Part shown: one piece after another, positions 1 through 33,621 of the stretch
How positions within the stretch are numbered: position 1 is the stretch's first letter
Layout: each line of letters starts with the position of its first letter
The notes under the pieces: generated by a model
The model's input: only the letters and a program-made list of their open reading frames with translations
Database searches by the model: none
Told to the model about the DNA's origin: nothing
Translations under genes and position numbers: made by a program
Source of the DNA: Chitinophagales bacterium
GTDB lineage: Bacteria; Bacteroidota; Bacteroidia; Chitinophagales; CAIODY01
Length of the DNA: 33,621 nt
Direction of reading: 5' to 3'
Assembly (NCBI GenBank): GCA_947449695.1
Contig: CANFST010000034.1
Span: 1 to 33,621 of the forward strand

Positions 1-182
1 CGGTCAAATGTAAGTCGCAATCGGTCGTGGTTGGTTTAACATTGGTCAAATGTAAGTTGTAATCGGTCGTGGTTGGTTTAACATCGGTCGTGGTTGGTTT
101 AACATTGGTCGTGGTTGGTTTAACATTGGTCAAATGTAAGTCGCAATCGGTCGTGGTTGGTTTAACATTGGTCAAATGTAAG
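1..182. repeat. 21-bp tandem array with two unit types
   Basis: Eight full 21-bp units plus a partial ninth, all in phase, in the order A B A' B B B A B A(partial). Both types begin YGGTC. Type A continues as AAATGTAAGTYGYAAT, and type B is built on GGTCGTGGTTGGTTTAACA. Type B units are almost identical to each other; one A unit (43-63) has drifted. The array runs off the left edge, so its full length is unknown. There are no unique spacers, so it is not CRISPR. The period is about two helical turns and a multiple of three. One minus-strand frame is open through the array, but it lacks an ATG after the in-frame TAG at 194-196, so coding is not supported. Confidence 0.9.
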
Positions 183-220
183 GAGAGTGTAAACTAGATT
201 GTGTAAATGGAATTTGAGCC

Positions 221-246
221 GTTGTCGGAGTTTGTCCTCCGACAAC
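221..246. repeat. Perfect 10-bp hairpin just after the Fe-S gene stop
   Basis: GTTGTCGGAG (221-230) and CTCCGACAAC (237-246) pair perfectly around a 6-nt loop. The hairpin starts directly after the stop codon of the minus-strand Fe-S gene. There is no clear T tract on either side, so it is either a weak terminator and mRNA-stabilising stem or a copy of a dispersed palindromic repeat. It sits among other short palindromes, which favours the second reading. Confidence 0.6.
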
Positions 247-540
247 TTAATTGAATCGTTGGTGAACAAACACCAATGCTGGCTTAAATACTAATTTAAC
301 CCGTTGTGCATTTGGAAAGAAAAATATCAATGGGGCTAAAGCCCCTGATGGACATTTTGCCACCGCTTCCTTGATTTCATCTGAGTTGGCTTGTCCTATT
401 TGTATCCATGGCGATTCTTTGGGATGAAAAACAGCTGGTAAATGGTGTACACAATTACCCGAATGCATGCATTTGCCCGATTGCCAAACCACAACAATTT
501 CATCATTACTATACTCTTTTGTCAGATTATTTTTGTCCAT
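247..540 (-). CDS. Divergent 4Fe-4S mono-cluster protein (Fer4_19, YjdI-like)
   Basis: A 97-residue cytosolic protein of the Fer4_19 (formerly DUF1271) type, predicted to bind one iron-sulfur cluster. Its specific electron-transfer partner is unknown. The signature is present: Cys24 and Cys30 in SGKCMHSGNC, followed by the downstream motif KCPSGAL with Cys63. The middle part, around FHPKESPWI, also fits the family. Family members usually end just after CPSGAL. Here about 30 extra residues follow, encoded by a palindrome-rich stretch (259-345) that looks like dispersed repeat DNA. The tail is therefore probably an acquired extension and not a functional domain. The ATG at 540 is the natural start. 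The gene stands alone between a hairpin and a 170-bp gap. Confidence 0.85.
   Translation of the reverse strand: MDKNNLTKEYSNDEIVVVWQSGKCMHSGNCVHHLPAVFHPKESPWIQIGQANSDEIKEAVAKCPSGALAPLIFFFPNAQRVKLVFKPALVFVHQRFN
259..345. repeat. Palindromic repeat DNA overlapping the 3' end of the Fe-S gene
   Basis: Two inverted repeats lie here. TTGGTG/CACCAA (259-276) has a 6-nt loop. GGGGCTAAAGCCCC (332-345) is a near-perfect palindrome. A close relative of the second (GGNCTAAAGNCC core) occurs twice more at 25140-25231, which suggests a dispersed family. Both lie inside the coding region of the Fe-S protein, and the second encodes the Gly-Ala-Leu-Ala-Pro at the end of its conserved motif. Confidence 0.6.
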
Positions 541-667
541 TTCTTAATGTTTAAAATGCCTTGTGAATTAATGTTGTTGAGTTAAAGTTTTACTTTAGCC
601 TTGCTTCCGCCTTTCGTCACAAGGGCAAAATTTCAAGTGTAAATGTAACAAGCATTCCTTGCAAAAA

Positions 668-699
668 AAAAGCCCAAACCTTTAAAGATTTGGGCTTTT
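668..699 (-). terminator. Rho-independent terminator of the lipoprotein gene
   Basis: AAAAGCCCAAA (668-678) pairs with TTTGGGCTTTT (689-699) around a 10-nt loop. On the minus strand the stem is followed by a run of T, 16 bases after the stop codon of the lipoprotein gene. Confidence 0.85.
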
Positions 700-714
700 A
701 AGTAAGAAAAAAAA

Positions 715-1590
715 TTATCTCAAAGTAATTGTTCTTGTTACGCCATTTCTAGTTATAGTAGCTTGATTGTCGCAAGTGCCACTGCCAAAATCAATAGCAA
801 TGGTTGATGCGCCCGATGGCGTAATATCTAACTCACCTTGCGTAAAATGTTTACGGCAACTCATATCCCTTATCAAATCTTTACCTGAAGCTGTTGAAGC
901 AGTGAATGCAGTACCATTAGCCGCAGTGCCACTTGCCGTGCCTGAAATATCAAATTTGTTAGTTGAAGAATAAGAAGTAGCAATACCAGCAATTTGAGTT
1001 CTGACTTTACTTTCATTATAAGTAATGGTACCGCCGCCTGCTGGCTTAGTAATGGACATAGATGAAGTTACATTCCAACTCATAAATCCTGAACCATTGA
1101 AGCCATTATTTACAATGTGCTTATTGCTTGAGTTGCCAATGCTATAAAGGTCGGTAGCTGATGGACCAACCGAATAATTACTATAATGAATATCAATAAC
1201 AGCACCAGGTGAATGATATTTGCCAGTATATGAAACAATCATTTTTCCTTCGCGATAGCGCATGTCATGGCACATACATGGTGTTGAGCCAAAGTCAATA
1301 GTCATGGTATCTGTAGTACCTAATGTATCAATGGTAATAGTTGCACAAGAAGATAATAAGTTGCTGGCATCGGCAAGGCGAAGGGATGCACTACCGTTAC
1401 CCAACAAATGGGCTTGTTCGGCTAAATTTTGTGACTCTTGTGAAGTACCATCGGCGGTTACATTATCGGTGGCTGCCGATACTTCGTTTTCGCTGATAGA
1501 TGACTTTACTTTTTTGCAAGAAGTGGTAAATAAAGTTGCTCCTGCCAAACCAGCGAAGCAAAGCGCAATAAAAAGATGTTTGCTGTTCAT
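715..1590 (-). CDS. Putative exported lipoprotein of unknown function
   Basis: A 291-residue protein with a lipoprotein signal peptide: a short basic start, a hydrophobic stretch, then the lipobox TTSC with Cys25 as the likely acylated residue. The following KKVKSS may affect sorting. The rest is rich in Ser, Thr, Gly and Asn, with beta-strand-like alternation and no enzyme motif that I recognise. Short Cys-containing segments (PCMCHDM and GTCDNQ) flank the middle of the protein. It is a single-gene transcription unit with a TACATTTG promoter box 54 bases upstream and a strong terminator. It is probably a surface or periplasmic beta-sandwich protein, which is inference only. Confidence 0.75.
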   Translation of the reverse strand: MNSKHLFIALCFAGLAGATLFTTSCKKVKSSISENEVSAATDNVTADGTSQESQNLAEQAHLLGNGSASLRLADASNLLSSCATITIDTLGTTDTMTIDFGSTPCMCHDMRYREGKMIVSYTGKYHSPGAVIDIHYSNYSVGPSATDLYSIGNSSNKHIVNNGFNGSGFMSWNVTSSMSITKPAGGGTITYNESKVRTQIAGIATSYSSTNKFDISGTASGTAANGTAFTASTASGKDLIRDMSCRKHFTQGELDITPSGASTIAIDFGSGTCDNQATITRNGVTRTITLR

Positions 1591-1643
1591 GATTAAAAAA
1601 ATTTGTTGTTTAAAAATTGTTTGTAGATGTGTTCTATGACTTG

Positions 1644-1651
1644 CAAATGTA
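1644..1651 (-). promoter_or_regulatory. Bacteroidota -7 box (TACATTTG) for the lipoprotein gene
   Basis: The minus strand reads TACATTTG, an exact match to the Bacteroidota -7 consensus TAnnTTTG. It predicts a transcript start near 1637 and a leader of about 45 nt. No good TTTG is seen 19 nt upstream. Confidence 0.5.
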
Positions 1652-1804
1652 TTTGGGGTTTAAATCTATTGGTAATTTTTAAAAAAAATTAATCCAACAG
1701 CCAGAACATTATTGACCAATGCAGATTACTAAACTCAATACTCTTTTCTCGTTTCTGTTTGGCGACAACAACTTAACTTCCATCTAGAGTGCATACTAAT
1801 ATTA

Positions 1805-2293
1805 TTATTTTAGTGCTTTATTTTCTTCCGAAATTCTAACATACAGCATGGCTGTGTTAAGAATTGAAAAAACAATGGCAGTAAAATATAAATGAAACAT
1901 CAGCGGAATGATAGCAATTTCGAAAACTACAATAGCATAATTAGGATGTTTGAAATATTTATACACTCCATTTTTTACTAAATCAGTATTTGGAATGCGA
2001 TAGATTTTCGTAGTCCAATATTTCCCCAAACTTTTTACCACCAGTAATTTTAGCGCAGTTAAAACAAAAAATAAAAACAGCAAATAAAAGTTGCACGAGT
2101 GAGTTGATTGAAAATAATATTCCACCAACAAGGCAATGAAAAAAGAGGTGTGCAAAGCAATCATCCAAGGGTAATGTTGTTTGCCATATTCCACAGCACC
2201 ATTTGCCAATAACCATTTTTCATTATTGTTAGACAATATCAATTCGCCAATTCGCAAAGCCACCAGCGACAAAAAAAATAAGAGGAAAATCAT
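1805..2293 (-). CDS. Isoprenylcysteine carboxyl methyltransferase (ICMT) family membrane protein
   Basis: A 162-residue integral membrane protein with four to five hydrophobic segments. Its C-terminal half carries the ICMT/PEMT-type signature: GVYKYFKHPNYA, then a membrane hairpin, then RISEENKAL. Such proteins use S-adenosylmethionine. In phenolic-lipid clusters such as srsAB of Streptomyces, an ICMT-type enzyme (SrsB) O-methylates the resorcinol made by a type III PKS. Here the ATG lies one base after the TAA of the PKS gene (TAACATG), so the two are translationally coupled. Methylation of the PKS product is therefore the best inference. A downstream flavin hydroxylase, found in some related clusters, is absent. 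Confidence 0.85.
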   Translation of the reverse strand: MIFLLFFLSLVALRIGELILSNNNEKWLLANGAVEYGKQHYPWMIALHTSFFIALLVEYYFQSTHSCNFYLLFLFFVLTALKLLVVKSLGKYWTTKIYRIPNTDLVKNGVYKYFKHPNYAIVVFEIAIIPLMFHLYFTAIVFSILNTAMLYVRISEENKALK

Positions 2294-2294
2294 G

Positions 2295-3359
2295 TTATTG
2301 TTTGTGAAGGTTTAATAAAATCATTTCGCTCGAAAAGCCTGGTCCCATGGCAACCATTAAGCCATAACCATTTTCAAAACCTTGTTTAAAAAATCGTTCC
2401 AATACATATAACACCGTTGGGCTGCTCATGTTGCCATTGTCATTCATCACTTCACGAGTATTTTTCAAAAAATCACCTTCTACTTTCAATGCTTCGGCAT
2501 AAGCGGTTAAAACTTTTTTACCGCCCGGATGAAAAATAAAGTTTTTTATTTGAGATAGTTCAACCTTGTTTTTTTTCAAAAAAGCATTCACATCATCGCC
2601 TACATTTTCAGCAATAATAGTTGGAATATCTTGCGAAAACAACACCTTAAATCCTTTATCTAAAAACTCCCAACCCATCACATCCAGTGTGTTGTAATAC
2701 AAATTGCTTTGAGTGCTAATGAAAGAAAACTTGTTGAGTGTTTTGTTGTGATGATTATCACCAGTAATGATACAAGCAGCCACTCCATCGGCAAACAAAC
2801 TGGCACCTATGAAATTGCTTTTGCTATAATCGTTTCTTAAAAAAGTAAGCGAACATAATTCGGCAGCTACTAATAAAACAACAGCATCAGGATTTGCTTT
2901 TGCTAATATATTAGCTTTTGCAAAACCTGCCACACCGCCAGCACACCCTAATCCGAAGATAGGTGTGCGACTGATGTTTCTGTTCAATTGCATTTGGTTA
3001 ATGATTAAAGCATCTAAACTGGGCGTTGCAAGCCCCGTGGTAGAAACAAAAATAATATCGGTGATGCTTTCTTTTTTAATGTTGGCTTCGGCAATGCTTT
3101 GTTCAATTGCTTTCACCGAATATTCCAAAGCGATGTTAATGTACTCGGAATTTTGTTCTTGAAAGGCATGCACCGAAGCATAGTAATCAAGCGGCTTACA
3201 GAAGTTTCGTGTTTTTATTTCCGTATTATCAAATGCACTAATCATGCGTTCCACTTGCGGAAACGAAGGTGCAAACAATTGTTTGGCATATTCCTTCACT
3301 GCAGATTGATTGACTTTAAATGTAAAATCAATGGTGGATATAGCAGCTAATGAAGGCAT
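2295..3359 (-). CDS. Type III polyketide synthase (chalcone/stilbene synthase family)
   Basis: A 354-residue homodimeric ketosynthase of the chalcone synthase superfamily. The full catalytic triad is visible: Cys139 in IFGLGCAGGVAG, His277 in NFIFHPGGKKV and Asn310 in NDNGNMSSPT. The C-terminal GYGLMVAMGPGFSSE matches the conserved family end. Length is close to the usual 350-390. Bacterial homologues condense fatty acyl-CoA starters with malonyl-CoA to make alkylresorcinols or alkylpyrones. The coupled ICMT gene downstream suggests a methylated phenolic or pyrone lipid. Starter and ring-closure mode cannot be read from the sequence. It is the first gene of a two-gene operon. Confidence 0.93.
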   Translation of the reverse strand: MPSLAAISTIDFTFKVNQSAVKEYAKQLFAPSFPQVERMISAFDNTEIKTRNFCKPLDYYASVHAFQEQNSEYINIALEYSVKAIEQSIAEANIKKESITDIIFVSTTGLATPSLDALIINQMQLNRNISRTPIFGLGCAGGVAGFAKANILAKANPDAVVLLVAAELCSLTFLRNDYSKSNFIGASLFADGVAACIITGDNHHNKTLNKFSFISTQSNLYYNTLDVMGWEFLDKGFKVLFSQDIPTIIAENVGDDVNAFLKKNKVELSQIKNFIFHPGGKKVLTAYAEALKVEGDFLKNTREVMNDNGNMSSPTVLYVLERFFKQGFENGYGLMVAMGPGFSSEMILLNLHKQ

Positions 3360-3518
3360 AGAAATAATTTAAGAGTAAGTGAATGATACAAGATAGATGC
3401 TATTAATACAGCAATCTACTTTTGTGAAAGCATTAACTTATTGTTGTTAAAATCAAGCAGAAAATAGCTATTATAAAATTTTATTCAGAAATGGTTAATG
3501 TCTTGCATTAATTCATCA

Positions 3519-4379
3519 CTATTGTTCTACTGCTAATAGTATGCAATCAGCCTCTAGCTTTATTTTATGCGCCTTGTATAAAATACCTACTGCTTTTTTG
3601 AATTGTTTTTTGCTCATGCCTAATTGCTCTTTAATTTCATCGGGCGAACTATTGTCTGTTAAAGTCATTTTGCCATTGTTTTTTTGCAAAAAGCTCATCA
3701 CTTTTTCGGTGAAACTATCAATATGTTTAAAGCCTTGTGGTTGCAGGCTTACATCAATCTTACCATCTTCACGAACGGTTTTGATATAACCTTTCATGCA
3801 ATTTCCTTCGGCAATTGACTGAAAAATTTCATTGTGATACAACAAACCCAAATGTTGATTATTGATGATTACTTTAAAACCCAGATCAGTGTGTTCGTAA
3901 ATTATTAAATCCACTTCATCACCTGGTTTGATAGCTAAATTTTCATTACTCAAAAATTTATCCAACATAGCAGTAGCCACCAATCGGTTAGTGTTATTAT
4001 CCAGATATAAATACACTGGGTATGATTTGCCAGCCATCAGTTTATGTTTCTGATTTCGGTAAGGCACCAAAATATCTTTTTCAATATTCCACTGCATAAA
4101 TGCGCCAACATCATTTACCTCCCTCACTTTCAACACTCCAATTTCATTCAATTTTATTTGTGGTTCAAGGGTTGTAGCAATCAATCGGTCATCTGAATCG
4201 GTATAAACAAACACATCCAGCATATTACCAATTGCTGTATTTGCAGGTACATATTTGTTAGGCAATAACAAATTAACACCTTCTTCAAAACCTAAATAAA
4301 GCCCTTGTGGCGATACTCTAAGCACTTGCAGTTTGTTTATTTCGCCTATTTTAATACTACTGAAATCTGAAGGAATCAT
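3519..4379 (-). CDS. CvfB-like S1 RNA-binding protein
   Basis: A 286-residue cytosolic protein that matches the CvfB/YitL family: several S1-type OB folds in tandem followed by a C-terminal winged helix. Visible landmarks are GLYLGFEEGVNLLLP in the first barrel, VGAFMQWNIEKDILVP in the second, LGFKVIINNQHLGLLY and VREDGKIDVSLQP in the third, and SPDEIKEQLGMSKKQFKKAV in the wing domain. Members bind RNA; CvfB influences virulence gene expression in Staphylococcus aureus. In Bacteroidota the role is uncharacterised. The ATG at 4379 gives a complete first S1 barrel. A near-consensus promoter box (TACCTTCG) lies only a few bases upstream, so a very short leader is possible. Confidence 0.88.
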   Translation of the reverse strand: MIPSDFSSIKIGEINKLQVLRVSPQGLYLGFEEGVNLLLPNKYVPANTAIGNMLDVFVYTDSDDRLIATTLEPQIKLNEIGVLKVREVNDVGAFMQWNIEKDILVPYRNQKHKLMAGKSYPVYLYLDNNTNRLVATAMLDKFLSNENLAIKPGDEVDLIIYEHTDLGFKVIINNQHLGLLYHNEIFQSIAEGNCMKGYIKTVREDGKIDVSLQPQGFKHIDSFTEKVMSFLQKNNGKMTLTDNSSPDEIKEQLGMSKKQFKKAVGILYKAHKIKLEADCILLAVEQ

Positions 4380-4505
4380 TCAGCGAAGGTATTTAATTTA
4401 AGATGGTAATCATCTCTATAAAGTTTTACAAATGATTTGGTTAGTGACCTCACTTACCGAAATGAATAATAGATGTATGTGCAACAAGAACCTAGGCATA
4501 GTTTA

Positions 4506-4868
4506 CTAACCTCTTAAAATCTTTTCCATTTTTTTACCTTTGGCTAATTCATCTACCAACTTATCCAGATACCTTACTTGCTGGGTTAATGGGTTTTCAA
4601 TGGCTTCAATTCTATACCCACAAATCACACCTGTAATCAGTTTTGCATGAGGGTTTAGTTGGGCTCGTTTAAAAAAAGTTTCAAAAGTTGCTTTTTCAGC
4701 AATCAATGTTTTTAGGGCTTGTGCATCGTAATTAGTTAACCACTCAATTACCTGATTTAATTCAGCTATGGTTCTGCCTTTGCTTTCTAATTTTTTAATG
4801 TAGAGCGGATATACCGAAGCAAAAATCATTTTTGCAATTCGTTCATCTTGTGTTTTAGAAGTATTCAT
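4506..4868 (-). CDS. DUF2200 family protein
   Basis: A 120-residue cytosolic protein that matches DUF2200 over its whole length: KMIFASVYPLYIKKLESKGR, then IEWLTNYD, then FETFFKRAQLNPHAKLITG and VRYLDKLVDELAKGKKMEKI. It is predicted to be all-helical, and no biochemical function is known for the family. It begins about 10 bases after the end of the propeller protein gene on the same strand, so co-transcription is possible. The very different cellular location of the two products suggests no functional link. Confidence 0.9.
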   Translation of the reverse strand: MNTSKTQDERIAKMIFASVYPLYIKKLESKGRTIAELNQVIEWLTNYDAQALKTLIAEKATFETFFKRAQLNPHAKLITGVICGYRIEAIENPLTQQVRYLDKLVDELAKGKKMEKILRG

Positions 4869-4878
4869 TTAAAAAACT

Positions 4879-7128
4879 TTATTCTTTCACGAATTTTAAC
4901 ACTTCACCAGTTTTGCAATTTCGGATAAAATAAATTCCATTGCCTGCGTTCAGCATATTGATGGAATAGCCTTTCGCAGTTCTTTCAAACTGTGCATTAA
5001 TTGTTCTGCCTAATAAATCAGTTATCTGAAATGTTGAATTGCAATTGGAAGCTATTCTAATTTCGCAACTTGTACAAGGGTTGGGAACTATGAGCATTTT
5101 ACTGTTTGATGAATTTATTGCATCAATTCCAGTGTTACAATTCACAACATTGATGGTGATAGAATCATAACCATTGCAAGCATTTTTAGTGCCTTGCACA
5201 TAATATTTTATGGTGTCAGTCGGGGTTACATATACCGTTGGATTGTTGCCTAATGAAGTGGGTAACCAATGATAAGTGGTGGCACCCGAAACAGTTAAAG
5301 TGTCGATGTCGCCAAGGCATAAAGGGTTTTGAGTAGCATTGATTTGAAGCACAGGTAAATTGTTAACGCTCAATATTAAGCTTATCAAACTATCGCAACC
5401 ATGCTGTGTGAGTAAAGTATCTTTATAAGTGCCTGCCTGATAAATATTGTGTCCGTTGAAAATGTAATAACTGCCAGCGCAAATGATTTTATGAAGGGTA
5501 GTGGTTTTACTTTTATTAATTGTAGCAGTTAGAGTGATGATGCTATCGCAACCAGTACTGTTTAGCAATTGGAAAGTATAAGTGCCTGATGATTTAATTG
5601 TAGCATTCATAAATTTAGTTGAATCACAGGCAATGATATTTGAGTTACTATAGGTTGTATTACAAGGTGCATATTTGGCAATAAATCCATTGCCGCTTCC
5701 CCAAAAGCCATAGCCAATGAGTGTATCATAACCACCGTTGACATTCAAATTGATTTTGGTTAAATAATTTCCACCTAAATAAACATTGTTACCGTCGGTA
5801 AAAACGCTGCTGGCGTTGCAATAATTAACTCCAAACGCTGCTTTGGCAAGGATGAAGTGTCCACCGGTATCCCATTTTGAAATGAACAATCCATTGGGAG
5901 AATTAGTTGGTGCATTTAAAATAAAGGAAGCAGTATCGGGATTAAAATCGGCCCAAGTGCTGAAAGCTCCGCTAGTGAATAAGTTACCGCTTTTATCCAG
6001 ATAAATACTTTGGCAGGCAGTAGTTGATGAGGAAGAAAAACCTTTGTTGTTTTTTTTCGCTCCCATATCTTTAGCCCACATAAAGTTGCCAGCTGAATCT
6101 AATTTCAGAATATAAGCATTACTGCATGAAGTACTGTTAGGCACTAGCACATTTAAATTAAAAACATTTGGGCCAGGGTCAAAATCAACAGTGTCGTAGT
6201 AAGAGCCCGATATATAACTGTTGCCCAATTGATCAACGGTGATTAATGGATGTGTATCGTAAATACTTGGTTGAATTTGCTTTAACCAGTGTATATGTTT
6301 GCCCGAATCTAACTTGCAGATGAAGGTGGTTATATCATTGTTGCCGTTGGTTAAATTTCCTGTTGCATAAATGTTGGTAGATTCAACAGAAAGGCTTACT
6401 CCGTAATCATCATACACACTACCAAACTGCTTCACCCATTTAAAATTCCCATTCAAATCAAATTTTGAAATGTAAGCATCCTGATGATTGCCAAATGGAT
6501 AAGTAGAAGTCAATGAATCGTGTGTTGCACCAGGGTCAAAATCACCAACACCGGCAAAGCTTCCTGTTACATAAAAATTGCCGAACTTATCTAAGGCAAT
6601 ATCGTTGATTGAAGTCAATTGTGAAGCACCAAAACCTTTAGCCCATTTAAAATTTCCTCCTGAATCTAATTTTAAAATGAATGCGGTGGTGGTTTGGCTA
6701 AAGCTGTATAAATTATAAACAACAGCACTAGGGTCAAAATCAATAGTGCTTACATAGGTGCCGATGATGTAGCAATTCATCGAATCATCAAACACTATTT
6801 TTTTTGCCATATCATAAGAGTTGCTGCCAAATGATAATGCCCATCGAAAGCGGCCGTTGGAATCTAACTTCGAGATGAAAATATCTTCGGTTGATTGTGT
6901 ATTATAGATGATAGAAGTACGATTATACGTATTGGGACCCGGGTCAAAATCAGTAGTGCCGTCATAAAAACCTACTGAATATACATTTTTGTTTTTGTCA
7001 ATAGCTGTGCACGATACATTAGCCACGTTACCACCCTTTAAAGCGGCTGACCAGTTAAGTTTGAATGATTGTGCCGAAGCAAAAAAAGATGTACTGCTGA
7101 AAAATAAAAGTATAAATAGTTTGTTCAT
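4879..7128 (-). CDS. Beta-propeller (SBBP-type) protein with T9SS type A sorting domain
   Basis: A 749-residue secreted protein. I start it at the ATG at 7128, which gives the clean signal peptide MNKLFILLFFSSTSFFASAQ; a longer start at 7152 would lie on the promoter box. Residues ~25-490 hold about seven repeats with motifs such as DFDPGP, FISKLDSNGRF and WAKGFG, the pattern of SBBP propeller blades. Next come two ~45-residue modules ending in GCDSIITL or GCDSLISL, then an Ig-like segment (TLTVSGATTYHWLP). The last ~75 residues form the T9SS type A domain, from LIVPNPCTSCEI to GIYFIRNCKTGEVLKFVKE. It is probably cell-surface or released through T9SS with PorV. Its ligand is unknown. Confidence 0.88.
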   Translation of the reverse strand: MNKLFILLFFSSTSFFASAQSFKLNWSAALKGGNVANVSCTAIDKNKNVYSVGFYDGTTDFDPGPNTYNRTSIIYNTQSTEDIFISKLDSNGRFRWALSFGSNSYDMAKKIVFDDSMNCYIIGTYVSTIDFDPSAVVYNLYSFSQTTTAFILKLDSGGNFKWAKGFGASQLTSINDIALDKFGNFYVTGSFAGVGDFDPGATHDSLTSTYPFGNHQDAYISKFDLNGNFKWVKQFGSVYDDYGVSLSVESTNIYATGNLTNGNNDITTFICKLDSGKHIHWLKQIQPSIYDTHPLITVDQLGNSYISGSYYDTVDFDPGPNVFNLNVLVPNSTSCSNAYILKLDSAGNFMWAKDMGAKKNNKGFSSSSTTACQSIYLDKSGNLFTSGAFSTWADFNPDTASFILNAPTNSPNGLFISKWDTGGHFILAKAAFGVNYCNASSVFTDGNNVYLGGNYLTKINLNVNGGYDTLIGYGFWGSGNGFIAKYAPCNTTYSNSNIIACDSTKFMNATIKSSGTYTFQLLNSTGCDSIITLTATINKSKTTTLHKIICAGSYYIFNGHNIYQAGTYKDTLLTQHGCDSLISLILSVNNLPVLQINATQNPLCLGDIDTLTVSGATTYHWLPTSLGNNPTVYVTPTDTIKYYVQGTKNACNGYDSITINVVNCNTGIDAINSSNSKMLIVPNPCTSCEIRIASNCNSTFQITDLLGRTINAQFERTAKGYSINMLNAGNGIYFIRNCKTGEVLKFVKE

Positions 7129-7149
7129 CGTAAAAAAAATTAAGATGGG

Positions 7150-7157
7150 CAAAGGTA
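7150..7157 (-). promoter_or_regulatory. Bacteroidota -7 box (TACCTTTG) for the propeller gene
   Basis: The minus strand reads TACCTTTG, an exact TAnnTTTG match, about 22 bases upstream of the ATG at 7128. It overlaps the alternative upstream ATG at 7152 and therefore decides the start in favour of 7128. No clear TTTG is seen at -33. Confidence 0.55.
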
Positions 7158-7359
7158 AATACTTTTAAAGCCTCATTGGAAATATTGAAATAAAGTTTTA
7201 GTTGGCTTAAGCAATAGGGCTTACTTTCACAATTCAAAATAATTGACAAGTTCTAATCTGCTTAGTTTTTGGTTTCCCTATTTTGGCGTCTAAAGAATAT
7301 GCTTTGGGTTTTATCATTTCCTACGCTTTATTCCATTGCTAAGAATGAGTGGCGATGTT

Positions 7360-8286
7360 TTATTTCGTCCACATTTTTAAAGCGTCAATAAATGCTCTTT
7401 GTTGGTCGATGAAAACATTGTGAGAACAGTTGTCGAAGTATTTTAAGTTACTTACACCAATTAAGTTTTCTAAATCGGTAACTTGTTGAACCGAGTAAAG
7501 CCCATCGTCTTTACCATAAAGCCCATAGATTTTTATTTGCTGCCTTTGTAAAGCTTGCAAATGTTTGGTAAGGTCGATAGTGGTATATTTTTCATTTTTC
7601 CAAAAACCTTGTGGTGCTTCATACGACATTTGCGAAGCATTCTTTATCAATATACTATCTGTTCCGAATTTTGAATAAATATTTTTAGCCTCAGCAGTTG
7701 GATTTTTAGGCGAATAAAAACCATTTTGCATAGCATGCATAAAACAATAAGAACTGTAATCAATACTTGTTGTGTCCATACTTTCAAGTAGGGTAATGTA
7801 GTTTAGATTTACTTGGTCACCTTTAGTTTTGTAAATGTTTTTTGACTTTTCTATAATGTTTTTAAAAGTTTTTTGCAAAGAAACAGGCGCACCTACTAAT
7901 ATTATTGATTGCACTTTTGCAGGATTAGTTTCAGCAAAAAGTGTTGCTACAATACCACCGAAACTGTGCCCTATTAAAGTTGCTTTGCTGAGGTTGAATT
8001 TTTTATAAATAGCGTTTAAATCGTCGAAAGTTTCTTTGAAAGTAAATTTAGCATTAGCATCATTGCTTCGTCCTTCGCCACGTCGGTCATACACTATTAC
8101 AAAGAAACCATTGTCTGCCAATTGTTGTGCAGTAGTAGCTTCAAAGTTTGCGCAATTATAACCAGGTCCACCATGAAGAAAAATAATGGGTTTTTCCTTG
8201 CTGTTTCCAAATGTTTTGGTGTAAATGTTTTGTGCTTTAACAACTATGGTTGCTAAAAACAGAATGGTGAAAATGGCTGCCCTCAT
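7360..8286 (-). CDS. Exported alpha/beta hydrolase (proline iminopeptidase-like)
   Basis: A 308-residue alpha/beta-hydrolase fold enzyme with an N-terminal signal peptide (cleavage near VVKAQ). The oxyanion motif HGGPGY is at residues 39-43. The nucleophile elbow GHSFGG gives Ser108, the acid is Asp260 or Asp261 in YGKDDG, and the base is His289 in DNCSHNVF. The HGGPG motif is typical of prolyl aminopeptidases and related carbon-carbon or ester hydrolases; the substrate cannot be fixed from sequence. Its ATG lies 18 bases after the stop of a truncated upstream reading frame (8305-8418), so it may once have been the second gene of an operon whose first gene has been lost. No convincing promoter is seen upstream. 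Confidence 0.87.
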   Translation of the reverse strand: MRAAIFTILFLATIVVKAQNIYTKTFGNSKEKPIIFLHGGPGYNCANFEATTAQQLADNGFFVIVYDRRGEGRSNDANAKFTFKETFDDLNAIYKKFNLSKATLIGHSFGGIVATLFAETNPAKVQSIILVGAPVSLQKTFKNIIEKSKNIYKTKGDQVNLNYITLLESMDTTSIDYSSYCFMHAMQNGFYSPKNPTAEAKNIYSKFGTDSILIKNASQMSYEAPQGFWKNEKYTTIDLTKHLQALQRQQIKIYGLYGKDDGLYSVQQVTDLENLIGVSNLKYFDNCSHNVFIDQQRAFIDALKMWTK

Positions 8287-8304
8287 TTTTTTTGTTTTTA
8301 ATAG

Positions 8305-8418
8305 TTAGTTTTTCAATTTCTTTTTGCCTCGGTTGGTGTCCTTAATAAACACACGAAGATATTCTTTTCCTACGCTTCCATCCTGTGCTACTAAAGAGTA
8401 CCAGCTGGGGCTATGCTT
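8305..8418 (-). pseudogene. C-terminal remnant of a lost minus-strand gene
   Basis: An open minus-strand frame of about 37 codons ends in TAA at 8305-8307. It reads through SPSWYSLVAQDGSVGKEYL and ends TNRGKKKLKN. The composition is protein-like (balanced, with Trp, Tyr and Gly, and a Lys-rich end), but there is no start codon, and an in-frame stop lies at 8419-8421. It sits at operon spacing upstream of the hydrolase. I do not recognise the family. A chance open frame of this length is possible in AT-rich DNA, so this is a suggestion and not a proof. Confidence 0.4.
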
Positions 8419-9219
8419 TTATTTTATTGCTTTATCTTATGCTTTTCAACTTTCTCACCTTGCAATTTCATAACTAAGTTGGTATACCATATTGGAAACA
8501 GATACATGCTGAAGAGCGCTATGTACAATAGTATACCGGCAACCATTTTGCCTAATTCTTCCTATTCAGTTCCTGTTTTAATTGGTGATGTCAACAATCC
8601 TTTGAGTGCTGTATATGGAGCAGCTTTCAGTATTCTGTATGATGGCAATCAAATTGATGCCAATAGTGTTTCTATTGATTTTTCAAATAGTTGGATAAAA
8701 TCAAGCAATCAGTTTTTGCCATTTCAAAAAAATCTTCCTGCTGAAAACATGATTGATGCAACCATAGTAAGAACCAATCAAACAGATACCAGTGGCTATG
8801 GCATAATTGGGATGCTTACTTTTAAAACAAAAGCAACTGCCGGCGGCAATTTGATTTTTGATTTTAACGCCAACAAAACCAAGGTAATAGATCATCAACT
8901 GAATCCATTATTTATTGGCTGGGTAGCTGATACTACAACTGTTTTAGCGTCAGGCATTAAAAATATTAATTCGTTTAATGATAATTCTTTATCAGTTTAT
9001 CCTAACCCGACCAACAACTATGCATTAGTGATTAGTCAGCAGTCATTAGTGAATGCAAACATCAAATTAATCAACCTCACTGGTCAAACGGTAATGGAAA
9101 AACAAAACCAAAATGGAAATCAATTCAGCATTGATTTATCGGTACAGCCCAAAGGAATATATTTTATCGAAGTGCAAGAGAGTGGGGTAGTGTGGAGAGG
9201 AAAAGTGGTGAAGGAATAA
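8413..9219 (+). CDS. T9SS type A sorting domain protein, probably a 5'-truncated remnant
   Basis: A 268-residue open frame. From about residue 35 it matches the cohesin-like/dockerin-adjacent region of the large T9SS protein at the right end of the window (YGAAFSILYDGNQIDANSV here, YGVAFSFHTD there). It then has a T9SS type A domain: SVYPNPTNNYAL, GQTVMEKQNQNG and GIYFIEVQESGVVWRGKVVKE. In the relative, hundreds of residues precede this region. Here the first ~30 residues (MLLFYCFILCFSTFSP) are hydrophobic, resemble a signal peptide only loosely, and do not match the relative. The frame opens exactly where another gene remnant ends. I read it as the surviving 3' end of a larger cargo gene; expression is uncertain. 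Confidence 0.75.
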   Translation: MLLFYCFILCFSTFSPCNFITKLVYHIGNRYMLKSAMYNSIPATILPNSSYSVPVLIGDVNNPLSAVYGAAFSILYDGNQIDANSVSIDFSNSWIKSSNQFLPFQKNLPAENMIDATIVRTNQTDTSGYGIIGMLTFKTKATAGGNLIFDFNANKTKVIDHQLNPLFIGWVADTTTVLASGIKNINSFNDNSLSVYPNPTNNYALVISQQSLVNANIKLINLTGQTVMEKQNQNGNQFSIDLSVQPKGIYFIEVQESGVVWRGKVVKE

Positions 9220-9245
9220 TTTGCCGGTGATATAATACGCTAACG

Positions 9246-9289
9246 AAAAAATCCCGAAACCTGTTATCAGAGTTCGGGATTTTTTTTTG
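9246..9289. terminator. Bidirectional terminator between the T9SS fragment and the STAS gene
   Basis: AAATCCCGAA (9249-9258) pairs with TTCGGGATTT (9273-9282) and is followed by a T run; the A run upstream serves the opposite strand. It lies between the convergent ends at 9219 and 9317. Confidence 0.85.
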
Positions 9290-9316
9290 ATAAAGAAAAA
9301 TCTTTACTGGTTCAAA

Positions 9317-9697
9317 TTAGTTTTCGTTGTCGTTGTCAAATTCTCTTTCCACTTCATCCATCAGCACCATATCAATACCTTCAGATACAGTTGGAACAAT
9401 TTGCAAGATGCTGTCCAATTGTGATATTTTAATTAGTTTCATCACATTGTCGTTAGCACCTGCCATTACAAAAGTGCCATTAGCCTGCTTGCATACACGG
9501 TTTCCAACCAGCAATGCACTCAATCCGCTTGAATCTACAAAAGAAACTTTGGTTAAATCTAATACCATGTTTCTAACACCTTCGGCGTGCAGGGTTACTA
9601 ATTCAGTTTTAAATTGTGTGGCATTGATGGAGTTTAATTTCTCTTCTAATAAAGCCAGCAAACAATATTTTTCTTGACGGTCGATAAAAAATTTCAT
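9317..9697 (-). CDS. STAS domain protein (anti-sigma factor antagonist-like)
   Basis: A 126-residue cytosolic single STAS domain of the SpoIIAA/RsbV type. The conserved loop VSFVDSSGLSALL carries the serine that partner kinases phosphorylate in this family. Such proteins act as partner-switch regulators or as small scaffold subunits. No anti-sigma kinase or phosphatase is encoded nearby. I start at the ATG at 9697, giving MKFFIDRQEKY; a longer frame from 9763 would begin upstream of a good promoter and adds a non-family leader. The last residues are acidic (EVEREFDNDNEN), a common Bacteroidota extension. It is transcribed divergently from clpC. Confidence 0.87.
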   Translation of the reverse strand: MKFFIDRQEKYCLLALLEEKLNSINATQFKTELVTLHAEGVRNMVLDLTKVSFVDSSGLSALLVGNRVCKQANGTFVMAGANDNVMKLIKISQLDSILQIVPTVSEGIDMVLMDEVEREFDNDNEN

Positions 9698-9733
9698 ACA
9701 ATTAACTTTAATGCTGTTAATAAACAAGTGGCG

Positions 9734-9764
9734 TAAAAGTATAGCTTTATTACATATTTCCAAA
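9734..9764 (-). promoter_or_regulatory. Bacteroidota-type promoter of the STAS gene
   Basis: On the minus strand TTTG (9761-9764) is followed after exactly 19 nt by TACTTTTA (9734-9741), one mismatch from TAnnTTTG. The predicted transcript starts near 9727, downstream of the alternative start at 9763, and so supports the start at 9697. Confidence 0.55.
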
Positions 9765-9854
9765 TCGCAAGCCTACCTTTATTTCAATATTTTTTTAAAG
9801 CGCAAAAATAATGAATTTAAAAAGATGAAAAAATATTTTTAAGAACATGAAACA

Positions 9855-9873
9855 TTTTTACGTGTTTTTACGT
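9855..9873. repeat. Direct repeat TTTTTACGT upstream of clpC
   Basis: TTTTTACGT occurs at 9855-9863 and 9865-9873, a 10-bp period that would put both copies on the same face of the helix. It lies 55 bases before the clpC start, in the intergenic space shared with the divergent STAS gene. It could be a regulator site, but this is unproven. Confidence 0.4.
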
Positions 9874-9927
9874 CTTATATATATCAGATTTATTTTATTT
9901 TTTTGAAACACAAAATATTAAAAAAAC

Positions 9928-12486
9928 ATGGAAGCAAAATTTTCGCCTAAAGTAAAAGAGGTTATCAACTATAGCCGTGAGGAGGCTTTGCGATTAGGAC
10001 ACGATTTTATTGGCACCGAACATTTGTTATTAGGCTTGATAAGAGATGGTGACGGATTGGCAATAAAAATCCTGAAATCACTAAAAGTTGAAATTTCGGA
10101 TTTGAGAAAGAATTTAGAAAATTCGGTAAAAGAAAAATCAAGTTTTGTAACACCTAATGCCAGCAATTTGCCATTGACCAAGCAAGCTGAAAAGGTAATG
10201 AAACTGGCTATGTTAGAAGCTAAAGCACACCGCAGCGATATGATTGGTACCGAACATTTGTTGTTGTCAATTTTGAAAAATAAAGACAATATTGCAACAC
10301 AATTGTTGAACAATTATGATGTGGATTATGAACTATTTAAAAATGAATTAGGTATGATGAGTAATGACACACCGCCAGAAATTAAAAATGATATTTCGGG
10401 CGAAGGAAATGATGATGATTTTGATGATGAACCAAAATCGGGCGGCATGGGTGCTGCAAAAAAATCACCAGGCAATAACAAATCTAAAACACCTGTATTA
10501 GATAATTTCGGTAGAGATATTACCAAATTAGCCGAAGAAGATAAACTCGACCCAATTGTAGGAAGAGAAAAAGAAATAGAAAGGGTTTCGCAAATTTTAT
10601 CTCGTAGAAAGAAAAACAACCCGGTTTTAATTGGTGAACCTGGTGTTGGTAAAACCGCTATCATCGAAGGTTTGGCTCGATTAATTGTGCATAGAAAAGT
10701 AAGCCGAGTTTTATTCAATAAGCGAATTGTGATGTTAGATTTAGCATCATTGGTAGCTGGCACAAAATATCGTGGTCAGTTTGAAGAACGCATTAAAGCC
10801 ATCATGAACGAGTTGGAAAAGAATCGTGATGTGATTTTATTCATTGATGAAATTCATACTATTGTTGGTGCAGGTGGTGCAAGTGGAAGCTTGGATGCCA
10901 GCAATATTTTCAAACCTGCTTTAGCTCGTGGTGAGCTACAATGTATTGGTGCTTCTACATTAGATGAGTATCGTCAATACATCGAAAAAGATGGCGCTTT
11001 GGATAGAAGATTTCAAAAAGTAATTGTTGACCCACCATCACCTGAAGAAACAGTTGAGATTTTGAAGAACTTAAGAGGCACTTATGAAGAGTTTCATAAT
11101 GTAACTTATAATGATGAGGCTATCAACACTTGTGTGACCATGAGTGTGCGCTACATCACTGATAGATTATTGCCTGATAAAGCGATTGATATTTTGGATG
11201 AGGTAGGTGCAAGAGTGCATTTGAAAAACATCCATGTACCATCCAACGTGTTGTCATTAGAAAAAGATATTGAGAATATTAAGGAAGAAAAAAATGTGGT
11301 GGTAAAATCGCAACAATATGAAAAAGCTGCACAATTAAGAGACACAGAACGTCAGTTGGAAGAACAATTGGAAACTGCCAGAAAAAAATGGGAAGAAGAA
11401 AGTAAGAGTATGCGTTATCCAATTACCGAAGAAGATATTGCCGAAGTAATTGCGATGTCAACAGGTATTCCGGTAAAACGAATTGCTCAAAAAGAAAGTG
11501 AGAAATTATTGCAAATGAAAACTGACTTGGTGAAACAAGTAGTTGGACAAGATGAAGCAGTGATGAAGGTGGTGAAAGCTATTCAACGCAATCGTGTTGG
11601 ATTAAAAGACCCTAAAAAACCAATTGGTACGTTCTTGTTTTTAGGACCTACAGGTGTTGGTAAAACTGAATTAGCCAAAGCATTAGCTCGTTATTTATTT
11701 GATACGGAAGATGCTTTAATCAGAATTGATATGAGTGAATACATGGAGAAATTCAATGTAAGCCGCTTGGTTGGCGCTCCTCCGGGTTATGTTGGGTATG
11801 AAGAAGGTGGCCAATTAACTGAAAAAGTTCGTCGTAAACCATACAGTGTTGTATTGTTAGATGAAGTTGAAAAAGCTCATCCAGATATTTTCAACGTGTT
11901 GTTGCAAGTATTTGATGATGGTATTTTAACGGATGGTATGGGTAGAAAAATTGATTTCAAAAACACCATCATCATCATGACATCAAACATTGGTGTCCGT
12001 CAATTGAAAGACTTTGGAACTGGTGTTGGGTTTGGTACTTCGGCTAAAGAAGCCAGAAAAGAAGAAGACCAAAAAGGTGTGATTGAAAAATCTATTCGCA
12101 AAACATTCTCCCCAGAGTTTATCAATCGTATTGATGAAATGATTGTGTTCAATTCATTGACACAAAAAGAAATTCATAGCATCATTGATATTGCATTGGA
12201 AAGTTTATTGAAACGAATTCAGAATTTGAAATTCGAATTGGAAATAACTGATGCAGCAAAAGATTTCGTTGGTGAAAAAGGTTACGACCCTGAATATGGT
12301 GCAAGGCCTTTGCATCGTGCCATTCAGAAATGGTTAGAAGACCCATTAGCAGAAGAATTATTATCATTAAACGCTAAAGAAGGAGATATTTTATTAGTGG
12401 ATAGAAAAGATAAAGAAGATAAACTGACTATCTCACTTAAAGGTGGTAAAGAACCAAAGAAATCGAAGAAAGATTCAAAAGAATAA
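9928..12486 (+). CDS. clpC: ATP-dependent Clp protease ATP-binding subunit ClpC
   Basis: An 852-residue Hsp100 unfoldase that feeds substrates to ClpP in the cytoplasm. Domain order: two Clp N repeats (residues ~1-145, with [16 protein letters not shown] and [13 protein letters not shown]), an acidic linker, and AAA1 with Walker A GEPGVGKT (236-243) and Walker B ILFIDE (303-308). A UVR-type middle segment follows ([19 protein letters not shown]). AAA2 has Walker A GPTGVGKT (573-580), [18 protein letters not shown] and the arginine-finger region [10 protein letters not shown]. Last is the D2-small domain ([15 protein letters not shown]). The UVR segment and N domain mark ClpC and not ClpB. The C-terminal tail is Lys-rich. 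The length is normal for the family, and the gene is monocistronic with its own terminator. Confidence 0.97.
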
Positions 12487-12491
12487 ATAAT

Positions 12492-12530
12492 AAAATCCCG
12501 AAGTAACCTAAAAGTTGCTTCGGGATTTTT
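12492..12530. terminator. Bidirectional terminator between clpC and the nucleoside phosphorylase gene
   Basis: AAAATCCCGAAG (12492-12503) pairs with CTTCGGGATTTT (12518-12529); the stem continues inward with one G-U pair. A T run follows on the plus strand and an A run precedes it, serving the convergent gene ending at 12567. Confidence 0.88.
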
Positions 12531-12566
12531 GTTTCAAAGAATTTAATAGCTCTAACTCTTTATTTT

Positions 12567-13424
12567 TTATATTTTTTCTAATACATTTTTAATTAACTCA
12601 TCCATTTTCTTAGGATAATTTTTACTGAATTGCTTCGCAGCTCGGTTGGCAACAATTAAATTCAACGATAAGCATTCATGCTTTAATAGTCTGCCTAAAA
12701 AATAAATGCCTGATGTTTCCATTTCGAAGTTGGAAACAGGTGCAATTTGTTTGGTTTTAAAATTCTTTAAATCATCTACCCAGTTCGGAAACTTAAGCCG
12801 ATAACGTAATTGTCGGCCTTGTGGCGCATAAAATCCTGATGCAGTAATAGTTGTTCCTTTAATCGAAAACGATGAAAACTGTTGTATTAACTTAGTTGAG
12901 CCTGTTGCAACATAATTTTGCAACCCAAAATGTTTTTCGAAATTTGATTGATTTTTTTTCTCAATTTTAGAATAATTAAAAGCATAAAAATTAGCCATCG
13001 AATCTAATCCAATGGCAGCTTCAGAAGCTACAACTGTATCAACACCCAATTCTTTTCGCAAGCCACCCGAAGTACCAATTCGAATAATATTCAACAATTT
13101 TTGATTTGGTTTTAAAATTCTTTTCTTTAAATCAATATTAGCTAATGCATCCAGTTCATTCAGCACAATTTCAATGTTGTCAGTGCCAATACCAGTTGAT
13201 ATTACAGTAATTCTTTTTCTGCCAATATTACCCGTATGTGTTATGAATTCACGGTTTTGTTTTTTTGTTTCTACATTATCAAAATACTTGCTTACAGCTT
13301 TTACACGGGCTGGGTCACCAACAGTGATAATGGTTTCAGCAATATCTTCAGGTTGTAAATGCAAATGGTAAATACTGTTATCTTTATTTAAAATCAGTTC
13401 AGAATCAGGAAAAATTGTTTTCAT
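12567..13424 (-). CDS. Nucleoside phosphorylase (uridine phosphorylase-like, PNP/UDP family)
   Basis: A 285-residue cytosolic enzyme of the PNP/UDP superfamily that cleaves nucleosides with phosphate in salvage. Landmarks: the phosphate-loop region IITVGDPARVKAV, the sequence VISTGIGTDNIEIVLNEL, the active-site IIRIGTSGGL, and the nucleoside-binding ending NFEMETSGIYFLG with the conserved Glu-Met-Glu. The MET-containing motif and GTSGGL pattern resemble uridine phosphorylases more than trimeric PNPs, but base preference is not certain. I start at the ATG at 13424; the longer frame from 13460 adds residues that overlap the divergent stress-protein promoter. It is transcribed divergently from the universal stress protein gene. 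Confidence 0.87.
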   Translation of the reverse strand: MKTIFPDSELILNKDNSIYHLHLQPEDIAETIITVGDPARVKAVSKYFDNVETKKQNREFITHTGNIGRKRITVISTGIGTDNIEIVLNELDALANIDLKKRILKPNQKLLNIIRIGTSGGLRKELGVDTVVASEAAIGLDSMANFYAFNYSKIEKKNQSNFEKHFGLQNYVATGSTKLIQQFSSFSIKGTTITASGFYAPQGRQLRYRLKFPNWVDDLKNFKTKQIAPVSNFEMETSGIYFLGRLLKHECLSLNLIVANRAAKQFSKNYPKKMDELIKNVLEKI

Positions 13425-13430
13425 TTTGAT

Positions 13431-13438
13431 TACTTTTG
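13431..13438 (+). promoter_or_regulatory. Bacteroidota -7 box (TACTTTTG) for the universal stress protein gene
   Basis: An exact TAnnTTTG match, 27 bases before the ATG at 13466. It lies inside the short divergent space, next to the nucleoside phosphorylase start at 13424. No TTTG is found at the expected upstream spacing. Confidence 0.5.
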
Positions 13439-13465
13439 CGGTCTCAAATCTATAACTCATTTTTT

Positions 13466-14326
13466 ATGAAACTTACAATTAAACGAATTTTAGTGCCAAC
13501 CGATTTTTCCGAAATCTCTTTCGGGGCTTTGGATTATGCAGCGTTTATTGCAAAAAAATTTGGTGCAAAAATCACTTTGTTGCACGTATATGAATTATTT
13601 GACCAAGTTGGCAATCAGCAGGTAATGAACTATCGTGAATTATTGGAAAAAGGAATTCATGATAAGATGCAACAAATGACTATGGATAACTCAAATTTTT
13701 GGGGTGTAAAAATCGATACGAAAATTGTAGAAGGAAAATCGTACAAAGAAATTGATAAAGCAGCGCAAGAAGTTAATGCTGATTTGGTGGTGATGGGTAC
13801 TCATGGTTCAACAGGATTAAAAAGTTTAGAAAAATATGTATTAGGCACTAATGCTTTTAGAACTGTTCATGAGAGTAGTTGCCCGGTTATAACTATCAGA
13901 AAGGGTATGAAAAAACCTGTTTGCAGTAATATTTTATTGCCTTTAAGTGTAGATAAAGAAACAGGACAAAAAGTAGATTATGCCATTGAGTGGGCAAAAA
14001 CTTTTGGTGCAAAAATTCATTTACTCTCTGTTACAGAAATGATTGATGAATTTGTTGCCGATGTTCAAAAATTGAATGACTTATCTCGTGAAACTGAATT
14101 GAAATTGCAAAAAGAAAATATAGTTTTTACAAGTAAAACTTTCCGCAATAGCACATTGTCTAAGACCATTTTCAGTCATGCAAAAAAAATGCAATGCGAT
14201 TTGATTTTTATCATGAGTAAAAACGATTCAGGAATTGGTGAATTTTTAGTGCCAGCAGCCGATAGAAAAATTATCGGCGAAAGTGAAATACCAGTATTTA
14301 GCTTGCGTCCTAAGGATAAGAAATAA
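13466..14326 (+). CDS. Universal stress protein with two Usp domains
   Basis: A 286-residue cytosolic protein made of two tandem UspA folds. The first (residues ~1-145) begins RILVPTDFSEISFGALDYA and has the ATP-binding motif GTHGSTGLKSL followed by VLGTNAFRTV and SCPVITIR. The second (~150-286) begins ILLPLSVDKETGQKVDYA and ends in SEIPVFSLRP, but its G-rich nucleotide motif is degenerate (SKNDSGIGEFLVP), so it probably does not bind ATP. I start at the ATG at 13466; the TTG at 13436 lies within the promoter box. The specific stress or partner is unknown. Confidence 0.92.
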   Translation: MKLTIKRILVPTDFSEISFGALDYAAFIAKKFGAKITLLHVYELFDQVGNQQVMNYRELLEKGIHDKMQQMTMDNSNFWGVKIDTKIVEGKSYKEIDKAAQEVNADLVVMGTHGSTGLKSLEKYVLGTNAFRTVHESSCPVITIRKGMKKPVCSNILLPLSVDKETGQKVDYAIEWAKTFGAKIHLLSVTEMIDEFVADVQKLNDLSRETELKLQKENIVFTSKTFRNSTLSKTIFSHAKKMQCDLIFIMSKNDSGIGEFLVPAADRKIIGESEIPVFSLRPKDKK

Positions 14327-14330
14327 TAGT

Positions 14331-14372
14331 AATTAATTAGGTTTTGCATATTAGAATTATGCGAAACACTTA
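14331..14372. terminator. Convergent terminator hairpin between the stress protein and carbonic anhydrase genes
   Basis: GTTTTGCATA (14341-14350) pairs with TATGCGAAAC (14358-14367), with one G-U pair and a 7-nt loop. It is flanked by AT-rich arms and fills the 43-base gap between the two convergent stop codons. There is no long T run, so efficiency is uncertain. Confidence 0.5.
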
Positions 14373-14888
14373 ATTATTCTTAAGCCAACTTGAATACATC
14401 AGATAATTATCAGCAATACCTTTTACTAACCGTTCAAATTGCTCGGGATTAACCTCTTTTACTTTTTTTGCTGGGGTACCAGCATAAATACATCCGCTTT
14501 CAACAATAGTATTTTCAAGCACTACAGCACCTGCAGCAATAATTGAATTTGATTTTACCAAAGCATGGTCCATCACAATGGCACCCATGCCAATCAATAC
14601 ATTATCTTCCAAAGTGCAACCATGCACCAAAGCATTATGCCCAATTGAAACGTTATTGCCTATAGTTGTGAATGCCTTTTGATAAGTACAATGAATCACC
14701 GCACCATCTTGAATATTCACTTTGTTGCCAATGCGAATTTGATGCACATCACCTCTCACCACAGCATTAAACCACACACTACAATCATCGCCCATGATTA
14801 CATCTCCAACAATTGTTGAATTAGGTGCAAGAAAATTATTTTCGCCAAACCTAGGACTGATGCCTTTTACAGGAAGTATTAATGCCAT
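14370..14888 (-). CDS. Gamma carbonic anhydrase family protein (left-handed beta-helix)
   Basis: A 172-residue hexapeptide-repeat protein of the gamma-carbonic anhydrase/YrdA/PaaY type. Repeats run from about residue 18 to 140 (ISPRFGENNFLAPNSTIVGD through IIAAGAVVLENTIVESGCIY). The three zinc ligands are in place: His66 in VIHCTYQ, and His84 and His89 in IGHNALVHG. The ending GTPAKKVKEV is typical of the family. Family members may hydrate CO2 or act as acyltransferase-like or assembly proteins, so activity is unproven. It follows the PGSG protein gene by three bases and is the last gene of the yidD operon, probably by simple clustering. Confidence 0.92.
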   Translation of the reverse strand: MALILPVKGISPRFGENNFLAPNSTIVGDVIMGDDCSVWFNAVVRGDVHQIRIGNKVNIQDGAVIHCTYQKAFTTIGNNVSIGHNALVHGCTLEDNVLIGMGAIVMDHALVKSNSIIAAGAVVLENTIVESGCIYAGTPAKKVKEVNPEQFERLVKGIADNYLMYSSWLKNN

Positions 14889-14891
14889 AAT

Positions 14892-15734
14892 TTATTTTAG
14901 ATTTGTTGATTTACGATTAGGAAAACAATTCATCCAATAAGAACTCATTTTTTGCTTAAAGATAAATGCTTTTTTATAGTTGTTTTTTTCTACAAAATTC
15001 CTTGATGTTTTTAATCCGCCTAAATAAAATCTACTGAACAATCCGCCCCCAGTAATTGTACCGATTGCATAATAATGATGTACAAAATGCCAAGCTAAAA
15101 AATAGCCCGAACCTGCAATGCCTAATAAATTAATTAATCCAAAACCAACTTTACCTGCATAACATTGTCCGCTTCCTGGTAAGATAGCACTCAATATGGT
15201 TGCTGTTTTGGGGTTTCGAAAGGTTGGAAAATTGACTTGCCAAATGCTATCAATTTTTCTTCCTGTTATTGAATCACTTTGCAGCAACATACTTTTATAA
15301 GCATTCTCCCAATCTTCATTTTGTAAATAAACTAATGGGAAAAGGTAAGCTGCTTTTTTATTCAGCGTTGAATCTTTCACATAGTTTTTGTATTGCGTTA
15401 AAAAGTAAATCGCATCGTTTTTTTTATCGGCTAAAATGGAACAAAACATAGCCTGGCTTAAAATTTTTTCTTGCGTTGCATCATCTAGATTTTCATAATC
15501 CAATCGTTTCAAATTGTCTAAAGCATCGGTAAACAATCCTCTTGTTTTTAAATCTTTTATTTTTTCAAAAGTAAAATCAAATCGGTCTTTATCATTTTTT
15601 GCATAAAATATTTTTGCTTCCGATTGCAATGTTTGCATCGAAACGCTGTGTACATCAATAATTTGAGCAGAGCAATTAAAACTGCTCCACCAACTTGTCA
15701 GCATTATCCAACAAGTTGCGATGAATATTTTCAT
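14892..15734 (-). CDS. Exported membrane protein with C-terminal 'LPGSGQ' membrane hairpin (PGSG protein 2)
   Basis: A 280-residue protein with a signal peptide (MKIFIATCWIMLTSWW, cleavage near CSAQ). A helical, TPR-like region follows (residues ~30-165; ALDNLKRLDYENLDDATQEK). The C-terminal membrane part starts at ATILSAILPGSGQCYAGKVG and is followed by a second hydrophobic stretch and LFSRFYLGGLKTSR. The SAxxPGSGQxYxG pattern also occurs in DUF5683/TM2-like proteins. It resembles the neighbouring 297-residue protein in both architecture and C-terminal motif, so the two look like tandem duplicates. Its start overlaps the end of that gene by 59 bases. Function is unknown; a role at the cell envelope is inferred from the signal, the membrane segments and the linked YidD gene. 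Confidence 0.78.
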   Translation of the reverse strand: MKIFIATCWIMLTSWWSSFNCSAQIIDVHSVSMQTLQSEAKIFYAKNDKDRFDFTFEKIKDLKTRGLFTDALDNLKRLDYENLDDATQEKILSQAMFCSILADKKNDAIYFLTQYKNYVKDSTLNKKAAYLFPLVYLQNEDWENAYKSMLLQSDSITGRKIDSIWQVNFPTFRNPKTATILSAILPGSGQCYAGKVGFGLINLLGIAGSGYFLAWHFVHHYYAIGTITGGGLFSRFYLGGLKTSRNFVEKNNYKKAFIFKQKMSSYWMNCFPNRKSTNLK

Positions 15735-16569
15735 ACGATTTTCTTTGTTTAACTTTTACACCAACCACACTTCCCCAAATATTTCCAACATAAAAAATAC
15801 TGAACAAACTTGTGTAAGCCCAGCCTCGAACGCTGTTAATTCCATTTTTATGAAACCCATCAAAAGCCTGAAAACCAATTACTGAAAGTGTTAGCAAAAC
15901 GCTTACTCCCTGCCATGTTTGACCATTATACATTTTTCCGCTGCCAGGAATTATTGTGCTCATCAATCCAGCTTTCCAAGGTTTTTTTTGGGGAATCAAT
16001 TGCATGTTTTCAAAAGCAGCATCTAAATTTTCAATAGCGTTTTTAAAACTTTTTGGATGTTGTTCCGAAAATATTTTTTCATTTTTTTTGAAAGCAATGG
16101 TATCGTGTTGCATTAAGTTTTTGGTAAGTAACAACACATCGTTCATTGCATTTTGTTGTGTAAGATTAAACGATATTTTAAGCCACAATTTTTCTTTGCT
16201 TTTATCAGCATAAAAAATATTGATGTCTTCCGAAGCCATTTTGTACGCCGCATGCAATTGGTTTAGCTTTTGGTAAATAGATAGTTGAAACATATGAAAG
16301 CAAGTATCACAACTTGGTTGCCATTTTATTTTTTCTGCAGAATAAATTTGCTTTTCAAACAAAAATTTTTCTTTAGTTAATGAATAATCCGATTGATTAT
16401 TTTGTGGAAATAAATTGAGATAGGAATAAATGTCATTGTACAATTTTCCTTTAAAAAGATGTTCGGCAAATGCAGGTGAAAACTTTTGCAATACTGAATC
16501 TTGCTGTGCAAAAGCAGCTTGAGCAAAAAGAAAGAGTCCGACAAAAAATATTTTTTTTATCAGTTTCAT
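15676..16569 (-). CDS. Exported membrane protein with C-terminal 'IPGSGK' membrane hairpin (PGSG protein 1)
   Basis: A 297-residue protein with a signal peptide (MKLIKKIFFVGLFLFAQAAF, then AQQ). A long helical middle includes a Cys pair in PSCDTCFHMF, and the C-terminal membrane module begins AGLMSTIIPGSGKMYNGQTW. Hydrophobic segments and LFSIFYVGNIWGSVVG follow, which align with LFSRFYLGG in the downstream paralogue. Its ATG immediately follows the TAA of the yidD-like gene (TAAATG), which shows translational coupling. Function is unknown. The secretion signal puts the helical domain in the periplasm. Confidence 0.78.
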   Translation of the reverse strand: MKLIKKIFFVGLFLFAQAAFAQQDSVLQKFSPAFAEHLFKGKLYNDIYSYLNLFPQNNQSDYSLTKEKFLFEKQIYSAEKIKWQPSCDTCFHMFQLSIYQKLNQLHAAYKMASEDINIFYADKSKEKLWLKISFNLTQQNAMNDVLLLTKNLMQHDTIAFKKNEKIFSEQHPKSFKNAIENLDAAFENMQLIPQKKPWKAGLMSTIIPGSGKMYNGQTWQGVSVLLTLSVIGFQAFDGFHKNGINSVRGWAYTSLFSIFYVGNIWGSVVGVKVKQRKSYENIHRNLLDNADKLVEQF

Positions 16570-17007
16570 TTAGTGTTTTGTTATTCTTTTCTTCCAATAA
16601 TATTGCACAGGGTTGTCATCAACTTTGCCAGTAAAAAAATCAAACTGATAAGATGGATAATCTCTCAATCCTGCCCCAGAACAGCGCATCAGCCTGTCAG
16701 CACTCAAAGCAACACCTTTTATTAATCCAAAACGAGCGATAGCCTGCAATGAAAAATTACTGCAACTTGGCGAATGTGGGCAGCCAGATTGCCATTGCGG
16801 TGAAATAATTCGTTGATAAAAAAACAACGTTGCTCTGAATGGAAATGTAAGTGGATTATGCGAATGCAAAATTTTCGCATGATTTTCTTTAGCTAAATTA
16901 GTTGCGCTAAAATGTTGTTGCAATATGCTCAAATCTTGATTAGATTGGGCTACAAGCATTTTTAAGAAAAAAGTATTTAAAAAGGATAAAATTAAAAATA
17001 ATCTCAT
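16570..17007 (-). CDS. yidD: YidD-like membrane protein insertion efficiency factor with N-terminal extension
   Basis: A 145-residue protein. Residues ~57-125 match YidD (haemolytic domain): FRATLFFYQRIISPQ, then CPHSPSCSNFSLQAI with Cys76 and Cys82, and DRLMRCSGAG with Cys109. YidD helps YidC/Sec insert inner-membrane proteins. Classical YidD is about 70-85 residues. This one has a ~55-residue N-terminal extension that starts with a hydrophobic signal-like segment (MRLFLILSFLNTFFLKMLVA). It is not next to rnpA or yidC as usual, but heads an operon with two PGSG membrane proteins. It may be a specialised paralogue and not the housekeeping YidD. Confidence 0.85.
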   Translation of the reverse strand: MRLFLILSFLNTFFLKMLVAQSNQDLSILQQHFSATNLAKENHAKILHSHNPLTFPFRATLFFYQRIISPQWQSGCPHSPSCSNFSLQAIARFGLIKGVALSADRLMRCSGAGLRDYPSYQFDFFTGKVDDNPVQYYWKKRITKH

Positions 17008-17125
17008 TTAGAGCGCAAGTTAAGTTGTAATTTTTCAAGAAAATAAAAAAACTACACTTGAATATGTTTAAAAAAATAAAAAGGTATGATTGTTGATTTT
17101 GAATTAGTTCAACTAATTTTAAAAA

Positions 17126-18010
17126 ATGAAAAAAGCAATTTTGATATTTCAATTAGTCTTAATCTGCAATCAAATTTCTGCACAGAAAAGTGATTTGATA
17201 AAAACTTATACACCTTCAAAATATTATTCTTCATTTGAAATCGGAGGCATGTTGGGAGAAAGTCATTACTATGGAGATCTTTCAAAAGGCATTTTTCAAA
17301 TTAAGAATTTGCATAATGATTATGGTTTGTTTATCCGCTATCAACGCACAAGAAAATGGGCTGTGAAGCTGACCTACAATAAAGGCAAGTTATCTGCAGA
17401 TGATTTGTACAATAAGCCATCACTTCAACCAAGAAATTTGCGTTTTTTTTCACCTTTGCAAGAAGGAGCATTAATGATTGAATATATGTATCCTGGTTTT
17501 TCTGCTTGCCGGCAATATAATTGGTCGCCTTATTTCACTGCAGGTATAGCAGTGTTTAAGTTTCAGCCGCAAGCGGCAGGCTTTGGTGATTTGCGTTCCT
17601 TATCTACCGAGGGTGAAGGCTTACCTGAATATCCAAATTCTAAAGTTTATTCATTAACGCAAGTTAGTATCCCGTTTGGCATTGGCATTAAATTTATTCC
17701 GTTTAAAAGATTAATAATTGGGGCAGAATTATGCTTAAGGAAAACTTTTACTGATTATATTGATGATGTGAGTGGTTATTATCCATCTCCAGCAGTGCTG
17801 CTTGCTGAAAAAGGATTGATTGCAGTAAAAGCATCAAACCCAAGTAGCTATAAATTCCCTAACTACGATCCAACCAATCAAATCAGAGGAAGTGCTCAAA
17901 ATATGGATTGGTACTGCACATTTACTTTGCATATCAGTTATGCGATTTATTACGATTGTTTTAGCGAAAATCATCGTCAAAACGACGTTGGTGGATGTAA
18001 ATCATTTTAA
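17126..18010 (+). CDS. DUF6089 family outer-membrane beta-barrel protein
   Basis: A 294-residue exported protein (signal peptide MKKAILIFQLVLICNQISA, then QK). It matches DUF6089: SSFEIGGMLGESHYYGDLS near the start, YGLFIRYQRTRKWAVKL, SPYFTAGIAVFKFQPQA, VSIPFGIGIKFIPFKRLIIG and RKTFTDYIDDVSGYYP. The alternating hydrophobic strands ending on aromatic residues fit an 8-stranded or larger outer-membrane barrel. The family is typical of Bacteroidota and its function is unknown. It is transcribed divergently from the yidD operon, and its own terminator follows, so it is a single-gene unit. Confidence 0.88.
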   Translation: MKKAILIFQLVLICNQISAQKSDLIKTYTPSKYYSSFEIGGMLGESHYYGDLSKGIFQIKNLHNDYGLFIRYQRTRKWAVKLTYNKGKLSADDLYNKPSLQPRNLRFFSPLQEGALMIEYMYPGFSACRQYNWSPYFTAGIAVFKFQPQAAGFGDLRSLSTEGEGLPEYPNSKVYSLTQVSIPFGIGIKFIPFKRLIIGAELCLRKTFTDYIDDVSGYYPSPAVLLAEKGLIAVKASNPSSYKFPNYDPTNQIRGSAQNMDWYCTFTLHISYAIYYDCFSENHRQNDVGGCKSF

Positions 18011-18051
18011 AATCAAATAAATTACTGAACATTTTAGGTATTAGTACCGAT

Positions 18052-18083
18052 AAAGAAAGGCATATTCCAAGCCTTTCTTTGTG
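18052..18083 (+). terminator. Terminator of the DUF6089 gene
   Basis: AAAGAAAGGC (18052-18061) pairs perfectly with GCCTTTCTTT (18071-18080) around a 9-nt loop, about 40 bases after the stop codon. The T content of the stem end substitutes for a long T run. Confidence 0.7.
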
Positions 18084-18139
18084 TTATAAATATTTCTCAC
18101 CAAAAAAATCAAATGTTTATGACACAAAGTATTTCTATA

Positions 18140-18523
18140 ATGAAAATGGCAACAAAATTATTTTTTGTTTTTATTTTATCTGTGGGACTGATGCAAGCCA
18201 AAGCACAATCACAAACAGCTACAACTAATGGAAACTCTGAATTAGTTGCAACAATTTTGGTACCTAATGCTTTTACACCAAATGGAGACGGGGTGGATGA
18301 TGTATTTAACTTAATAATAGATGAGAATGCTGAAGTGCTTGATTTTAGAGTGTTTAACCGTTTTGGAAATCCTGTTTGGATTAGTAATAAAAATATTGGT
18401 TGGGATGGCAATTTGAATGGGTTACCTCAACCGATGGAAACTTATGTTTATTGTGCAGTTGTGCTCGATAAAATTACAGGACAGAAAGTTTATAAGAAAG
18501 GCGACGTAACATTAATTCGATAA
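18140..18523 (+). CDS. Minimal CHU_C (T9SS type B) domain protein
   Basis: A 127-residue exported protein consisting of a signal peptide (MKMATKLFFVFILSVGLM, then QAKAQ), a ~15-residue Thr/Asn linker and a single gliding-motility-associated C-terminal domain. Domain landmarks: VPNAFTPNGDGVDDVFN, VFNRFGNPVWISN, GWDGNLNGLPQPMETYVY and KKGDVTLIR at the very end. CHU_C domains normally sit at the end of very large adhesins and direct them through T9SS. Here nothing but the domain remains. An alternative ATG at 18113 adds nine residues in front of the signal. The gene lies between DUF6089 and porV with its own terminator. Confidence 0.88.
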   Translation: MKMATKLFFVFILSVGLMQAKAQSQTATTNGNSELVATILVPNAFTPNGDGVDDVFNLIIDENAEVLDFRVFNRFGNPVWISNKNIGWDGNLNGLPQPMETYVYCAVVLDKITGQKVYKKGDVTLIR

Positions 18524-18549
18524 TTTTTTCATGATTTATATTTTTGAAG

Positions 18550-18581
18550 GCAAGTTGTGATAAAACAACTTGCTTTTTTTT
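18550..18581 (+). terminator. Terminator of the CHU_C gene
   Basis: GCAAGTTGT (18550-18558) pairs perfectly with ACAACTTGC (18565-18573) and is followed by eight T, 27 bases after the stop codon. Confidence 0.88.
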
Positions 18582-18667
18582 GCAGAAGTATTTTTAACAA
18601 CTTCAGTAATAAAATAAAATACTATTTTCGCCGTTAAATAACCACATCAACAAAAAAGAAAAATAAA

Positions 18668-19861
18668 GTGAAGAAGATTTTTTTAACTACCTCATTAACT
18701 ATTTTTAGCTTGTCAATGATTTTTGCTCAATCTAAAAGTATTTCAACAAGTGACATAAATACTATTAATACAGCAGTTCCTTTTTTACGAATATCACCTG
18801 ATGCCCGTTCTGGTGCAATGGGGGATGTTGGTATTGCTTTATCACCTGATGCAAGTGCAACTTACTGGAATGCTGCTAAATTAGCTTTTATAGATAAAGA
18901 TATGGGAGCCTCGATTACGTACACTCCATGGTTAAAACAACTGGTGAATGATATTTATTTAGCGCATCTAAGTTTTTATAAAAAAGTTGATAAAAACCAA
19001 ACCATTGCAACTTCATTACGTTACTTTTCTTTGGGCTCTATAACATTTACTGATGCCTACGGAGCAACCCTATCCAATTATAATCCAAAAGAGTTTGCAT
19101 GGGATTTATCTTATGCTCGTTTGTTATCAAAACATTTATCAGTAGCCATCAGCGGAAGATTTATTTATTCAAATCTAGCTGCAGGTTTTTCTGTATCTCA
19201 AGTACAAATTACTGCAGCAAAAGGCGGAGCTGTTGATATGGGGATGTATTATAAAAAAGATGTAAAATTGGGTAAAGACATGAAAGGCTTATGGGCTTTG
19301 GGGCTGAACATTACTAATTTAGGGACAAAGATTTCGTATACTTCATCAGCTTCTAATAAAGATTATTTACCTGCAAATATTGGTATTGGCACTGCATTAA
19401 AAATGGAGTTAGATAAGTTTAATACCTTGGAATTAGCTTTAGATATTAATAAATTACTAGTTCCTACACCTAATACTGCTGATTCTACTCAGGCTTGGAA
19501 ATATTATTCGCCTTTGGAAGGTGCTATCAAATCATTTGGAGATGCACCAGGAGGCTTTAAAGAAGAGTTAAAAGAAATCTATTACTCATTTGGTGCTGAA
19601 TATTGGTATGATAAGCAATTTGCAGTTCGTACAGGAATATTTTATGAAGATGCAACTAAAGGCGGCAGATTTTATGCTACTGCTGGTGTTGGTGTTAAGT
19701 ATAATGTTTTCGGAATTAACTTTTCTTATTTAGTACCTGCTTTTCATAGTAATAAAGTTTTATCAAGAAGTCCGTTAGATAATACTTTGCGCTTTGGTTT
19801 GTTATTTGATTTTGACGCATTAAAAGCAGATTCAAAAAATGAAAAACCAGCAACGATGTAA
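18668..19861 (+). CDS. porV: Type IX secretion system outer-membrane protein PorV (LptO)
   Basis: A 397-residue FadL-like 14-stranded barrel. PorV collects cargo from the Sov/SprA translocon and hands it to the attachment complex. Recognisable features are the signal peptide (KKIFLTTSLTIFSLSMIFA), FLRISPDARSGAMGDVGIAL, DASATYWNAAKLAF, ITYTPWLKQLVNDIYLAHLS, GLWALGLNITNLGTKISYT, YLPANIGIGTAL and LRFGLLFDFDAL at the end. Length is normal for the family. The start is GTG at 18668; no ATG is available upstream in frame that would keep the signal peptide. It serves the T9SS cargo proteins in this window; other T9SS core genes (sov, porKLMN) are not present here. Confidence 0.95.
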   Translation: MKKIFLTTSLTIFSLSMIFAQSKSISTSDINTINTAVPFLRISPDARSGAMGDVGIALSPDASATYWNAAKLAFIDKDMGASITYTPWLKQLVNDIYLAHLSFYKKVDKNQTIATSLRYFSLGSITFTDAYGATLSNYNPKEFAWDLSYARLLSKHLSVAISGRFIYSNLAAGFSVSQVQITAAKGGAVDMGMYYKKDVKLGKDMKGLWALGLNITNLGTKISYTSSASNKDYLPANIGIGTALKMELDKFNTLELALDINKLLVPTPNTADSTQAWKYYSPLEGAIKSFGDAPGGFKEELKEIYYSFGAEYWYDKQFAVRTGIFYEDATKGGRFYATAGVGVKYNVFGINFSYLVPAFHSNKVLSRSPLDNTLRFGLLFDFDALKADSKNEKPATM

Positions 19862-19883
19862 AATTTTTTTCACTAAAAAAAAG

Positions 19884-19927
19884 AAAAAAGTTCAACCCAC
19901 TAAAAAAGTTTGTTGAACTTTTTTTTT
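19884..19927 (+). terminator. Terminator of porV
   Basis: AAAAAAGTTCAAC (19884-19896) pairs with GTTGAACTTTTTT (19912-19924) around a 15-nt loop and is followed by further T, about 25 bases after the stop codon. Confidence 0.88.
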
Positions 19928-19975
19928 GAAAATAATGTTGCTTCATTTTTCTAAAAAATTTAAAAATAATTTTCC

Positions 19976-20458
19976 ATGAATTTCAGAATTGGATTTGGAT
20001 ACGATGTACATCAAATGGTTGAAGGACGTGAATTGTGGCTCGGTGGTGTGAAAATAGAACACACCAAAGGCGCATTGGGGCATAGCGATGCTGATGTGAT
20101 TTTACATGCACTTTGCGATGCCATTTTAGGCGCAATGAATGTGGGTGATATTGGTAAGCATTTTCCTGATACGGATAAGCAATTCAAAAATATTGATAGC
20201 AAAATTTTGTTGAAAGGCGTTTATGAAATCATGCAAAAAAACAATTACCAAATTGGCAATGTAGATTGCACACTTACATTAGAAAAACCAAAGATAGCGC
20301 CTCATATTTCCGCTATGCAAACAGCAATTGCATCCATATTAAACACTTCCATTGAAAATATTTCAATCAAAGCAACTACTTCTGAAAAGCTTGGGTTTGT
20401 TGGCCGAGAAGAAGGTGTAGCTGCTTATGCGGTTGTTCTTGTTGAAAAGACGAACTGA
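19976..20458 (+). CDS. ispF: 2-C-methyl-D-erythritol 2,4-cyclodiphosphate synthase IspF
   Basis: A 160-residue cytosolic enzyme of the MEP isoprenoid pathway that converts CDP-ME 2-phosphate to MEcPP and CMP. Metal ligands are Asp10 and His12 in GFGYDVHQM, and His44 in DVILHALCDAILG. Other family motifs are HSDADV, GDIGKHFPDTD, the CDP-binding KPKIAPH and the ending ATTSEKLGFVGREEGVAA. Length is typical. It stands alone between porV and the sdh operon, with about 100 bases to the next gene. Confidence 0.97.
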   Translation: MNFRIGFGYDVHQMVEGRELWLGGVKIEHTKGALGHSDADVILHALCDAILGAMNVGDIGKHFPDTDKQFKNIDSKILLKGVYEIMQKNNYQIGNVDCTLTLEKPKIAPHISAMQTAIASILNTSIENISIKATTSEKLGFVGREEGVAAYAVVLVEKTN

Positions 20459-20494
20459 TTTTTTTTCTTTTTTTCAAACAACTAATAATAGTTC

Positions 20495-20525
20495 TTTGTT
20501 AAGTTGATTGTAGATTTTACATTTG
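20495..20525 (+). promoter_or_regulatory. Full Bacteroidota consensus promoter of the sdh operon
   Basis: TTTG (20495-20498), exactly 19 nt, then TACATTTG (20518-20525): a perfect match to the TTTG / TAnnTTTG sigma-ABfr consensus. The transcript should start near 20532, giving a ~26-nt leader before sdhC. This is the best promoter in the window. Confidence 0.75.
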
Positions 20526-20557
20526 CGCATTCTTCAAAAAAACTAATTTTCATTTAA

Positions 20558-21226
20558 ATGAGTTTATCAAAAAGTTTCACTTCCTCTATCGGTAAGAAAT
20601 TAGTAATGGGTATTACTGGTTTGTTTTTAATTTCTTTCTTAGTAGTTCACGTTTCTGTCAACTCCATGTTGTTTTTGAATGATGGTGGCGAATCATTTAA
20701 TGCCGCTGCGCATTTTATGAGTCACAATATTATTATCAGAATAATGGAAGTAGTATTGTTTGCTGGCTTGATTGCTCATACAGTTCAAGGATTGATGCTC
20801 ACCATGCAAAATAATTCAAAGCGTCCTGTGAAATATGCAGTGAATCCAGGAAATGCAACCAGCAAATGGTACAGTCGTTCAATGGGAATCTTAGGTTCGT
20901 TGTTATTGATGTTTTTGGTTATTCACTTGTCACATTTTTGGGTTGAAACCAAAGAAGCATTGTATTTGAATGGTGATGCGCCAATGAATTCTTATGAAGA
21001 AGTAAAAGAAACATTTTCGCAATTGTGGGTTGTTATAGTTTATGTATTGGGCGTTATTTCATTAGGATGGCATTTGATTCATGGCTTCAGCAGCGCTTTT
21101 CAAACATTAGGATTGAATCACAAAAAGTATACACCGATAATTAAAATGTTGGGTGTGGCTTTTTCTGTAATTGTTCCATTGATTTTTGCAGCAATGCCGA
21201 TTTATTTTTTTGTGATGAGTAAATGA
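20558..21226 (+). CDS. sdhC: Succinate dehydrogenase/fumarate reductase cytochrome b subunit
   Basis: A 222-residue integral membrane anchor with five transmembrane segments, the B-type (single-subunit, di-heme b) arrangement. It starts KSFTSSIGKKLVMGITGLFL. Histidines placed to ligate heme occur in VVHVS, AAHFMSHN, GLIAHTVQG, VIHLSHFW and GWHLIHGF. It links SdhAB to the menaquinone pool in the inner membrane. It is the first gene of sdhC-[four-helix bundle]-sdhA-sdhB and is preceded by a perfect promoter. Its stop codon lies only two bases before the left arm of the inverted repeat that surrounds the next gene. Confidence 0.95.
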   Translation: MSLSKSFTSSIGKKLVMGITGLFLISFLVVHVSVNSMLFLNDGGESFNAAAHFMSHNIIIRIMEVVLFAGLIAHTVQGLMLTMQNNSKRPVKYAVNPGNATSKWYSRSMGILGSLLLMFLVIHLSHFWVETKEALYLNGDAPMNSYEEVKETFSQLWVVIVYVLGVISLGWHLIHGFSSAFQTLGLNHKKYTPIIKMLGVAFSVIVPLIFAAMPIYFFVMSK

Positions 21227-21228
21227 GT

Positions 21229-21249
21229 AAATTAGAAGATTAGAAAATG
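21229..21249 (+). repeat. Left arm of 21-bp inverted repeat around the four-helix-bundle gene
   Basis: The sequence AAATTAGAAGATTAG followed by AAAATG. Its reverse complement recurs at 21643-21663 with one difference in 21 (A/G). The last three bases are the start codon of the enclosed gene, so a folded transcript would bury that AUG in the stem. Confidence 0.85.
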
Positions 21250-21612
21250 ATTGAAACAACAGACAATATCATTCTGAATAAAACAATTGAATTTTCTTTG
21301 TCAATAATTAAGTACACAGAAAGATTGGAAGAATTGAAAAGATATGTGATTGCAAAACAATTGTTGAGAGCTGGAACTTCTATTGGTGCTAATGTTCACG
21401 AGGCACAGGATGCTGAAAGTAAAGTTGATTTTATTCACAAATTAAAAATTGCAGTAAAAGAATTAAACGAAACAAAATATTGGTTGGTGCTTTGTGCAAA
21501 ATCTGAAAACTATCCAAATTGTGATTCGTTGATGGAACAAATAAAAATGGTTGAAAGAATTTTGAACAAAATAATTTCAACTGCAAAAAATAAATTGAAA
21601 CAAAATATTTAA
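21247..21612 (+). CDS. Four helix bundle protein (23S rRNA intervening-sequence protein family)
   Basis: A 121-residue all-helical protein of the S23/IVP family. Conserved positions: AKQLLRAGTSIGANVHEAQ, SKVDFIHKLKIAVKELNET and KYWLVLCAKS, with helix four ending in Lys-rich AKNKLKQNI. The founding members are encoded in intervening sequences of 23S rRNA in Leptospira and Coxiella. They form pentameric barrels related to Avd of diversity-generating retroelements, and their function is not established. Here the gene is inserted between sdhC and sdhA, an operon where it has no metabolic role. It is bounded by a 21-bp imperfect inverted repeat (21229-21249 and 21643-21663) whose left arm includes the ATG. 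Confidence 0.93.
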   Translation: MIETTDNIILNKTIEFSLSIIKYTERLEELKRYVIAKQLLRAGTSIGANVHEAQDAESKVDFIHKLKIAVKELNETKYWLVLCAKSENYPNCDSLMEQIKMVERILNKIISTAKNKLKQNI

Positions 21613-21642
21613 ACAGAAATTTGAGATAAGGATTGAAAATTT

Positions 21643-21663
21643 CATTTCCTAATCTTCTAATTT
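21643..21663 (-). repeat. Right arm of 21-bp inverted repeat around the four-helix-bundle gene
   Basis: CATTTCCTAATCTTCTAATTT, here given as CATTTC then CTAATCTTCTAATTT, is the reverse complement of the left arm with one mismatch. A further related stretch, AAATTTTCTAATT (21666-21678), sits between it and the sdhA start codon. Confidence 0.85.
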
Positions 21664-21678
21664 CCAAATTTTCTAATT

Positions 21679-23655
<1,977 letters not shown>

Positions 23656-23666
23656 TAATTCATCAT

Positions 23667-23707
23667 GCTAAGACGCAAAGAATTTTTAAAAAACTTTGTC
23701 TCTTGGC
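23667..23707. repeat. Imperfect hairpin in the sdhA-sdhB gap
   Basis: GCTAAGACGCAAAG (23667-23680) pairs with CTTTGTCTCTTGGC (23694-23707) except for two internal mismatches, with one G-U pair and a 13-nt loop. It lies inside the operon, has no T run, and so is unlikely to be a terminator. It resembles the short dispersed repeats common in intergenic Bacteroidota DNA and might mark an mRNA processing point. Confidence 0.55.
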
Positions 23708-23725
23708 TTGCTAAAAAATAAAAAC

Positions 23726-24487
23726 ATGGAACATTACAACATGAATTTAACCTTGAAAGTTTGGCGTCAAAAAAATGCAACTGCACAAGGAAATTTTGAA
23801 AATTATCAAGTAAAAAATATTTCCAGCGAAATGAGTTTTCTGGAAATGATTGATGTTTTAAACGAGCAATTAAATGCTGAAGGTGGTGAACCTATTGCGT
23901 TTGACCACGATTGTCGCGAAGGTATTTGTGGCAGTTGTAGTATGCATATTAATGGTAGAGCACATGGCCCTTGGGATGCAACGACTACTTGTCAGTTGCA
24001 CATGAGAGCATTTAAAGATGGCGATACCATCACCGTAGAACCTTGGAGAGCAGCAGCTTTTCCAGTGATTCGTGATTTGGTAGTTGACCGAAGTGCATTT
24101 GATAGAATACAACAAGCAGGTGGTTTTGTATCTGTAAATACGGGCAATGCACAGGATGCGAATTGTTTACCCATTCCAAAAGATGATGCAGATTTATCAT
24201 TTGCAGCAGCATCTTGTATCGGTTGCGGAGCTTGCGTTGCAGCTTGTAAAAATTCGAGTGCGATGTTATTCGTTTCTGCAAAAGTTTCGCAGTTTGCTTT
24301 GTTGCCACAAGGTCAACCAGAAAGAACTTCACGTGTATTAAATATGGTGGCCCAGATGGATAAAGAAGGCTTTGGAAGTTGCACGAATACTGGTGCCTGC
24401 GAAGCTGAATGTCCGAAAGAAATATCTTTGACTAACATTGCAAGGTTGAACAGAGAATATATGAAGGCAAGTTTTTTAGCGGAATAA
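23726..24487 (+). CDS. sdhB: Succinate dehydrogenase/fumarate reductase iron-sulfur subunit
   Basis: A 254-residue electron-transfer subunit between the SdhA flavin and the quinone. The [2Fe-2S] cysteines are in [14 protein letters not shown] with the fourth in TTCQLHM. The second domain carries [18 protein letters not shown] and [15 protein letters not shown] for the [4Fe-4S] and [3Fe-4S] centres. I start at the ATG at 23726 ([16 protein letters not shown]); a TTG start at 23696 would lie in the intergenic hairpin, and the ATG at 23741 is another possibility. It is the last gene of the operon; a strong terminator follows. Confidence 0.96.
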
Positions 24488-24523
24488 AAGTGAGTTTGTA
24501 AACTGTACATAAAAATTTTTTTG

Positions 24524-24560
24524 AAAAGCGATTTACAATTAAGTAAGTCGCTTTTTTTTT
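24524..24560 (+). terminator. Terminator of the sdh operon
   Basis: AAAAGCGA (24524-24531) pairs with TCGCTTTT (24548-24555); the stem continues inward with TTAC/GTAA. It is followed by a long T run ending at 24560. Confidence 0.9.
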
Positions 24561-24584
24561 GTGATAAAGTTTTACATTTGTTTG

Positions 24585-25115
24585 TTGAAAAAAATCATTT
24601 CTATATCCTTGTTGATTATTTTGATGATGGCTACGGTTGGCTATCATCCTATGTTTGCGTTGTGGCAAAATGAAATCAAACATGAAATGAGCGAATTGAT
24701 TTTGAAAAATGATTCAAAAAAATTGCAACAATTTTCTTTTCAAATTTCCAATGGAAAAATTGTTGGCGATGTAAAATTTGAAAACGAAAATGAAGTTGTT
24801 ATCAATGGAAAATGGTTTGATATTTCATCGAAAAAAATAGAAAACGAGAAAATAATTTTATCAGTTTTGTGTGATGAATCAGAAACAGAAATTATGAATG
24901 CCGATAAATCGCAAACACTTGCTAATTCAACCATTTCAAACAATCATAATCATTCCAAGAAAAATATCTCAACACAAAATTCGATTAGTGAATTTGTGGT
25001 TGAAACTGGATTTTATTTTTCTTCTTTTAAAAATACTGTTGCTGAATATTCAATATTCAATACGCAATATTCAATATCAAAATCTTCTTTTGATTCGCCA
25101 CCACCAAAGGCATAA
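24585..25115 (+). CDS. Small exported protein of unknown function upstream of a TonB receptor
   Basis: A 176-residue protein when started at the TTG at 24585, which gives a normal signal sequence (KKIISISLLIILMMATVG). GTG at 24561 and ATG at 24624 are alternatives. A TACATTTG promoter-like box at 24573-24580 lies inside the longest frame and argues against GTG. The mature part has FSFQISNGKIVGDVKFENEN, a repeating short-strand pattern (KWFDISSKK), then a low-complexity linker with NNHNHSKK, and ends SFDSPPPKA. I do not recognise a named family. Small exported proteins of this kind often sit before metal-related TonB receptors in Bacteroidota, and the His-containing linker would suit metal binding, but this is inference. 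Confidence 0.6.
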   Translation: MKKIISISLLIILMMATVGYHPMFALWQNEIKHEMSELILKNDSKKLQQFSFQISNGKIVGDVKFENENEVVINGKWFDISSKKIENEKIILSVLCDESETEIMNADKSQTLANSTISNNHNHSKKNISTQNSISEFVVETGFYFSSFKNTVAEYSIFNTQYSISKSSFDSPPPKA

Positions 25116-25139
25116 TTAGTTTTTATTTTCTTTCAAAAC

Positions 25140-25231
25140 TGGACTAAAGTCCAACAAACGTTTTGTGGTTTCAATAACCCAGCTTTAAAATTGGGGTTAC
25201 AAAATTCAGGCAAATCAAGGGCTTTAGCCCA
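25140..25231. repeat. Dispersed ~90-bp palindromic element
   Basis: The element begins with TGGACTAAAGTCCA (25140-25153) and ends with GGGCTTTAGCCCA (25219-25231). Each is a palindrome, and the two are inverted copies of each other (consensus TGGRCTAAAGYCC). Between them lies AACCCAGCTTTAAAATT, then GGGGTT, a degenerate central hairpin. The same CTAAAG-centred palindrome occurs at 332-345. It fills the gap between the small exported protein and the TonB receptor and looks like a non-coding REP/MITE-like unit. No open frame is present. Confidence 0.7.
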
Positions 25232-25264
25232 CTATCTTTTTTACAAAAACTAATTAATCAAAAA

Positions 25265-27658
25265 ATGAAAAACATTTTCACAAAAATATTCTTTACAATC
25301 ATTGCTGTAATCAGCATCAACAGTGCATTTGCACAAAAAACTTTGACCGGAAAAATCACTGATTCAAAAACTTCATCGCCCATCAATAATGTAGCGGTGT
25401 TTATTCCTGAACTCAACAAAGGAACAACTTCCAACGAAAAAGGCGAATACACTTTTGATAATTTGCCGCAATCAATTATTACCATTCAATTTTCAATCAC
25501 GGGTTATAAATCTGTTTTAAAAACGGCGAATACGGCTTCAGCAGCTAATTTGGATGCTGCTATGGAATCTTCTATCGAAGAGTTGGAAGAAGTAGTTATC
25601 ACCGCTAACAAATCGAAATTGGTGGACAACACACCTTTTTCAATAGATAACATTTCTCAAAAAGAAATCAGAAAATATGCTTCACCATCATTGATGGGTA
25701 ACTTAAGTTATCAGCCTGGCATTGATAGAATTACAATTGGTAATGGCATTGGAAAGCCCGTTATTCGTGGGCTTTCATTCAATCAAACGATGTTGTATGC
25801 ACAAGGAACTCGAATTGAAAATCAGCAATGGGATGACCATCATGATTTGGGTTTGACTGATATCGGCATCCAAAATGTTGAATTGGTTCGTGGGCCTGCA
25901 GCATTAATTTATGGTGCAGATGCATTAGGTGGCGCATTAATTTTTGTAGATGAAAAACCTGCTGCTTTAGGAAAATCTGCGGCTGATGCAAATTTAGGTT
26001 TTGCTTCCAATACTTTAGGACTCAATGCTGATGCAGGTTATAAGCACACCAACAACAACGGATTTTTCTACGGCATTCGTGTTGGTGGAAGTTCACACAC
26101 CAGTTATTTGCAAGGAGAAAAAGATGGTGACCCCAAAAATGCAAATGGCGAAACTGATATGTTTGCTCCCAACAGCAAATTCATGAATGCGAATGCAAAA
26201 CTGAATGTAGGCGTTACAAAAAAATGGGGAACCAGTAAATTGACGTATAGTTTTTTAAATCAGCAAATTGGCATCATTGAAGATGAAAGAGCAAATGCAT
26301 CAAGCAGCACAACCAGTGATGATGAAGAACAACGCGACAGAGGAATGGAAGCGCCTTATCAAAGTGTAACTACACAAATCATTTCTTCTGAAAATACTTA
26401 TTTCACAGGCAAATCGAAATTGAATTTGAATTTGGGTTATCAAATGAATGATAGAAAAGAATTTGAACCAACGCCTGAAAAAACTGCTGAAATGGCAATT
26501 GGATTGAAGCAAAATACTGCTACTTATGATTTGAAATGGACGAGCAATGAAGAAAAAAATTTCGGTGTAACGATAGGAACACAAGGAACATTTTTGAAAA
26601 ATACAAACGGTGGATTGGAATCATTGGTGCCAGATGCAGCCATATCAACGGTTGGCGGTTATGGCTTGTTGCGTTATGATTATAAAAAATTAAACTTATT
26701 GGCTGGCGTTCGTTATGATATGCGCCACCTTTCAGCCGAAGGTTATGAGCCAAATGGTAAAGGTGTTGAGTTGGATTCATTCAAATTGTTGCATAATAAA
26801 ACTTACACAGCAGTTACAAAACCTGAAACTGATTTTGAAAAAGACTACCATCCGTTTTCTTTTTCTTTAGGTGCGGCTTATCATTTCAACAAAAATTTCA
26901 CAGCAAAATTAAATGCAGCTTCAGGTTATACTGCACCGAACTATGCGCAGTTAGCCACTTTTGGCAAACACGAAGGCACTTACAGATTTGAACAAGGAAA
27001 ATTTGATTTGGAAGTGGAACAAAATAAAGAAGCTGATTTGGGTTTGAATTATGAAGGAGAAAATTTTTCTGGATATATCAATGGCTACATTAACAAGATT
27101 CAAAATTATATCTACATCAGCAACACAGGCGATTCGATGACAAGAAAATTAGAAGATGGAACGAAAGACACTTTACCGCTTTACAAATATCAACAAGGCA
27201 ATGCAACTATTATAGGGAGCGAAATTGGTATTGATGTTCATCCTAAAAAAATAAAATGGTTAGATGTAAAAGCATCTTACGGCATTATTAATGGAACGTT
27301 GGATGCTGGTGGTTATTTGCCTTACATTCCTTCTAACAAATTAATTGGTGAAGTTAAATTGATGAAAGAAAAAGTTTGGAAGCTGCATGATACTTACGTT
27401 TCAGCGATTGTGAGTAATTTTGAACAACGCAAAAATGTAGCGCAATATGAAATTTCATCTGAAGCTTACACGTTGATTGATTTGCATGTAGGCGGTAAAT
27501 TCAAATTTCAAAAACAAGAAATCGCCTTCAATATTTTCTGTACAAATTTGTTGAACACGGCTTACTACAATCAATTGTCATTAGTTAAATATATTGGTGT
27601 AAGAGATATGGGACGAAACATTGGCATTCAATTGCATGTGCCGATTGGAGTGAAATAA
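25265..27658 (+). CDS. TonB-dependent receptor with N-terminal CarboxypepD_reg domain
   Basis: A 797-residue outer-membrane active transporter. Order: signal peptide (KNIFTKIFFTIIAVISINSA, then FAQ); a CarboxypepD_reg beta-sandwich (residues ~25-105: LTGKITDSKTSSPINNVAVF and EYTFDNLPQ); the start of the plug after EELEEVVITANK; plug motifs IGKPVIRGLSFNQTMLY, GIQNVELVRGPAALIYGADA and LGGALIF; then a ~22-stranded barrel ending in GVRDMGRNIGIQLHVPIGV. It has no SusD partner, which argues against a polysaccharide locus. A metal or siderophore substrate is plausible (WDDHHDLGL in the plug), but unproven. The preceding small exported protein may be co-transcribed. Confidence 0.93.
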   Translation: MKNIFTKIFFTIIAVISINSAFAQKTLTGKITDSKTSSPINNVAVFIPELNKGTTSNEKGEYTFDNLPQSIITIQFSITGYKSVLKTANTASAANLDAAMESSIEELEEVVITANKSKLVDNTPFSIDNISQKEIRKYASPSLMGNLSYQPGIDRITIGNGIGKPVIRGLSFNQTMLYAQGTRIENQQWDDHHDLGLTDIGIQNVELVRGPAALIYGADALGGALIFVDEKPAALGKSAADANLGFASNTLGLNADAGYKHTNNNGFFYGIRVGGSSHTSYLQGEKDGDPKNANGETDMFAPNSKFMNANAKLNVGVTKKWGTSKLTYSFLNQQIGIIEDERANASSSTTSDDEEQRDRGMEAPYQSVTTQIISSENTYFTGKSKLNLNLGYQMNDRKEFEPTPEKTAEMAIGLKQNTATYDLKWTSNEEKNFGVTIGTQGTFLKNTNGGLESLVPDAAISTVGGYGLLRYDYKKLNLLAGVRYDMRHLSAEGYEPNGKGVELDSFKLLHNKTYTAVTKPETDFEKDYHPFSFSLGAAYHFNKNFTAKLNAASGYTAPNYAQLATFGKHEGTYRFEQGKFDLEVEQNKEADLGLNYEGENFSGYINGYINKIQNYIYISNTGDSMTRKLEDGTKDTLPLYKYQQGNATIIGSEIGIDVHPKKIKWLDVKASYGIINGTLDAGGYLPYIPSNKLIGEVKLMKEKVWKLHDTYVSAIVSNFEQRKNVAQYEISSEAYTLIDLHVGGKFKFQKQEIAFNIFCTNLLNTAYYNQLSLVKYIGVRDMGRNIGIQLHVPIGVK

Positions 27659-27678
27659 ATTTTTGATTAGAATTATTT

Positions 27679-27714
27679 TAAAGGTTGATGAAGTAATTCA
27701 TCAGCCTTTTTTAT
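27679..27714 (+). terminator. Terminator of the TonB receptor gene
   Basis: AAAGGTTGATGAA pairs with TTCATCAGCCTTT (one G-U pair and a short loop around 27693-27696) and is followed by T, about 20 bases after the stop codon. Confidence 0.85.
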
Positions 27715-27870
27715 TTTAGAAAAATATTTAAGTTTTTATAGAATAAATCCACTCCATTTTCATATCTTTAACTCGTTCAAAAAATCTTTGAAAGTATTGT
27801 AAAATCAATGCTTTCGTCATCTTTAAGAAAGAAACAATTTCAATCATTTATTAAAATCAATTCAAAATAA

Positions 27871-29826
<1,956 letters not shown>

Positions 29827-29865
29827 ATAGCAGGGATAGTTCAGATTAGATAATGATATTAAACG

Positions 29866-29898
29866 AAAAAGCCGATTGAAACTTCAATCGGCTTTTTT
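29866..29898 (+). terminator. Terminator of gyrB
   Basis: AAAAAGCCGATTGAA pairs perfectly with TTCAATCGGCTTTTT, with a tight loop near 29881 and a T run at 29892-29898, about 40 bases after the stop codon. Confidence 0.92.
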
Positions 29899-29910
29899 TA
29901 TTGTAATAAA

Positions 29911-29946
29911 CAAAAACGGCAACTCAAAAAAAATGAGTTGCCGTTT
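29911..29946 (-). terminator. Terminator of the large T9SS protein gene
   Basis: AAACGGCAACTC (29914-29925) pairs perfectly with GAGTTGCCGTTT (29935-29946). Read on the minus strand it is followed by T, 22 bases after the stop of the large gene. It stands back to back with the gyrB terminator, so the convergent units are insulated from each other. Confidence 0.88.
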
Positions 29947-29967
29947 GTCATTCAAAGTTCAAAACAA

Positions 29968-32900
29968 TTATTGTTTTATTAACTTGCTTTCAAATACACC
30001 TTCAATAGTAATAATTTTAGCCAAATAAATTCCGCTGCTAAAATTGCTTAAGTCAATTAACTTTTGGTTGGTTGTGAAGTTTTGATTCAATACAATTTTT
30101 CCAGTTGCATCCATCAAAATAATTCTCTTTTCTTCATTCCAATTGTATCCATTTAACTGCAACGAAACAAAATTATTTGCCGGATTCGGAATTAAAGAGT
30201 GAGTTAAACTCACTTTGTTGGTAGAATTGATTCCAACATTTTTATTGTATAAAATCAATGATGAATCTACTGCAACAGCTGCGTTGACAATACTTCCATC
30301 CAATTTCAAAATATTGATGTCATCAATTGAGCAATGCAATTGATATTTATGATTGAAGTTAGCTTCATCTCTTCCTACAATATTTCCAGTTATGATATCA
30401 ATGCTGATGGTAACAAAATTACCAAAGCCAGATTTTCCAACATGGTCATTACGAACCAAACCAACATGCGCAACAGTACCTGATTTATCTAATTTGTATA
30501 AATGAAAATGGTCGGTAGAATTAGCAAACAACCATGATGATTGTGTATTGATTTGAATTGAATTAGTATCAATGGCAGTTGGGTCAGTGTGGAATGAAAA
30601 TGCAACACCATAAATACTATCCATCGGTACAACTGATGAACCCAAGCCTACTAAAATAGTTGCTGTTGTATTTTGATAAAGAGTATCAGGGCCGATTGAC
30701 ATGGACAATAAATTTTGTATGCCTGATTTATGACGCTGATGAGTCAATCCATAATTTTGAATTATCGCAGTTGTATCATTGCCATCAATCACACCATCGC
30801 CATTACAATCGGCATATTTAGCATCAATTGAAGTGGCTGGAATGTTAGTGTTCCATGCAATAGCAGGTTGGTCAACCCACACCAGCGAAGCATTCTGACG
30901 GAACGGACCTGTTGTGCCATTCATTAACCCGATTGGAAAAATATCCAAATTATCAGCAACTAAATCATTGTTGGCATCACCGGGCCAAACGCAACCTGTT
31001 GAAAGTTGAACCGTATCAGTAAATGTGTTTGACGTACAACCATTGACATCAGTAACTGTAACAGAAATACTATGTTGTGCTGCTGATGAAAAACAAAAAG
31101 TTGGAGTGGCGGATGTTGAAGTTGTAATTGTTGCGGAAGAGCAGCTCCACAAATAGCTTGCAACATTTGCCGTACCTGTAAAGAAAGGCGATGTGCAACT
31201 ATCTGAATGGAAACAACTGTTGTACAATGCTGCAAAACTGGCTATTGGTAAAGGATTCACAGTTAGATTCAAAGTGATGATAGAATCACAACCTAAATAA
31301 CTGCCACCAAAAATTGTATCGTAATAAGTGCCGCTTGAAGTCAATGTTTGGCTATTGAAAATCATACTTGAGCCTTGACAAATGCTTTGATTGAAGTTGG
31401 AATATTTTGTTGGGAGCATCCAGTAACTCAATACTATCATTGAGTCACAACCTGAATAACTCACTAAAGTATCCAAATAATTTCCCGATTGAGTTAAGAG
31501 TTGTCCATTAAAATAATGACCTGTATTTCCACAAGTTGAATCTAATAAGTGAGTCAATGGTGATGTAGAAAAAGTTAGATTCAAAGTAATAATAGAATCA
31601 CAACCTTTGTAATTAGGAATTGTATCGTAATAAACTCCAGCTGTTGTTAATGTTTGATTATTGAAAACATAAGATGAACCAGCGCAAATATTTTGATTGA
31701 TAGTTGATGAACTCATGCAAACATTACAAGCGTTTGCATTACCCACATTGCACAACGGCACAGAAAATAAATTTGGTGTGCTTGTCAAAAATGAATTGTA
31801 AACATAATTTGGAACACAACTAATATTGTTTTGACTGAAATCTAAATAGTTGATTGATTGAGGTAATTGCGGTAAACAATTCAATTGATTGCTGTTGCAA
31901 TACAACGCAAGTAAATTGTTTGGCAAAGTAGGAAGTGAAGTCAAAGAATCAGCAGCGCAATACAATGAAATTAAAGCAGAAGGCAAATTAGGTAAGGCAT
32001 ACAACGGATTGCCAGTACAATATAAAAATTGCAACCCAACAGGTAAAGTTGGAAGCGCATGCAATTTATTTCCTCCACAATGCAAATACAACAAACCCGA
32101 AGGCAGCGTAGGTAATTGTGTCAATTGATTATAAGCGGCTGACAAATAAGTAAGCGAAGCAGGTAATGATTGCAACACAGAAAAATTCAAACTTGCATCT
32201 ACTGTTAAGTATTTCAATTGATTAAATGCTGGTAAAGAATCCAAAGCATTTGAATTACATTTTAATGTATCCAAATTGCTGAATGCTTCAATACCTTTCA
32301 AACTCCTAATTGAACCAATGCCAGGTAAAGCGTTGTTTGACAATTGCAGTGAAACTGTATTAATCACTTGCAATGCATTGCCATTGATGCTATCATGTAC
32401 AACATTCATACTTGAGCCATAACCAAGCAATAGCAATCTTTTCTGAAAATTGGTGTCAGGCACTGCATACCAAGTACAATTATTAACTGTTAAATTCAAA
32501 GTGATGAAAGAATCGCAACCTAAATAATTAGTCAAAGTATCTCTATAAATACCAGTTGTTGTAAGATTTTGATTTTTGAAAAAATATGATGACCCACTAC
32601 AAATAAATTTGTTGATTGAAGTCAAACTTGATTTTTTTACAGTAGCATTTAATGTTATAAAAGAATCACAACCTAAGTAATTCGCTATTGTATCTAAATA
32701 AGTTCCGCTTGAGTTGATATGACGGTTATGAAATTGGTAATATGTACCAGGTACAATACAAAAAAATTGACTTATTGTGGAAGAACTTGGTAAGCAATTC
32801 ATATAGCCGTCAAATTCATCAGCACCAATATCCGGAATAAAACCACCTCCATGAATTGACCCCGATGGACCTGGGCGATTATCATTGTCAATGTCCATTG

Positions 32901-33621
32901 CGACTGTAGCTGGTAAATATCCTGCTGACTCTAGAGGACAAGGTGAAGTTCCAGTAGGACTTAAATGTAAGTCAGAATTTGATACAAATGGAGGCTGCAC
33001 AATTAAGGAATGGGCATCTCCACCTGTTAATGATTGCAATGCTAATAAGTTATTATAAAAAGTTGGATTAAGCCCTGAATTATAATTATATAAATAATAA
33101 CCAGTGCTCAATTGCCCAGAAGTTGTTGACGTAACATTGTAGTAGTCATTATAATCAAAGTATGCTGAACCAGTATTAGGGACATTACTTGCAAAATCAT
33201 AAAACCCGTAATCGCATGCTAACCAACCATTTGAAGAATTAGAATTAGTAGTGTTTGACAAAATATTTCCTTTAATCACTAAACTATTTTGAGGGAAATT
33301 ATTATACACTCCGATACAAGCATTAAACCCTTGAGAAGTACTATTAGTACTATTAACAACAGTGCCAAACATATTGATTGTATTATACAAAATGTTCAAA
33401 TTAGTTGTGTTGCTATTAACGAATATACCATAGGCATTATAAATAGTAGGATAGTTGGTATAATTTTCAGTTAATACATCATAAATAAAGTTACTTGAAA
33501 TAGTTAAATTAGTCGGATTAGAACTTGACAAAATATAAATACCATAAGCACCCCAACCACCTGTAGATGGCATAGCAATACCATGTATTTTGTTTTTAGA
33601 AATATAACTACTTGTAATTCC
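29968..33621 (-). CDS. Large modular T9SS type A surface protein (partial, 5' end outside window)
   Basis: The minus-strand frame stays open to the right edge; at least 1,217 residues are visible and the true start lies beyond it. Domains in order: right-handed beta-helix repeats (NPTNLTISSNFIYDV, TTNLNILYNTINMFG) ending in DIGADEFD; two GCDSFITLN modules; ~10 leucine-rich repeats of about 21 residues (TLPSGLLYLHCGGNKLHALP type); three more GCDS modules; a PKD-like Cys pair region (SCFHSDSCTSPF); dockerin-like acidic segments (GDANNDLVADNLD and CNGDGVIDGNDTT); a cohesin-like region; and a T9SS type A end (IPNPANNFVSLQLNG to GIYLAKIITIEGVFESKLIKQ). It is probably a large surface-attached adhesin or glycan-binding protein. 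No catalytic motif is seen. Confidence 0.9.
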   Translation of the reverse strand, partial: GITSSYISKNKIHGIAMPSTGGWGAYGIYILSSSNPTNLTISSNFIYDVLTENYTNYPTIYNAYGIFVNSNTTNLNILYNTINMFGTVVNSTNSTSQGFNACIGVYNNFPQNSLVIKGNILSNTTNSNSSNGWLACDYGFYDFASNVPNTGSAYFDYNDYYNVTSTTSGQLSTGYYLYNYNSGLNPTFYNNLLALQSLTGGDAHSLIVQPPFVSNSDLHLSPTGTSPCPLESAGYLPATVAMDIDNDNRPGPSGSIHGGGFIPDIGADEFDGYMNCLPSSSTISQFFCIVPGTYYQFHNRHINSSGTYLDTIANYLGCDSFITLNATVKKSSLTSINKFICSGSSYFFKNQNLTTTGIYRDTLTNYLGCDSFITLNLTVNNCTWYAVPDTNFQKRLLLLGYGSSMNVVHDSINGNALQVINTVSLQLSNNALPGIGSIRSLKGIEAFSNLDTLKCNSNALDSLPAFNQLKYLTVDASLNFSVLQSLPASLTYLSAAYNQLTQLPTLPSGLLYLHCGGNKLHALPTLPVGLQFLYCTGNPLYALPNLPSALISLYCAADSLTSLPTLPNNLLALYCNSNQLNCLPQLPQSINYLDFSQNNISCVPNYVYNSFLTSTPNLFSVPLCNVGNANACNVCMSSSTINQNICAGSSYVFNNQTLTTAGVYYDTIPNYKGCDSIITLNLTFSTSPLTHLLDSTCGNTGHYFNGQLLTQSGNYLDTLVSYSGCDSMIVLSYWMLPTKYSNFNQSICQGSSMIFNSQTLTSSGTYYDTIFGGSYLGCDSIITLNLTVNPLPIASFAALYNSCFHSDSCTSPFFTGTANVASYLWSCSSATITTSTSATPTFCFSSAAQHSISVTVTDVNGCTSNTFTDTVQLSTGCVWPGDANNDLVADNLDIFPIGLMNGTTGPFRQNASLVWVDQPAIAWNTNIPATSIDAKYADCNGDGVIDGNDTTAIIQNYGLTHQRHKSGIQNLLSMSIGPDTLYQNTTATILVGLGSSVVPMDSIYGVAFSFHTDPTAIDTNSIQINTQSSWLFANSTDHFHLYKLDKSGTVAHVGLVRNDHVGKSGFGNFVTISIDIITGNIVGRDEANFNHKYQLHCSIDDINILKLDGSIVNAAVAVDSSLILYNKNVGINSTNKVSLTHSLIPNPANNFVSLQLNGYNWNEEKRIILMDATGKIVLNQNFTTNQKLIDLSNFSSGIYLAKIITIEGVFESKLIKQ

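Follow-up and report, generated by a model that had tools for sequence, protein, structure and literature searches.

The sdhCAB operon of a Chitinophagales bacterium raises the question why a small gene for a four-helix-bundle protein, bordered by inverted repeats, lies between sdhC and sdhA, and what these borders do. The locus is part of a stretch of 33,621 nucleotides, here called the window, for which an original prediction from the letters alone had proposed a mobile, non-autonomous cassette or an RNA-level intervening sequence (IVS) related to those of 23S rRNA.

Anatomy of the cassette and of its family

The cassette and its host operon comprise the following features.

20558..21226, + strand: sdhC, succinate dehydrogenase membrane subunit (Pfam Sdh_cyt, E 1.5e-06)
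21215..21250, + strand: left arm, 4.5 tandem octamers, ATGAGTAA ATGAGTAA ATTAGAAG ATTAGAAA ATGA (read from the sequence)
21247..21612, + strand: four-helix-bundle gene of the 23S_rRNA_IVP / S23p family, 121 aa (PF05635, E 2.9e-23; period-8 clade)
21642..21677, - strand: right arm, reverse complement ATTAGAAA ATTTGGAA ATTAGAAG ATTAGGAA ATGA (read from the sequence)
21679..23655, + strand: sdhA, flavoprotein (Pfam FAD_binding_2 and Succ_DH_flav_C)
23726..24487, + strand: sdhB, iron-sulphur subunit, next gene of the host operon (open reading frame and cysteine pattern)

The predicted 21-bp inverted repeat was confirmed from the sequence: positions 21229-21249 (AAATTAGAAGATTAGAAAATG) match 21643-21663 (CATTTCCTAATCTTCTAATTT) with one mismatch, the left part lying 2 bases after the sdhC stop codon (21224-21226) and the right part 15 bases before the sdhA ATG (21679). 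This core is right as far as it goes, but the true arms, overlooked together with their clade-specific period, are 36 nt each and consist of tandem octamers (unit ATTAGAAR), with 30 of the 36 positions matching. The left array takes in the final sdhC codons with the stop as well as the ATG that opens the enclosed gene, whereas the sdhA ATG is one base past the end of the right array. SdhC itself ends in MSK in the window and in LTK in congener G002. The arms frame an open reading frame that is sense to sdhC and sdhA, and its product, for which a family-profile search gave PF05635 alone, belongs to a family with the solved relatives 2gsc and 2rld; the proposed four-helix-bundle gene is indeed present.

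At the level of sequence, inverted tandem arrays around a sense gene with co-directional neighbours are a family-wide trait, one that returns in 160+ IVP genes of several phyla. The genome of the window has six such genes, and at least one occurs in 52 of the 61 genomes of the order sample. Among 90 copies, 40% had own arms that matched with a score of at least 15, against 0.6% of arms cross-paired between copies, and the lag-7 autocorrelation was 0.38 in the flanks against 0.26-0.28 in far flanks and genes. Replication with 78 named Bacteroidota copies gave 53% for own arms and 9% for cross-paired arms, here with lag 8, and inverted heptamers were found in most plasmid copies examined (Cyanobacteria, Spirochaetota, Chloroflexota). 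Comparable arms thus frame most copies, in line with the prediction that they accompany the family and not just this gene. The genes are co-directional with both neighbours in 68/77 and 59/64 copies (baseline 45%, p ~1e-15); the distance between the upstream stop and the beginning of the left arm is typically 3-4 nt, and that between the end of the right arm and the next start codon about 13 nt. Arrays have a median length of 4.5-5 units. We found no paper in the open-access literature that connects inverted heptamer arrays outside rRNA with IVP genes. In Dolichospermum (Cyanobacteriota; L299) and Ca. Chlorohelix (Chloroflexota; L303), the plasmid-borne four-helix-bundle gene lies 3' of a helicase gene and 5' of DNA methylase genes, an order resembling that of a phage-defence operon.

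Since the genome of the window is a draft of 99 contigs, the cassette could be a chance product or an assembly artefact of a metagenome contig. The controls speak otherwise. The inverted repeat of the window scored 19, while the best of 3000 first-order Markov resamplings of its flanks reached 17, and a scan of 802 kb (stretches of this genome and of one related genome, loop ~200-1000 nt) gave only eight long-loop inverted repeats with a score of 18 or more, seven of which enclose an IVP gene. The cross-pairing control points the same way, and named isolates and complete plasmids show matching anatomy. At the family level this reading is already refuted, and for the window cassette we give it practically no weight. 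A strict genome-wide array scan had low sensitivity and missed most known arms.

The period of the arrays follows the clade of the protein. Clade B, which includes the window protein, shows lag 8 in 72 of 74 copies, as against lag 7 in 71 of 87 for the rest (Fisher 4e-27). In 20 genomes that have both types, clade B had lag 8 in 20/20 cases and clade A lag 7 in 21/30, and a within-genome paired comparison gave the expected order in 19 of the 20. Because the period differs by clade within the same genomes, genome background is no explanation. Arm-unit similarity also grows with protein identity, and the pairing of protein and array, judged from these alignments and counts, is well supported. 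The rule that the clade sets the period is strong but not absolute: some lineages outside clade B have period 8, for example three Flavobacterium copies, and in the order sample alone the period label changed 7 times on the tree, not significantly different from 7.7 in shuffled labels.

Insertion history and gene-less hairpins

In two congeners whose SdhA is 98-99% identical, the sdhC-sdhA gap is 73 and 94 bp and holds no IVP gene, and in nearly all other members of the order examined it is 4-158 bp. In G014, which belongs to a different family of the order, this gap also holds an IVP gene, but the arm unit there is another, heptameric one (TAGGATT), and the insertion is therefore independent. 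The cassette is thus not present in all distant relatives, and close congeners have gap-only sites, as one would expect of the inserted cassette that had been predicted. The compared junctions identify it as a derived insertion, which probably entered this essential energy-metabolism operon recently, after the genus had diversified. For other cassettes of this genome and of congener G001, the congeners have gaps of 7-106 bp or other hairpins, and at one further junction a congener carries an 83-bp gene-less hairpin of the window's type in place of an IVP cassette. Mobility, understood as lineage history, is well supported by these sites; it is inferred from lineages, and the comparisons turned up no within-species polymorphic insertion, target-site duplication or transposition enzyme. 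Hairpins with a score of at least 15 were present at 5 of 134 junctions and at 2 of 10 IVP-free orthologous sites, numbers too small for a hot-spot claim.

Some junctions have a history of their own. At L002 (contig C4 of the window's genome, G000) an IVP cassette is found, while congeners instead have GxxExxY (PF13366) cassettes with their own inverted short-repeat arms (L205 in G001 C113, L206 in G002 C187). The 94-bp sdhC-sdhA gap of G001 (L038) resembles a hairpin without a gene; its ends, GAACGCTGATT.../...AATCTGCGTTC, are of the same type as those of GxxExxY cassette L166. A short hairpin (GTTCGACAAGCTCACCATGA.../...TCATAGTGAGCTTGTCGAAC; L203) occurs at the junction that holds IVP copy L071 in G001. 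The G001 ortholog of IVP copy L003 (L069, C23:30241-30555) has an in-frame TGA, whereas the G002 ortholog is open.

For three members of the genus, the arm-unit pattern of the window matched 58, 76 and 37 times and its reversed control 9, 5 and 1 times; these counts refer to matches, with overlapping registers and coding matches included, and not to loci. When 20 matching loci were read, 15 (among them L365 and L355) proved to be arrays or hairpins that lie at gene borders and enclose no gene, and gene-less hairpins with this octamer unit are, from the loci read, dispersed in the genus. The other five lie in coding sequence and were set aside. Octamer-like arrays in coding sequence resembling type IX secretion C-terminal sorting domains were seen at L347, L348, L349 and L351. 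An apparent mraY ends in a one-sided octamer array at G000 C49:2950-3330, with a GxxExxY-type hairpin (AGCACACGGATT...AATCCGTGTGCT) immediately behind it.

The gene-less hairpins and gap-only sites would also suit an ordinary non-autonomous, MITE-like DNA element that carries a passenger gene and is mobilised by a transposase of the host or of an insertion sequence. In this reading the arms are plain terminal repeats and the orientation reflects a need for host transcription; the symmetry of arm mismatches (G-U versus A-C, see below) agrees with this as well. However, the arm unit varies among copies of one genome, yet both ends of each copy agree, and the period tracks the protein clade within genomes. 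Furthermore, the compared sites showed neither a shared terminal motif nor a visible target-site duplication, the congener gaps being too dissimilar to align between gap-only and filled sites. We regard such an element as rather improbable.

At three orthologous junctions, which hold other IVP copies than that of the window, dN/dS was 0.055-0.10. The alignments thus show that the IVP gene is under purifying selection where this is measurable, at orthologous sites of other copies, so the protein has some function that carriers retain. The view that the element is self-limiting and merely tolerated fits poorly with these values. They could be accommodated by an intercistronic regulatory hairpin that is kept by the host, S23p autoregulating its own mRNA and the operon, and hairpins being exchanged because the host uses them. 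Besides the low dN/dS (0.06-0.10, other copies), the position of the start codon within the arm and the presence of other hairpins or a GxxExxY cassette at orthologous junctions of congeners would agree with this. On the other hand, most relatives have compact junctions without a cassette, the host operons are functionally unrelated, and the spread across phyla is wide, so that we consider host-kept regulation unlikely.

Function of the arms and of the enclosed protein

If the arms act in RNA, they would form a stem in which RNase III splits sdhC from the sdhAB mRNA, and this would be the reason for the sense orientation. There is a direct precedent in the Coxiella 23S rRNA, and the sense orientation and intercistronic position of the copies agree with it. 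As for the RNA stem of the original prediction, a stem closing the window element is predicted in both the MFE and the centroid fold; the whole element folded no better than shuffled sequences (z -0.07). Arm mismatches showed no G-U excess (65 of G-U type, 82 of A-C type, p 0.19). With no bias of G-U over A-C, the mismatches give no sign that selection favours pairing of the arms as RNA over pairing as DNA, and a DNA-level role of the arms fits equally. Moreover, simple excision requires neither a period rule nor conservation of the protein. That RNase III processes the sdh transcript is plausible on homology alone, but as the full account of the cassette an RNA-level IVS seems to us a serious, if somewhat improbable, possibility.

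The explanation that we consider probable combines these elements: an IVS-type cassette inserted in sense orientation at sdhC-sdhA, with an S23p protein that recognises its own arrays. An S23p/IVP gene framed by inverted octamer arrays would have entered the junction, and an S23p ring, a pentamer in the one structure described, would recognise the repeats of its own arms, each contact taking up a single unit. Such recognition may help the hairpins to spread or persist, acting in cis on the cassette that carries the gene and in trans on hairpins without one. The arms, when co-transcribed with sdhCAB, might pair, loop out the gene and hide its start codon, as homology to the 23S IVS suggests, and RNase III could, by the same homology, find a site in the paired arms between sdhC and sdhA. 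An S23p that recognises its own array, thereby maintaining or spreading hairpins, is the most economical model. The Xanthomonas protein is described as a homopentamer of four-helix bundles (PMC4990558); a median of 4.5-5 units would suit a five-subunit ring, which is only suggestive.

Comparison with known systems

The GxxExxY (PF13366) cassettes are similar in that a small gene lies between inverted short-repeat arms, at the same junctions in congeners. Their protein is unrelated, however, the units are irregular without a 7/8 peak, and the sense bias is weaker (16/26). The REPIN-RAYT system likewise combines a rare gene-bearing copy with inverted repeats and many gene-less intergenic hairpins, whose repeats are related to those of that copy. 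RAYT is a catalytic HUH transposase and REPIN arms are REP palindromes, whereas the window protein is not an HUH/Y1 transposase, the arms are tandem 7/8-mers instead of REP palindromes, and we know of no catalytic activity of S23p. The cassette may thus work like REPIN-RAYT, by analogy, without being a member.

Arrays of TAACTGA and other heptanucleotides occur in intergenic regions of Bacteroidetes and Cyanobacteria, often beside start codons (PMC4679880). They share the tandem 7-nt intergenic repeats, but are direct and almost never inverted, and no enclosed gene was linked to them there (PMC4679880).

The closest relatives are the IVSs of 23S rRNA. The Coxiella burnetii IVS has tandem GACAGAT heptamers, a 28-bp terminal stem and a sense S23p open reading frame, and RNase III cuts inside the stem (PMC4990558). 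Both elements have a sense S23p/IVP open reading frame and a length of ~430-460 nt, terminal inverted repeats (the 28-bp stem in Coxiella, 36-nt arms in the window) and short tandem repeats at the 5' end (heptamers and octamers, respectively). The window cassette differs in lying between protein genes and not in a 23S rRNA helix, and the decaying reading frames of rRNA IVSs contrast with the purifying selection in its relatives. A 23S rRNA gene was not found in the genome of the window, and 23S rRNA DNA gave no match among the loci compared. With an S23p/IVP gene and IVS-like arms between sdhC and sdhA, the predicted IVS relative in an operon was recovered, and the cassette is an IVS-type element residing in a protein operon, with all structural features of the Coxiella IVS but the site.

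Because anatomy and protein family are shared, we infer that the rRNA IVS is most readily understood as the form, resident in rRNA, that a more widespread element takes. What IVS elements and S23p do has been a puzzle for decades, as work on them had dealt with rRNA, a setting that lets the gene decay; the same anatomy now turns up in protein operons across many bacteria, where the gene is conserved, and IVP cassettes emerge as a common source of hairpins inside essential operons. The rule that the protein clade sets the repeat period predicts what S23p binds, which makes its function directly testable. More tentatively, and with more doubt than confidence, S23p/IVP proteins might form rings that read tandem repeats, the spacing of their subunits setting the 7- or 8-nt period, and might drive the spread of inverted-array hairpins through operon junctions across phyla. 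They would then make up a REPIN-like system without a transposase, and the rRNA IVS would be no more than its branch in rRNA. The match of repeat length to protein type connects a poorly understood rRNA parasite with an element that is scattered through ordinary gene clusters.
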